Source of the DNA: Longimicrobiales bacterium
GTDB lineage: Bacteria > Gemmatimonadota > Gemmatimonadetes > Longimicrobiales > Gaopeijiaceae
Length of the DNA stretch: 54,633 bases
Assembly: GCA_029245345.1 (NCBI GenBank)
Contig: JAQWPM010000026.1
Span: forward strand, 1 to 54,633
Direction of reading: 5' to 3'
Shown: positions 1 through 54,633 of the stretch, piece by piece
Layout: the number at the start of each line of letters is the position of its first letter
How positions within the stretch are numbered: position 1 is the stretch's first letter
Translations under genes and position numbers: made by a program
Notes under the pieces: model-generated
Seen by the model: the letters and a program-made list of their open reading frames with translations, nothing else
Told to the model about the DNA's origin: nothing
Database searches by the model: none

Positions 1-135
1 TCGAGATGTCGTTCGACGCTCTGGCTCCGGACGCGCCCGAAGAAGTCGAGATGTCGTTCGACGCTCTGGCTCCGGATGCGCCCGAGGACATAGTGGTCGA
101 CTTCGCTTCACTGGCCCCCGATCCGGACGAAGAGG
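1..135 (+). repeat. 45-bp in-frame tandem repeat, three units
   Basis: Units lie at 1-45, 46-90 and 91-135. The first two are nearly identical (both start TCGAGATGTCGTTCGACGCT), differing only at a few bases near their ends. The third is degenerate but keeps the 45-bp period and encodes VDFASLAPDPDEE. Because the period is a multiple of three, the array encodes a repeated 15-residue acidic segment. The array runs off the left edge, so the copy number is a minimum. Confidence 0.9.
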
Positions 136-1211
136 TCTTGCTCGCGCCGGAGAGCGAGCCGCTCGAGGGTGGAGCCGCCGCCGATGTCATGCGGGAAGAA
201 GTGCCGGACGAGGTGAAGGAGGCCGGTCCGGTGCCAGCTCTGGCCGATCCGGACGCACTCTCGGCTGCGCTTGATGCGTTCCTCGCCAGCCCGCGACTCG
301 AAGGAGAGAGGCAGGCGAGAGAGATCCACCAGATGGTGGACGCGCTGCGAGCGGCCAACGCTCTCGAGCCGCTCGCCGACGTTGTAGAACGTCTTGTTAC
401 CGAAGCGTCGGACGATGAGGCGAGCCTCGCCTTGGCCGACCTGATGGTCACTGCGGGCGTGGCGAGTCGAATCGCGGCCCGGCTGGGCACGGAGCGTGAC
501 GAAGAGCGCCGACAGCATCTGTTCGCCGTGTGTAAGGCCGTTGGGCTCGAAATGGCGATCGCGATTTCGGACGCCCTCTCGGACACGAACGACCGTTTCG
601 CCCGACGCAGTTTCATGGACGCGATGGTGATGTTCGGCAGTACCGGTATGGTCGTAGTTGAGCAGATGGTCGAGGACAATCGCTGGTTCGTGATTCGGAA
701 TGCTGTTGCGATTCTCGGTGAGGTCGGCGGCGATCGAGCCGTAGAATTGATCACGAGTACGCTCGCTCACACGGACGGGCGAGTCAGACGAGAGGCCCTT
801 CTCGCCTTGACCAAGCTTGGCGGCGAAGACGCTGGTATGCTTGTTTATGGGATGCTTCAGGATCCCGATCCGGATGCGCGGCTGGCCGCAGCGATGGCGG
901 CCGGTGAGCTGAAGGTGGAACGGGCGTTGAAGCCCCTTTTGGGGATTCTCGATTCAGAGTCGGATGAGAGTGTGACCGTGGCGATCCTGCAGGCGCTTGG
1001 GAAGCTGGGCGATCCCGGGGCGGTCAACTCGATCGCGAAACGCGCAACGGTGTCGTTCTTCTCGAAATCGCCGCTTGATGTTCGCATCGCAGCGTACCGA
1101 GCCCTCTACAACATTGGGACCCCGCACGCCAAGCGTCTGATCAATCAGGCGGTAGACGACAAGGATCCCGATGTCAAAGCTGCTGTCCGCGACATGATCG
1201 GGATGATCTAG
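3..1211 (+). CDS. HEAT-repeat protein, 5'-truncated by window edge
   Basis: The frame is open to the window edge, and a 15-residue repeat is already in progress there, so the true start probably lies upstream; the first ATG visible is at position 6. The N-terminal ~60 residues are acidic and low-complexity, built on MSFDALAPDAPEE-type repeats. From about residue 75 the protein is alpha-helical, with recurring two-helix units (for example DGRVRREALLALTKLGG, DPDARLAAAMAAGELK and DVRIAAYRALYNIGT) typical of HEAT/PBS-lyase repeats. Such repeats usually form protein-binding scaffolds; no catalytic motif is visible. The stop overlaps the convergent hydrolase stop by 4 bp. The repeat class is fairly secure, while partner and pathway are unknown. 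Confidence 0.8.
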   Translation, partial: EMSFDALAPDAPEEVEMSFDALAPDAPEDIVVDFASLAPDPDEEVLLAPESEPLEGGAAADVMREEVPDEVKEAGPVPALADPDALSAALDAFLASPRLEGERQAREIHQMVDALRAANALEPLADVVERLVTEASDDEASLALADLMVTAGVASRIAARLGTERDEERRQHLFAVCKAVGLEMAIAISDALSDTNDRFARRSFMDAMVMFGSTGMVVVEQMVEDNRWFVIRNAVAILGEVGGDRAVELITSTLAHTDGRVRREALLALTKLGGEDAGMLVYGMLQDPDPDARLAAAMAAGELKVERALKPLLGILDSESDESVTVAILQALGKLGDPGAVNSIAKRATVSFFSKSPLDVRIAAYRALYNIGTPHAKRLINQAVDDKDPDVKAAVRDMIGMI

Positions 1212-2425
1212 ATCGTTTCCAGTGCTCGACCTATAGCCCGAAGGAAGAGCGGTACCTCCCGAATCGCCTGAGCTGGAGACGGGAAGGGGTCTTGAGCGGA
1301 ATGCCCGAAGAGCCGAGTCACAGTCGCTCGGACATCCGAGGACGACACCAGGGCGTCTTGGAGACGGTGACCCTCGGTGTATGGGATGAGATGGTCCTTA
1401 TACCCGTGAATGATGTGCACGGGGCGCTCCACCTCGGCGAGGTCGGGTCTCGCTTCCATCCCGGGCTCGATCCGCGATCCAGTTTCGGTCAACAAGCCGG
1501 CCATCCGTCGGCCCTCTTCGAGATCCGGCTCATCGTTGGACGCCGGGGCGATGAGGTCGAACAGAGGCAGCCGGTCCGGCTCGATGCGACTCCGGGCTTC
1601 GACCTTGGCGGGATCGTATATCGGATCCCACGCCACGGCCCCAGTATCGCCAGCTAGCGCTGCCAGGCGTCTCAACTCTCGGGCCACGTCGCCCGCGTCC
1701 TCGTACCCGGGGACCGAAGTGAGATAGTTCGCGGCTACGATCCAGCGTCCGTAGGGATCTGGGCGGAGCGTGTGGCTCTGGCCGCCGTACTCATGCTCAC
1801 CCGTGAACATGAAATTGATCGTGCTCTCAAGGTGACAGTACCCGCCGAAGCCGATCGCACCGAGCACACGATCACGGATGGCCGGATCCGCCATGGCGGC
1901 GATGGTATGAGGAGCTCCGAACGAGAAGCCGATCAGGCCGTACCCCTCCGTGCGCACGTCTGACATGCCGTCGAAGGCCTGAATCGCGCGTAAGATCGTG
2001 GGTCGCGTGAGGGTGGGTGCGAGATCCAGTTTCCGCCATTCCGGCACGTCGGGCACGAGCACCGCGGCACCTGTCGCCGCGAGCGCTCGTGTGAAGCGGA
2101 CCAACTGTGGATGCGAGCGACCTGGGCGGGTGATGCCATGCATGACAATCCAGCCAGGAAGTGGCTCCCGGGCTCCTCTCCGCCGGAGCAGCGTCGCCGG
2201 AATGGGGGTGCCGTCTCGGTCTAGGACGACGTCCTCTTCGGTCACGTCGGCCCGGCCGGTGAGCCAGGTCCGTACGTAGCGTGTGGTTCGTATCAAGGCG
2301 GATGACATGAATGAAGCTACCCGAGGCACGATGCGCAGGGCCAGTCGGAATGCGACGTAGGACCACCCTTCAGTTGGCGGAGTTCGCCTGACCGTCTTGC
2401 TCTGCGGGCGTCCTCCCAGCATCAT
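1208..2425 (-). CDS. alpha/beta-hydrolase family protein
   Basis: This is a predicted esterase/dienelactone-hydrolase-like enzyme of 405 residues. An HGITR oxyanion-type turn at about residue 96 is followed by the nucleophile elbow GFSFG at about residue 166. A late acidic turn (GYKDHLIP) and a C-terminal FGHSAQDP could supply the Asp and His of the triad. The N-terminus has an arginine-rich amphipathic stretch (FRLALRIVPRVASF) but no clear signal peptide. Only 38 bp separate this start from the divergent RidA start, so an internal start near 2305 is possible. The substrate cannot be predicted from sequence. Confidence 0.8.
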   Translation of the reverse strand: MMLGGRPQSKTVRRTPPTEGWSYVAFRLALRIVPRVASFMSSALIRTTRYVRTWLTGRADVTEEDVVLDRDGTPIPATLLRRRGAREPLPGWIVMHGITRPGRSHPQLVRFTRALAATGAAVLVPDVPEWRKLDLAPTLTRPTILRAIQAFDGMSDVRTEGYGLIGFSFGAPHTIAAMADPAIRDRVLGAIGFGGYCHLESTINFMFTGEHEYGGQSHTLRPDPYGRWIVAANYLTSVPGYEDAGDVARELRRLAALAGDTGAVAWDPIYDPAKVEARSRIEPDRLPLFDLIAPASNDEPDLEEGRRMAGLLTETGSRIEPGMEARPDLAEVERPVHIIHGYKDHLIPYTEGHRLQDALVSSSDVRATVTRLFGHSAQDPFPSPAQAIREVPLFLRAIGRALETI

Positions 2426-2463
2426 CGGCCAGATCCAATCCGAGCCACTATCAGGAGTTCATC

Positions 2464-2904
2464 TTGAAACGTTCAGCGTTTGTAGTCGCGTTCCTCACGG
2501 CTTTCGTAGCAATGCCCGCAGCCGCTCAGGAAGGTCCTAAGATCTCGCACGGTGCGCGCGCCGGTGTTCCGTACAGCCCAGCCGTCCAAGTCGGCAACAT
2601 TTTCTGGTTGTCCGGCAAGATAGGAGCTACCGGGGAGACGAGGGGCATGACGGAGGGCCGCACGGCCGCCGAGACCCACAACATCATGGGTCAGTTCGAA
2701 GAACTGCTCGCGGAACACGACATGGATCTCAGCAACGTCGTTCGCGGCGTCGTCTACCTCACGGATCTCGACGCCTACGCCGAGATGAACGAGGCGTATG
2801 GGTCCTATTTCCCGACCGACGCGCCTTCGCGCGTCACGTTGGAAGTCTCGAATCTGGTCGCCGGAGCGGCCATCGAGATCAGTTTTATCGCGGTGAAGAA
2901 CTGA
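2464..2904 (+). CDS. exported RidA (YjgF/YER057c/UK114) family protein
   Basis: RidA proteins hydrolyse reactive enamine/imine intermediates such as 2-aminoacrylate released by PLP enzymes. This 146-residue copy has a Sec signal peptide (MKRSAFVVAFLTAFVAMPAAA, cleavage near AAAQ). The RidA fold follows, with a GNIFWLSGKIG start, the core LSNVVRGVVYLTDLDAYAEMNEAY and a PSRVTLEVSNLVAGAAIEI tail. The arginine of PSRVT matches the conserved substrate-binding Arg of the family. The start is TTG, supported by AGGAG at 2453-2457 six bases upstream. The gene sits 33 bp before a Tat-exported PLP enzyme, so a periplasmic detoxification role is a reasonable inference. Confidence 0.9.
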   Translation: MKRSAFVVAFLTAFVAMPAAAQEGPKISHGARAGVPYSPAVQVGNIFWLSGKIGATGETRGMTEGRTAAETHNIMGQFEELLAEHDMDLSNVVRGVVYLTDLDAYAEMNEAYGSYFPTDAPSRVTLEVSNLVAGAAIEISFIAVKN

Positions 2905-2937
2905 TCCAGCTCGTTCACACGTCGTTCGGTTGTTGAC

Positions 2938-4206
2938 GTGAGCTTGGACCGCAGAGCCTTCTTCTCCGTCCTGGGTGGCGCTTCATTGGCGTGGCCCAGG
3001 GCGGTAGAGGCCTTGGCGCTACAGCTTGCTTCTGGCGGAGCACCTGACGATGAGGCGTTCTGGGGTGTGGTCCGCGGGCAGTTCCTCATCCCGCCAGACA
3101 GGATCTACATGAACAACGGCACGCTGGGGGCTCCCCCTCGCGTGGTCGTAGATGCGGTCACCGAACATGCCCGTCGGGTCGCAGCCACGTACCCGCCGCG
3201 AGTCTCGTGGGATGACGTGAAGTCGTCTCTCGCCGGCCTGGTCGGAGGAGATCCGGAGGGCTTTGTCTTTCCTCGGAATACGACGGAAGCCATGAACTTC
3301 GTGGCGAACGGCCTTGATCTCCCGGACGGCGCAGAGGTGCTTTCAACGGACCACGAGCATATCGGCGGAATCGAGCCGTGGAAGCTGGTGACCCGCCGCC
3401 GGGTTCTGCCGCTGAGGACTGTGTCATTGCCCGCGCCGGCTGCCTCCAGTGAGGAGCTACTCGAGGCCGTGTGGTCAGGCGTGACGGACCGGACCAGGGT
3501 CGTGTGTGTGTCCCACATCACGTTCACCACGGGGACGATCCTGCCGATCACTGAGCTGTCGGCACGCTGCGCTGAGCGTGACATCGTCCTTGCTGTGGAT
3601 GGTGCGCATCCGCCCGGGATGATCCAGATGGACCTGAACACCCTCGGCGGCGACTTCTACGCCAGTTCGCCACACAAGTGGCTGTTGGCACCCCAGGGCA
3701 CAGGGCTCCTGTACATCGCGGAGCCCTGGAGAGAGAAGTTGTGGCCGACCTTGGCTTCCGGGGGGTGGGACGACATGACGTTGGGGGCTCATCGGTTCAA
3801 CCACATGGGGACGATGGACGAGTCCCGAATCGCTGGTCTACTCGCCGCTACCGAATTCTTCCACGCCCTCGGCATGCAGCGTGTCGAGGGTCGCGTGAGG
3901 TACCTGCGGGGCATGCTTCAAGACGGCCTCATGCACATCCCTGGACTGTCTTTGGCCACACCGTCGGACAACGCTCTGAATGCTGCGATGGTCTCATTCC
4001 GTATAGACGGGGTGGAGTCCTTGGACTTGCAGGCCCACCTTTCGCGTGCCGCCAAGGTTCGCACCAGAGTGATCGGAGAGTACGACTACGGTTGGATGCG
4101 CCTCTCCACGCACATCTACAATTCTCCGGGCGACGTGGCGCGAGTGTTGGAACTGCTGGATGATGCGGCGCGAAATGGTGTTCCTGCTCGAGACGGCCGA
4201 CCCTAA
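2938..4206 (+). CDS. Tat-exported class V aminotransferase (isopenicillin N epimerase/cysteine desulfurase-like)
   Basis: This is a 422-residue fold-type I PLP enzyme. The N-terminus SLDRRAFFSVLGGASLA is a twin-arginine motif followed by a hydrophobic segment, suggesting export of the folded, cofactor-loaded protein. Family landmarks are YMNNGTLGAPP near the start, FPRNTTEAMNF (cofactor phosphate contact), VDGAHPPGM (Asp facing the pyridine nitrogen) and SSPHKWLLAPQGTG, where the Lys should form the Schiff base. Whether it is a desulfurase, epimerase or transaminase cannot be told. The start is GTG; no strong ribosome-binding site is seen. It is probably cotranscribed with the upstream RidA gene. 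Confidence 0.85.
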   Translation: MSLDRRAFFSVLGGASLAWPRAVEALALQLASGGAPDDEAFWGVVRGQFLIPPDRIYMNNGTLGAPPRVVVDAVTEHARRVAATYPPRVSWDDVKSSLAGLVGGDPEGFVFPRNTTEAMNFVANGLDLPDGAEVLSTDHEHIGGIEPWKLVTRRRVLPLRTVSLPAPAASSEELLEAVWSGVTDRTRVVCVSHITFTTGTILPITELSARCAERDIVLAVDGAHPPGMIQMDLNTLGGDFYASSPHKWLLAPQGTGLLYIAEPWREKLWPTLASGGWDDMTLGAHRFNHMGTMDESRIAGLLAATEFFHALGMQRVEGRVRYLRGMLQDGLMHIPGLSLATPSDNALNAAMVSFRIDGVESLDLQAHLSRAAKVRTRVIGEYDYGWMRLSTHIYNSPGDVARVLELLDDAARNGVPARDGRP

Positions 4207-4234
4207 AACAGCCATACGCCCCAACGGAGACCGG

Positions 4235-6484
4235 ATGATCAGACGTTCTGTGGCAGACGCCACAGCAGCCCTCGGCACGTTCTTCGCTGGGGGCACGGGC
4301 GACGAATACACCCCGCCCTACCGGGTGGCGCTGGCGGCGAGCCTCGGTGTACTGATGCTATACGTCCTCACCCTGGCGCCCACCACGGCGTTTTGGGACA
4401 CTAGTGAGTACATCGCCACGGCCCACATCGTCGGGATCCCCCACCCGCCAGGGAACTCTCTCTTCGTCATGGTCGGCCGAGTCTGGACGATCTTGTTGGC
4501 TCCCCTCGGGCTCTCTGTTGCCGTGAGGGTGAATCTCTTGGCTGCGGTCACGAGCGCAGGCGCCTCAGGATTCTTCTTCCTTGTGTCGCATCGGGTGCTC
4601 TGGGCCCTGTTCGATCAGAAGGACAAGGCCATATACGGTGCTCTCGCATCGGTGATGATCGGAGCGACCGCGTACACCGTTTGGGGCCAGTCGACGGTCA
4701 ACGAGAAGGTCTACACCGTCAGTGTCTTCATCATCGCAGCCGTCTCGTGGCTGGCGGTCCGGTGGCGAGATCAACACGATCAGCCCGGAAGCGAACGGTA
4801 CCTGTTGTGGGCGGTCTTCTTGATGGCGCTGGGTTCGACGAACCACCAGATGTCGGTCCTTCCCCTTCCGGCTCTCGCCGTCTTCGTGCTCTTCACGGAC
4901 GCCTCGATCGCATGGAGACGGTCGTTCTTGCTCCGGGTGATTCCACTTGGGCTCCTCGGGTTGTCGTTCAACTTCGTGCTCCCGATCCGGTCTGCACTCG
5001 AACCGGTGATCAACGAAGGTGAACCCACGTGCGAGTCCTTCGTCTCAGCAGCCCAGGCGGTGTTCAGCAACGGCAAACGTGGCTGCCCGGCGCTCGCCGA
5101 CAATTTGTCGCGTAAGCAGTATCAGGCGCCGCCCGTGCAAGAGAGGAAGGCGCCGCTCGGCGCTCAGATAGCGACGTATCTTCAGTACTTCGATTGGCAG
5201 TGGGCCAGAGGTATCGATGCCTCAGAACAGCCGGGGACCGCGAGGGTGCCATTCACGCTGCTCTTTGTTTTACTGGGCTTTGCGGGCCTGTATGCCGTTT
5301 GGCGAGTCGATCGAGGGATCTTCCTCTATCTCTTCACGCTTACGGGCACGCTCACCATCGGGCTCGTCATCTACCTGAATTTCAAGTACGGCTTCTCGCT
5401 CAATCCCGAGATCGCGGATACGGCGATGCACGAGGTGCGAGAGCGCGACTATTTCTTCATCGGCGGTTTTATCCTGTGGGGCGCAACAGCAGGGATCGGA
5501 CTGGGTTGGGTCTGGCACACGCTGGCTGGAATGAGTGACGGGCCTCGCCTTTATAAGACGGCGTCCCCCGTGCTCCTCATCGCCCTGTTCCCGTTGATTC
5601 TCAATTGGGATTGGGCCTCCAGATCAGGGGACTATGCGGCCCGTGACTGGGCGTACGACCTCCTTATGAGCGTCGAGCCGTACGGGGTACTCTTCACCAA
5701 TGGTGACAACGACACCTTCCCGCTTTGGTACCTGCAGGAAGTGGAAGGCGTCCGGAAGGACGTCACCGTCATCGTTGGCGAATACCTCCGCACCGTGTGG
5801 TATCCCGACCAGCTCAAGCGCCTGACGGCTCCAGGCCGTCAGCGAGCGTTCAATGCCGAGCAGGTGCCGGGCCTCTACGGCGACCCAGGGCTGCCTACAG
5901 AATCGATCATCGACATGGACCGCGTCCAGATGGACCAGGTGGGTCCTGCGCGCCTCAGTGAAGATCTTCGGATCTCTTTCCCCGGTATGGTCGTTCTGTA
6001 TCCGGCTGACATGGTGCTCGATCGTACGCACCAGATCGCTCTTTCCATCATCCACGATTCTCTCGACGAGCGCCCCGTGTTTTTTGCGTCGTCAGGGGGC
6101 ATGATGAGCCAGCTCGGACTCAATCGGTGGGGTGTGCGGCATGGCCTGGCGGTGAAATTGGAAATGCGGAATCTGGACGCCCCGCCTCAAGAAGGATGGA
6201 TCCAAGGGAGTCCCGAATACGGGGCTGAGTGGTACGATGTCCAGGCCAGCCTGGAGCTCTATCAGAATGTCTACGAGTTCCGGGGCATCAAGAGCCGGCC
6301 CATTTGGCAGGATCGTTCGACGCTCAATATCCCGTGGCAGTACTACGCCATGACATTGCAGCTATCGGATGTGGCCAGAGCGGCTGGCGTGCCGGAGGAA
6401 GAAGTAAGCATCCTCGAGGACGATGCCGAGAACTTCCAGATCGTCGCCCGGGGTGGCGCGAGGGGTACGCCCGGCGGGTCCTAG
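4235..6484 (+). CDS. DUF2723 multi-pass membrane protein (TMEM260-like O-mannosyltransferase family)
   Basis: The gene encodes a large integral membrane protein of 749 residues from the chosen start. DUF2723 covers the N-terminal half, beginning YVLTLAPTTAFWDTSEYIATAHIVGIPHPPGN, with an acidic residue in a first periplasmic loop as in GT-C glycosyltransferases. About ten hydrophobic helices follow, then a soluble C-terminal half with the NGDNDTFPLWYLQEVEGVR motif common in these proteins. Family members include the eukaryotic protein O-mannosyltransferase TMEM260; the bacterial substrate is unknown. An ATG at 4160 would overlap the preceding gene by 47 bp. The ATG at 4235, preceded by CGGAGA at 4225-4230, is preferred. 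Confidence 0.85.
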   Translation: MIRRSVADATAALGTFFAGGTGDEYTPPYRVALAASLGVLMLYVLTLAPTTAFWDTSEYIATAHIVGIPHPPGNSLFVMVGRVWTILLAPLGLSVAVRVNLLAAVTSAGASGFFFLVSHRVLWALFDQKDKAIYGALASVMIGATAYTVWGQSTVNEKVYTVSVFIIAAVSWLAVRWRDQHDQPGSERYLLWAVFLMALGSTNHQMSVLPLPALAVFVLFTDASIAWRRSFLLRVIPLGLLGLSFNFVLPIRSALEPVINEGEPTCESFVSAAQAVFSNGKRGCPALADNLSRKQYQAPPVQERKAPLGAQIATYLQYFDWQWARGIDASEQPGTARVPFTLLFVLLGFAGLYAVWRVDRGIFLYLFTLTGTLTIGLVIYLNFKYGFSLNPEIADTAMHEVRERDYFFIGGFILWGATAGIGLGWVWHTLAGMSDGPRLYKTASPVLLIALFPLILNWDWASRSGDYAARDWAYDLLMSVEPYGVLFTNGDNDTFPLWYLQEVEGVRKDVTVIVGEYLRTVWYPDQLKRLTAPGRQRAFNAEQVPGLYGDPGLPTESIIDMDRVQMDQVGPARLSEDLRISFPGMVVLYPADMVLDRTHQIALSIIHDSLDERPVFFASSGGMMSQLGLNRWGVRHGLAVKLEMRNLDAPPQEGWIQGSPEYGAEWYDVQASLELYQNVYEFRGIKSRPIWQDRSTLNIPWQYYAMTLQLSDVARAAGVPEEEVSILEDDAENFQIVARGGARGTPGGS

Positions 6485-6851
6485 TCTCTCGTTGCCTGGT
6501 CGACCATGCTCTTCATGCGAGCGGCGACATCTGGGGCGAGCATACGGCCATCAACCAATTGGGCGAGCGCAGATTCAGAGGGTCCGTAGTGGATCTTCTC
6601 TATGATCGTGCCGAGCGCCTCAGGGCCGGCGACTTCTGGCGCCAACGTCGCGAAGTACCTGTAGGCGCGTCCTTCACGCTCGTGGCGGACCAAGCTTTTC
6701 GTTCCAGGATCTGTAGCATCTTCAGAACGCTGGTATACCCTGGTGGGTCATGAAGTTCGTCCTGCACTTCAGCTACGGTCCCAGATCCTTCTCGCCACAA
6801 GGTGCTCAAGATGTCGAGTTCTCGCTCGGTAACCCCCGCCACTTTCACCAT
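6481..6851 (-). pseudogene. BlaI/MecI/CopY-family repressor, broken by a one-base frameshift
   Basis: Read from 6851, the frame gives a winged-helix start (VTERELDILSTLWREGSGTVAEVQDEL, then GYTSVLKMLQILERK). It then goes out of frame. The remainder, LVRHEREGRAYRYFATLAP onward, continues in another frame to 6481. Adding one G at about 6694 (AAAAGCTTGG to AAAAGGCTTGG on the coding strand) restores ERKGLVRHEREGRAY and a normal ~124-residue BlaI protein. BlaI repressors usually pair with a BlaR1 (M56) sensor peptidase, and none is adjacent. The stop overlaps the convergent DUF2723 gene. This is either an assembly error or a recent inactivation. Confidence 0.85.
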
Positions 6852-7010
6852 CGCTGTATCACCCCCGGTGGTTCCTGGATCGTTCTGGTTCACACTCGCC
6901 AGCCTAACCCTCGAGGCATCTAGTACGATCCCGCCGGAGTGGGATGACAACTCGTCCTGTGCTCGGCGACGAGGGCGGAACTCGGGACGGGCGAGCGGGT
7001 GCAATCTCCA

Positions 7011-8180
7011 ATGACACATTCCGACCTTTCCCGCGCCGAGCTGCTACGGTACGCTCGCCACATTGCATTACCCGAGGTGGGGCTAGATGGACAGGCCCGA
7101 CTCAAAGAAGCTCGGGTTTTGTGCGTGGGAGCCGGAGGGTTGGGATCGCCACTCGCGCTCTATCTCGCGGCGGCGGGCGTCGGCACTCTGGGGATCGTCG
7201 ATTTCGACACGGTCGACGCGAGCAATCTCCAGCGGCAGATCCTGCATGGCACAGAAGACATCGGACGCTCCAAACTGGACAGCGCGGCCGACAGTCTTTT
7301 GGCGGTCAATCCTCACGTGGAGGTTGTGAAGCACGAGGTTCGACTCTCTTCGGAGAACGCGCTCGACATTCTGAGTGGGTACGACGTGGTAGTGGACGGG
7401 ACCGACAATTTTCCCACGCGGTATCTGGTGAACGATGCGTGCGTGTTGTCTGGGATACCGAACGTCTACGGGTCCGTTTTTCGTTGGGAGGGACAGGTGT
7501 CCGTCTTCGCGACAAAAGGTGGACCGTGTTATCGCTGCCTGTTTCGCGAACCTCCCCCGCCGGGGCTCGTGCCTAATTGCGCCGAAGGTGGCGTCCTCGG
7601 TGTTCTTCCGGGCATCATCGGATCGATGCAGGCGATGGAGACGATCAAGCTCATCCTCGGAAAGGGACAGTCTCTGGCTGGCCGTCTCTTGATTTTCGAT
7701 GCGCTTGATATGACATGGCGGGAGGTTGCCCTAAGAAAGAACCCCGACTGTCCTGTCTGTGGCGACGATCCCACTCAAAGTGCGCTTATCGACTACGGGC
7801 TCTTTTGCGGTATTGGGGTCGACGCTGCCGGCGGAGTCGTCCACGGGATTTCCATCCCCGAGATGACAGCGGGTGAGCTCGATGCGTCGTTGTCCGCGGA
7901 AGACGAGGCGCCGTTCCTTTTGGACGTTAGGGAGCCTTGGGAATGGGCTGTGAGCAATTTGTCCGCGCGTGGAGCTCGTCTGATCCCGCTCGGTGAACTC
8001 ACAGAGCGGATGGCCGAGGTCCCCAACGACCGGCCCATTATCGTGTACTGCCGGAGCGGTCAGCGGAGCATGACGGCCGCTCGTCAACTCGCGGAGGCTG
8101 GTCTGGGACCCATTACGAACCTCGAGGGTGGCATTCTCTCTTGGGCGAGGGACGTCGAGCCGGGCCTGCCGGTGGTCTAG
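7011..8180 (+). CDS. moeB: MoeB/ThiF-type E1-like adenylyltransferase with C-terminal rhodanese domain
   Basis: The enzyme adenylates the C-terminus of a MoaD/ThiS-type sulfur-carrier protein and can provide persulfide sulfur through its rhodanese domain. Residues ~1-250 show the ATP site GAGGLGSPL, the DFDTVDASNLQRQILH segment, zinc pairs CYRC and CPVC, and NCAEGGVLGVLPG, which holds the likely catalytic cysteine. From about residue 285 a rhodanese domain appears (LLDVREPWEW) with active-site loop VYCRSGQRS. Length is 389 residues from ATG 7011; a GTG at 6999 would add four. It is divergent from the BlaI gene. Molybdopterin, thiamine or cysteine/thiocarboxylate pathways are all possible. Confidence 0.9.
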   Translation: MTHSDLSRAELLRYARHIALPEVGLDGQARLKEARVLCVGAGGLGSPLALYLAAAGVGTLGIVDFDTVDASNLQRQILHGTEDIGRSKLDSAADSLLAVNPHVEVVKHEVRLSSENALDILSGYDVVVDGTDNFPTRYLVNDACVLSGIPNVYGSVFRWEGQVSVFATKGGPCYRCLFREPPPPGLVPNCAEGGVLGVLPGIIGSMQAMETIKLILGKGQSLAGRLLIFDALDMTWREVALRKNPDCPVCGDDPTQSALIDYGLFCGIGVDAAGGVVHGISIPEMTAGELDASLSAEDEAPFLLDVREPWEWAVSNLSARGARLIPLGELTERMAEVPNDRPIIVYCRSGQRSMTAARQLAEAGLGPITNLEGGILSWARDVEPGLPVV

Positions 8181-8275
8181 CGCTGCATTGCCGGCCACTA
8201 ATGCTTGCCGCTCCTCCCCGCTTCGTGCGAGACTGGTATAGACGCTCTACGACAATGCCCCCAAGGATGACGCCC

Positions 8276-8773
8276 ATGCGCCGTATCGCGCTTCTTGCTG
8301 CCCTCGCCCTCGCGATGCCCGCTGCCGCCAGTGCCCAGGCCCGCCTCATGGTCGGTGGAGGGCTCGGCACTCCGATCGGTACTTTCGCGGATTCGCGCGA
8401 AGCGGGAATGCACGGCCGAGTTGGGATTCAGATCGGCGTCCCGATCTTTCCGGTCTCCGCCCGACTGGAAGGTGAACTGCATCGGCTTCCGGAGACGGGT
8501 GGTGACAACACCACGATGTTGACCGGAACGATCAGTGGCGTCGTCTCACTCGGAGGGCTCGGGCTCTCGCCCTACGTGGTCGGCGGATTCGGGAAGTACC
8601 ACATCAATACGAGCGCTGCCGAGGCGGCGACCTCGAACGGAATCCACGGAGGCTTCGGAGTGAGCGTGGGCGCACTCGGATTCGGTGGTTATGCGGAAAT
8701 TCGACTCGTGAACATTAGAGACCTGTCCGGCGACTTGCGGTACATCCCGATCACCGTGGGCTTCCGCTTCTAG
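8276..8773 (+). CDS. small outer-membrane beta-barrel protein
   Basis: The 165-residue product starts with a Sec signal peptide ([20 protein letters not shown], cleavage before Q). About eight alternating beta strands rich in Gly and aromatics follow, for example [30 protein letters not shown] and [11 protein letters not shown]. It ends in IPITVGFRF, with the terminal phenylalanine typical of BAM substrates. Start 8276 is chosen because AAGGA at 8262-8266 lies nine bases upstream and the signal peptide begins there. It resembles OmpX/OmpA-type eight-stranded barrels; no function can be assigned. The stop overlaps that of the convergent E1 gene by 4 bp. Confidence 0.75.
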
Positions 8774-10923
8774 TAGGAGGCGAGGTCCAGCACTGCATCC
8801 ACGATTATTGGTGTCTGCGGCAGGATGACGTTCTCCACGGCGGGAGCGTAAGCCACCCAGGTATCGAGCGAGGCTACGCGCTTCACCGGTCCATCGAGGT
8901 ACTCGAAGAGTTCGTCGGCAATACGTGCCACGATCTCAGAGCCGATTCCCCATGAAAGGGAATCCTCATGCACGACCATCACCTTGTTGGTCTTCTTCAC
9001 GGAATCGGCGATCCGCTCCATGTCGAACGGCTGCACCGTGCGTAGGTCGATGACCTCGACTTCGACGCCGTGCTGCTCGGACGCGATCTTGGCGGCATCG
9101 AGGCTGCGTTTCACCAGCGCCCCACACGTGACCAACGTAATGTCGGAGCCTTCGCGGCGGACCTTGGCCTTCCCGAACGGAATCATGTACTCGGGGCCTG
9201 GGTTGCGCCCCTTGTTGTAGATCTGTCGGTACAGGTGCTTGTGCTCGAGGAAGAGGACCGGGTCTTCGCAACGGATCGCGGTACGCAGGAGACCCGCGGC
9301 GTCCTCGGCCGTAGACGGCATGCAGACGTGCAGGCCAGGGCAGTGCGTGAAGAGTGTTTCACCCGTCTGAGAGTGGTAGATGCCTCCGCCCTTCAGATAG
9401 CCTCCGTACGTCGTTCGGATGACGAGCGGCGCCGCGAATGTCCCGTTCGAGCGATAGCGCATGGTCGCCAGCTCGTTTCGGATCTGGTGGAACGCCGGCC
9501 AGATGTAGTCGAAGAACTGGATCTCGACGATGGGGTTCATCCCTCTGAGCGCCTGTCCGATGGCTCTTCCAACGATGTTCGCCTCAGCGAGCGGCGAGTT
9601 GTACACCCGCTCTGCCCCGAACTTCGCCTGAAGGCCATGCGTGACTTTGAAAACACCGCCCTTTCCCTTCACCTCACCCAGCGCCGCGGGTTTGGACACG
9701 TCGGCGACGTCTTCGCCGAACACCACGATGCGCGGATCGCGCTCCATCTCTGACGCCATACACGCGTTCAGTAGATCGACCATGGTGAGGAGCTTGTCGT
9801 CCTCGTACTGCGGATCGTCCTCGGTGTCGAAGTCGTCGGACGTGGGATCCACATCCTCTGAGAAGAGGTGCTGCAACGCAGTAGAGGGATCCGGCTGGGG
9901 CGACTTGAGCGCGTCGTCCGCGGCCTGAGCCACTTCGTCGGTGATGCTTGCCTCGAGCGTGTCGAGTTCCTCCTCGGAGGCGATCCCGTTTTCGATCAAC
10001 AGGGAACGCGTTCGGGTCAGCGGGTCGCGGACCTCTTGAACCGCGCGTTCTTCTTCTGTGCGATAGGTCCGCTCGTCGTCGGACATCGAGTGGGAGTAAG
10101 GTCTCGTGCAGTGCGCGTGAATCAGGGCAGGGCCCTTTCTCTCACGGGCATAAGCGATTGCTTCACCTGCGGTGCGATATGCTTCGACCACATCGGTGCC
10201 GTCGCACTCCAGGATGTGTAGACCTGGAAAGCCGGAAACCAGCTTGGAAATACTGCCTCCGGCCGTCTGCACCGCGACCGGCACACTAATCGCGTACCCG
10301 TTGTCCTCAACGACGTAGACCACCGGTAGGTTGAGATTGCACGCGCTGTTCAGTGATTCCCAGAACTCACCTTCAGACGTTGTCCCGTCACCGGTCGTGA
10401 CGATGACTACTTCGTCGTCCTCGAATCGGTCGATGAGTTCGCGGACGCCATCCACGCCAGCGATTTTGGTGCCCGCTTCGGCCGCTCCGACCGCCTGTAA
10501 GAACTGCGTGCCGGTTGGTGACGATGTGCTCGCGATGTTGTACCGCACATCACCGTAGTGAGCAGGCATCTGACGGCCACCGGAGGCCGGATCCGCCTCG
10601 GCACCCACCGCCTGCAGCAGGTGGTCGAGCGGTGTTTGCCCAAGCGCCAGCGTCATCGCGCGGTCGCGGTAGTACAGGAAGAACCAGTCGTGGGCGGACT
10701 TGCAGTGCTCTGCAACAGCGACGCCGATGGCTTCGTGACCTGCACCGGAAATCTGGAAGAAAATCTTGTTCTGCCGCTTGAGGCTGATCTCGCGATCGTC
10801 GACTCGACGCGAGGTAACCATCGTGCGATAGAAGCGGAGTAACTGCTCGGGGGACAGTCCCGCTAGATCCGTTGTCGACTCATTTTCAGCAGTCGCAAGA
10901 ATCTCTTTCTCTTGTGTCGCCAT
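8770..10923 (-). CDS. fused alpha-beta E1 component of a branched-chain/2-oxoacid dehydrogenase
   Basis: This is a thiamine-diphosphate-dependent decarboxylase subunit in which E1-alpha (residues ~20-340) and E1-beta (~380-717) lie in one chain. The alpha part shows [26 protein letters not shown], the ThDP motif starting [15 protein letters not shown] and ending [10 protein letters not shown], and the phosphorylation-loop region [13 protein letters not shown]. The beta part shows [33 protein letters not shown]-like [12 protein letters not shown], and [11 protein letters not shown]. An acidic linker of ~40 residues joins them. Start 10923 (MATQEKE) is preceded by GAAGGG. No E2 or E3 gene is nearby. 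The 2-oxoisovalerate type is the best guess; acetoin or pyruvate specificity is not excluded. Confidence 0.9.
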
Positions 10924-11020
10924 GAACCCTTCAATCGTCTGGTCAATTTCCAGCCACAAAGATAGCGCCCACAGGGAGCAGGTGCAGGGTTGACTGCACG
11001 AAGGAGGTTGGCCCGCTGCC

Positions 11021-11140
11021 GAACGCTCCCCGCCGTTCCAACGTCTGACACGCAGAGTATCCGATCGAAAGAAGGATCGGTCGATCGGTGTTTTTCGCGA
11101 GATCAAGCGCTTCTGGCCCCGAAGGCCTGTGACTGTGGGA
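11021..11140 (-). pseudogene. relic of YyaL/DUF255 thioredoxin-like protein
   Basis: The minus-strand translation contains [21 protein letters not shown] followed by SAC, matching the N-terminal DUF255 region of YyaL/SPATA20 proteins. The expected HNPVDWYPWG segment before it is shortened, the HWCHVM segment after SAC is missing, and the rest of the ~600-residue protein is absent. The surrounding 10924-11305 interval, about 380 bp between the E1 start and the next gene, otherwise shows nothing recognisable. It is best read as a degraded remnant. Confidence 0.5.
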
Positions 11141-11305
11141 ACCGGCCGAGGTTAGCGGTACGGAAGGTGCAGCAACAGGAAACAAATGGCGCTGCCCTCC
11201 TTCAGATCGTTGTTTTGCACCGTAGCGCGCTCTAGCTTTCCACCAGACATCCGCCGCCCAGGGCGGTGTGAGGCCCGAACCAAGGACGAGTCGCTGTACC
11301 TGACC

Positions 11306-11554
11306 ATGGCTGGGTTGGCGCTTCGGCGCCCCCGAACGATCCCGTACCTGCTGCAAGCAGCGTGGGCCTTCAGGGCCCGCGGATGGTATCGGTGTGCACC
11401 GTTTCTTCCGCTACCACCGGCATCGTATATGCGCTGGCGTTTGGAGACGGCGTACGGCGCGGCGGACGCCAAGCCATCTGATGACGAGATCGAACGTTAC
11501 GTGCTCTGGACGTCCCGCATGCGTGCTGAGATGACCCGGGGGCCCGTTGTCTAG
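11306..11554 (+). CDS. small conserved-type hypothetical protein
   Basis: This is an 82-residue basic protein, beginning MAGLALRRPRTIPYLLQAAW and containing PLPPASYMRWRLETAYG and a C-terminal DDEIERYVLWTSRMR segment. I do not recognise a named family. The amphipathic arginine-rich N-terminus suggests membrane or nucleic-acid contact, which is inference only. The start at 11306 is preferred over 11186 because the upstream residues look like non-coding translation. It is followed directly, with a small overlap, by the GspG-like gene, so the two may be coexpressed. Confidence 0.55.
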   Translation: MAGLALRRPRTIPYLLQAAWAFRARGWYRCAPFLPLPPASYMRWRLETAYGAADAKPSDDEIERYVLWTSRMRAEMTRGPVV

Positions 11555-11930
11555 ACTGTTCCTCTTGGTTCTGCTCGGGGTTACTGCGACGTACTACTTC
11601 CCGGATTCGAGGCAGATGTTGTTGGAGTTTGCCGCGCCCGTCGTCGCGCCCGCTGTGAAGTGGAGCACGCAAGGAGAGATGGGACAGGTGGGGCGAAACG
11701 TTATAGAACATGAGCGTCTGACCGGGCAGCTCCCGGATCGCCGGAACTGGGTGGGGTGGCTCGATTACCGCTACTCTGCGGACGACCTCAGGAAGGATCC
11801 ATGGGGGACCGTCTATCAACTCCAGGTGTGGGCGGACTCCGTTGCGATCGTGTCATACGGACCTGATCGAACACGTTCCACGGACGACGACTTCCAGGTT
11901 GTGACCCTGCGCGAAAGGCGTGGGCGTTAA
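11547..11930 (+). CDS. GspG-like (type II secretion pseudopilin C-terminal domain) membrane-anchored protein
   Basis: The 127-residue protein has one N-terminal hydrophobic helix (LFLLVLLGVTATYYF) and a C-terminal domain with DPWGTVYQLQVWADSVAIVSYGPDRTRSTDDDF. This resembles the calcium-binding loop region of major pseudopilin GspG (DPWGxPYxY ... SYGxDGxxGxxDD). A prepilin-peptidase GF-E motif is not visible, so it is not an ordinary pseudopilin. The start is TTG, overlapping the stop of the previous gene by 8 bp. It overlaps the DedA start by 11 bp. No other secretion genes are nearby. Confidence 0.6.
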   Translation: MSRLFLLVLLGVTATYYFPDSRQMLLEFAAPVVAPAVKWSTQGEMGQVGRNVIEHERLTGQLPDRRNWVGWLDYRYSADDLRKDPWGTVYQLQVWADSVAIVSYGPDRTRSTDDDFQVVTLRERRGR

Positions 11931-12550
11931 CCAACTCCTCGAGCTGCTCGTCGCGTACGGCCCCGCGTTGCTTTTCACGCTGGCCGTTCTTGAGACCAGC
12001 TTTGTGACGGGACTCTTCGTACCGTCCGGCGTCGCCACTTCTCTCGCTACCGTGCTCGCGCTTCAGGGGAGAGTCGAACTCGTACCTAATGATCGTGGCC
12101 GCTACAGTCGGCGGAGCGGTGGGAGATTCCATCGGGTTCTGGGTCGGACGGCGTGCCGGTGAAAGGGCTCTTCTCGGCGACAGGCGGTGGGCTCGCAGAA
12201 TCGCTCCCGGGCGCGCTGCGCTGGAAAGACTCTACGGGAAACATCCTGTGTATTCGGTGACCGTTGCTCGGTTGATCTCTTTTGTGCGCACCATGATGCC
12301 GATGGCGGCCGGCATGAGCGGGCTCCCATACCGGACTTATCTTCTGTACGAGCTAGTTGGCCTCGTGGGTTGGACCGCGATGTATGTCGCGATCGGTGTT
12401 CTCGCTAGGGAAAGTTGGGGAGTGGTCACACAGCTCGTCGGAGTGGGCGGCACGGCTGTATTCGCCGTCGTGGGTGTCTCTATTTGGATCTTTATGAAGC
12501 GTTCGGATGAAGTTGCAAGCGATGCTCCCGCTGGAGATGCGGATGCTTAA
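11920..12550 (+). pseudogene. DedA-family membrane protein, frameshifted
   Basis: DedA/SNARE-associated proteins are inner-membrane proteins linked to lipid carrier flipping and proton-motive-force homeostasis. The first frame, from a GTG at 11920, encodes LLVAYGPALLFTLAVLETS and GLFVPSGVATSLATVLALQG. The second frame carries SYLMIVAATVGGAVGDSIGF, the family's arginine-rich WVGRRAG, and FVRTMMPMAAGMSGLPYRTY. Removing one G from the G-run at 12066-12069 joins the halves as ALQGESNSYLMIVAAT. The repaired product would be ~209 residues, a normal DedA length. Assembly error and real mutation are both possible. A GAAAGG sequence precedes the GTG. Confidence 0.85.
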
Positions 12551-13811
12551 TATCGCGCTCACCGGGAACGCAGCCTCCGGGAAGTCCGCGGTAGCGGGTT
12601 TCTGGGCTGGAGCAGGGGTGCCTGTGGTGAGTGCAGATGAACTTGCGAGGCAGGCTGTGGAGCCCGGGTCCGGCGGACTGAACGCCGTTCGTGAGTTGTT
12701 CGGACCCGATGTCATCACCACAGATGGGACCCTCGACCGGGCGGCTTTGGGCGCTGTGATTTTTGCGGACGAGTCGAAGCGCGAGCGACTCGAGGCCATT
12801 GTGCATCCCATCATTTGGACGCTCAGGGACGAGTGGCTGGCTGAGCGTCGAGTTGAAGGCCATCCTCTCGTCGTCTCTGAGATTCCTCTGCTGTTCGAGA
12901 CGGGCGCTGAGGGTGACTTCGACCAAATCGTGTTCGTGGATGCTGCGCAGGTGGAACGCCGCCGGCGTCTCATTGAGGATCGAGGGATGTCAGAAGACGG
13001 TGCTGTTAGGATGATGGCGGCTCAGAGGGATCCCGGACCGAAACGGGATCGATCAGATCACGTGATCATGAACGACGGCACCTTGGCCGATCTCGAGGCG
13101 TCGGCCAATCGGGTCCTGAAGGACCTGAGGGAGATCGCTGGCGGGGGCACGATACGCATGGATCTCCACCTCCACACCGCTGGGAGCTGGGACTGTTTGT
13201 CCGATCCCGAAAAGGTGCTCGAGCGCGCGTTGGCCCAAGGTCTCGACCGGATCGCCATTACCGATCACAATAAGCTCCATGTGGCACTACGCATGGCGGA
13301 AGCGTACCCGGACCGGATCGTGCCGGGTGAAGAAGTGAAGACCGCCGAAGGTGTGGATGTCATAGGACTCTACCTGACCGAGGAAATTCCCAAGGGCACG
13401 CCAGCCGTCGAGACGATTGAGCGTATTCGTGCGCAGGGTGGTGTGCCTTACCTGCCTCACCCCTTCGCGGGTGGAAAGGGCGGGGGGGGTAGACTCGCCG
13501 AAGATCTCGCCCCGCTGTGTGACGTCGTCGAGGTGTTCAACGCGCGGCTTCACTCAGAGAGGCCCCAACGACTTGCGGACGAACTCGCGGAGCGGCATGG
13601 GAAGCTCAAAGGAGCCGGATCGGACGCGCATACCATCGGGGAATTGGGGACCACATTTGTGGAGGTCCCGGGTCATCCGAATACTCCAGCCGGCCTTCTG
13701 GCTGCTCTCCGGCAGGCGCAGGTTACCGGGAAGTCTTCGTCCCACCTCGTGCACCTCGCATCCACTTGGGCGAAAGTGCGGAAGAAGCTCCCCGGAGCCC
13801 CAACCGGTTAG
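12543..13811 (+). CDS. coaE: dephospho-CoA kinase fused to a PHP-family phosphoesterase domain
   Basis: One uninterrupted frame of 422 residues. Residues 1-~200 are CoaE, the last CoA-biosynthesis step: P-loop GNAASGKS, VVSADELARQAVEPG, and SEIPLLFETG. After a short GGG-containing linker, residues ~206-422 are a PHP domain with metal ligands in DLHLHTAGSWD, ITDHNKLH, PGEEVKT, YLPHPFAGG and GAGSDAHTIGELG. PHP domains are metal-dependent phosphoesterases/nucleases. Start 12543 is preferred, with GGAG six bases upstream; it overlaps the DedA stop. An internal ATG at 13158 (MDLHLHT) could give free PHP protein, but it has only a G-rich stretch upstream. A lost CoaE stop codon is the alternative explanation. 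Confidence 0.85.
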   Translation: MLNIALTGNAASGKSAVAGFWAGAGVPVVSADELARQAVEPGSGGLNAVRELFGPDVITTDGTLDRAALGAVIFADESKRERLEAIVHPIIWTLRDEWLAERRVEGHPLVVSEIPLLFETGAEGDFDQIVFVDAAQVERRRRLIEDRGMSEDGAVRMMAAQRDPGPKRDRSDHVIMNDGTLADLEASANRVLKDLREIAGGGTIRMDLHLHTAGSWDCLSDPEKVLERALAQGLDRIAITDHNKLHVALRMAEAYPDRIVPGEEVKTAEGVDVIGLYLTEEIPKGTPAVETIERIRAQGGVPYLPHPFAGGKGGGGRLAEDLAPLCDVVEVFNARLHSERPQRLADELAERHGKLKGAGSDAHTIGELGTTFVEVPGHPNTPAGLLAALRQAQVTGKSSSHLVHLASTWAKVRKKLPGAPTG

Positions 13812-13915
13812 AGGTGCTCGGCGGGCCGCCGAACGTGGCGCGTGAGACTCACTCTGTGTAGATCTCAGAGCGTGGCATTCGCGACGTAAAATTCCTTCTG
13901 GGATAGGAGATCACC

Positions 13916-14962
13916 TTGAGCTACCGGACGCCTAGAAAGCGGACGGCGATGGTCAAGGAAGCCCGTAACGCGTTGCTCGCGGGACGACGGGTTGTGCTGA
14001 CCACGCACCTGAATGCGGATGGCGACGGCGCGGGCTCAGAGGCCGCCGTTGCCTCTTGGCTCAGGGGGAACGGAACCGAGGTTTGGATCATCAATCCCAC
14101 GCCGTTCCCGGACGGGTTCCGGTTCCTGATGGAGAACCAAGACTGGATCGTCCCGGCAGGGTCTCGCCGGGCCCGGCAGATTTGTGATTCAGCGGACCTC
14201 GCCGTCGTTCTCGACACAGGGGAAGTCCCCCGGATCGGCCGTGTGAGAGATCTCATTCGTGATATCCCAACGGTCGTCGTGGATCACCATCCGCCTGGTG
14301 AACAATCCATTGGTGGAATCTCCTTCCGAGACCCGCAGGCGTGCGCGACAGGTGAACTCGTGTACGACCTGGTGCAGGCATCCAATGGGCCTTGGAACGA
14401 CTACGTCGCTCAAGGGATCTACACGGCGATTATGACGGACACGGGGTCGTTTCGGTTCACGAACTCCACCCCAGATTGCCACGAGATCGCGGCCGAAATG
14501 ATCGAGCGGGGAGTGAACCCCGAGGCTACTTGGACACGGGTGTACGGAGCCGCGCCATTAAGGAAGTTCAAGATCCTGAGGCACGCATTGGCCACACTTG
14601 ACTCGGACCCGGAACTCGGGATCACCTGGATGACGGTGCCGACCGAGGTCTACAAGGAACTGGATGCCACACCGGAGGACCTGGAGGGTATGGTCGACAT
14701 CCCGCGGTCTGTGGATGGTACACGGGTTGGTGTGCTTTTCCGTCTGGCGTCCACGGGCGAGATCAAACTCTCTTTCCGATCCAACGGGCCGGTCGACGTG
14801 AACGCGTTGGCCCGCAAGTTTGGCGGAGGAGGACACGTAAAGGCGTCCGGTGCGATGGTGGCCGGGCCGCTCGATCGTGCGATTGAAGAGGTGCTTGAGG
14901 TGACACGAAAGGCCGTGCGCCGACAACTGGAAAAAGGGAGCGAATGTCACAGCCGCCAGTGA
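13916..14962 (+). CDS. nrnA: DHH/DHHA1 phosphoesterase, NrnA-like oligoribonuclease/pAp phosphatase
   Basis: NrnA-type enzymes degrade nanoRNAs and 3'-phosphoadenosine 5'-phosphate in the cytoplasm. Over 348 residues the protein shows THLNADGDGAGS (metal ligands), DLAVVLDTGEVPRIG, the DHH motif VVVDHHPPG, TAIMTDTGSFRF, and the C-terminal DHHA1 motif FGGGGHVKASGA. The start is TTG at 13916, set by AGGAGA at 13905-13910 five bases upstream. The gene overlaps the next one by 19 bp, indicating a shared transcript with the hypothetical protein and the Fur-family gene. Confidence 0.9.
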   Translation: MSYRTPRKRTAMVKEARNALLAGRRVVLTTHLNADGDGAGSEAAVASWLRGNGTEVWIINPTPFPDGFRFLMENQDWIVPAGSRRARQICDSADLAVVLDTGEVPRIGRVRDLIRDIPTVVVDHHPPGEQSIGGISFRDPQACATGELVYDLVQASNGPWNDYVAQGIYTAIMTDTGSFRFTNSTPDCHEIAAEMIERGVNPEATWTRVYGAAPLRKFKILRHALATLDSDPELGITWMTVPTEVYKELDATPEDLEGMVDIPRSVDGTRVGVLFRLASTGEIKLSFRSNGPVDVNALARKFGGGGHVKASGAMVAGPLDRAIEEVLEVTRKAVRRQLEKGSECHSRQ

Positions 14963-15390
14963 GGGACCGATCTGCAGACCCGGGCGTGCCCGAGGCGCTG
15001 CCCAGATCTCTCATTCGCCTCAGGGATCAACTTGGTGCGGACACCGTCGACCGGCTGTGGATTTTTCCTCCTGTGCGGCGTGGGCGGCGCGAGCAGGGGC
15101 TCCTCGCGGTCAGCACGTTCCTAGAAGGTGAAGACCGCCGGGTCATGGTGACCGCTGCCTACACGGCTGAGCACACTGGGAAGGGTGTGTCCGTGGCCAC
15201 GTCGTTTACCCAAGAAGGGGAAGCCCCGGCGGAGCTGTTTCCAGGAGTCATGGCGGGTGTGGTTCGGCGTTCGGGAGCGGTTGAAGGTCAGGGGGAACCC
15301 CGTGAAGTAGAGATCGGGGGGTCGGCTGAGAAGTTCGAAGAGCTTCTCGAGGAGTTCGATGTCGACTTTTTGGAGGCCCAGCAGCTGTGA
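14944..15390 (+). CDS. hypothetical protein in the NrnA-Fur operon
   Basis: A 148-residue soluble protein that I do not recognise. It has RLRDQLGADTVDRLWIFPPVRRGRREQGLL near the N-terminus, a predicted beta-rich middle (RRVMVTAAYTAEHTGKGVSV) and an acidic helical end (KFEELLEEFDVDFLEAQQL). The start lies inside the 3' end of the DHH gene and the stop overlaps the Fur-family GTG start, so translation is probably coupled to both. No signal peptide or membrane segment is seen. Confidence 0.75.
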   Translation: MSQPPVRDRSADPGVPEALPRSLIRLRDQLGADTVDRLWIFPPVRRGRREQGLLAVSTFLEGEDRRVMVTAAYTAEHTGKGVSVATSFTQEGEAPAELFPGVMAGVVRRSGAVEGQGEPREVEIGGSAEKFEELLEEFDVDFLEAQQL

Positions 15391-15887
15391 AGTCAGTTCC
15401 GGTGGAACACCCGCATATTCGGCTCTTTAGTCGGTACCTGCGCGATCAAGGACTCCCGGTCACGCAACAGCGAAGTGCGGTCGCGGAAATTGTCTTCGGC
15501 TCCGACGCCCATCTGTCCGTGGACGATCTGGAAGGCCTGCTTCGCGACCGCTCGAAGAGAATCGGCAAGGCGACGATTTACCGAACCCTAGACCTGTTGG
15601 TGCGAAGTCGACTGGTGGCTGAGCATGACTTCGGAGAGGGCTTCAAGCGCTACGAGCATCGCCTTTCCCAAAGCCCAGTCCACGAGCACCTGATCTGCCT
15701 CGAGTGCGGAAAGGTCTCTGAGTTCGAGAGCACCGAACTGTACACGGTGGAAAACCGCGTACGCCGTGAACATGGGTTCATTCCCGTACGGCACCGGCTC
15801 GAGATTTACGGACTATGTGGTCAGTGCCAGGCCGCAGGTGTAGAAATCCCCAATGAAGGTCTCCTCTGTCCCATCGAGATCGTCTGA
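15387..15887 (+). CDS. Fur-family metalloregulator
   Basis: This is a 166-residue winged-helix regulator. The N-terminal DNA-binding domain shows LRDQGLPVTQQRSAVAEIVF and the recognition helix GKATIYRTLDLLVRSRLV. The dimerisation domain carries metal ligands in HEHLICLECGKVSEF and a second cysteine pair CGQC near residue 146, giving the structural CxxC...CxxC zinc site seen in many Fur/PerR proteins. Iron, peroxide or zinc sensing cannot be separated by sequence alone. The GTG start overlaps the preceding stop (GTGA). Target sites are not evident in the window. Confidence 0.9.
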   Translation: MKSVPVEHPHIRLFSRYLRDQGLPVTQQRSAVAEIVFGSDAHLSVDDLEGLLRDRSKRIGKATIYRTLDLLVRSRLVAEHDFGEGFKRYEHRLSQSPVHEHLICLECGKVSEFESTELYTVENRVRREHGFIPVRHRLEIYGLCGQCQAAGVEIPNEGLLCPIEIV

Positions 15888-15917
15888 CCCGGACGCTCGA
15901 CTCACTCGGTACGATCC

Positions 15918-16901
15918 ATGCCCAACCGACGCGATCCCGACATTGGCCGCGGCCACGAGAGTGACCAGATAGCGGCGCCTGCCGGCGTGCCAAGTGAATT
16001 GAGTGACCTCCCGTGGGAATTGCCCCATACGTTTCTGGCTATGGACGAGGTCTCTGGGGCGCTGGAGACGGCGGCCGGAGTGATTCTCCCGGTCCCGTAC
16101 GAATCCACGACATCGTGGGGCGGGGGCACTCGCCTCGGGCCCCGTGCGATCATCGAGGCATCACGCTACATCGAACTCCACGACCAAGAGTTCGGGTGCG
16201 AACCGGCGGCCGTGCTTGGGATCAACACCCTGCCTGCACTCGAACTCACTCGTGCCGGGGCGACCCCTGCCATGGTAGAGCTTCGTGAGTCGTACGGCCG
16301 CATCGCATCAGCCGTCGGAGAGAGATTTCTCATCATGCTGGGCGGAGAGCACTCCATCTCCTCTGCCGCTGTGCTCGCACAGGCCGATCGGCATGAGGAA
16401 CGCCTGACCGTGCTCCAGATGGACGCACACGCGGATCTTCGCGGTGAGTACGAAGGCACACCTGATTCACACGCCTCGGCCATGGCTCGCGTGCTCGACC
16501 GCGCGGACGTGGTGGCCGTCGGTGTCCGAGGTGTCAGTCAAGAAGAGGTGGATGTGTCGAATGCCCATGCCGGCTCCACACTCGTTTGGGCGGACGAGAT
16601 GATGGATGACGACGCCTGGATGGACAAAGCGATCGATGCGTTAGGACCCAAGGTCTATCTCACGTTCGACGTCGACTACTTTGATCCGTCGTTCGTGCCG
16701 TCCACGGGGACGCCGGAGCCAGGTGGCGGTGATTGGTATCGCACTCTCCGGTTTCTCAAACGGGTGTTTGCGGAACGTGAGGTCGTCGCCGCCGATGTGG
16801 TCGAGTTGGCGCCGACGCCCGGGCTCAACGCTCCCGACTTCTTGGTTGCGAAACTCGTCTACAAGCTCGTGTCCTACCGGTATCAGGGCCGGCTCGTCTA
16901 A
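15918..16901 (+). CDS. speB: agmatinase/arginase-family ureohydrolase
   Basis: This 327-residue binuclear-manganese ureohydrolase hydrolyses guanidino compounds, agmatine to putrescine and urea being the typical case. All metal-site motifs are visible: GGEHSIS, QMDAHADLR, SHASAMAR and DVDYFDPSFVPSTGTPEPGG. The GDWYRTLRFLKRVF and DVVELAPTPG segments fit SpeB rather than arginase, but substrate assignment from motifs alone is tentative. About 40 extra N-terminal residues precede the core. It stands alone after the Fur-family gene, with a 30-bp gap. Confidence 0.88.
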   Translation: MPNRRDPDIGRGHESDQIAAPAGVPSELSDLPWELPHTFLAMDEVSGALETAAGVILPVPYESTTSWGGGTRLGPRAIIEASRYIELHDQEFGCEPAAVLGINTLPALELTRAGATPAMVELRESYGRIASAVGERFLIMLGGEHSISSAAVLAQADRHEERLTVLQMDAHADLRGEYEGTPDSHASAMARVLDRADVVAVGVRGVSQEEVDVSNAHAGSTLVWADEMMDDDAWMDKAIDALGPKVYLTFDVDYFDPSFVPSTGTPEPGGGDWYRTLRFLKRVFAEREVVAADVVELAPTPGLNAPDFLVAKLVYKLVSYRYQGRLV

Positions 16902-17030
16902 TTTTGCTCGGTAATCAGCCCAGGTTGTGAACGTTCAAGACATGAACGTGACCGGGTAGCATTGTTTGGGCTTTCGGGGCGCCGCGGGCGTCTCGATTGG
17001 GTGGAGAAAGGGAATGGGAACGGAAAAATC

Positions 17031-17955
17031 ATGCTGAAAAACGTCCGATCCTCTGTCCTTAGTCTCACACGCACTCCCGGATACACGATCGCCTTCATTC
17101 TGACCCTGGGACTCGGGATCGGGATGAACACGGCCATCTTCAGCGTCGGAAGTGAGGTCTTCCTCGCGCCGCTCCCGTATCTGGATGCTGATCGCATCAT
17201 GTACGTGCGGCACTCGGCCCAAAGCACCGGGATCCCGAATTTGTCTTTCTCGTTCTTAGAGGTCGACGACCTTCGCACGGCACGGACGTTGGATGAGTTG
17301 GTCGAGTACGGCGATCGGACCTTCACCGTCGTTGGTGACTAGGAACCCCACCGTCTACCGCCCGGCCGCTCAGTCCTCTGCTGGGCCGAGCATTCTTGTG
17401 AAGACGAGTGGCGACCCCGGGCCTCTGTCGGCCAGGGTTCGGGAAGTGGTGCAGAGCCTGGATGCGGATCGGCCGCTGGACCAGGTCGCGACGCTCGAGG
17501 CGCTACGGAACGACAACATCGCCCCGGAGTGTTTGAATGCCACACTCTTCACCGCGTTCGCCGTCCTAGCGCTCTTCATCGCTGCGGTCGGCGTCCTTGG
17601 TGTTCTGGCCTTGGTCAGCCAGCGGACCCAGGAGTTTGGTGTCCGCATGGCGCTGGGTGCCCGACAGGGCCAAGTGCTCGCCATGGTAATGAAGGAGGGA
17701 GCGCTTCTCGCGATTGGCTCACTCGTCGCGGGAGGACTGGCCGCGCTCGGTCTTTCCCGTTTCTTAGTCGGGTTCTTGTTCGAGGTCGAAGTTACGGACC
17801 CTACCACGTATCTGAGCGTCGGTGCAGTTCTGTGCCTCGTCGCATTGGTGGCGGCTTATGTACCCGCCAGGCGCGCGACGCTTGTGGATCCCATGGAGGC
17901 GCTCCGCTCGGAGCAGCTCTTTCGGGCATTTCGGGTCCAGCTTGATTGGGGGTGA
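17031..17955 (+). pseudogene. ADOP/MacB-type ABC permease with the middle deleted
   Basis: The first ~103 codons (17031-17339) encode a permease N-terminus: SLTRTPGYTIAFILTLGLGIGMNTAIFSV, a first transmembrane helix, then the start of the periplasmic domain. A stop follows at 17340-17342. The rest (17341-17955) is in another frame and encodes the C-terminus, NPTVYRPAAQSS followed by an FtsX domain with three helices, QEFGVRMALGARQGQVL and YVPARRATLVDPMEALRSE. Intact orphan permeases of this family have about 800 residues with two FtsX domains. Here ~450 residues are gone and the frame is shifted at the junction. It is clearly a decayed gene. Confidence 0.85.
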
Positions 17956-19547
17956 GCCTCTCTCGACCTTTGGAGAGACTCGCCTTGTCTCTTTTAGGCC
18001 CATCCTCCGTGCCCGAACCGCTTGATCACGCTTCTACGAAACGGGCCCCTGTGGTGCAAAACACCGACGGGGCTGCCTTCCCGTGGATGGAGGTCGAGCG
18101 AGCGACCGGGTCTCCCACGATTGCAGGTAATGTGCTCGGACTCCAGTTCGAGGGGTCGAGCACATTCGAAGCGTGGATCGACGCGATCGACTCTGCGCAG
18201 CGCTTCGTCTATTTCGAGAACTACCTGGTCCGGGATGATCGGGTGGGACGAGCCTTCCGGGACGTGTTGGTGAGGAAGGCCCGAGAGGGCGTTCCCGTCT
18301 GCCTCGTATACGACTGGCTTGGTTGTTGGGCGACCCCCCGCTCCTATTGGAAACCGCTCATCCAGGCAGGGGCGCAGGTGCGGGCTTTCAATCGCCCATC
18401 TCTGGGCTTAGGAAACCCTTTCGGTGCGGTGCAGCGAGATCACCGGAAGCTGGTCGTCATCGACGGCGATGTCTGTTTCGTAGGTGGCTTCTGCCTAGGT
18501 GACGAATGGGCTGGCACCAAGACCGAAGCTCCGTGGCGGGACACGGGGATCGAGATCAGAGGGCCTGCTGCCCTTTCCGCGGCGCGTGCCTTCGAGGCCA
18601 TGTGGGATCAGGAAGGAGATCCCCTCTTTTTTTCCTCCACTGTGCCGAAAACCGAACCGCCCGGAGATACCCCGGTGTGGCTCATCGAGGGAGAGCCGGG
18701 GAAGGCGCGAGTTTATCGAACCTTGCATCTTGCGGCCGCTCGTGCCCGTCAGCGCATCTGGATCACCGATGCGTATTTCGTCGCACCTCGGTCCATCTCC
18801 GAGGCGCTCGGTGCGGCGGCGCAGCAGGGGGTCGACGTTCGTATTCTGGTGCCCGCCCATAACAATTGGCCGCTCGTAGGGTCCTTATCCAGAGGGGGAT
18901 ATCGATTCCTTCTCGAATCGGGGGTGCGTGTCTTCGAGTGGCAGGGGCCCATGATCCACGCTAAGACGTCCGTGGTAGACGGTACCTGGTGCCGGGTTGG
19001 GTCGAGCAATCTGAATTCGGCCAGCCTCATGGGGAACTGGGAGCTCGATGTCGGCGTTCTGGATGTGAGTCTCGCAGGACAGTTGGAGGGGCTCTTCCTT
19101 GCGGACTTGGCGTCTTCGTCCGAAATCGTACTCCCCGGGAGAGGGCACGGCGGGCCGGCTCGAGTGGTGCAGGGCAGAGTGGACACGAAATCGTTGGATC
19201 CGCAAGGCACGTTGCCGGAAAGACTGGAACAGCAAATTCGGTCGATGGGAAGTACGCCAGGACAGATTAGAATGGCGCCTTTGTTTCGCGCGAGTGCGGC
19301 ACTCGGCGAAGCCTTGGCTGGGGACCGCACGCTTGGGAGAGAGGACCGTACCGTGCTCGGTACGGTGTCCGTCTTCATCATCGCGTTGGCAGTGTTCGCG
19401 GCGGCGCTCCCGGTCGTGGTGGGGTGGATCGTGGCATTTGTGGCAGGGTGGTTCGGCTTGACTACGGCAATTCGCGCGTATCTTCAGGCGCGCAGAGCAA
19501 ACGCCGAGGAGCGCAAAGCCGCGCTCGAAGACGGCGCACAGACATAG
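17946..19547 (+). CDS. cardiolipin synthase-like phospholipase D family protein
   Basis: This is a 533-residue enzyme with two HKD half-sites: RDHRKLVVIDGDVCFVGGFC near residue 160 and MIHAKTSVVDGTWCRVGSSNLNS near residue 335. Cardiolipin synthases of this class join phosphatidyl groups at the inner membrane. There are no N-terminal transmembrane helices as in ClsA. Instead two C-terminal hydrophobic segments (VFIIALAVFAAALPVVVGWI and the following IVAFVAGWFGL) could anchor it. The TTG at 17946 overlaps the permease remnant; GTG 17952 or a later start are alternatives, since no good ribosome-binding site decides it. Confidence 0.85.
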   Translation: MGVSLSRPLERLALSLLGPSSVPEPLDHASTKRAPVVQNTDGAAFPWMEVERATGSPTIAGNVLGLQFEGSSTFEAWIDAIDSAQRFVYFENYLVRDDRVGRAFRDVLVRKAREGVPVCLVYDWLGCWATPRSYWKPLIQAGAQVRAFNRPSLGLGNPFGAVQRDHRKLVVIDGDVCFVGGFCLGDEWAGTKTEAPWRDTGIEIRGPAALSAARAFEAMWDQEGDPLFFSSTVPKTEPPGDTPVWLIEGEPGKARVYRTLHLAAARARQRIWITDAYFVAPRSISEALGAAAQQGVDVRILVPAHNNWPLVGSLSRGGYRFLLESGVRVFEWQGPMIHAKTSVVDGTWCRVGSSNLNSASLMGNWELDVGVLDVSLAGQLEGLFLADLASSSEIVLPGRGHGGPARVVQGRVDTKSLDPQGTLPERLEQQIRSMGSTPGQIRMAPLFRASAALGEALAGDRTLGREDRTVLGTVSVFIIALAVFAAALPVVVGWIVAFVAGWFGLTTAIRAYLQARRANAEERKAALEDGAQT

Positions 19548-19556
19548 AGAGAGAAT

Positions 19557-20288
19557 GTGAACGAAATAGAAGTCGGTATTTTTATCGCTTTTACGGCCGG
19601 AATTTTCTCATTCCTGTCTCCGTGCGTTTTACCTCTTGTGCCCAGTTATCTGACGCTGGTCACCGGCATGAGTCTGGAAGACCTGGAAGCGGGCGTGAAC
19701 CGGAAGGCGACGTTCGTCCACTCGCTCCTTTTCGTGCTCGGGTTCAGCGTGATCTTCATTCTGCTGGGAGCGTCGGCGTCGTTCTTGGGGCAGTTTTTTC
19801 GACAGTACGAGATCTGGATCGCGCGGGTCGGCGGACTGGTCATCATCGTTCTTGGCTTACACCTGTCCGGTCTGTTCAAAATCACGCCGCTCATGCGCGA
19901 GAAGCGCATGCATTTCAAAAACAAGCCGGCGGGTTACATCGGGACATTCGGGGTCGGTATGGCATTTGGTGCAGGGTGGACGCCCTGCATTGGGCCCATC
20001 CTCGGCGCCATTCTGACCTACGGCTTCTCGCAGGACACGATGTGGGCAGGGGTTGGGTTGCTGACCGTCTACTCCGCGGGGCTCGCGATCCCGTTCCTGA
20101 TCGCGTCTCTCGCTCTCGACTCGTTCCTACAGGCTTTCAAGAAATTCCGCCGCTGGATTCCGGTGGTGGAAAAAGCCTCAGGAATCATGCTCGTGCTGCT
20201 GGGCATCCTCCTGCTTACCGGAAAGTTCACCGTGCTAACGGCCGTTCTCGCGCGCTTTACGCCTGAATTTATTCAGAATCGGATCTAG
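19557..20288 (+). CDS. ccdA: CcdA/DsbD-type thiol-disulfide membrane transporter
   Basis: CcdA carries reducing equivalents across the inner membrane for cytochrome c maturation and periplasmic thiol reduction. The 243-residue protein has six predicted helices. The two redox cysteines sit in FSFLSPCVLPLVPSY (helix 1) and GAGWTPCIGPILGAI (helix 4), the hallmark positions. The GTG start is 10 bases after the upstream stop, with GAGAGA just before it. The partner thioredoxin-like proteins and cytochrome maturation genes are not in this window. Confidence 0.92.
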   Translation: MNEIEVGIFIAFTAGIFSFLSPCVLPLVPSYLTLVTGMSLEDLEAGVNRKATFVHSLLFVLGFSVIFILLGASASFLGQFFRQYEIWIARVGGLVIIVLGLHLSGLFKITPLMREKRMHFKNKPAGYIGTFGVGMAFGAGWTPCIGPILGAILTYGFSQDTMWAGVGLLTVYSAGLAIPFLIASLALDSFLQAFKKFRRWIPVVEKASGIMLVLLGILLLTGKFTVLTAVLARFTPEFIQNRI

Positions 20289-20295
20289 AGCGGGG

Positions 20296-22089
20296 TCAAT
20301 CGCCGCCGGTCGCGGCCACTTCGGACTCCAAGACTTCTTGTCGTAGCTGACGTTCGAGCAGCCTAGCGTAGGTCCCCTCAGTTCCGAGGAGCTCGGCGTG
20401 CGTTCCCCGCTCGACGATCATCCCGTCTTCGAGAACTAGGATGCGATCTGCGTTCATGACCGCTGACACGCGGTGGCTGATAATGAACGACGTCCGGCCC
20501 TTCATCACGCTTCGGAGATCTTCCAGAATCCTGGCTTCAGTGTGTGTATCCACCGCACTAAGGGCGTCGTCGAGAACGAGAACGAGCGGGTCGCGGGCGA
20601 GGGCGCGAGCCAATGTCGCGCGCTGTTTTTGTCCGCCTGAAAGATTGATCCCACGTTCGCCCAGCATGGTGTCGTAGGCCTTTGGGAAGGCTTGGATCTG
20701 ATCGTGAAGCTGCGCGATCCCGGTAGCGTCGGTGATCACGTCGGCAGGCTCGCCCGACTCTGACAACAACGGAATATCGTCCGATAGCCCTAGCCCCACA
20801 TTGTGGGCGATCGTGTCGGAGAAGAGGAAGGAATCCTGCGGAACCACGCCTAGGCGGAGTCTCAACTCGGCTGGATCCACTTGACCGAGGGAGATCTCAT
20901 CCAGGAGCACAGCTCCTTCGGTCGGATCGTAGATCCGGGCGATGAGGGACACGAGCGTGCTCTTCCCGGAACCCGTGGGTCCAATGATGGCGATGGTCTC
21001 GCCTGCTTCGGCCACGAAGTTGATTCCCGACAGGACCATACGCTCCGTATCCGGATACCGGAACGACACGTTTCGGAATTCGATTCGACCGTGCGCTCCT
21101 TCGATCGACACGGGATCCGCCGGCACGGCGACCGTCGGTTCCGCACGGAGTATTTTGTTCAGGCGGCCCATAGAAGCGGCGCCGCGTTGGTAAAGGTTCA
21201 CGACCCACCCGAACGCGATCATTGGCCAGATCAGGAGTGTCAAGTAGAACCCGAACGCCACGAAGTCACCCAGTGACATGCTCCCGGCCATCACCTCGAG
21301 CGCACCGAACCAGGTCACGACGACCATGGCAGTCCCAGCGACGAACATCAGGATGGGGTGAAATGCGCCGGCCGTGATCACGAGGCGCATGTTCTTGCTG
21401 CGGTACTCCTTGTTGAAGGCGTCGAATTGTCGTGATTGTTCAGCTTCTTGGGTGTAGGCCCGAACGAGTCGAACCCCGGTCAGATTCTCCTGAACAAAGG
21501 TCGACAGGGACGAGAATTGCTCTTGAATCTCCTCGAACCTGCGGTGGATAATTCGGCCGAACCCGATCACGAACGGTGGGAGAACGACCATCGGGACCAT
21601 GGCGAGCAGGGTCAGCTTGGGGCTCAGCCAGATCATCAGCGAGGAGGCGAACACGAAGCTCACAGCGGTGTTCACCGTGTACATGATTGCCGGACCGACT
21701 GCCATCCTCACCGCGAGCGTGTCATTCGTGGCGCGGCTCATGAGGTCGCCGGTCCGTGTCACGTTGTAGAAGGCTGCGTCGAGACTCAGCAGGTGTCGGA
21801 AGAAGTTGTCCCGCAGGTCGCACTCGATCCTGCGACTCATGCCGTTGAGCAGTTCGCGCATGCCGTATCGGGCCGCGCCCCCGAACAGGGCCGCGAGGAC
21901 GATGAGCCCGGCGTATGATCCGATACGCCCAGCGGTCGTTCCCGGTTCGGACAGGCTGTCGATGGCCAACTTGATGAGGTAGGGGCCCGCGATCTGAAAC
22001 AGATTCGCGAAGAAAACGAGCACCACTCCCCAGTAGAACGACCGCATGTACGGTCGGAAGTACGGAAGAATCGTGCGCAGTTCACCCAT
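20296..22089 (-). CDS. ABC exporter, fused permease-ATPase (MsbA-like half transporter)
   Basis: The 597-residue chain has an N-terminal six-helix type IV transmembrane domain (residues ~15-310, including FANLFQIAGPYLIKLAIDS). The C-terminal nucleotide-binding domain follows, with Walker A GPTGSGKST, Q-loop VPQDSFLF, signature LSGGQKQR, Walker B LVLVLDDALSAVD and a switch-region HRVSAV. It works as a homo- or heterodimer. Family members export lipids, peptides or drugs; the substrate is not determinable here. It is convergent with ccdA (7 bp between stops) and ends 12 bp from the gamma-glutamyltransferase stop side of the same strand. Confidence 0.92.
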   Translation of the reverse strand: MGELRTILPYFRPYMRSFYWGVVLVFFANLFQIAGPYLIKLAIDSLSEPGTTAGRIGSYAGLIVLAALFGGAARYGMRELLNGMSRRIECDLRDNFFRHLLSLDAAFYNVTRTGDLMSRATNDTLAVRMAVGPAIMYTVNTAVSFVFASSLMIWLSPKLTLLAMVPMVVLPPFVIGFGRIIHRRFEEIQEQFSSLSTFVQENLTGVRLVRAYTQEAEQSRQFDAFNKEYRSKNMRLVITAGAFHPILMFVAGTAMVVVTWFGALEVMAGSMSLGDFVAFGFYLTLLIWPMIAFGWVVNLYQRGAASMGRLNKILRAEPTVAVPADPVSIEGAHGRIEFRNVSFRYPDTERMVLSGINFVAEAGETIAIIGPTGSGKSTLVSLIARIYDPTEGAVLLDEISLGQVDPAELRLRLGVVPQDSFLFSDTIAHNVGLGLSDDIPLLSESGEPADVITDATGIAQLHDQIQAFPKAYDTMLGERGINLSGGQKQRATLARALARDPLVLVLDDALSAVDTHTEARILEDLRSVMKGRTSFIISHRVSAVMNADRILVLEDGMIVERGTHAELLGTEGTYARLLERQLRQEVLESEVAATGGD

Positions 22090-22101
22090 GGAGGACTCTA
22101 C

Positions 22102-23862
22102 CTAATGCCCAACCGCACGACCCCCGCGCCGTGGGTCCGACCAACCGGTAAGCACACCATCTACGATGAGGATCATCTGGGCGTCACCGGATACGTCTCC
22201 ACGCTCGACCGTCGTATGTCCGAGGGCCTCGAGCTCGAGCCGCGTGGCAGGTTCGAGCGACGCCGGCTCGAAGTAAATCTGATCCGGTAGATGTTGATGA
22301 TGGACGCGCGGTGCCTGGACGGCCTCAACGACGTTCATCCCGTGATCAATGACATTCGAGATCGTCTGGAAGACCGTCGTGATGATCGTTGAGCCGCCCG
22401 GTGTGCCGGTCACCATTTTCAGCTTTCCGTCAGGCCCCACGACGATGGACGGCGTCATCGCGGACAGCATCCGTTTTCCTGGGCCGACGGCGTTGTTTTC
22501 GCCTTGGACGAGCCCGAACTGATTCGGGGTTCCTGGTTTTGCAGCGAAGTCATCCATCTCGTTATTGAGCACGAAACCGGCGCCGGTCACGGTCACCTTG
22601 CTGCCGTACCACGAGTTGATCGTGGTGGTCACCGAGACCGCATTGCCTTGTGCGTCGACGATCGAATAGTGCGTGGTGTTCTCCCCTTCGTTCGGGCCTT
22701 CCTCCATCCCTGGACCGATCTCGGAGGACGGGGTGGCTGCACCGTGGGAGATTGTACTGGCACGCTCCCTGGCATACGCCGCCGAAGTCATTCGCTCGAG
22801 CGGCATATCGATGAAATCAGGGTCGGCTAGGTAGTGGTTTCGGTCCGCGTAGGCGCGCTTCCACGCTTCCGCGAGAAGATGGATCGACTCCGTCGAATTC
22901 CAACCTGTGGCGGACAGGTCGTACCCTTCCAGTATGTTGGCCATCTCCGCCATCGTGGCCCCGCCCGACGAAGACGGTGGCATTGAGAGAACCGTGTGGC
23001 CGTGATAAGTGAAGGAAACTGGATCCCTCCAGGCGGCGGTGTAAGATTCGAGATCCTCATGTGTGATGATCCCATCGCCGCGCTGCATTTCTGCAACGAT
23101 CAGATCTGCAGTTTCCCCACGATAGAAGCCGTCCGGTCCTTGGTCGCGTATACGCCCAAGGGTCACCGCTAGGTCAGGCTGATGCAGTGTGTCGCCGACG
23201 GCCGGCGGACTTCCGTCGTTCGGGAGGAACTGATCGGCGGAAGCCTGGAAGCGAGAGAGTGCGTCCACCATCGTGCTGCTCAAGGAGCCCAGGAAGCGTT
23301 GCCGCACCGGGAAGCCGTTCGCGAGTTGCACAGAGGGCTCGACGAGTGCGGTCCAATTCATGGAGCCAAAGCGTTCGTGGGCAGCCCACATGCCAGCGAC
23401 AGATCCGGGAACACCTACCGCGAGATGCCCCGCGACCGACTTGTCTGTCAGGTTGCCGTCTTCGTCCAGATACATGTCGCGGGTGGCAGCCATCGGGGCC
23501 TTCTCACGAAAATCGAGTGCAGCCGATGAGCCGTCCGCCATGCGCACCATCATGAAGCCGCCCCCGCCGATGTTGCCTGCCTCCGGGTTCACGACAGCCA
23601 GAGCGAACTGTACGGCGATCGCAGCGTCGACCGCGTTTCCGCCGGCTTCGAGGATGTCCACGCCGACGCGGCTCGCGAGCTCATCCGTTGTCACCACCAT
23701 GCCGTTGGCGGCCGTTACCGGTTCTGGTGTGGTCCGGTACAACCACCCGGCGGCAAAGAGCGGAGCGTCGGCAGGTTCCACGTCTGAACATGCCGTCGCT
23801 GAGATGATGGTCAGCGCCGCGAGAATGGAGAGGTTGGTGATGAGACGAGTCGTACGAAGCAT
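22102..23862 (-). CDS. ggt: gamma-glutamyltransferase, probable lipoprotein
   Basis: Ggt cleaves gamma-glutamyl bonds (glutathione and related compounds) outside the cytoplasm. It is made as a precursor that self-cleaves before a catalytic Thr. The likely start at 23862 gives 586 residues. The N-terminus (MLRTTRLITNLSILAALTII) ends in SATACSD, a plausible lipobox. Motifs include DILEAGGNAVDAAIA, GNIGGGGFMMVR, DFREKAP, and PPSSSGGATMAEMANILEG. The processing site is ENTTHYSIVDAQGNAVSVTTT, where a Thr before HYS is the expected nucleophile, and SMPPSSSGG lies upstream. The C-terminal small subunit contains GTPGGSTIITTVFQ. It lies just upstream of the ABC exporter on the same strand. Confidence 0.93.
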   Translation of the reverse strand: MLRTTRLITNLSILAALTIISATACSDVEPADAPLFAAGWLYRTTPEPVTAANGMVVTTDELASRVGVDILEAGGNAVDAAIAVQFALAVVNPEAGNIGGGGFMMVRMADGSSAALDFREKAPMAATRDMYLDEDGNLTDKSVAGHLAVGVPGSVAGMWAAHERFGSMNWTALVEPSVQLANGFPVRQRFLGSLSSTMVDALSRFQASADQFLPNDGSPPAVGDTLHQPDLAVTLGRIRDQGPDGFYRGETADLIVAEMQRGDGIITHEDLESYTAAWRDPVSFTYHGHTVLSMPPSSSGGATMAEMANILEGYDLSATGWNSTESIHLLAEAWKRAYADRNHYLADPDFIDMPLERMTSAAYARERASTISHGAATPSSEIGPGMEEGPNEGENTTHYSIVDAQGNAVSVTTTINSWYGSKVTVTGAGFVLNNEMDDFAAKPGTPNQFGLVQGENNAVGPGKRMLSAMTPSIVVGPDGKLKMVTGTPGGSTIITTVFQTISNVIDHGMNVVEAVQAPRVHHQHLPDQIYFEPASLEPATRLELEALGHTTVERGDVSGDAQMILIVDGVLTGWSDPRRGGRAVGH

Positions 23863-23984
23863 GGATGAGCCCATGTTGGGGAATGCGGTGTAGCGTACTT
23901 CGCGCGTTGCCGCGCTCACGCGCCTTGGGGTACTGTTTGGGTGCCCGACAAGATCTGTCCGCCTCAATCTACCGACAAGCGCCC

Positions 23985-24884
23985 ATGCGGGATCCCCGCC
24001 TCACAGAACAGCGCAATCCCCAGTCGATGAAGATCGATGAGCTCGATCCGTTGGATATCGTCGACCTGATAAACTCCGAAGACCGTGGAGTCGCGGAGGC
24101 TGTGGGTGCCGAACGAGCTGCGATCGCGGAAGCCGTGACGCTCGCTGAGCGAGCGTTTCGAGGCGGCGGGCGACTCGTTTATGTGGGAGCTGGCACCTCG
24201 GGGAGGCTCGGCGTGCTCGATGCTTCCGAGATGCCCCCCACGTACGGCACCGACCCGTCTATGGTGCGCGGTGTGATCGCAGGAGGACTCGAGGCGCTGG
24301 TGAAGTCTCAGGAGGGCGCGGAAGATCATCCGAAGGACGGAGCGCTTGCCGTCGATGCACTCGATGTGGACGGGCGGGATTTCGTATTGGGAATCGCCGC
24401 TTCGGGCTCCACTCCTTATGTGCATGGTGCCCTCGCCCGTGCTAAAGAACGCGGTGCGGCGACTGGCTTCTTGTTGTGCACTCCGCCTTCGGACGAACTC
24501 CGCACGTTGCACGACGTCGTGATCGCCCCACTGGTCGGCCCGGAGGTCATCACAGGATCGACTCGCATGAAAGCGGGAACTGCCACCAAGCTCGTGCTCA
24601 ACACGATCACGACAGGCGCGATGATCCGAATGGGGAAGGTCTTCGGGAATTTGATGGTTGATTTGCAAGTTACCTGCGCCAAGCTGCAAGACCGTGGAGA
24701 GCGGATACTGTGTGAGATGGCCGGGGTCACCCGAGAAGAGGCGACTGCGCTTCTCGACCAGTCCAAGGGCAGTGTGAAAGTCGCTCTGGTGATGGGCAGG
24801 CTCGGTGTTTCGTCGGATGAGGCCACAGCTCTATTGGCCGAAGAAGATGGGCAGGTGGCCCAGGTGCTTGGAGCGAAACCATGA
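23985..24884 (+). CDS. murQ: N-acetylmuramic acid 6-phosphate etherase
   Basis: MurQ cleaves the lactyl ether of MurNAc-6-phosphate to GlcNAc-6-phosphate in peptidoglycan recycling. The chosen ATG gives 299 residues, the usual family length. It begins with TEQRNPQSMKIDELDPLDIVD, followed by a SIS sugar-isomerase fold: GGRLVYVGAGTSGRLGVLDASEMPPTYG and GIAASGSTPYV. The signature GPEVITGSTRMKAGTATKLVLN is complete. Its 3' end overlaps the next gene by ATGA, so the two are translationally coupled. No MurNAc transporter or anhydro-MurNAc kinase is adjacent. Confidence 0.95.
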   Translation: MRDPRLTEQRNPQSMKIDELDPLDIVDLINSEDRGVAEAVGAERAAIAEAVTLAERAFRGGGRLVYVGAGTSGRLGVLDASEMPPTYGTDPSMVRGVIAGGLEALVKSQEGAEDHPKDGALAVDALDVDGRDFVLGIAASGSTPYVHGALARAKERGAATGFLLCTPPSDELRTLHDVVIAPLVGPEVITGSTRMKAGTATKLVLNTITTGAMIRMGKVFGNLMVDLQVTCAKLQDRGERILCEMAGVTREEATALLDQSKGSVKVALVMGRLGVSSDEATALLAEEDGQVAQVLGAKP

Positions 24885-26599
24885 GCCGTAGGTTGGGCCA
24901 GGAGACTCCGGACGACGCACCCGACGACACCAAGAAGCGCAATCTGAGGTGGCTTCCTCTTGGGGTCACGCTCTTCCTTTCAACGGTCATCGTTGGGGCA
25001 GCGTTCAATCCTGCTCCCCACACCGGAGGGGACAACGCGGCCTATGTCTCGCTTGCCTATTCGCTTGTTGTGGATGGGAGCTATACCGAGGCTTTCGATC
25101 CTGCAGGCCTGCCACATACGAAATACCCACCGGTCTTTCCAGGATTGCTGGCCGTGCTCGTTCTCCTTGGGGCTCGGACATGGGTTGCTCTGAAGCTGGT
25201 CACGGCCGCGTCCACTGTTGCCTGTGTGGGCTGTACGTATTTGTGGGCTGAGCGACGTCTTGGAACGCTCGCCGCTATGGGAGTCGGGATGGCCTTGGCA
25301 GTTTCCTCAGCGGTCGTCTACTACAGCCATTGGATTCTGTCGGACCCTCTCTTTGTCGCTTTGACCGTGGCCGCACTCTGGCTCCTAGAGTGGTCGGAAG
25401 AAGAAGGCGCGCCAAGGGCGGCGCTGGTCGGCGGAGTGGTCGCGGTCGGACTCGCATACTTCACTAGATCCGCGGGACTCCCTCTGTTGGTGGCGCTCGT
25501 CGCGTGGCTCGTGCTGCGGAAGAAGTGGAAGGCGCTCGGCGCCAGCACGGCCGCCCTCGGAATTCCGGTGCTGCTGTGGTGGCTACGCGGACGTGGAGAG
25601 GGAGTAGGTGACTACGGGGCGGAGCTATGGATGGTCGATCCCTATCAGCCCGCACTGGGGAATGTTGACGCCGCTGGGCTCGTGGGCCGCGTGGTTGGGA
25701 ATGCTTGGGGATACGTCAGCCTACACGGCCCTGCTGGCATCCTTGGCGTGCGGGAAGGGGGAGCGATGCTCCTGTTTGGTGTCGTGCTGACAACGTTGGC
25801 GCTGGCCGGCTGGGTGCGGCAGGCCCGGAAGGGCATCGGAGTCACCGAACTCTTCGTGCCTCTCTATGGAGGGCTCATCCTCCTCTGGCCGGAGGTCTGG
25901 TCGGGCGACCGCTTCGCCTTGCCCCTCTATCCGGTGTTCTTTCTGTATGCTGCGTCCATGCTGCGCTTCCTTGGCGGGCACGTGGGGAGCTGGGGCGTGA
26001 GGGGGTTGGCCGTCGTCGCGATGGCTGTGGTCGTTCTGCCCGCAGGGAAGTCGTGGTTGTCTTCCGTTGATCAGGCGTCGGCGTGTGTGCTAGCGACGCG
26101 GGCCAACGGTCCATGGGCGTGCTACGGCCCCGGCCAGCAGGACTTTGCCGCGGCGGCTACCTGGATCGGTGAAGCCGCGCCCGACGGCTCAGTGGTTCTC
26201 TCTCGGAAGCCCAGAATGTTCTTCGTGCTCTCGGGAGTCCCGAGTAGGGTCTTCCCATTCAGTGAAGATCCCGCCGTACATCTTGCAGAAGCCGATGCCC
26301 TCGGGGCGGATCTAGTACTGTTCGACCGGTGGGACGGACTTGCGGGCCGTTACCTGGGCTCTGCGCTCTCGCGATATCCGGAGGCGTTTTGCTCCGTGAG
26401 GACCTTCGGAGACCCGCAGGCTCCGACCTATCTCTTCGGTGTTCGCGCTGCTACCCAACGGGGAGCATCTGGCGGAGGAGGGGAAGAAGTCCGTATTGGC
26501 AAATGCCCCGACCGAACCTTCATCGGCGCTTTGGCCAGTGCGGATTATTCGTCGTCGACTTCGATGCGAATTCCGTTGCTCGATGGACTCGACCCATAG
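24881..26599 (+). CDS. multi-pass membrane glycosyltransferase-like protein (GT-C/ArnT-type)
   Basis: This 572-residue protein has about eleven hydrophobic helices and a soluble C-terminal part. The first periplasmic loop carries GGDNAAYVSLAYSLV and HTKYPPVFPGLLAVL, resembling the acidic catalytic loop and YPP turn of GT-C enzymes that use polyprenyl-phosphate sugars. A second signature, SHWILSDPLFVALTVAALWLL, is common in the PMT/ArnT-like group. The acceptor is unknown. The ATGA overlap with murQ indicates coexpression. The 3' end overlaps the convergent hypothetical gene by 55 bp, and the last ~40 residues look unlike a membrane-protein tail, so the stop region deserves care. Confidence 0.75.
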   Translation: MSRRLGQETPDDAPDDTKKRNLRWLPLGVTLFLSTVIVGAAFNPAPHTGGDNAAYVSLAYSLVVDGSYTEAFDPAGLPHTKYPPVFPGLLAVLVLLGARTWVALKLVTAASTVACVGCTYLWAERRLGTLAAMGVGMALAVSSAVVYYSHWILSDPLFVALTVAALWLLEWSEEEGAPRAALVGGVVAVGLAYFTRSAGLPLLVALVAWLVLRKKWKALGASTAALGIPVLLWWLRGRGEGVGDYGAELWMVDPYQPALGNVDAAGLVGRVVGNAWGYVSLHGPAGILGVREGGAMLLFGVVLTTLALAGWVRQARKGIGVTELFVPLYGGLILLWPEVWSGDRFALPLYPVFFLYAASMLRFLGGHVGSWGVRGLAVVAMAVVVLPAGKSWLSSVDQASACVLATRANGPWACYGPGQQDFAAAATWIGEAAPDGSVVLSRKPRMFFVLSGVPSRVFPFSEDPAVHLAEADALGADLVLFDRWDGLAGRYLGSALSRYPEAFCSVRTFGDPQAPTYLFGVRAATQRGASGGGGEEVRIGKCPDRTFIGALASADYSSSTSMRIPLLDGLDP

Positions 26600-27225
26600 A
26601 TGACGGCCAGTGCGATGCCGAACATGACGTGTTCCACGTAGGCGCGGTCGTGGGGGTCGAGGTCGTCGAGCAGCGCACCGACGATCGGCAGTTTGCCCTG
26701 CGGCGAGTGTCCGCGGAGCAGGTGAGAGAGGCCGCCCATAGGATCCACCGCGTATTCGGCGGAGCCGTACAACGCACCCTTCATGAGGGCCGGACCCGGC
26801 ACCCTGGGTTCGATCACCGCTCCGTACACGAGACCTTGGCCTGCACCGACCAACATCTTCTCGCCCGTTCCTCGGTCGATAGCTCCAACGAACCTCTCTC
26901 CTTTGAGGAGCGGACCGACGATTTCGACGAAAAGTGCCGCCGCAGCGCCGGCCGCTCCAGCACGAAGCATTCGCGCGAGACCCGAGACACGCCGCGGCTT
27001 CCATCCATCCAGAGCCTTGGCCACGACCGTGTCGAGGCCGGTCGTAATCAGGTCGTCGGCTGTCGGCCAGGCCGCTGGGGAGGCACTCTTGGGGCTCTTC
27101 CCGGCTTTACGTTCCGTTGCACGCTCCGCGAATCCACGCAGAGAGCGGGTCGTAGCCGGGGGGCCGTGACGAGCTTGCTCGAGTGCGTAGCCGATGCGGT
27201 ACCAGATGTTCTTTGTCGGAGACAT
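26545..27225 (-). CDS. hypothetical protein, possibly membrane-associated
   Basis: This 226-residue protein has a basic N-terminal third (many Arg/Lys, for example RSLRGFAERATERKAGK). A Gly/Ala-rich hydrophobic middle follows (AGAAGAAAALFVEIVGPLL, GAGQGLVYGAV, ALYGSAEYAVDPMGG), with a C-terminal HVMFGIALAVIYG segment. The pattern suggests two or three short membrane-inserted or glycine-zipper helices. I do not recognise the family. The start at 27225 is divergent from the large peptidase-barrel gene, 20 bp away, so the two share a promoter region. Confidence 0.6.
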   Translation of the reverse strand: MSPTKNIWYRIGYALEQARHGPPATTRSLRGFAERATERKAGKSPKSASPAAWPTADDLITTGLDTVVAKALDGWKPRRVSGLARMLRAGAAGAAAALFVEIVGPLLKGERFVGAIDRGTGEKMLVGAGQGLVYGAVIEPRVPGPALMKGALYGSAEYAVDPMGGLSHLLRGHSPQGKLPIVGALLDDLDPHDRAYVEHVMFGIALAVIYGSSPSSNGIRIEVDDE

Positions 27226-27245
27226 GGTCGTTGATTAGAAAGCCT

Positions 27246-30200
27246 ATGCGTATTGGAAGGGTGGCGTGCCTGTCGGGGCTTATCAAGCTCCTGACGGTCA
27301 TGATGCTCTCGCTCGCCTCCGTAGCACCGCTCTCGGCTCAGGTTCCCCCCGATGAGACCTGGCGTACGCTGAGGACAGAACACTTCCGGGTGACGTTCCC
27401 GGAGAGGCTCGAAGGAATGGGTCGCGCCGCCGCAGACCGTGCGGAGCGCGCCTTTGAAGAGCTGTCGAGCGCGTTCTCCGAGCCGCCGGATGGACTCATC
27501 GATGTGCTTCTTACGGATCACATCGACATGTCGAACGGATTCGCCCAGTACACTCCGTCTAACCGGATTACGGTCTATGCGCGGCCACCGGTCGACGACT
27601 TGGCACTCGGCTACTTCGATGACTGGCTCGAACTCGTCATTACGCACGAATTGGCCCATGTCGTACACCTCGACCGAACTGGCACTTGGGTAGGTGACCT
27701 CGCGCGCGGCGTGTTCGGTCGCGTAAACGCACCCTGGCCGTTCTTCCCGGCGTCCGCGGTTCCCAGGTGGGTCTCCGAAGGGCTCGCGACATGGTACGAA
27801 TCTGAGCTCACGGATGCGGGTCGGGTCCGTGGCACATACCACGACATGGTACTGCGTACAGCGGCGCTCGAAGGCCGATTCGAATCGATCGGGCAGGCAG
27901 CCGGAGGCTCGCCTCAATGGCCGGAAGGGACGCGCGCCTACGCATACGGCTCACTCTTCTTCGAGCACCTGCTGGACAAGTATGGCGACGAGCGGATGGA
28001 CCAGTTCATCGAAGCTGTGGCCGGGCAGTGGATCCCGTATCGGCTGGACGCCGCAGGGAGAAGCTCGTTCGGCGTGTCGCTGTCCGATGAGTGGGCTGCA
28101 TGGGCCGATCAGGCTCGGTCTGAAGCCGAAGGACTCGACAGTGAACTCGCGTCACTCGGAGCGATCTCCGCGCCCGAGCGGCTGACGAACAACGCCCGAT
28201 GGGGTCTGCATCCTAAGGTGTCTACCGATGGATCCGCGCTGGTCTACGTGCGGTCGAACGCGAAGTCAGATCAGCAGCTGGTCTTGGCGAACGCAGATGG
28301 TTCGGAGGAGCGAACGCTCACGCGCACCAATCAACTCGCAACGTTCGACTTCACACCCACGGGTGACGTGCTCTTTGCGCAGCTTGAGTTCGGAGACCGT
28401 TACCGCGCCTTCAGTGACTTGTATCTCGTGAGCCAGAGCGGCGTGGTGACGCGTGTCACGACAGGCGCCAGGCTGACCCACCCTTCGGTTGGTGGAGACG
28501 GCTCCTGGGCGATCGCCGTGGCGGAAGGTGAGGGTACCACCTCCTTGGTGAGGATCGATCTCTCTAACGGAGAAGTCGAGGACCTCGTTGCGTCGAGTGA
28601 TGGCGTCCTTTGGACGTTCCCATCGGTGTCACCGGATGGCCGCTGGATCGCTGTGACGCGTTGGACAGCGGGAGCGAATCAAGACGTGGTGATCCTAGAT
28701 GCCCAGGGCCGGGTCGTACATGAGGTCACCAGCGACCGAGCGTTGGATGGGGCCCCGGATTGGAGCGCGGACGGGAACTACATCGTCTGGTCTTCAGATC
28801 GCACGGGGATCCTGAACGTGCTCGGCGCACCCGTGGATCCCCAGTCTGGGCAGGCAGGGACACCGGTCCTGCTGACCAACGTCCGCACTGGCGCTGCGTA
28901 TCCGAGTCTCGATCCTTCTGGCGAATGGCTGTACTTCTCCGGATATCATGTGGATGGGTGGGAGGTGGAACGCGTCGCTTTTGATCCTGCTGGACTCGCG
29001 CCTGCTCCCACAGCAGATCAGCGGTTCGCACCCCGAGGGGCGCAGCCGGCTCGTGGATCCGCCGACGGCGAGATTCAGGACTATTCTCCACTCTCGACGC
29101 TCCTCCCGACGTATTGGGAACCAATTCTGAGGGAGCCGGTCGAGACGCGCACCGTGCAGGGCGACGACGTTTTCATCCCGGGGCGTGAACTCCTTGGTTA
29201 CGCCGTGGGGGCTCAAACCGGTGGGGTCGATCTCGTTGGCCGCCATGCGTATGGTGCTCTGGCGCGCATCTTCACTACCGGCGGTAAGGCGGAAGGGGGC
29301 CTGTCCTACATGTACTCCGGGCTCGGGAATCCTGTCCTCGGTTTGCGTGCGTCTCAGCGCTGGGACGACGATGGACCCCGGCTGGCTCGTCGAAATCAGG
29401 GTGCTCCATTGGACACTCTTTATGTGCTCAAGCGTGAGCGTAGCGTATCGGCCTCCGTCTCGTTTTCCCGGCCGTCGTGGCGCCGCTCCACCTCACTGTC
29501 GTTTTCCGGGGGAGTCGTCTGGGAGGATCGAGAGCTTCTCGATGACGCGCTCGAACCCTCCGCCGTGTACAAGCTCAACCGCCCAGGCACGCAGCTGAGC
29601 GACTTCAGCGCTTCGTTTTATGTCAGTACTGCCCGCGGGCACTCCTTTCAGATGGGCGGTGCGCGCGGAGCCTCCCTCTTCGTGCGCGCTCGTGTCCGCA
29701 ACGAGTTGAGTCTGCCGGACTCTCTTGCTGGGGTGGTCGGAAGCGATCGGTCGACGGACGAAGTCATTGGGCGAGTGCAGGGTTACCTGCCGGTGGATGG
29801 ACCCGGCTTCGCCTCACACGTATTCGCAGTCCGTGGCACCTTCGGTGTGGCCCACGGCCCCGGTGCAGATATCGGATATTTCGACGTCGGGGGCGCCTCG
29901 GGGTCCGGGGAGACCGTGACGGGTACAAATCTCTTCGGGGGTTCCCCGATCTTCCTTCCATTGAGGGGCTATCGAACGTCGATTCGGTCCGGCCGTTATG
30001 CCTGGTCGGCCTCCGCGGAATACCGGGTCCCGCTGGCCCTCTTCAATTGGGGCCTTGGCGCTTGGCCGTTGCACTTCGACCGCGTTTTCGGATCGGTTTT
30101 CGCTGACGCTGGGAACGCATGGGGCCCGGATGCCTCTCCGTCCGGCTTTGCCAACGTGCGGCGCGACCCGCTTGTATCAGTCGGGGCCGAAATAACCGCT

Positions 30201-30311
30201 CAGGTGCTGACCTTCTATAGGGTGAGCATGCGCGTTCGCACTGGCGTTGCCCTCCCGTTGGTTGAGGGTGACGGTGCCCGCATCTATCTCAGAATCGGGG
30301 TTCCGTTTTAG
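27246..30311 (+). CDS. exported peptidase-MA-like / TolB-propeller / outer-membrane barrel protein
   Basis: This three-part protein has 1021 residues. A signal peptide (ending SVAPLSAQ) leads to a gluzincin-like domain with VITHELAHVVHLD (HExxH) and WVSEGLATWYESE, in which the Glu of the second segment is the expected third zinc ligand. Residues ~290-620 are TolB/PD40-type propeller blades, for example HPKVSTDGSALVYVRSNAKS, FPSVSPDGRWIAVTRW and APDWSADGNYIVWSSD. The last ~380 residues are amphipathic beta strands ending in YLRIGVPF, as in outer-membrane barrels. The likely role is a surface or outer-membrane-anchored metallopeptidase. The start at 27246 is chosen because it begins the signal peptide. 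Confidence 0.85.
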   Translation: MRIGRVACLSGLIKLLTVMMLSLASVAPLSAQVPPDETWRTLRTEHFRVTFPERLEGMGRAAADRAERAFEELSSAFSEPPDGLIDVLLTDHIDMSNGFAQYTPSNRITVYARPPVDDLALGYFDDWLELVITHELAHVVHLDRTGTWVGDLARGVFGRVNAPWPFFPASAVPRWVSEGLATWYESELTDAGRVRGTYHDMVLRTAALEGRFESIGQAAGGSPQWPEGTRAYAYGSLFFEHLLDKYGDERMDQFIEAVAGQWIPYRLDAAGRSSFGVSLSDEWAAWADQARSEAEGLDSELASLGAISAPERLTNNARWGLHPKVSTDGSALVYVRSNAKSDQQLVLANADGSEERTLTRTNQLATFDFTPTGDVLFAQLEFGDRYRAFSDLYLVSQSGVVTRVTTGARLTHPSVGGDGSWAIAVAEGEGTTSLVRIDLSNGEVEDLVASSDGVLWTFPSVSPDGRWIAVTRWTAGANQDVVILDAQGRVVHEVTSDRALDGAPDWSADGNYIVWSSDRTGILNVLGAPVDPQSGQAGTPVLLTNVRTGAAYPSLDPSGEWLYFSGYHVDGWEVERVAFDPAGLAPAPTADQRFAPRGAQPARGSADGEIQDYSPLSTLLPTYWEPILREPVETRTVQGDDVFIPGRELLGYAVGAQTGGVDLVGRHAYGALARIFTTGGKAEGGLSYMYSGLGNPVLGLRASQRWDDDGPRLARRNQGAPLDTLYVLKRERSVSASVSFSRPSWRRSTSLSFSGGVVWEDRELLDDALEPSAVYKLNRPGTQLSDFSASFYVSTARGHSFQMGGARGASLFVRARVRNELSLPDSLAGVVGSDRSTDEVIGRVQGYLPVDGPGFASHVFAVRGTFGVAHGPGADIGYFDVGGASGSGETVTGTNLFGGSPIFLPLRGYRTSIRSGRYAWSASAEYRVPLALFNWGLGAWPLHFDRVFGSVFADAGNAWGPDASPSGFANVRRDPLVSVGAEITAQVLTFYRVSMRVRTGVALPLVEGDGARIYLRIGVPF

Positions 30312-30430
30312 GGAACCCCCCTGTGGGACTGTCGCGGAGTTGCACATCCGGTCATCGCGGGCCATGTTGCCGAACAAAAACCGAAGATGGGGCGGTTTTG
30401 AGTCGATTTTGCGTGTTTTGCCGTTTTCCC

Positions 30431-30466
30431 TTGACCCCAACATATTGGGCTCGTACTATGGTCACT
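30431..30466 (+). promoter_or_regulatory. sigma-70-type promoter of nrdJ
   Basis: A -35 element TTGACC at 30431-30436 and a -10 element TACTAT at 30454-30459 are separated by exactly 17 bp. The predicted transcription start is near 30466, giving an approximately 130-base leader before the nrdJ ATG. The two NrdR-type boxes overlap this promoter, which supports its use. Confidence 0.75.
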
Positions 30467-30479
30467 GTCCAACATCTAG
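30438..30479 (+). promoter_or_regulatory. tandem NrdR-type operator boxes
   Basis: Box 1 core is CAACATATTG (30438-30447) and box 2 core is CAACATCTAG (30470-30479). The published NrdR consensus core is CWATATATWG; the boxes match 9 and 8 of 10 positions. Their spacing is 32 bp, about three helical turns, as expected for paired NrdR sites. Box 1 lies between -35 and -10 and box 2 just after the predicted start, a repressor geometry. NrdR itself is not encoded in this window. Confidence 0.7.
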
Positions 30480-30593
30480 TGGGGTTGAGGGGTTTTTCCA
30501 CACAAAAAGTGCGACGGGGTAGGGTTTCCGCCGTTTTTCAACTCTTCTTTACAGTGTTTTCCACCAGTTCTTCCACAGGAGCCTTGCCGCCTC

Positions 30594-33131
30594 ATGCCGC
30601 GTGTCCACCAGCCTCGCCCCCCCAGCGATCCCGAGATCTTCGACGACGTCCTCCCAGAGGATCTACCTTTTGCGGAGCTGACTGAAAACGCACGCATCGT
30701 GCTCGGAAAGCGCTATCTCAAGAAGGATCCCGAAGGCGTCCCGATCGAGGAGCCCGAGGTGATGTTCTGGCGAGTGGCGCGCACGATCGCTGATGTCGAC
30801 GGTGGGTACGGCGCGTCTGAGGCTGTCGTGGACGAGGTCGCACGCCAGTTCTACGACCTGATGATCAACGGGAAGTTCGAGCCGAATTCTCCGACGCTCA
30901 TGAATGCGGGCCGACCGCTCGGGCAGCTGTCCGCCTGCTTCGTTCTTCCGGTGGAAGATGCGCTGTCGAACGGCCAGGACGGGATTTACGACACGCTCAA
31001 GTCCATGGCACTCGTGCACCAGTCCGGCGGTGGAACCGGCTTCGGCTTTTCGCGTTTGCGCTCGGAGGGTGAGACGGTCCGGTCTACGATGGGTGTAGCC
31101 TCCGGCCCGGTGTCGTTCATGAAGCTGTACGACGCGAGCACGGATGTGGTGAAGCAGGGTGGTACGCGGCGTGGTGCGAACATGGGCATCTTGCGTGTCG
31201 ACCATCCCGATATTCGGTCGTTCATCATGTGCAAGAACGACACGACGCAGATCACGAACTTCAACATCTCTGTCGCGATCACAGACGCCTTCATGGATGC
31301 AGTTTCCGCGGGCGCCGAATACGACCTCGTGAACCCCAAGACGGGTGAAGTCGTTGGGCAGGAGAACTCGAGCGAGATCTTCCAGATGATCATTCACGGT
31401 GCGTGGCTCACAGGTGAGCCGGGCACCTTTTTCATCGATCGTGCCAACGAGTACAACCCGGTTCCGGCGCTGGGCAGCTACGAAGCCACGAACCCGTGTG
31501 GTGAGCAGCCGCTCCTTCCGTACGACGTGTGCAACCTGGGTAGCGTAAACCTGAGCAAGTTCGTGAAGGACGAAGCCCGCCCCGGTGTGGATCCCGACGA
31601 GGGCATCGACTGGGAGGCGCTTCGCACCGTCATTCACCTGTCGACGCACTTCCTCGACAACGTGATCGACGCGAACCGTTATCCGCTTCTCGAAATCCAC
31701 GACCTCGCTCAGAACATTCGCCGGATCGGTCTCGGTGTGATGGGCTGGGCTGACATGCTCGTGCGCCTCGGCATCGCGTACGACTCCCAAGAAGGTGTGG
31801 ACCTCGGTCGTAAGGTCATGGAGTTCCTGAACGAGGAATCTCGCAACGCATCTGAGAAGCTGGCGGAGACGCGTGGCGTCTTCCCCGCGTGGGAAGAGTC
31901 GATCTGGGGAGCTGACAAGGCTGCAGTGAGGGCGGACGGGTCGCGGATTCGGCCGGAGCGTAATCTCCGCAATTGCAACCTGACGACGGTGGCTCCGACC
32001 GGGACGATCTCGATCTTCGCCGGCTGTTCTGGAGGCATTGAACCGCTGTTCGCCGTCGCGTTCATGCGCAACCAGGCGGGTTCGCTCATGCCTGATGTGA
32101 ACCCCGACTTCGTACGCATGGCTCAGGAGGGTGGTTGGTATTCTGAGGAGTTGATGGAGAACATCGCAAACGAAGGACACATCCACTTCGACGAAGTACC
32201 GGAAGACATTCAGCGGATCTTCCGCACCGCACACGACATCCCGCCTGAGTGGCATGTACGGATGCAGGCTGCGTTCCAGGAGCACTGCGATTCAGCCATC
32301 TCGAAGACGACCAACTTCCCGCGTGAAGCAACGGAAGAGCAGGTGCGCGAGATCTATGAGCTCGCCTTCGGTCTCGGGTGCAAGGGCGTGACCGTCTATC
32401 GCGACGGTTCTCGCGAAGGTCAGGTCCTGTCGACAGGAAAGACCACTCAGGCCGATGTGTCGGATGAGGTCGCGGCCGATATCTCTGAGCTCGAGCACGC
32501 CTTGGCGGATGCCCGCGAAGAAGCGCACAACCTCCGCATCGAAGTGGAGTGCGTGAAGCACGAGCTGCAGGATCAGGACGTGACCCGCGGTGCTGCGCGC
32601 CACAAGCGTCAGCGCCCCGCCGCGCTCCGTGGGTTCACCATGAAGATGAACTCACCGCTCGGTGACCTCTACGTCACCATCAACGAAGACGAGACGGGAA
32701 GGGCCTTCGAGGTCTTCTGTACCTTGGGTAAAGCCGGTGGTGCTGCCATGGCTGATGCCGAGGCGATTGGCCGACTCATGTCGTTGGCGTTGCGGTCAGG
32801 CATCCCGATCACACGGGTGAAGGATCAGCTCAGAGGTATTTCGTGCGACCGTGCGGTCGGCCTCGGACCCAACAAGGTGCTGTCCGTGCCTGATGCGGTT
32901 GGACAGGCCATTGAGCGTTACCTGATGGAAAAAGAAGGCATTCAGGAGGCACTTCCGCTGACGGCGCCGGCCCCCGCAGTTGGAGGCACTCAGCCAGAGG
33001 CATCGTCGTCGTATGACTCCGGTGCCCAGCTTTTCGACATGGGCACCTGCCCGGAGTGCGGCACAGGCCACCTTGCGTTCGAAGAAGGCTGCAAGAAATG
33101 CCACATCTGCGGCTACTCCGAGTGCGGTTGA
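30594..33131 (+). CDS. nrdJ: adenosylcobalamin-dependent (class II) ribonucleoside-diphosphate reductase
   Basis: The enzyme reduces ribonucleotides to deoxyribonucleotides using B12 instead of oxygen-derived radicals. The 845-residue chain has substrate-site PNSPTLMNAGRPLGQLSACFVLP, redox-loop HQSGGGTGFGFSRLR and the radical-site signature NPCGEQPLLPYDVCNLGSVNL. The phosphate-binding VAPTGTISIFAGCSGGIEP follows. After residue ~610 there is a coiled segment, then a TSCPD domain (RPAALRGFTMKMNSPLGDLYVT). A C-terminal cysteine-rich tail, CPECG...CKKCHICGYSECG, is probably a zinc ribbon combined with the redox cysteines. AGGAG at 30577-30581 lies 12 bases before the ATG. No B12 riboswitch was seen; NrdR boxes overlap the promoter. 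Confidence 0.96.
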   Translation: MPRVHQPRPPSDPEIFDDVLPEDLPFAELTENARIVLGKRYLKKDPEGVPIEEPEVMFWRVARTIADVDGGYGASEAVVDEVARQFYDLMINGKFEPNSPTLMNAGRPLGQLSACFVLPVEDALSNGQDGIYDTLKSMALVHQSGGGTGFGFSRLRSEGETVRSTMGVASGPVSFMKLYDASTDVVKQGGTRRGANMGILRVDHPDIRSFIMCKNDTTQITNFNISVAITDAFMDAVSAGAEYDLVNPKTGEVVGQENSSEIFQMIIHGAWLTGEPGTFFIDRANEYNPVPALGSYEATNPCGEQPLLPYDVCNLGSVNLSKFVKDEARPGVDPDEGIDWEALRTVIHLSTHFLDNVIDANRYPLLEIHDLAQNIRRIGLGVMGWADMLVRLGIAYDSQEGVDLGRKVMEFLNEESRNASEKLAETRGVFPAWEESIWGADKAAVRADGSRIRPERNLRNCNLTTVAPTGTISIFAGCSGGIEPLFAVAFMRNQAGSLMPDVNPDFVRMAQEGGWYSEELMENIANEGHIHFDEVPEDIQRIFRTAHDIPPEWHVRMQAAFQEHCDSAISKTTNFPREATEEQVREIYELAFGLGCKGVTVYRDGSREGQVLSTGKTTQADVSDEVAADISELEHALADAREEAHNLRIEVECVKHELQDQDVTRGAARHKRQRPAALRGFTMKMNSPLGDLYVTINEDETGRAFEVFCTLGKAGGAAMADAEAIGRLMSLALRSGIPITRVKDQLRGISCDRAVGLGPNKVLSVPDAVGQAIERYLMEKEGIQEALPLTAPAPAVGGTQPEASSSYDSGAQLFDMGTCPECGTGHLAFEEGCKKCHICGYSECG

Positions 33132-33164
33132 TACGGATGCGATAGCATCGCATTAGGAGCACGA

Positions 33165-33204
33165 GAGGCCCGTTCGGTTCGCCGGACGGGCCTCTTCTTA
33201 TTTT
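33165..33204 (+). terminator. rho-independent terminator of nrdJ
   Basis: A 13-bp stem (33165-33177 with 33182-33194, one G-T pair) closes a TTCG tetraloop and is followed by TTCTTATTTT. It begins 33 bp after the nrdJ stop. A smaller hairpin, ATGCGA/TCGCAT, lies just before it (33137-33153). Confidence 0.93.
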
Positions 33205-33280
33205 GATCCACGACTGGCGAGCTTCCGGGCCGGCGACGTAGGCTGTGGCTCTGAGCCCAGCCCTCTTTGGATTGAAGCCA

Positions 33281-34525
33281 ATGCGTCTCGGTACGAGTGT
33301 CAGAATCTGTCTCGCCCTGCTGTTTGCCGTGTCGCCGGCAAGTGTCGGAGCACAGCAGACGGTCGTCGTGCGCGCAGCCACCGTCTTGGACGGTCGTGGA
33401 GCAAAATGGGCTGACCGCGACGTCGTAATCCGCGACGGTGTCATTGTCGCGATCGAGGCAGGCGGCAGTGTGGCAGGCGATGTCCGTTACGACCTGGGCG
33501 ACCTCACCCTGATGCCTGGGCTCATCGATACGCATGTGCATATCGGGTGGCACTTCGATAGAGAGACGGACAAGACGCACAGCGGCAGGGTAGAAGAGAC
33601 GGCAGAAGACGCGGCGCTCTATGCAGCGGCCAACGCCTGGCAGACACTCCGTGGCGGTGTCACAACGGCCCTGAGTCTGGGGGCTGGTGTGGACATTCCG
33701 CTGCGTGAAGCGATTGCCTCGGGCCAAGTCCCAGGTCCCCGCATTCTGACCTCGATCCAGGCGGTGACTGCCCGGACCGGCTCTCCAGCTGAGATTCGTC
33801 AGCACGTGGACCGCATGGCCGAACTAGGTGCAGACGCCATCAAGATCTTCGCTTCGGGCAGCATCAGGGACGGTGGTGTCCCGACGCTGTCTCAGGCTCA
33901 ACTCGATGCCGCCTGCGGTCGCGCATCCGAACTGGGGCTCCGCTCCTACGTGCATGCCTACGACCCCGAGTCCGTGCGGCGCGTCGTGTACGCCGGCTGC
34001 TCACAAGTGGAGCACGGAGCGCTTCTGGATCGGCCGACTCTCGAGTTGATGGCGGAGCGGGGTGTCTACCTCGATCCGAACATCGACTTGGTCTTCCGGA
34101 ATTATTTCGAGAACGCCGAACACTTCGTCGGCGTGGGGAACTACACCGAGGAGGGCTTCGCGCAGATGCGTCGGGCCCAGCCGTTGGCCCTCGAGGTGTT
34201 TCGTCAGGGACTGTCCGTGCCTGGACTGAAAATGGTGTTCGGCACAGACGCGGTCGCCGGTTCACATGGGCGGAACTACCAGGAACTCGTGTACAGAGTC
34301 GAGGAAGGTGGGCAGGACCCCATGGATGCGGTTGTGTCGGCCACTTCATTGGCGGCAGCAGCCATCGGCTTGGGGGGGGCCGTCGGTTCGCTCGTAGAGG
34401 GTTTTGCAGCGGACCTCATCGCCGTTGACGGTGACCCATCCGAAGACGTGAGTGCGCTCGGTCGGGTGCGGTTCGTCATGCGAGCTGGCCTGGTGTATCG
34501 GAACGACCCCACGACACGTCGATAG
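33281..34525 (+). CDS. exported amidohydrolase-superfamily metal-dependent hydrolase
   Basis: From ATG 33281 the product has 414 residues, starting with a Sec signal peptide (RICLALLFAVSPASVGAQ). A composite N-terminal beta-sandwich (VVRAATVLDGRG) precedes the TIM barrel. Metal-site motifs are LMPGLIDTHVHIGWH (HxH), DAIKIFASGSIRDGG (the Lys position), SYVHAYDPESV, QVEHGALLD and VFGTDAVAGSHG (Asp). The C-terminal sandwich strand is EGFAADLIAVDGDP. This arrangement matches the imidazolonepropionase/Xaa-Pro dipeptidase-like branch; the substrate is unknown. A GTG at 33245 would add 12 residues before the signal peptide and is less likely. Confidence 0.88.
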   Translation: MRLGTSVRICLALLFAVSPASVGAQQTVVVRAATVLDGRGAKWADRDVVIRDGVIVAIEAGGSVAGDVRYDLGDLTLMPGLIDTHVHIGWHFDRETDKTHSGRVEETAEDAALYAAANAWQTLRGGVTTALSLGAGVDIPLREAIASGQVPGPRILTSIQAVTARTGSPAEIRQHVDRMAELGADAIKIFASGSIRDGGVPTLSQAQLDAACGRASELGLRSYVHAYDPESVRRVVYAGCSQVEHGALLDRPTLELMAERGVYLDPNIDLVFRNYFENAEHFVGVGNYTEEGFAQMRRAQPLALEVFRQGLSVPGLKMVFGTDAVAGSHGRNYQELVYRVEEGGQDPMDAVVSATSLAAAAIGLGGAVGSLVEGFAADLIAVDGDPSEDVSALGRVRFVMRAGLVYRNDPTTRR

Positions 34526-34541
34526 CCGAGGCCCACCCACG

Positions 34542-35486
34542 ATGAAACCCTTCCCGCTCGCTCTTACTCTCGCCGCCGCGTCGTTCGGTTGTTTGGATGC
34601 GGGTGCACCTCCAGGGCCCACTCCGGGCAGTCCAGAGTTCGATGGCGAACGTGCGTTCGCCAAGGTTGAGCGGCAGGTCATGTTCGGCCCTCGGATTCCA
34701 GGGACCGCGGGACACGTCGCCCAGCTGGAATGGATGACGCAGGAGCTAGCGTCACTGGCGCCCGACCTCGTTGCTGACACGTTTTCGTACGTCACGACGT
34801 ACGACGATTCGCTGACCCTCGTGAATCTCACGGCACGTTTCCTCCCGGAGATGGAACGACGGATCTTGATTCTCACGCACTGGGACACGCGGCCCCAGTC
34901 GGACCAAGGCGCGACCCAGGCCGAGCGAGATATCCCGCCTCCGGGCGCGAACGACGGCGCTTCGGGTACGGCCGTGCTACTCGAGCTCGCCAGGCTTCTA
35001 GCCGAGAATCCGCCGCCTCTCGGTGTCGACCTGCTCTTTGTGGACGGGGAAGACTACGGCCCTGATGCGGTGGACATGTTCATAGGGGCCCGCCACTACG
35101 CTGAGTTGCTCGTTGGCGGAGATCTGCCCGGGGCGCGACCCATGTACGGAGTCTTGCTCGATATGGTGGGTGACTCCGATCCCAGTTTTTTGGTCGAGCC
35201 CTATTCTCAAGAGGCCGCGAGTGTCGTCGTGAGCAAGGTCTGGAGGGCTGCGGCCCGTCTGGGTCACGCGGACGTCTTTCCGGAATCGCTCGGCGTCCAC
35301 TTGAATGACGATCACGTCCCTCTCATTCAGGCGGGCCTTCCAACTGCCAACGTGATCGATTTCACTTATGGTGGGCCCACCAATCCCTTCTGGCACACAC
35401 CCAACGACTCGCCCGCGAACGTCAGTGCGCGGACCCTCGGAATCGTGGGGCAGGTCGTGACGGAATTGATTTACTCTGGAGGATGA
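34542..35486 (+). CDS. M28-family peptidase / glutaminyl-cyclase-like lipoprotein
   Basis: The 314-residue exported protein has a signal sequence ending SFGCLDAG, a probable lipobox Cys at residue 17. Zinc ligands of the M28 fold are visible: THWDTRPQSD, PGANDGASGTAVLLELARLL, LLFVDGEDYGP and, near the C-terminus, FWHTPNDS. The EDYG segment and the short length resemble glutaminyl-peptide cyclotransferases more than aminopeptidases; I cannot choose firmly. The start is the ATG at 34542, 16 bp after the amidohydrolase stop. The nitrilase follows after 7 bp, so this is probably one transcript. Confidence 0.88.
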   Translation: MKPFPLALTLAAASFGCLDAGAPPGPTPGSPEFDGERAFAKVERQVMFGPRIPGTAGHVAQLEWMTQELASLAPDLVADTFSYVTTYDDSLTLVNLTARFLPEMERRILILTHWDTRPQSDQGATQAERDIPPPGANDGASGTAVLLELARLLAENPPPLGVDLLFVDGEDYGPDAVDMFIGARHYAELLVGGDLPGARPMYGVLLDMVGDSDPSFLVEPYSQEAASVVVSKVWRAAARLGHADVFPESLGVHLNDDHVPLIQAGLPTANVIDFTYGGPTNPFWHTPNDSPANVSARTLGIVGQVVTELIYSGG

Positions 35487-35493
35487 TCCACCC

Positions 35494-36438
35494 ATGACTG
35501 ACTCTTCGACCGTCAACGTTGCGGTAGTACAAGCGGCGGCATGCCCATTCGACACTGAGGCCGCCGTGGCCAAGGTGTGCGCGATGACCGCAGAGGCTGG
35601 CTCTAGAGGGGCGGATCTCGTGCTCTTCCCGGAAGCTTATGTGGGTGGATACCCGTGGGGTCTGGCGTTTGGTACCGCGGTTGGCGGCCGCTCCGAGCCA
35701 GGTCGGCGCGCCTTTGGTCGGTATCATGCCGGGGCCATCGATGTCCCAGGACCAGAAGTGGATCAGATGTGCGCGGCCGCAGCCGAGGCGAATGTCTTCT
35801 TATGTGTCGGGGTCATCGAACGAGACAGCACATATAGCGGAGGCACCCTGTACTGCACGCTGCTCTACATCAGTCCGGAGGGCGAGCTCGTAGGCAAGCA
35901 CCGGAAGCTCAAGCCCACCGCTGCGGAACGACTGATCTGGGGTGAGGGGGACGGCAGTACGCTAACCGCTATCGATACCCCACTCGGCACCATCGGAGGT
36001 CTGATCTGCTGGGAGAACTATATGCCGCTCGCGCGGATGGCGATGTACGGCAAAGGGGTCGAGATCTATCTGGCCCCAACCGCAGATGCGCGCGATCGAT
36101 GGCAGTCGACCCTTCAGCACATTTCGCTCGAGGGGCGCTGTTTTGTGCTCGGATGTAACCAGTTCGTCCACCGCGACATGTATCCCGACGATCTCGAGAT
36201 CAAGGACGAGTTGAACGCCTGGCCTGAGACGTTGTGCCGAGGAGGGTCGGCTATCTACGACCCGCTAGGGGAATGCCTGGCGGGGCCGCTTTGGGACGAA
36301 GAGGGCATCTTGTTGGCTGAACTCGACATGACTGCGATCGGCCGAGCGAAGTTCGACTTCGACGTCACCGGCCACTACGCGCGGCCCGATGTTTTCTACT
36401 TGGATGTAGATGAGACCGAGCATCCTCCTGTAGGCTGA
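35494..36438 (+). CDS. nitrilase (aliphatic/aryl nitrilase or cyanide-hydrolase branch)
   Basis: This 314-residue carbon-nitrogen hydrolase converts nitriles to carboxylic acids and ammonia in the canonical branch. The catalytic triad is visible as Glu in LVLFPEAYVGGYPWG, Lys in KHRKLKPTAAERLIWGEGDG and Cys in GGLICWENYMPLAR. The CWENYMP motif is the signature of true nitrilases rather than amidases. ARPDVFYLDVDE closes the domain. A GGAGG sequence precedes the ATG at a somewhat long spacing. It lies between an exported peptidase and ornithine aminotransferase; no metabolic link is proven. Confidence 0.92.
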   Translation: MTDSSTVNVAVVQAAACPFDTEAAVAKVCAMTAEAGSRGADLVLFPEAYVGGYPWGLAFGTAVGGRSEPGRRAFGRYHAGAIDVPGPEVDQMCAAAAEANVFLCVGVIERDSTYSGGTLYCTLLYISPEGELVGKHRKLKPTAAERLIWGEGDGSTLTAIDTPLGTIGGLICWENYMPLARMAMYGKGVEIYLAPTADARDRWQSTLQHISLEGRCFVLGCNQFVHRDMYPDDLEIKDELNAWPETLCRGGSAIYDPLGECLAGPLWDEEGILLAELDMTAIGRAKFDFDVTGHYARPDVFYLDVDETEHPPVG

Positions 36439-36460
36439 TCTGAGGGACGCGGAAGCTCAG

Positions 36461-36481
36461 TAACGGAAGACTATTCCGTTA
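36461..36481. promoter_or_regulatory. 8-bp perfect inverted repeat upstream of rocD
   Basis: TAACGGAA (36461-36468) and TTCCGTTA (36474-36481) are separated by GACTA. There is no T-run afterwards, so an operator is more likely than a terminator. It lies 23 bp after the nitrilase stop and about 60 bp before the rocD start. Confidence 0.55.
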
Positions 36482-36496
36482 TGACGCATAAACATA

Positions 36497-36539
36497 CATA
36501 TTCTCGGTTCGCCGCTTTCACGTGAACACTGAGAATATG
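36497..36539 (+). promoter_or_regulatory. nested palindromes over the rocD translation start
   Basis: CATATTCTCGGT (36497-36508) and ACTGAGAATATG (36528-36539) pair at 11 of 12 positions (the twelfth can be a G-U pair in RNA). The 19-base loop contains the perfect palindrome TTCACGTGAA (36517-36526). The right arm holds the likely ribosome-binding bases GAGA and the first ATG. It could be a repressor site in DNA or an RNA hairpin that hides the start. Confidence 0.55.
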
Positions 36540-36542
36540 ATC

Positions 36543-37757
36543 ATGAGCACAGCCACAGTGACCAAGACCGAGGGCCTCCTTACAGAGGTCGACCATTTCA
36601 GCGCGCATAACTACCACCCGCTCCCTGTTGTGCTTGAGCGGGGTGAAGGCTCTTGGGTCTGGGACGTCGAGGGCACACGATATCTCGACATGCTCAGCGC
36701 ATACTCGGCGGTCAACCAAGGTCACCGGCACCCCGCGATTATCGATGCCGCGGTTCAGCAGATGGGGATGCTCACGCTGACCTCTAGAGCGTTTCACAAC
36801 GACCAGATGGGTCCGTTCCTGAAGACGCTGTGCAAGGTGACGGGCTTCGAAAAGGCGCTCCCAATGAACACGGGCGCTGAAGCGGTCGAGACGGCGATCA
36901 AGATGGTCCGGAAGTGGGGATACAAGGTGAAAGGCGTTCCAGAGGGAAAGGCCGAGATCATCGTCTGTGAAAACAACTTTCATGGGCGAACCACGACCAT
37001 TGTCGGGTTCTCCTCAGAGGCACAGTACAAAGACGGCTTCGGTCCGTTCACTCCAGGTTTTGTAGAGATCCCATACGGCGACGCCGAGGCGCTCGAGGCA
37101 GCCATCAACGAGAACACCGTCGGCTTCTTAGTCGAACCTCTCCAGGGCGAGGGTGGCGTGGTGGTTCCCGCAGAGGGGTTCTTGGCCCAGGCGCGCGAGG
37201 TGTGCTCCGCCAACAACGTGGCACTTATTGCGGACGAGATTCAGACGGGCCTCGGTCGTACAGGCCGGATGTTCTGTTACGACTGGGAGGGCATCCGCCC
37301 CGACGTCCTAATCGTTGGAAAGGCGCTCGGTGGTGGAGTCTATCCGGTGTCCGCTGCCATCGCAGACGCGGAATTTATGGATATGTACACACCGGGGGAT
37401 CACGGATCTACCTTCGGCGGGAACCCGCTCGGCGCGGCGGTTGGACTCGCTTCGCTCGAAGTGATTCTCGACGAAGAGTTGGCAAAACGCTCGGACGAGC
37501 TCGGCACATGGTTCATGGAGGAACTCCGTAAGATCGATTCCCCTCACGTTGAAGAAGTGCGAGGGAAGGGATTGATGATCGGCGTGGTCATCAAGGAGTC
37601 GAGCGGCACTGCGCGCCCGTACTGTGAAGCGCTCCAAGCACGAGGGATCCTGGCCAAAGAGACGCACCACCAAGTGATCCGCTTCGCGCCGCCGCTAACG
37701 ATCTCGAAAGAAGATCTCGAGTTCGCCTTGGGACATGCAAAGGAAGTGCTCGCCTAG
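36543..37757 (+). CDS. rocD: ornithine aminotransferase
   Basis: RocD transfers the delta-amino group of ornithine to 2-oxoglutarate, giving glutamate semialdehyde, in arginine/proline metabolism. It is a class III PLP aminotransferase of 404 residues from ATG 36543. The family start SAHNYHPLPVVLERGEGSWVWD, MNTGAEAVETAIKMVRKWGY (cofactor phosphate site), NNFHGRTTTIVGFSS, VEPLQGEGG, IADEIQTGLGRTG and VGKALGGGVYPVSA (Schiff-base Lys) are all present. GTG 36522 and ATG 36537 are alternative starts. GAGA at 36531-36534 favours 36543 and is covered by the right arm of an inverted repeat. The paired palindromic element begins 10 bp after its stop. Confidence 0.94.
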   Translation: MSTATVTKTEGLLTEVDHFSAHNYHPLPVVLERGEGSWVWDVEGTRYLDMLSAYSAVNQGHRHPAIIDAAVQQMGMLTLTSRAFHNDQMGPFLKTLCKVTGFEKALPMNTGAEAVETAIKMVRKWGYKVKGVPEGKAEIIVCENNFHGRTTTIVGFSSEAQYKDGFGPFTPGFVEIPYGDAEALEAAINENTVGFLVEPLQGEGGVVVPAEGFLAQAREVCSANNVALIADEIQTGLGRTGRMFCYDWEGIRPDVLIVGKALGGGVYPVSAAIADAEFMDMYTPGDHGSTFGGNPLGAAVGLASLEVILDEELAKRSDELGTWFMEELRKIDSPHVEEVRGKGLMIGVVIKESSGTARPYCEALQARGILAKETHHQVIRFAPPLTISKEDLEFALGHAKEVLA

Positions 37758-37767
37758 GGAGCCCTGC

Positions 37768-37920
37768 GGGGAGGCCCGGCGGAGCTTTCGAAGGGGTCGT
37801 TCGCGGGGGCCGGGGTCGTGGCGTCGTCTGGTCACTGTGTCCGGGGTCCATTGCTACTCGTCCGCTCGCTATGCGAAGCGGAGCTTCGATACCCCTTCGA
37901 AAGCTCCGCCGGTCCTCCCC
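37768..37920 (+). repeat. palindromic repeat unit, copy 1
   Basis: The outer stem is 37768-37797 with 37891-37920 (29 of 30 pairs). The 93-bp core starts with the end of AAGGGGTCGTTC (37791-37802), has GTCGTGGCGTC at 37815-37825 and CGCTCG at 37863-37868. It ends in a 22-bp block (37869-37890) with an internal hairpin CGAAGC-GGA-GCTTCG. These core blocks recur in the same order, inverted, in copy 2. Confidence 0.85.
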
Positions 37921-37988
37921 TCCGGCTGTGTCGTGTGGGTCACAACGGCGCCGTGGGGGCACAGGCTTTTGTGACCCCAAGAGCGAGT

Positions 37989-38156
37989 GGGCGGGAGCGC
38001 GCGCGTCGCGCTAAGGGCAATCGAAGCTACGCTTCGCATAGAGAACGAGCGAAAAACGTGCAGCACCACACCGCAAGATCCCGGAAGAACCCACAGACGC
38101 CCACGACGAAGGACCCGAGTGAACGACCCCTTAGCGGGGCGCGTGCACTCCCGCCC
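37989..38156 (-). repeat. palindromic repeat unit, copy 2 (inverted)
   Basis: The outer stem is 37989-38017 with 38128-38156 (25 of 29 pairs), with a sequence different from the copy 1 stem. Read on the minus strand, the core contains the same AAGGGGTCGTTC, GTCGTGG(G)CGTC and CGCTCG blocks. The 22-bp block (38020-38041) matches copy 1 at 21 of 22 positions. The rest of the core is diverged. The unit ends 12 bp from the YggX-like gene's stop. Confidence 0.85.
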
Positions 38157-38168
38157 ATTCGAACCCAC

Positions 38169-38453
38169 CTACCATTCGATTGAGCCCTGTTTCGTCGTGT
38201 CGATGCCTTTGCCGTCGCCGTCACCGAGCAGCACGGTTTCGATCTGCTCGTACAGAAAGGCCCGTGCCTTCTGGTCTCTCGGGTCGAGACCGTAGTGGTT
38301 GATCAGCGAGGTCTGGTGCTGAAGCCACTCCTGCCAGCAATTGGTACAGATTTGGTTTGCGATCCGTTCACCTAGTTCGGTACGGAAGGGAGCTTTCGCG
38401 AGCTTCGCTGCATCCGCTCCGCAGCGATGGCATTGGATAGTGTCGGCGCTCAT
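38169..38453 (-). CDS. yggX: YggX-like Fe(2+)-trafficking protein with two CxxC pairs
   Basis: YggX protects iron-sulfur proteins from oxidative damage and may carry iron. The 94-residue protein matches the family along its length: FRTELGERIANQICTNCWQEWLQHQTSLINHYGLDPRDQKARAFLYEQIETVLLGD corresponds to the typical LGxRIxxxVSxxAWxxWLxHQTMLINExRL region. Ordinary YggX has one conserved N-terminal cysteine. Here there are CHRC at residues 8-11 and CTNC at 36-39, suggesting a four-cysteine metal site. It is divergent from fabH and convergent with rocD. Confidence 0.85.
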   Translation of the reverse strand: MSADTIQCHRCGADAAKLAKAPFRTELGERIANQICTNCWQEWLQHQTSLINHYGLDPRDQKARAFLYEQIETVLLGDGDGKGIDTTKQGSIEW

Positions 38454-38540
38454 TTCTTATCTTTCGAAAGTGAATCGGGACGGGCTGTACCCTACCGGTT
38501 CTTTCCAGATCCCCATCATGTTCGCCTTTGGGAGGCATTT

Positions 38541-39536
38541 GTGCCACGTACCGTTTTTGCTGGAACCGGCTTCTACGTCCCCGAGAGAGTTGTGACCAAT
38601 GCGGACCTCTCCGCGTTGATGGACACCTCGAATGAGTGGATCGTGGAACGGACCGGGATCGAGGAGCGCCGATGGGTCCCCGACGGTCTCACTGGGACAG
38701 AGATGGCCAAGCGCGCGAGTCTCATGGCGCTTGAGGACGCCGGAATGGTTGCCTCGGACGTCGATGCGATTGTGTTGGCCACGCTGACTCCCGACGTATT
38801 CTTTCCCGGAACAGGTGTGTTTCTACAACACGAACTCGGACTCGAGGGCGTCCCAGCGCTCGACATTAGAGTTCAATGTTCGGGCTTCGTTTATGGCCTG
38901 TCGGTGGCAGATGCGTGGATCCGTTCTGGGCAGTACAAGACCATCCTTCTCGTTGGTGTGGAGATCCAATCCACCGGACTCGACCTAACGACCCGCGGGC
39001 GAGATCTCGCCGTCCTGTTCGGGGACGGAGCCGGAGCCGCGGTACTGACCGCGACGGAGGAGGAAGGCAGAGGGGTGCTCTCGACGCACATACATTCGGA
39101 CGGGCAGCACGCCCGGATGCTCTGGGCTGAGTCGCCGTCGTCTCAGTCCAACCCACGCATCTCGGCTGAGGATATCGCCGCGGGTCGGCACTATCCGATG
39201 ATGGTAGGCAAGGAGGTCTTCAAGCACGCAGTCACTCGGATGCCAGAGGCCGTACACGAGGCATTGGCTGCTAATGAGTTGACCACGGAGGACATTGATC
39301 TGCTCGTCCCGCACCAGGCCAACCTTCGGATTTCTCAAATGGTGCAGCGGCGATTGCAGCTACGCGACGACCAAGTAGTGAACAATATTCAGCGTTATGG
39401 AAACACCACTGCGGCGACGATTCCCATTGCGTTGGCGGAAGCCATTCGTGAGGAACGCTTGGAGCGCGGTGACTTACTCGCGCTCGTCGCATTCGGGTCC
39501 GGTTTCACATGGGGTTCCGCGCTCATTCGTTGGTAG
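38541..39536 (+). CDS. fabH: 3-oxoacyl-ACP synthase III
   Basis: FabH starts fatty-acid synthesis by condensing acetyl-CoA or a branched acyl-CoA with malonyl-ACP. The GTG at 38541, five bases after GGGAGG (38530-38535), gives 331 residues and the usual N-terminus VPRTVFAGTGFYVPERVVTN. An upstream ATG at 38427 would add unusual residues and overlap the divergent gene. The triad is visible as Cys in RVQCSGFVYGLSVADAW, His in LVPHQANLRI and Asn in QRYGNTTAATIPIAL. FGDGAGAAVL and the C-terminal GSGFTWGSALIRW complete the thiolase fold. No other fab genes are adjacent. Confidence 0.94.
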   Translation: MPRTVFAGTGFYVPERVVTNADLSALMDTSNEWIVERTGIEERRWVPDGLTGTEMAKRASLMALEDAGMVASDVDAIVLATLTPDVFFPGTGVFLQHELGLEGVPALDIRVQCSGFVYGLSVADAWIRSGQYKTILLVGVEIQSTGLDLTTRGRDLAVLFGDGAGAAVLTATEEEGRGVLSTHIHSDGQHARMLWAESPSSQSNPRISAEDIAAGRHYPMMVGKEVFKHAVTRMPEAVHEALAANELTTEDIDLLVPHQANLRISQMVQRRLQLRDDQVVNNIQRYGNTTAATIPIALAEAIREERLERGDLLALVAFGSGFTWGSALIRW

Positions 39537-39625
39537 ATTATGTAGGGTCCTGACCACCGTTTACCCTTTCGGGGCCCCTGGTTAGTTTTTCAGGCTATCA
39601 AGTTTGACTAGACAGAGATGCGATC

Positions 39626-40012
39626 ATGGCTCTCACCAAGAAACAGCTTTCTCACCTTGAGAAGAGACTGCTCGTCGAGCGGGCTCGTGCACTCAAGGCA
39701 CTAGGGCTCTTTGACCAGATGGCTAAGGCCGGTCGGGAGTCGGGTGACTCTGATCTGTCCACCTATACAGACCACATGGCGGACCAGGGCACTGAGGCGC
39801 AGGAGCGCGAAAAGGCAGCCGTCTCCGCGACGAAGGAAGGCCGCTACCTCTACCGCCTCGAGGAGGCGCTTCGGAGGCTGTTCAACGATCCCAAACATTT
39901 TGGACAGTGCCATACCTGCCAGGCCGCGGTCGGCTTCGAGCGCCTTGATGCCCTGCCGCATGCGCGTTACTGCATCGATTGCAAGCGGAAGGAAGAGTCG
40001 GCGATCGACTAG
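39626..40012 (+). CDS. TraR/DksA-type zinc-finger protein
   Basis: This 128-residue protein has an N-terminal coiled-coil half (KKQLSHLEKRLLVERARALKAL and a second helix REKAAVSATKEGRYLYRLEEAL). A C-terminal zinc finger CHTC...CIDCKRKEE follows. DksA-type proteins bind the secondary channel of RNA polymerase and tune transcription with ppGpp. The acidic coiled-coil tip of DksA (DxxDxA) has a possible counterpart in SGDSDLSTYTDHMADQG. It is a short variant, so a full DksA role is plausible but not certain. A strong terminator follows. Confidence 0.85.
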   Translation: MALTKKQLSHLEKRLLVERARALKALGLFDQMAKAGRESGDSDLSTYTDHMADQGTEAQEREKAAVSATKEGRYLYRLEEALRRLFNDPKHFGQCHTCQAAVGFERLDALPHARYCIDCKRKEESAID

Positions 40013-40029
40013 CCGGACTGAGATCGATA

Positions 40030-40072
40030 CGAAAAGGGGGATCCGGCGTTCGACGCCGGATCCCCCTTTTCG
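40030..40072. terminator. bidirectional rho-independent terminator
   Basis: A perfect 20-bp stem (40030-40049 with 40053-40072) has a three-base loop. Each stem edge carries AAAA or TTTT, so it can end transcripts from both the DksA-type gene and the convergent RNase D gene. Confidence 0.93.
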
Positions 40073-40088
40073 TTCAGAGCGGCTGTGG

Positions 40089-41228
40089 TCAGCTCGTCAG
40101 GGCCGCCAGAATTTCTTCACCGGCCACGTCCGCCTTCCAGTTTCGCACGCCGTCAATCGCCTTGAGTTCTTCAATGGAGGAGGGGCTCACCTTCGCGATC
40201 TCCAGCAACACGGCGTTGCTCAGTAACGATCCGCGGGCCAGGCCCAATTCGTCGGCGCGGCGGTTGCGGACGACCTTGATTTTGTCGGCCAACTCTTCGA
40301 TTTCCGGCGGCGCTCGACCCGGGCCACCCCTTCGCTTTGGATAGGGGACGATCTCCTCGTCCGAGAGTTCGGTGACTGCATGGAGCCGCCGGATCAGCTC
40401 CTTCCCTTCGTTGCGGGCCAGTCCGCCGGGGAAGCCCTTGAGGTCGACCAGCTCTTCTGCGCGGCGTGGTGCGAGTGCGACAGCATCGATGAGTGGGCCG
40501 TCTCCGACTACACGAAACGTTGCGCGGTCACGGCGCTTCGCGATCTCATCGCGCCACTCGACTGCTACCCTGATGGCGTGTACTTGCCTGGGATCAAGAT
40601 CTCTGGCGCCTTTGACGCGCGCCACTGGATCCACGGGCTCGGATACCTCTTTGGGTGCCACTGCCGCCGCTTCCAGCGCGCGGCATTCTTCCTGCGCCCA
40701 TGCGGTCCGCCCAGCAACTTCCAACTCCGCCGCCATCTGGGATCGTAGTTCCAACAGGTACCTCGTGTCGCTCGCAGCGTAGTCCAGCATTCCTTCTGTG
40801 AGTGGACGCTCAGCCCAATCCGCGCGCTGATACTTCTTGGTGAGCTTCACGCCGAAGCGCTCGGCCAGTTGCGCGGCCAATCCGAGTCCTTCGAGTCCTA
40901 ACATCGACGCCGCGATCTGAGTGTCGAAGAGCCCACGCAGCGTGATGTCCAGATCTCGGAGGAGCAGACGTAGGTCGTAGTCCGCGCCATGCATGACAAC
41001 CTCAATCTCCGGATCTTCTAGCACCGTCCTAAAAAGATCCGATGCGTCGAACGCGAGCGGGTCGACGATGTACGTCGCCGTCGGAGTTGTGACTTGAAGC
41101 AGACACAAGCGATCCGAATATCGGTGGAAGCCAGCAGCCTCACAGTCGAGCGCGAACTGGGTCACTCCACTGAGGTCGTCGGCGAGTCGTTGGCTGTCGG
41201 ACTCGCTTTGTATATGGATGTAGGCCAT
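40089..41228 (-). CDS. rnd: ribonuclease D (DEDDy exonuclease with HRDC domains)
   Basis: RNase D trims the 3' ends of tRNA precursors and other structured RNAs. The N-terminal exonuclease domain of this 379-residue enzyme has FALDCEAAGFHRYSDRLCLLQ (Exo I, D-x-E), MHGADYDLRLL (Exo II) and MLDYAASDTRYLLEL (Exo III, Y-x3-D). The HRDC region covers residues ~205-290 and a second HRDC-like segment ~305-375, as in E. coli RNase D. It is convergent with the DksA-type gene and divergent from pyruvate kinase, with a 185-bp gap in which I see no further gene. Confidence 0.93.
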   Translation of the reverse strand: MAYIHIQSESDSQRLADDLSGVTQFALDCEAAGFHRYSDRLCLLQVTTPTATYIVDPLAFDASDLFRTVLEDPEIEVVMHGADYDLRLLLRDLDITLRGLFDTQIAASMLGLEGLGLAAQLAERFGVKLTKKYQRADWAERPLTEGMLDYAASDTRYLLELRSQMAAELEVAGRTAWAQEECRALEAAAVAPKEVSEPVDPVARVKGARDLDPRQVHAIRVAVEWRDEIAKRRDRATFRVVGDGPLIDAVALAPRRAEELVDLKGFPGGLARNEGKELIRRLHAVTELSDEEIVPYPKRRGGPGRAPPEIEELADKIKVVRNRRADELGLARGSLLSNAVLLEIAKVSPSSIEELKAIDGVRNWKADVAGEEILAALTS

Positions 41229-41413
41229 GCGCCTTCGGGCGCCTCGTGGTCACAATGTGAAGGAGGGCCGAATAAAAGCGGGGGTGTCCTTGCAGCGCCA
41301 CCCCTCACAGCACGCGTGTACTCGCTCCTGGGTGTTGCCCGCTCTCCGGGTCGCGACCACAATTCCTATCCAGGCGGCTGAACGGTCGCTCCCCACCACC
41401 TCGTGTCGAGTTC

Positions 41414-42832
41414 ATGCTCCGAACCAAGGTCGTTTGCACGCTGGGCCCGGCGACTTCGTCGCCTGAGACCGTTCTCTCGATGGTCGAGCGGGGTTTGGAT
41501 CTGGCCCGGGTGAACATGTCGCACGGCTCTCGGGAGGATCACCGGGCTTCTATTGCTGCGGTGCGCGCTGCCTCAGAAAAAGTCGGGCGCCCGGTGGGGG
41601 TCATGGTCGACCTGTCCGGACCCAAGATCCGCGTGGGGGAATTGTCTGCTCCTATCGAGTTGGTGGCTGGAGAGATGGTAGTGATGGCTCCTCAGGCTGT
41701 CGCGACCGAGGACGAGATCCCGACTACGTACGAGCCGCTGGCGAGTGAGATCCAAGAAGGCGACGCTGTCTTGCTCGACGACGGCAGCTTCGAACTCCGC
41801 TGCGTCGGTACCACCGGGGACCGGACCCGACTGGAGGTCGTGCGCGGTGGGCTTCTAAAGCCCAGAAAGGGCATCAACCTGCCCCTCGTAAACGTGCAGG
41901 CTCCGTCCCTGACGGAGAAAGACCTGTCGGATTTGGACTTTGCGTTGGAAGAAGGGGCGGAGTACATCGCGTTGTCCTTCGTGCGTTCGGCCGACGATGT
42001 GATCGACCTGAAGCGTCGGGTCGGTGGGCGAGCCCTCGTCGTGTCCAAGATCGAAAAGGTACAGGCGGTTCGCGCGATCGAAGAGATCCTGTCGGAGACT
42101 GACGCGGTTATGGTGGCGCGCGGGGATCTGGGCGTGGAGCTCCCGTTCGAACGAGTCCCGCTCGCTCAGAAACGCATCATCCAACTCTCCAACTATTACG
42201 GGCGGCCAGTGATCACCGCGACTCAGATGCTCGAGTCCATGATCGAGAACGTTCGTCCTACGCGCGCTGAAGCATCCGACGTCGCGAACGCGATTCTCGA
42301 CGGAACGGACGCGGTGATGCTCTCCGGAGAGACCGCGGTCGGGAAGTATCCGCTTGAAGCGCTGGATGCCATTGTGAGCATCGGCACCGAAATCGAGAGA
42401 AGTGGCTTTCTCGAACGCGGTCCGCGGTATCTCACGCACCCAGGCTTGCATTCGCGAGGCGGTGCTTCGCCGCGTGAGCACGCGGTTGCGGCGGCCACGG
42501 TCGACGCCGTCGCTAGGGTCGGCGCCCCAGCGATCATCGTACTCACCAAGTCTGGCTTCTCCGCCCGTTTAGTTTCGTCTTACCGACCCTCGGTTCCTAT
42601 TTTTGCCGTTACCCCGGATCCACACACGCACCGGCAATTGTCGGCCGTTTGGGGGGTCCGGCCGGTGTTGGCTGCCCGAGTCGAGATGTCGTATGAGCGT
42701 CAGTCGGCCTTCGGGCGACAGGCAGTGATCGAAAGTGAGGCCGGTGAGCCAGGTGCCTCGGTTCCGGTGACCGCAGGATTCCCGTTCTACGAGTCCGGTT
42801 CGACCAACACGATGCGCCTCGAGCGCCTCTAG
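41414..42832 (+). CDS. pyk: pyruvate kinase
   Basis: Pyruvate kinase makes ATP and pyruvate from phosphoenolpyruvate. The 472-residue protein has RTKVVCTLGPATSSPE, RVNMSHGSREDHRA, MVDLSGPKIRVGEL, and LVVSKIEKVQAVRAIEEIL (catalytic Lys). VMVARGDLGVELPFERVPLAQ, PVITATQMLESMIENVRPTRAEASDVANAILDGTDAVMLSGETAVG is the complete active-site run. The C-terminal allosteric domain is present and ends in a short SGSTNTMRLERL-type tail. The GTP/allosteric effector class cannot be read. It is followed after 35 bp by the MBL-fold gene and then pgi, so a glycolytic transcript is plausible. Confidence 0.96.
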   Translation: MLRTKVVCTLGPATSSPETVLSMVERGLDLARVNMSHGSREDHRASIAAVRAASEKVGRPVGVMVDLSGPKIRVGELSAPIELVAGEMVVMAPQAVATEDEIPTTYEPLASEIQEGDAVLLDDGSFELRCVGTTGDRTRLEVVRGGLLKPRKGINLPLVNVQAPSLTEKDLSDLDFALEEGAEYIALSFVRSADDVIDLKRRVGGRALVVSKIEKVQAVRAIEEILSETDAVMVARGDLGVELPFERVPLAQKRIIQLSNYYGRPVITATQMLESMIENVRPTRAEASDVANAILDGTDAVMLSGETAVGKYPLEALDAIVSIGTEIERSGFLERGPRYLTHPGLHSRGGASPREHAVAAATVDAVARVGAPAIIVLTKSGFSARLVSSYRPSVPIFAVTPDPHTHRQLSAVWGVRPVLAARVEMSYERQSAFGRQAVIESEAGEPGASVPVTAGFPFYESGSTNTMRLERL

Positions 42833-42867
42833 CCGTATGATGCGGCGCCCTCGGATCTCGTAGCCCC

Positions 42868-43647
42868 GTGAGATTGACCTTTCTTGGGACTGGCACCTCG
42901 TTTGGCGTACCCGTGGTTGGATGCGACTGTCCAGCTTGCTCGTCCACGGACCCGAGAGACCGGCGCACCCGTCACGGAGCTTTGGTAGAAACGGACGGCG
43001 GGTCTTTGCTCGTCGACACCCCTCCGGAACTCCGTCTCCAGCTGATCGCCGCGGGGGTGTCTGCAGTGGACGCGGTCTGGTTCACGCACATTCACGCGGA
43101 TCACGTGCACGGCATCGATGACCTACGTGTGTTCACCGCCCGTCGCGGCGACGTAGACGCCTACATTGCGTCTGAGTATCGGGAGAAGATTGCCCGCTAC
43201 TTCGAGTACATCTTCGACGAGGCCGTTCAGGCCGCGCCTGGGAGTTCTATCCCCAGTGTGAAGCTGCACGAGCTGGAAGAGGGGCGCCCTGTCGGCATCG
43301 TGGGTGAGAGCTTCACGCCCCTGTTAGTCCCCCATGGCCCGACCAACGTTTACGGCTTCAGAGTCGGCAAGCTCGGCTATATCACAGACGGGAAGCGTCT
43401 GCCTCCGACGACCCTAGAAGCCCTGAAGGGGGTCGACGTCTTGGTGCTGAACGCGCTTTGGTTCGGACGTCCCCACCCTTCGCATTTCAACATCGAAGAG
43501 GCGATCGAGGCTGCTCGTGAAGTAGGCGCGGAGCGGACCTATCTGACGCACCTGACCCATCGCGTCACACACGCTGAACTCGAAGAGCGGCTGCCTGACG
43601 GTGTCATGGCCGCCCACGATGGACTCATTGTAGAGGTGCCGTCATGA
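42868..43647 (+). CDS. MBL-fold metallo-hydrolase (PhnP-like)
   Basis: This 259-residue beta-lactamase-fold protein resembles PhnP-type cyclic phosphodiesterases. It shows LTFLGTGTSFGVPVVGCDCPAC with a CxCxxC cluster at the N-terminus, the metal motif FTHIHADHVHGIDDLR (HxHxDH), VPHGPTNVYGFR, GYITDGKRLP and a late LTHLTHRVTH. PhnP acts on phosphoribosyl cyclic phosphate, but the wider family includes other phosphodiesterases and no phn genes are here. The start is GTG with no strong ribosome-binding site. The stop overlaps the pgi start (ATGA). Confidence 0.88.
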   Translation: MRLTFLGTGTSFGVPVVGCDCPACSSTDPRDRRTRHGALVETDGGSLLVDTPPELRLQLIAAGVSAVDAVWFTHIHADHVHGIDDLRVFTARRGDVDAYIASEYREKIARYFEYIFDEAVQAAPGSSIPSVKLHELEEGRPVGIVGESFTPLLVPHGPTNVYGFRVGKLGYITDGKRLPPTTLEALKGVDVLVLNALWFGRPHPSHFNIEEAIEAAREVGAERTYLTHLTHRVTHAELEERLPDGVMAAHDGLIVEVPS

Positions 43648-45032
43648 CATCGATCCGGATCGATTTCGGAAATCTGATGTCGCCGCAGACCGAGGGTGGG
43701 GTATCTCCCGACTTGCTTCGCGGCGACATGGCTGAGCGGTTTACTGCAGCGATGGTTGATGTTGCAGCCCAGCGCGAAGCTGGAGTGCTCGGCTTCCTCG
43801 ACCTGCCTTATGCGGCGGACCACGTCGCGCAGGTAAAGGAATTGGCCGATGGGTTTGGGCAGTGGTTCGAGGACGTTGTGGTGTTGGGCATCGGAGGGTC
43901 GGGCCTGGGCGCGACGTCGCTGAGGGACGCCCTGTTGGGACCCTTTTGGAACTCGAGGTCTGACGAGGCACGGGATCACTATCCCCGGCTACATGTCGTG
44001 GACAACCCGGATCCGTACACCCTGCAGGCGCTACTCAACCGGGTCGACCCGGCGCGGACTCTCTTCAACGTCATCAGCAAGTCGGGCGCGACGGCGGAGA
44101 CGATGGCGCAGTATCTGGTCGTGCGCGACCGGCTCGATAAGGAAGTGGGCTCTGACAAAGCGCGAGGTCATTTCCTTTTTACCACCGATCCCGAGAACGG
44201 GGCGTTGCGGCAGATCGGTGATGCCGAAGGGATCCCGATGCTTCCCGTACCCAGTAACGTGGGCGGGCGTTTTTCGGTTCTGTCCGCGGTCGGGCTGCTC
44301 CCCGCCGCCGTAAGTGGCGTGGACATCGACGCTTTGCTTGAGGGAGCCGCCCAAATGGAGGAGCGCTGCCGCTCGACGGACCTCGCATCGAACCCGGCAG
44401 GCATCCTCGCCAGTCTGCTTCATCACGCAGACACGGAGCAGGGCAGATCAGTCCATGTCCTCATGCCTTATGCGGACAGACTTCGTGCCGTGGCGCTCTG
44501 GTTCCAGCAGCTCTGGGCGGAGAGCCTTGGCAAGACGCAGCGACTGGACGGCACCAACAGGCCCACCGGCCCGACTCCGCTACCTGCACTCGGGGCGACG
44601 GATCAGCACTCTGTGTTGCAGCTGCTCATGGAAGGTCCGCACGACAAGGTGGTGCTGTTCGTAGACGTCGATGACGCCGAAGCCGACGTCACCATACCGG
44701 ACCGGCATCCTGAAATCCCGGCGCTTGACTACCTTGGCGGGCACTCGCTGGCCGAACTCCTGACCACAGAGCGACGCGCCACGGCAGAGGCGCTCCGGAG
44801 AGGAGGGCGACCAAACGCGACGATCGTCCTCCCCAAGATCGATGCTTTCGCTCTGGGACAGCTGTATATGCTCTTCGAGGTCGCGACAGTGATCGCCGGA
44901 ACTCTCTATGGCGTGAACCCGATGGATCAACCTGGCGTTGAGCTGTCGAAGCTGCTCACATATGGGCTGATGGGCCGTGAAGGTGTCGTGGTACCAGAGA
45001 TCGCCGAGCCGGACCCAGACTGGGTGGTATGA
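43644..45032 (+). CDS. pgi: glucose-6-phosphate isomerase
   Basis: Pgi interconverts glucose-6-phosphate and fructose-6-phosphate. The 462-residue protein has the SIS fold with VVVLGIGGSGLGATSLRDALLG, FNVISKSGATAETMAQYLVV (phosphate loop), PVPSNVGGRFSVLSAVGLLPAA, LWAESLGKTQR (catalytic Glu) and GATDQHSVLQLLMEGP. The late GVELSKLLTYGLMG holds the Lys. It is shorter than the ~550-residue E. coli type and closer to the short bacterial form or to the isomerase half of transaldolase-isomerase fusions. It overlaps the MBL-fold gene by 4 bp. Confidence 0.94.
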   Translation: MTSIRIDFGNLMSPQTEGGVSPDLLRGDMAERFTAAMVDVAAQREAGVLGFLDLPYAADHVAQVKELADGFGQWFEDVVVLGIGGSGLGATSLRDALLGPFWNSRSDEARDHYPRLHVVDNPDPYTLQALLNRVDPARTLFNVISKSGATAETMAQYLVVRDRLDKEVGSDKARGHFLFTTDPENGALRQIGDAEGIPMLPVPSNVGGRFSVLSAVGLLPAAVSGVDIDALLEGAAQMEERCRSTDLASNPAGILASLLHHADTEQGRSVHVLMPYADRLRAVALWFQQLWAESLGKTQRLDGTNRPTGPTPLPALGATDQHSVLQLLMEGPHDKVVLFVDVDDAEADVTIPDRHPEIPALDYLGGHSLAELLTTERRATAEALRRGGRPNATIVLPKIDAFALGQLYMLFEVATVIAGTLYGVNPMDQPGVELSKLLTYGLMGREGVVVPEIAEPDPDWVV

Positions 45033-45141
45033 GACGTGCAACTCATGGTCCGACCGGTAGATAGCCTTCAAGGGCACCGTTAACTTTGGAATACGGGCCA
45101 CCCTAGTTCGGGTGAGCGGATGAGACGTTGGGAGGTAGACC

Positions 45142-45567
45142 ATGCGTGACCACGACGAACAACCCTACATCGTCATTGAACGGGACCGCGGAGGCGGCCA
45201 GATGGGCTCCTTCGTGATCGGTGCCCTCGTCGGCGCGGGCTTGGCCCTTCTATTTGCCCCCAAGTCGGGTGCCGAGACCCAGGAAGAGCTCAAGGAACGC
45301 GCTCGCGAACTGCGCAGCACCGCAGAAGACCGTATGAAGGATGCTCAAGCTCAGTTGGAAGAGCGCCTCGATACCGCCCGTGAGGGTGTCCAGGACCGAC
45401 TCGAAACTGTGAAGCGGGCCGTGGACGCGGGGCGCCAGGCTGCTGAAGACGCGCGCGGCGATCTCGAAGAGAAACTCGAGACATCGAAGGCCGCTTACAG
45501 GGCGGGTGTCGATGCCGCCCGTGATACCGTGGGCGCCGGGGTTGAGGAGCCGGAGGCCGAGGAGTAG
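45142..45567 (+). CDS. YtxH-type membrane-anchored coiled-coil protein
   Basis: The 141-residue protein has a short N-terminal segment and then the YtxH signature GSFVIGALVGAGLALLFAPKSGAET, a single transmembrane or glycine-zipper helix. A long charged helix with heptad-like repeats follows (KERARELRSTAEDRMKDAQ, DTAREGVQDRLETVKRAV). YtxH proteins are stress-linked and of unclear function. The sequence GGGAGG before the ATG is a strong ribosome-binding site. The BrkB/YihY gene follows after 53 bp. Confidence 0.85.
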   Translation: MRDHDEQPYIVIERDRGGGQMGSFVIGALVGAGLALLFAPKSGAETQEELKERARELRSTAEDRMKDAQAQLEERLDTAREGVQDRLETVKRAVDAGRQAAEDARGDLEEKLETSKAAYRAGVDAARDTVGAGVEEPEAEE

Positions 45568-45620
45568 TGGCCTCTGCATGTTGCGGACGGGCCCAACTCG
45601 CTAGGAGCCTTTAGGGCTTG

Positions 45621-46541
45621 ATGGCGGAGGGCACACCCGTGCCGCTGCATTACAGCCTTCGTTATCGGGTCCGCGAGTTCCTTCGCCGGCTTTGGGACAA
45701 GTCTGCAGAAGACGAGATCTTCTTCATGGCTGGCGCGATCGCGTTTAATGTCCTCGTGGCCTTGGTCCCCTTGATCATCCTTGGAGTTGGACTGACTGGC
45801 TACGTGCTGAGTGCTCGTTTCCCAGATCCCACAGACGCAGTCCTGGCGCTGTTCGGGGACAATCTCCCGCTCACCGGAGGCGGCTTGGATGTCGTCGAGT
45901 CCTTGCGTGGTCCAGTAGCTGGATTAGTGGAGCAGCGCACGGGCTTCACCGTATTCGGCGCCCTCTTCTTTATTTGGGTCAGTACTCGGCTTGTCGCGTC
46001 GCTACGCGTCGTGCTGAGAAAGATCTTCGACATTGAGCAACAGCGAAGCATCCTTCGCGGGAAGATCTTCGACGTTCAGGCTGTCATCGTCGGAGTTGTG
46101 CTGGTGACGCTCAATCTTGGCGTCACGGTCATGGTCGAGACGGGCGTCAGTCAGGGCGGTGGCATGCTCGGACTCGGCGCCAGTACGCTCTCGTGGGCTG
46201 AGAGGATCCTCGGATACGTATTGGCGCTGGTGTCCATATGGGTGCTGTTCCTTTTCGCGTATCGGTACCTTCCAGCGCGCCGTATCCCATGGTCGACGGC
46301 ATGGGTCGCAGCCACTTTCTCGGCCTTGCTCTACGAGGCCCTGAAATGGGCGTTCTCCTGGTATGCGACAGGAGTCGCGAACTACGGCTCTACGTTCGGA
46401 AATTTGGCCACCGTCGCGGTGTTGTTTTTCTGGATCTATTACGGGTCGATAGGGTTTATTCTCGGGGGCGAAGTTGCCCAAGTGTACACCATGCGACGAG
46501 CGAGTAGAGCCGGAGTCATGAGCTTTGAGAACCGCCCATGA
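45621..46541 (+). CDS. YihY/BrkB-family inner-membrane protein
   Basis: This 306-residue protein has six predicted helices and the family landmarks DEIFFMAGAIAFNVLVALVPLII, FGALFFIWVSTRLVASLRVVLRKIFDIEQQRS and YLPARRIPWSTAWVAATFSALLYEALKWAF. The C-terminal ANYGSTFGNLATVAVLFFWIYYGSIGFILGGEV is typical. The family was once misnamed ribonuclease BN; its transport or envelope role is unsettled. The start is ATG 45621 (a TTG directly precedes it). The stop overlaps the L,D-transpeptidase start (ATGA). Confidence 0.9.
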   Translation: MAEGTPVPLHYSLRYRVREFLRRLWDKSAEDEIFFMAGAIAFNVLVALVPLIILGVGLTGYVLSARFPDPTDAVLALFGDNLPLTGGGLDVVESLRGPVAGLVEQRTGFTVFGALFFIWVSTRLVASLRVVLRKIFDIEQQRSILRGKIFDVQAVIVGVVLVTLNLGVTVMVETGVSQGGGMLGLGASTLSWAERILGYVLALVSIWVLFLFAYRYLPARRIPWSTAWVAATFSALLYEALKWAFSWYATGVANYGSTFGNLATVAVLFFWIYYGSIGFILGGEVAQVYTMRRASRAGVMSFENRP

Positions 46542-47140
46542 GAGGGACCCTCCCCTTGGCCCTGTTCCTTGCCTCGGCTCCGGCCGCGGCTCAGGAATCG
46601 TCACACATGTCGGGCGGGCCCGAGGGCTTTCGCGCTGATGTGTCCGAACATGCGATCGAGGTCGATCGGCCGCTCGTTGACCACGACGCACCCTACATCG
46701 TCGTGCATCTTGGTGAGAACAGAGTTTTCCTCTTCGACGGGATCCGTTCGGTATGGTCGGCTCCGGCCGGCACAGGGACCGGGTTCCGGCTCGACACGGA
46801 GGAGCATCAGTGGAACTTCTCTACGCCCCGTGGCCTTTTCCGGGTCCAGCGCATGGAGAAGGACCCGTTGTGGGAGGCCCCGGACTGGCACTTCATCGAA
46901 AAGGGCGCCCCTGTGCCGCCTCAGGATCACCCGTCGCGTATCATGGCCGGGATCATGGGCAATACGGCGATCTTCTTGGGCGCTGGCATCGCGATCCATG
47001 GAACGAATCAGCCCGGGCTTCTCCTTAACCCGGATCCTGAGGCGCGACGGGTGTCCCATGGATGCATTCGGCTCACCAACGAGTCAGCCCGGGAACTCAT
47101 GCACCTCGTGGACGTCGGAACTCCGGTGTTGATCTTTTGA
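46538..47140 (+). CDS. periplasmic L,D-transpeptidase (YkuD domain)
   Basis: L,D-transpeptidases crosslink peptidoglycan stems or attach lipoproteins. The 200-residue protein has a Sec signal peptide (MRGTLPLALFLASAPAAAQ). YkuD begins near PYIVVHLGENRVFLFDG, with IAIHGTNQPGLLL (catalytic His) and RRVSHGCIRLTNESARELMHLV holding the nucleophile Cys of HGCIRL. No LysM or peptidoglycan-binding domain is attached. It is translationally coupled to the YihY gene and followed directly by smpB. Confidence 0.93.
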   Translation: MRGTLPLALFLASAPAAAQESSHMSGGPEGFRADVSEHAIEVDRPLVDHDAPYIVVHLGENRVFLFDGIRSVWSAPAGTGTGFRLDTEEHQWNFSTPRGLFRVQRMEKDPLWEAPDWHFIEKGAPVPPQDHPSRIMAGIMGNTAIFLGAGIAIHGTNQPGLLLNPDPEARRVSHGCIRLTNESARELMHLVDVGTPVLIF

Positions 47141-47168
47141 TGTGCGCGCACTCTGGAATGGCCTGCTA

Positions 47169-47639
47169 ATGGCTACGGACAGGGGCGACTCAGGTCGAAA
47201 GAGCGTGGCGCGGAATCGGAAGGCTCGCCATGAGTTCGAGATCCTCGAAACCTTCGAGGCCGGCATCGAACTCAAGGGTCCTGAAGTGAAGTCGATTCGT
47301 GCCGGTCAGGTGTCTTTTCAGGATGCCCATGCTCGCCTCGAGGGAGGTCAGGTCTGGCTGCACAGCCTGCACATCAATCCGTACCAGCAAGCCAATCGGG
47401 CCAACGCTGACCCGCTTCGGGTCCGCCGACTCCTCCTCAACCGAGACGAGATTCGTCGCCTCATGGGGAAAGTCGAGGAGAAGGGACTCACCTTGGTGCC
47501 CCTCGAGATCTACTTCTCTCGGAATTTTGCGAAGGTGACCATCGCGTTGGCACGCGGAAAGAAGCTGTACGACAAGCGAGAAGACCTAAAGCGCCGCCAG
47601 CAGGACCTCGACGCCCGCAGAGCGCTGGAGAATCGATGA
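47169..47639 (+). CDS. smpB: SsrA-binding protein
   Basis: SmpB delivers tmRNA to stalled ribosomes. The ATG at 47169 gives 156 residues, the usual size; a GTG at 47142 would add nine. Motifs are VARNRKARHEFEILETFEAGIELKGPEVKSIRAGQVSFQDAHARL, LHINPYQQANRANADPLRVRRLLLNRDEI and YFSRNFAKVTIALARGKKLYDKREDLKRR, ending in a basic tail needed for decoding-site entry. The 3' end overlaps the amidase start by ATGA. The tmRNA gene (ssrA) was not found in this window. Confidence 0.96.
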   Translation: MATDRGDSGRKSVARNRKARHEFEILETFEAGIELKGPEVKSIRAGQVSFQDAHARLEGGQVWLHSLHINPYQQANRANADPLRVRRLLLNRDEIRRLMGKVEEKGLTLVPLEIYFSRNFAKVTIALARGKKLYDKREDLKRRQQDLDARRALENR

Positions 47640-48925
47640 GGTACGGCACGGTCGGAGCTGCGCTGGCCATTGCGGTGACCCTAGCGTGGGCCGGCCCCAC
47701 GCGCGCCCAAGACGCTGCTCCCGAGGTCCGGGTGCAACGTGCCGATGGAGTAGAGGAGTTCGTATCGGCTTCGATGGAGCGCGGATTCGCGGCGTTGCAA
47801 CTCGGCGTGTTCGAGCAGTTGGGGTGGTCCGTAGCTGAGGTTGAGACCGCTATTGCGCTGTCGGGGCCCCACGGAGTGATCGTAACCATGCGCTTGGGGT
47901 CGCCCTTCTTCTTCTGGAACGAAGAAGTACTTCAGCTCGCAGACGCACCGTACCGAGAGGACTCGGAGACCTTCGTCCCGCTCCAACTCCTCATCGACTT
48001 CGTCCCTCGACGGATTTCGGAGCTGTATGCGTTCGACGGTCCGACGTTCACACTTCAGGCGGCCGATCCGGCGGATTGGGGTGGCACAGTGGTGGAGACA
48101 CTCTCACCAAGTGAACCGCAGGGCCTAACCGAGACCGAACGGGCTCCCGCGACCGACCCCGTGGCTTCTGACCCAGACCCAGTGATCACCCCTGAGTACG
48201 AAGGCGATCGGGTCGTGATCATCGATCCTGGGCACGGCGGAGGGGATCCGGGTACGCTCGGAAATGGCGTTCGTGAGAAGGACGTCGCTCTCGGAATCGG
48301 ACTGATCATGGCGGACCTTCTCGAGCGTGAGCCTGGAATCAAGGTCTACCTGACGAGGGATGACGACACCTTCGTCCCGATTTGGGACCGAGGCGATCAG
48401 GCGACCGAATGGAAGGGCGAGCAGGCAGGAGTGTTTATTTCACTACACGCGAACGGACTCACCAATCGGTCCGTGCGGGGCTTCGAGACGTACTTCCTTT
48501 CCGAGGCGAGGACGGATCACGAGCGACGCGTCGCGGCGATCGAGAATGCTCCGCTCCAGGTTCAAGGGCAGAGCATCGACGCAGATGCCGAGCCTGACTT
48601 AGGCTTCATCCTCCGAGAGCTACGCACGCTCGATCACCAGCATTGGTCGGCAATGTTAGCCGAGTTCGTTCAGGAGGAGATGGCCAACTTCCATCCGGGA
48701 CCGAACCGTGGCGTGAAACAGGGAGTGCTCGCGGTGCTTACGAACGCCGTTATGCCGTCCGTGCTCGTTGAGGTCGGCTTCGTGACTAATGAGGACGAAG
48801 GGCCGCTGCTCGTTCAGGAACGGTTTCAGGACGAGGCGGCTCGCTCCATCGCGCGTGCCGTTCTCCGCTTCTTCGAGCGATACCCGCCGGGTAGCGGCAC
48901 CGGGGGACCGGGAGACGGAGTGTGA
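47636..48925 (+). CDS. exported N-acetylmuramoyl-L-alanine amidase (Amidase_3)
   Basis: The enzyme cuts the bond between MurNAc and L-Ala in peptidoglycan, often during daughter-cell separation. The 429-residue protein has a signal peptide (LAIAVTLAWAGPTRAQ) and an unassigned N-terminal domain of ~170 residues resembling a copper-amine-oxidase-like or AMIN-type beta domain. Amidase_3 starts at residue ~195: VVIIDPGHGGGDPGTLGNGVREKDVAL (zinc His), KVYLTRDDDTFVPIWDRGDQA, FISLHANG (second zinc His) and SVLVEVGFVTNEDEG (catalytic Glu). Its ends overlap smpB and the next lipoprotein gene. Confidence 0.92.
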   Translation: MRYGTVGAALAIAVTLAWAGPTRAQDAAPEVRVQRADGVEEFVSASMERGFAALQLGVFEQLGWSVAEVETAIALSGPHGVIVTMRLGSPFFFWNEEVLQLADAPYREDSETFVPLQLLIDFVPRRISELYAFDGPTFTLQAADPADWGGTVVETLSPSEPQGLTETERAPATDPVASDPDPVITPEYEGDRVVIIDPGHGGGDPGTLGNGVREKDVALGIGLIMADLLEREPGIKVYLTRDDDTFVPIWDRGDQATEWKGEQAGVFISLHANGLTNRSVRGFETYFLSEARTDHERRVAAIENAPLQVQGQSIDADAEPDLGFILRELRTLDHQHWSAMLAEFVQEEMANFHPGPNRGVKQGVLAVLTNAVMPSVLVEVGFVTNEDEGPLLVQERFQDEAARSIARAVLRFFERYPPGSGTGGPGDGV

Positions 48926-50253
48926 TACGGACCGCAACAGCCATCATGACGGTTTGTTTCTTCATGAATGGGTGTGTGTACTACAACTCTATCTACAACG
49001 CAGAACAGGCTTACGACCAAGCAGAGGCCCATCGGCGAGCAGGTCGCGATTCTCTCGCGACGGCCAGCTATCAGGACGTGATCCGCAAAGCTGCGGAGGG
49101 GTATCGGCGAGATCCGGAGGGCCAATGGGCGCCGGATGCGCTCTTCCTGTTGGGCCGGGCACGGTTGCGCATGGGCGAAACTGGCGCGGCTCAGGCCGCA
49201 TTCGAGACCGCGGAAGCGCTAGCGGAGGAGCCCGGCGACAGCCTCGCTATTCTCGTGTACCGAGCTGTGGCGGCTGAACAGATCGGGGATCGTGAGGGCG
49301 CCCTTCGACTCGTGAATCGAGCCCTGGATGGCCTCTCGTCCGGGCCCGCCCTGGCCGATGGGCATCTGCTCCGTGGCCGGATCCTACTGGAAGAAGGTCA
49401 AAGAGACGGAGGATGGTGGGACCTCGATCGTGCGCCGAGCGTCGACGCTGGGACGCGGGTAGAGGCCGGGTTGGCCCGCTTACGATGGGCCGTCGAACTC
49501 GACGAGCCGAGGCGAGCGAGCGAAGCACTTACTCGACTCCTGAAGTCGAGCGAAGCGGCGCCCAGCCTCGATTCCGTGGCAGTGCTCGCGCACGCGGCCG
49601 CGCTCCAGTGGGGCCCGTCGGTCGTGGCTGGCTTCCTTGCGGGTGCGGATTCCGCGGATTGGGGTCGGGTGGGTCGGGCCAGGATCCGGCTCACACGTGC
49701 TGTGCTTCTCGAACAGGCCGGCGACACCGCGGCGGCGTCACAGGCCGCCTGGGCCGTTGCTCGGGGCATCGGCGAGGGAGCAGGTGAAGCTCGGTTATGG
49801 CTCGCGAAGGTTCGTCTCGTGCGGGCTAGGGATCTCGCGGAGCTGGCCGCGGTCAGGGGCCTCTTACTTCCCGCAGGGGAACAGCCCGCGGTCGAAGAAC
49901 TCGTTGAGCTCATCGACGAGGTTGACCGGCTGGCGGCGCTCGGGCTCGAAGAATCTCTGGGCTGGTTCGCCGCCGGCGAGATCGCCCGAGACGACCTCCA
50001 AGCTCCGATCCTCTCGCGAGGACTGTTCCTGGCCTACGCCGACGCGGACCCGCGCGAGCCTTGGGCGGCGAAGGCACTCTTGGCTGCTATCGACGTGTCT
50101 CCTGGAGAGGGTGACCGAGCCTGGCTGCGGGGGCGGCTGGAGGTGCACCGCGAGAGTCCTTACGTTCTGGCCGCCCGGGGCTCTGCCGCCCCAGGGTTCG
50201 AGGCCCTAGAAGAGGATTTGGCGCTGCTCCTACAAGAGGTGAGGAACCGATGA
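48922..50253 (+). CDS. TPR-like lipoprotein
   Basis: This 443-residue alpha-helical protein starts with a lipoprotein signal: MIRTATAIMTVCFFMNGC, lipobox Cys at residue 18, followed by VYYNSIYNAEQAYDQAEAHRRAG. Repeated helix pairs with Ala/Leu/Arg composition (WAPDALFLLGRARLRMGETGAAQAAFETAEAL) resemble tetratricopeptide repeats. The YYNxxYNAxxAY motif after the Cys also occurs in T9SS/gliding-type lipoproteins, but I cannot assign a role. The GTG start overlaps the amidase stop (GTGA) and its stop overlaps pyrD (ATGA), so it is part of a mixed envelope-pyrimidine transcript. Confidence 0.75.
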   Translation: MIRTATAIMTVCFFMNGCVYYNSIYNAEQAYDQAEAHRRAGRDSLATASYQDVIRKAAEGYRRDPEGQWAPDALFLLGRARLRMGETGAAQAAFETAEALAEEPGDSLAILVYRAVAAEQIGDREGALRLVNRALDGLSSGPALADGHLLRGRILLEEGQRDGGWWDLDRAPSVDAGTRVEAGLARLRWAVELDEPRRASEALTRLLKSSEAAPSLDSVAVLAHAAALQWGPSVVAGFLAGADSADWGRVGRARIRLTRAVLLEQAGDTAAASQAAWAVARGIGEGAGEARLWLAKVRLVRARDLAELAAVRGLLLPAGEQPAVEELVELIDEVDRLAALGLEESLGWFAAGEIARDDLQAPILSRGLFLAYADADPREPWAAKALLAAIDVSPGEGDRAWLRGRLEVHRESPYVLAARGSAAPGFEALEEDLALLLQEVRNR

Positions 50254-51158
50254 GGCTGGAGACTGACGTTCTAGGCGTGCGGTTCCAGAATCCTGTACTC
50301 CTTGCCGCAGGTACCTGTGGCTTCGGGATGGAGTTGCAGGACGTCATCGATCTCGAGGCGTTGGGTGGTTTCGTCACGAAATCCGTCACCATGGAACCGC
50401 GCACTGGAAACCCCGCCCCGCGTGTGACCGAGTTCGGCGGCGGTATGCTTAACTCCATTGGACTCGCGAACCCAGGACTCGAGGGGACCAAACGAGATAA
50501 GCTGCCCTGGATCCGCGACAACATCCGCCGGGCACAGGTCTTGGTAAGCATCGCCGGTCACACGACAGAGGAGTACTTCCGTCTTATAGAGGGGTTGGAC
50601 GGGGAGGACGGATTCCTCGGTTTTGAGGTCAACCTGTCATGTCCGAACGACGCGAAGAGGGGCGGCGCGCCCTTCGCGCTCGATCCAGAGGCTGTTTCGG
50701 AAATCCTCAGCGGATGTCGGGCCCGTACGGAGCGGCCCGTCGTTGCCAAACTCGCACCGAACGATCCCGATCTTGGGAATACGGTTCGGGTCGCGACGGA
50801 AGCCGGTGCGGACGCGTTGACCCTAGTGAACACCGTTCCTGGAATCCTCCTTCATGCGAGGGATGGCACACCGGAGTTAGGTGCGGGGCAGGGAGGGATG
50901 AGTGGCCCGGCGCTGAGACCCGTTGGGCTGAGGGCTGTAGGCATAGCTTCAGCGGCAACGGTGCTGCCCATCGTCGGTGTGGGCGGAGTGTTCGCTCCGA
51001 CCGATGCTGTGGCGTACGCCCGAGCAGGGGCTTCGTTAGTCGAAATAGGCACTGCCTCATTCGCCGCTCCACGCGCTGCGGAGAAGGTCGTGCGCGGACT
51101 GAGTAGGTGGGGGCGCCCTTCAGATCGATGGGACGACCTGCGCGCACCACCGAAATGA
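50250..51158 (+). CDS. pyrD: dihydroorotate dehydrogenase, class 1
   Basis: PyrD oxidises dihydroorotate to orotate in UMP synthesis. This 302-residue FMN protein is of the soluble class 1B type: FQNPVLLAAGTCGFG, GGFVTKSVTMEPRTGNPAPR, MLNSIGLANPG, and GFEVNLSCPNDAKRGG (the Cys is the catalytic base of class 1). VVAKLAPND, TLVNTVPGI, PIVGVGGVFAPTDAVAYARAGASLVEIGTA follow as FMN contacts. No electron-transfer partner (PyrK) is adjacent. It is translationally coupled to the lipoprotein and followed by pyrF. Confidence 0.93.
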   Translation: MRLETDVLGVRFQNPVLLAAGTCGFGMELQDVIDLEALGGFVTKSVTMEPRTGNPAPRVTEFGGGMLNSIGLANPGLEGTKRDKLPWIRDNIRRAQVLVSIAGHTTEEYFRLIEGLDGEDGFLGFEVNLSCPNDAKRGGAPFALDPEAVSEILSGCRARTERPVVAKLAPNDPDLGNTVRVATEAGADALTLVNTVPGILLHARDGTPELGAGQGGMSGPALRPVGLRAVGIASAATVLPIVGVGGVFAPTDAVAYARAGASLVEIGTASFAAPRAAEKVVRGLSRWGRPSDRWDDLRAPPK

Positions 51159-51207
51159 GCCATCCTATAGGTACGAACCACGAATTTTCATGGGAGAGGG
51201 AGGGCGT

Positions 51208-51906
51208 GTGGCTGAGGTAATCGTCCCACTGGACTTTGCGTCGGCTGACGAGGCCCTCGCCATGGTCGACGTGCTCGGCGAGGCGGGGACCTTCTACAAG
51301 GTGGGCCTAGAGCTCTACACACGAGCGGGCCCGGCCGTGGTCACGGAGCTCACGGAACGTGGGAAGCGGGTCTTCTTGGACCTTAAGCTCCACGACATTC
51401 CCAACACCGTTGCGGGGGGCGTGCGCGCGGCATCCGAACTCGGGGTTGATCTGCTCACCGTGCACGCCGCGGGGGGCACCGCGATGCTTGACGCTGCTCG
51501 GGAGGCGGCTGCAGGGCGAATCAAGATCCTAGGAGTCACCGTACTGACGTCTTTGTCCGGGGCCGAGATCGAGTCGGTGTGGGGACGAGAGATTCGGTCG
51601 ATCCGTGAAGAGGTCGGACGCTTGGCAGAGTTGGCTACGGAGAGTCGATTGGATGGGGTGGTCGCGTCCGCGCTCGAGACGTCCTGGCTGCGTCGGCAGG
51701 TCCCCGAAGACCTTCTTATCGTTACGCCCGGGATTCGGCCGTCCGGATCGGATCGGGGAGATCAGAGCCGGGTAGCTACTCCCGCCGCCGCGGTGCTGGC
51801 TGGCTCGGACTATCTGGTCATCGGCCGTCCGATCACACAGGCCGACGACCCAGCCGCTTCGCTGGCAGCGATCTTGAGTGAAATCGCTACGTCCGTCGAG
51901 GAATGA
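51208..51906 (+). CDS. pyrF: orotidine 5'-phosphate decarboxylase
   Basis: PyrF makes UMP from OMP. The GTG at 51208 is preferred because GAGGGAGGG (51195-51203) lies just upstream; it gives 232 residues starting VAEVIVPLDFASADEA, as is usual. An ATG at 51190 lies upstream of this ribosome-binding site. The catalytic signature VFLDLKLHDIPNTVAGGVR (Lys-x-x-Asp pairs) is complete, followed by LTVHAAGGTAML, LIVTPGIRPSG and GSDYLVIGRPIT (phosphate binding). It is 49 bp after pyrD and belongs to the same pathway. Confidence 0.95.
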   Translation: MAEVIVPLDFASADEALAMVDVLGEAGTFYKVGLELYTRAGPAVVTELTERGKRVFLDLKLHDIPNTVAGGVRAASELGVDLLTVHAAGGTAMLDAAREAAAGRIKILGVTVLTSLSGAEIESVWGREIRSIREEVGRLAELATESRLDGVVASALETSWLRRQVPEDLLIVTPGIRPSGSDRGDQSRVATPAAAVLAGSDYLVIGRPITQADDPAASLAAILSEIATSVEE

Positions 51907-51943
51907 CCGCCGCCGCAGTCGCTATTAATGATCTGGGGGATGG

Positions 51944-53377
51944 ATGACGCTGAAGGTCCACAACACCGCGACGCGATCACTGCAGCTGTTCGAGCCTCTC
52001 AATGAGGGAAGGGCCACGGTATACGCGTGTGGACCGACCATCTACAACCATGCCCACATTGGGAATTTCAGGACTTTCCTCTTCTTCGATCTCGTGCACC
52101 GCTATCTCGAGTGGAGCGGATATGACGTCACGTTCGTCATGAACCTGACGGACGTAGATGACAAGGTGATCGAGACTGCCTTTGCGGCTGGCCTGTCCAT
52201 CACGGAGCATACCGGCCCGTTCGGAGACGTCTTCCTCGAGGACACCGGAACGCTGGGAATCCGCACCGTCGATCGTTATCCGCGCGCGACGGAGTACATC
52301 GAGCGCATGGTCACCTTCATTGGACGACTGGTCGAAGGCGGACACGCGTATGCCTCTGAGGATGGTGCGGTCTACTTCTCGATCGAGTCATTCGCTGAAT
52401 ACGGAAAGCTCAAGGGTATCGACACCTCGACGCTCATCGTTGGCGCCCGCGTGGACCACGACGAATACGAGAAGGAAGACGCCCGTGACTTCGCCCTATG
52501 GAAGGCCGCCACAGAAGAAGACGAGAAGGTCGGCGCTGCGTGGGACTCACCTTGGGGCAGGGGTCGGCCTGGCTGGCATCTAGAGTGCTCGGTCATGAGC
52601 ACAACCGAACTGGGTGACACCCTCGACATGCACCTCGGGGGCGAAGATCTTGTCTTCCCGCATCATGAAAACGAGATCGCGCAGTCCGAATGTGCGACCG
52701 GATTGCCGTTCGTCCGTTACTGGATGCATGTGAGGCATCTGTTCGTCGAGGGCAAGAAGATGTCGAAGTCACTCGGCAACTTCATCACGGTCCGCGAACT
52801 CCTCGAAGAAGGGTACGATCCTGCCTCGATCCGCCACCAACTCATCTCGTCGCATTACCGCGGTGAGCTGAACTTCACGCGTGACGGACTAAAGGCGTCC
52901 GCGGCTGCGGTTCAACGCATATTGGATTTCGAAGCCCGGCTCGATGCCGCGGTCGTGGATGACGCGGCAGAAGCCTCGAAGCTCCCGGAGTTGGCCGAGT
53001 CGGCGCGCGGGTCGTTCCAATCTGCGATGGACAACGACTTCAATTCTGCAGATGCCATGGCTGCGATCTTTGTTCTGGTCGGTGGGGTCAATGCCGAATT
53101 GGACTCGCGGGGGGTGGTGTCGTCCTCGGACCGTGATGCCGTCGTCGTGGTTCTTCGATCGATGGACGAGGTGCTCGGCCTTCTCGAAGTCGCACACGCT
53201 TCACGGTCGGTGGATGACGACATGGCCGCGTATGTCGAACAGAAGATCCAGGAACGTGCGGATGCGCGAGCCAAAAAGGACTTCGCGACGTCCGATGCGA
53301 TTCGAGACGAGCTCGCGGAGAAGGACATCGTACTCGAGGACGGAGCGGACGGGACACGCTGGAAGGTGGTCGGCTAG
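51944..53377 (+). CDS. cysS: cysteinyl-tRNA synthetase
   Basis: CysS charges tRNA-Cys. The 477-residue class I synthetase has zinc and ATP motifs YACGPTIYNHAHIGNFRTF (HIGH-type HIGN), VMNLTDVDDKVI, and GRPGWHLECSVMST. DMHLGGEDLVFPHHENEIAQSE and HLFVEGKKMSKSLGNFITV (KMSKS) complete the site. The C-terminal helical anticodon-binding region ends with a short tail (KDIVLEDGADGTRWKVV) seen in many homologues. The ATG is preceded by a GGGGGATGG stretch 4 bases away. It lies between pyrF and a small membrane protein. Confidence 0.96.
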   Translation: MTLKVHNTATRSLQLFEPLNEGRATVYACGPTIYNHAHIGNFRTFLFFDLVHRYLEWSGYDVTFVMNLTDVDDKVIETAFAAGLSITEHTGPFGDVFLEDTGTLGIRTVDRYPRATEYIERMVTFIGRLVEGGHAYASEDGAVYFSIESFAEYGKLKGIDTSTLIVGARVDHDEYEKEDARDFALWKAATEEDEKVGAAWDSPWGRGRPGWHLECSVMSTTELGDTLDMHLGGEDLVFPHHENEIAQSECATGLPFVRYWMHVRHLFVEGKKMSKSLGNFITVRELLEEGYDPASIRHQLISSHYRGELNFTRDGLKASAAAVQRILDFEARLDAAVVDDAAEASKLPELAESARGSFQSAMDNDFNSADAMAAIFVLVGGVNAELDSRGVVSSSDRDAVVVVLRSMDEVLGLLEVAHASRSVDDDMAAYVEQKIQERADARAKKDFATSDAIRDELAEKDIVLEDGADGTRWKVVG

Positions 53378-53408
53378 CCGCTTCTTCCCGCTGAGCCAAA
53401 GAGAACCC

Positions 53409-53771
53409 ATGGACGAAACAGAAGAGAACAGGGTAGGGGCCTGGGAGGAGTTGAGGCGCCGCCGCGTCGGCCGGGTCTCCAGCGCCTATATCACCATCGC
53501 GTTTGCCCTGGTCGAGGTGGCGAAGTGGGTGGTCGGAACGGGAGGAGAGAGTGACACCTTGCACCGCATTCTCCTCGGAGCCGCTGTTCTGGGCTTACCT
53601 TTGGCCGTCGTGCTCTCATTTTTCTACGATGTCACACCGACAGGGGTCGTGCGCACGCCAGAGGATGCGACCGCTGATCCGGTGTACGAGACAGGGTCCA
53701 GGGTAGGATGGGGGCTGTTACTGGCGGCTACCGTGGCCATCGGACTCCTGGCCCGGGTCCTCCGCATGTAA
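53409..53771 (+). CDS. small two- to three-helix membrane protein
   Basis: The 120-residue protein begins with an acidic stretch, then WEELRRRRVGRVSSAYITIAFALVEVAKWVV, a basic patch leading into a helix. Next come LLGAAVLGLPLAVVLSFFYDVTPTGVVRTPED and a third helix GLLLAATVAIGLLARVLRM. The RRRRVxRVxxAY and FYDVTPxGV motifs resemble the N-terminal membrane module that precedes TPR domains in some Gemmatimonadota and Acidobacteriota signalling proteins. Here it stands alone. Function is unknown. The start is ATG 53409, 31 bp after the cysS stop. Confidence 0.75.
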   Translation: MDETEENRVGAWEELRRRRVGRVSSAYITIAFALVEVAKWVVGTGGESDTLHRILLGAAVLGLPLAVVLSFFYDVTPTGVVRTPEDATADPVYETGSRVGWGLLLAATVAIGLLARVLRM

Positions 53772-53817
53772 AGGCAGCCCGCTGGACGGCCTAGGTGTGC
53801 CATCTGCACGCAATTCG

Positions 53818-53845
53818 TTGACCGTTCAGGCGGCTGGGTTACTTT
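53818..53845 (+). promoter_or_regulatory. possible promoter of the first tRNA-Thr
   Basis: TTGACC (53818-53823) and TACTTT (53840-53845) are separated by 16 bp and end 13 bp before the tRNA. The -35 element is good and the -10 element is weak, so this is a candidate only. Confidence 0.5.
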
Positions 53846-53858
53846 TTCACTAACGAGT

Positions 53859-53931
53859 GCTGGCGTAGCTCAACTGGTAGAGCAGCTGATTTGTAATCAG
53901 CAGGTTGGGGGTTCAAGTCCCTTCGCCAGCT
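53859..53931 (+). tRNA. tRNA-Thr (anticodon TGT)
   Basis: A 73-base cloverleaf: acceptor GCTGGCG pairs with CGCCAGC, the anticodon arm CTGAT-TTTGTAA-ATCAG (overlapping T ends) gives anticodon TGT (reads ACA), and the T arm contains GTTCAAGTC. The discriminator is T. CCA is not encoded. It is the first gene of the Thr-Tyr-Gly-Thr-tuf cluster. Confidence 0.95.
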
Positions 53932-54039
53932 TGTGGTTCGTCCTCCGAGCAGGACCTCGGATGACCTGTAGTTACGGTGCGTTTCGGGGGTTTACGCCTC
54001 GCAGGGGGTCGGTTACCTTCCATAGCTCGGCCGTAAAAG

Positions 54040-54070
54040 GCCGCCCCATCTGCATGGGGCGGCTCTTTTC
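54040..54070 (+). terminator. rho-independent terminator between tRNA-Thr and tRNA-Tyr
   Basis: GCCGCCCCAT (54040-54049) and ATGGGGCGGC (54054-54063) form a perfect 10-bp stem with loop CTGC, followed by TCTTTT. It lies in the 206-bp gap after the first tRNA, which otherwise shows no gene. Confidence 0.88.
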
Positions 54071-54137
54071 CGCGTTAGGTGGGGATGCGTGGACGGATTG
54101 AGTGAACACCCCCGAAAGGACTGTTTCGGGAAAATTT

Positions 54138-54219
54138 GGTGGGGTACCGAAGCGGTCAAACGGGACAGACTGTAAATCTGTTGGCTACGCCTTCGGAGGT
54201 TCGAATCCTCCCCCCACCA
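54138..54219 (+). tRNA. tRNA-Tyr (anticodon GTA)
   Basis: An 82-base class II tRNA: acceptor GGTGGGG pairs with CCCCACC, anticodon loop CTGTAAA gives GTA, and a long variable arm (GGCTACGCCTTC region) separates it from the T arm with GGTTCGAATCC. The discriminator is A. A hairpin CCCGAAA/TTTCGGG lies just upstream (54111-54130). Confidence 0.95.
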
Positions 54220-54274
54220 CTGCTTCTCCGCTTGCGGAAGGCAAATGAAGTCGAAAGCTGGAGTTTGAAGCGCT

Positions 54275-54348
54275 GCGGGAGTAGCTCAGTTGGCTAGAGC
54301 ATCAGCCTTCCAAGCTGAGGGTCGCGGGTTCGAGTCCCGTCTCCCGCT
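54275..54348 (+). tRNA. tRNA-Gly (anticodon TCC)
   Basis: A 74-base cloverleaf: acceptor GCGGGAG pairs with CTCCCGC, anticodon loop CTTCCAA gives TCC (reads GGA), T arm CGGGTTCGAGTCCCG. The discriminator is T. CCA is not encoded. Confidence 0.96.
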
Positions 54349-54378
54349 TGCAGTGTGAAGTACAGAAGTCAGCAACGC

Positions 54379-54450
<72 letters not shown>

Positions 54451-54500
54451 TGCTACCCGACGTAGCAAGGAAACACACGAACAGACTCAGAGAGCGAACG

Positions 54501-54633
54501 ATGGGTAAGGCACAATTCGAGCGGACGAAACCACACGTCAACGTGGGCACGATTGGTCACGTTGATCATGGTAAAACGACGCTGACAGCAGCGATCACGC
54601 TCACTCAATCCAAGAAGCATGGCGGAGACGCGG
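54501..54633 (+). CDS. tuf: elongation factor Tu, 5' part only
   Basis: EF-Tu delivers aminoacyl-tRNA to the ribosome. Only 44 codons lie in the window: [20 protein letters not shown] followed by [14 protein letters not shown]. The G1 P-loop is GHVDHGKT. The start is the ATG at 54501. The gene continues past the right edge. Four tRNA genes precede it in the order used by many bacteria, so transcription from the tRNA cluster into tuf is likely. Confidence 0.97.

Follow-up and report, generated by a model that had tools for sequence, protein, structure and literature searches.

A family of long palindromes at gene 3' ends in one genus of Longimicrobiales, with outer stems that keep pairing while varying in sequence

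We analysed a 54,633-nt stretch of DNA from a Longimicrobiales bacterium (contig JAQWPM010000026.1 of assembly GCA_029245345.1), referred to here as the window. In it, a rocD-like aminotransferase gene and a gene for a YggX-type Fe(2+) trafficking protein converge on a gap that holds two palindromic units, set face to face with a spacer between them. The initial annotation of the window had described two inverted palindromic copies, each with its own outer stem, and both are present where it placed them. The genes and the parts of the two copies are as follows:

36522..37757, plus strand: rocD-like aminotransferase class III; copy 1 lies behind its stop codon in sense orientation
37763..37925, plus strand: copy 1 (C26a), whole unit; covariance model match 37783-37905
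37763..37796, plus strand: copy 1, 5' arm of the outer stem; 31/34 positions complementary to the 3' arm
37791..37802, plus strand: copy 1, left core motif AAGGGGTCGTTC
37869..37890, plus strand: copy 1, small hairpin block CTATGCGAAGCGGAGCTTCGAT
37892..37925, plus strand: copy 1, 3' arm of the outer stem
37926..37983, no strand: spacer separating the facing copies; its TGGGTCACAA / TTGTGACCCC motifs are also found next to other copies
37984..38161, minus strand: copy 2 (C26b), whole unit; covariance model match 38005-38140
37984..38017, minus strand: copy 2, 3' arm of the outer stem
38020..38041, minus strand: copy 2, small hairpin block CTATGCGAAGCGTAGCTTCGAT
38121..38132, minus strand: copy 2, left core motif AAGGGGTCGTTC
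38128..38161, minus strand: copy 2, 5' arm of the outer stem; 29/34 positions complementary
38169..38453, minus strand: YggX-type Fe(2+) trafficking protein (Iron_traffic/YggX); copy 2 lies behind its stop codon in sense orientation

The arms of copy 1 are 97% complementary over 30 nt (37768-37797 and 37891-37920), with the stem reaching 37763-37925, and those of copy 2 (37984-38017 and 38128-38161) are 85% complementary over 34 nt. The long stems first annotated (29/30 and 25/29 pairs) are therefore real but slightly longer than described. The pair does lie between the convergent stops, as claimed, but its stems start 5 nt and 7 nt past the stop codons of the rocD-like and yggX genes, not 10 and 12 nt. 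Copy 1 folds far better than its own shuffles (z -6.7) and copy 2 moderately better (z -2.9). Inside the stems, AAGGGGTCGTTC is identical in the two copies and the 22-bp hairpin block matches at 21 positions with one mismatch, both as annotated; none of 100 shuffles of the window contains any match to this block at <=3 mismatches. The blocks GTCGTGGCGTC and CGCTCG, also listed at the outset, are common to copies 1 and 2 but are not family-wide.

The palindromic unit of the rocD-yggX gap is a member of a repeat family. In the window's genome (G000, 98% complete) the exact core is restricted to these two sites, and the exact small hairpin likewise to the rocD-yggX gap; the hairpin occurs once in G001 (94% complete), the only other genome of the same genus examined. 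A first covariance model, built from three copies (the two of the window and one of G001), found further copies. The second found seven copies in G000, five of them beyond the pair, and 16 in the sister genome G001, while 37 other relatives gave none; the third recovered the same 23 copies in the genus. The repeat family that had been proposed is thus seen with the models and not with the exact core. Covariance-model E-values of family copies reach down to 4e-18, and the other third-model matches in the 395 phylum genomes sampled have E-values of 0.03 and weaker and lack the family architecture. Among the weak matches outside the genus, L170 is a partial, gapped arm match and the others are essentially without an arm match. 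The viral contigs, phages and plasmids searched contained no family copies, and the hairpin patterns likewise gave no viral matches. Because copies occur in two genomes of one genus and none elsewhere is convincing, the family is confined to one genus within the genomes examined. It is previously unnamed, in keeping with the initial annotation. Nothing in Rfam 15 lies at or above the gathering score, and the sole match, the MIR8788 microRNA, is sub-threshold (21 vs 124 bits).

Pattern searches gave further candidates. An exact gapped pattern run over genome contigs matched 24 stretches, which are genuine only in G001. Matches of a looser pattern in relatives (L006-L043) lack the architecture except for G001 copies and a different element in G029, some of the matches outside the genus being judged by the matched strings alone. 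The G029 element is a palindrome present in two copies (L010 ~1380-1540, L020 ~1440-1540), with arms TTACGACGGCACGGGGCC / GGCCCCGTGGCGTKCGTAAC that are conserved in sequence and a loop that varies in length.

Intact units of the family measure 141-178 nt (roughly 163 nt). An outer stem of 33-36 bp in most intact copies closes a loop of ~100 nt. It is followed by a left motif, which reads GGGCGCT in the majority of copies and GGTCGYT in the subfamily to which the window's copies belong; the pyrimidine-rich loop comes after this, and then a short-looped 6-bp hairpin. On the sense strand the loop contains 5-8% A and 30-38% T, becomes T/C-rich toward its 3' side and is G-poor in its 3' half. RNAalifold, applied to the loop on both strands, gave no convincing additional helix. 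A d(GCGNAGC) DNA mini-hairpin was considered as a conserved feature and dropped, since hairpin stem and triloop both vary in other copies. Just beyond the 3' arm of copies, a TGG-GGCAC-like motif recurs.

Eighteen copies lie behind a Pfam-supported gene in sense orientation, and for 16/18 the distance between its stop codon and the start of the copy is -2 to 19 nt (median 7 nt for the 17 copies tabulated). Against random placement in gaps, Fisher's method gives ~1e-10 for 17 copies, a value good to an order of magnitude only because gap lengths were entered by hand and some are approximate. Where copies are paired they face each other (8/8 pairs), and one pair sits in a divergent gap, ABC-F/MoxR. 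This closeness to stop codons and the facing pairs agree with the REP/BIME-like placement first suggested for the rocD-yggX gap. The upstream genes have no evident common function, and single copies have no partner within up to ~10 kb per side.

The outer stems covary among the further copies, the point fixed beforehand as a test of the repeat-family claim. In the 23-copy alignment, which was fitted to the tested structure and so is biased in its favour, standard pairs occupy 93.5% of paired cells (73.2% in shuffles), both sides have changed at 16/20 pairs, and covariation scores 0.559, compared with 0.173 for shuffles and 0.047-0.125 for slid controls; both stems, the outer stem and the 6-bp hairpin, covary. 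Direct comparison of arm against arm agrees, giving 681 matches, 86 mismatches and 7 gap columns over the copies (~90% complementary). Compared between copies, the 5' arms have an identity of 0.71 at the inner end, which drops to 0.29-0.34 over positions 13-24, against a composition-based expectation of 0.30. Long stems that keep pairing while losing sequence identity pose a puzzle in hairpin evolution.

Related copies share parts of their stem sequence, and between close paralogues or relatives double stem changes outnumber single ones. The TolB/NUDIX locus is occupied in both species, with loops that are 81% identical; between these putative orthologues, pairing has survived a change of both arms at 14 stem positions, a single arm differs at 1, and 14/17 changed stem positions are altered on both arms. 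Five close comparisons, which are few, overlap and are not all independent, contain 16 double transversions and 17 double transitions. Two-step compensation through G-U pairs favours transitions, yet transversions are about as common, and simultaneous copying from arm to arm may therefore reasonably be inferred. Concerted changes on both stem arms through template switching have been described for RNA hairpins (PMC8794818); those hairpins belong to RNA genes such as rRNA, whereas the present case would be a dispersed intergenic palindrome. With 23 copies, loci common to two species and close paralogues rich in double changes that include transversions, template-directed arm correction becomes directly testable. 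One copy, C79a (L159:9174-9294), is broken: its 3' half is close to that of C7a and its 5' arm is unrelated, a mosaic that points to recombination among copies.

The convergent rocD-yggX gap is conserved across the bacterial family; in 16 relatives it measures ~11-130 bp and has no element. The sister species, where the gap carries a T-tailed hairpin, is one of them. G000 lacks a counterpart of the G001 copy at the VOC/peptidase locus. Two loci have the element in one species and lack it in the other, and some are occupied in both; the family is therefore persistent and yet subject to turnover. The pattern of presence and absence could also be loss, and because the gaps have diverged, a target duplication or an exact insertion boundary cannot be defined. 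At 7-16 copies per genome, the family is small for a REP-like mobile element. The RAYT-type transposase suggested at the outset was not found: the Y1 transposase model (PF01797) has no match in G000 or G001 and is present in 6/24 genomes searched. The reverse transcriptase model (PF00078, RVT_1) also lacks a match in G000 and G001, and a trans-acting reverse-transcriptase source may lie elsewhere. On contig C21 of G001 (L163, L160), four short-loop copies lie within ~55 kb, which suggests local spread.

REP elements are intergenic, lie close behind stop codons in convergent and co-directional gaps, and form dimers of opposite orientation (PMC3733652); ribosome stalling is reported for REPs lying <=15 nt from a stop codon (PMC12306157). 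The present family resembles REP/BIME elements of the GTAG and CGTC families in lying within ~20 nt behind stops in convergent or co-directional gaps, in its opposite-orientation dimers and in being species-specific, but its units are 141-178 nt (20-40 bp for REPs), its 33-36 bp stem has a middle without sequence conservation, it numbers 7-16 copies, and it comes with no Y1 transposase match. No shared GTAG/CGTC tag was seen beside the stem or the small hairpin, flanks and loops being inspected by eye alone. With REP-like placement and facing pairs, but the wrong unit size and no Y1 match, the family is therefore REP-like in location and not REP. The two units facing across a spacer recall REPINs mobilised by RAYT; unlike those, the family has no short conserved REP unit, and its genomes have no PF01797 match. 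It occupies gene 3' ends in a REP-like manner in a lineage where RAYT was not found.

ERIC/RU-1, RU-2 and other MITE-type palindromes are recognised by conserved sequence, whereas in this family the outer ends are variable and pairing alone is kept. They share with the family a size of 100-200 bp, the long imperfect palindrome and an intergenic site (see PMC2759123). The conserved terminal inverted repeats of a DDE-derived MITE are absent (mean identity 0.33 at outer-end positions 31-36 vs 0.30 expected), as are the R'/R'' boxes that an integron attC site has at its outer ends, which here are not conserved. An intrinsic terminator differs in that the family has a loop of ~100 nt and inspection revealed no T-tract behind the stem, and a retron or group II intron derivative differs in that PF00078 has no match in G000 and G001.

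We lean towards the view that the rocD-yggX pair belongs to a genus-restricted, non-autonomous set of dispersed REP-like palindromes that live at gene 3' ends and whose stem is renewed by arm copying plus selection. The conserved core and fold would be what a trans-acting system recognises as copies spread, and what is required of the outer stem would be its shape, not its sequence. Template switching at a quasi-palindrome, in which one arm serves as template for the other, probably renews the pairing of the stem; selection would remove units whose stem stays broken. At a gene end the hairpin may serve as a structure at transcript ends or beside ribosomes, a role reported for REPs. Mobility, transcription, function and effects on host genes are properties that we infer for the family from its sequences.

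The main observation that the arm-copying view leaves unaccounted for is a strand asymmetry, which simple arm-to-arm copying does not predict. Stem mismatches read on the sense strand are A-C more often than G-T (33 vs 17) and pyrimidine-pyrimidine more often than purine-purine (30 vs 6; combined p ~2e-5). The strand antisense to the upstream gene thus retains pairing better, and its loop is also purine-rich. The working form may be antisense RNA or single-stranded DNA, or else the asymmetry may be a mutational bias. A tentative proposal, which we rate as rather doubtful, is a repeat built mainly around a stem of nearly fixed length and free sequence that stays palindromic through its own arm copying, each copy thereby carrying its own stem sequence. 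Such a repeat would be recognised through its shape, perhaps as single-stranded DNA or as RNA of the antisense strand, and the recognising system would be neither RAYT nor reverse transcriptase.

The same purine-rich antisense loop and mismatch bias would suit multicopy non-coding RNA genes antisense to the neighbouring gene; each facing pair would then be two RNA genes diverging from promoters within the spacer. A motif around TTGTGNCCC / CCGTGCCC also recurs just past the stem, on what would be the start side of such RNAs. We consider the RNA-gene reading unlikely: a sigma-70-like promoter was not found in the rocD-yggX gap, a T-tract after the stem was not seen by eye, Rfam gave no match, the base asymmetry could be mutational, and it is not evident why RNA genes should end within 0-20 nt of the stop codon of another gene.

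That last feature, sense placement directly behind stop codons, would instead be expected of a dedicated module for transcription termination or mRNA 3' ends, selected through the upstream gene and not mobile, and the G-poor, C/T-rich 3' half of the loop could load Rho. This reading is improbable given just 7 and 16 copies per genome with no common gene function, one pair in the divergent ABC-F/MoxR gap, and stem mismatches that are worse on the sense strand. Terminator-like sites, moreover, are equally frequent with and without the element (4/14 element gaps vs 13/56 other convergent gaps); the idea that elements replace terminators was rejected on this count, as such sites are no rarer beside elements.

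It is very improbable that the outer stems are host terminator hairpins invaded by the core, so that the element targets palindromes. Over ~18 nt, and with their order swapped, the arms of copy 1 resemble those of the rocD terminator in the sister genome, but the arms of an unrelated copy score the same, and a terminator origin of the copy 1 stem is accordingly disfavoured. Stem length is also nearly fixed, and related copies share stem sequence. The initial annotation had left open whether the element targets a palindrome or brings its own; the shared stem parts favour the second, and the likeness of the copy 1 stem to the sister terminator is at chance level. Chance likeness of GC-rich hairpins, to which the exact core blocks occurring only twice in the genome might have pointed, is refuted by the E-values, the strong covariation and the 0/100 window shuffles matching the block.

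Other repeats lie next to some copies. The spacer between the facing copies of L154 contains a tandem repeat of ~50 bp (CAACCCCCGTGCCGCCCAGCGCGAACAGCCACAARCAGCAGCCGGGCRC), and CTCGCTTCGCATCGC-type repeats occur downstream of the TolB-locus copies in both species (L153 and L157).
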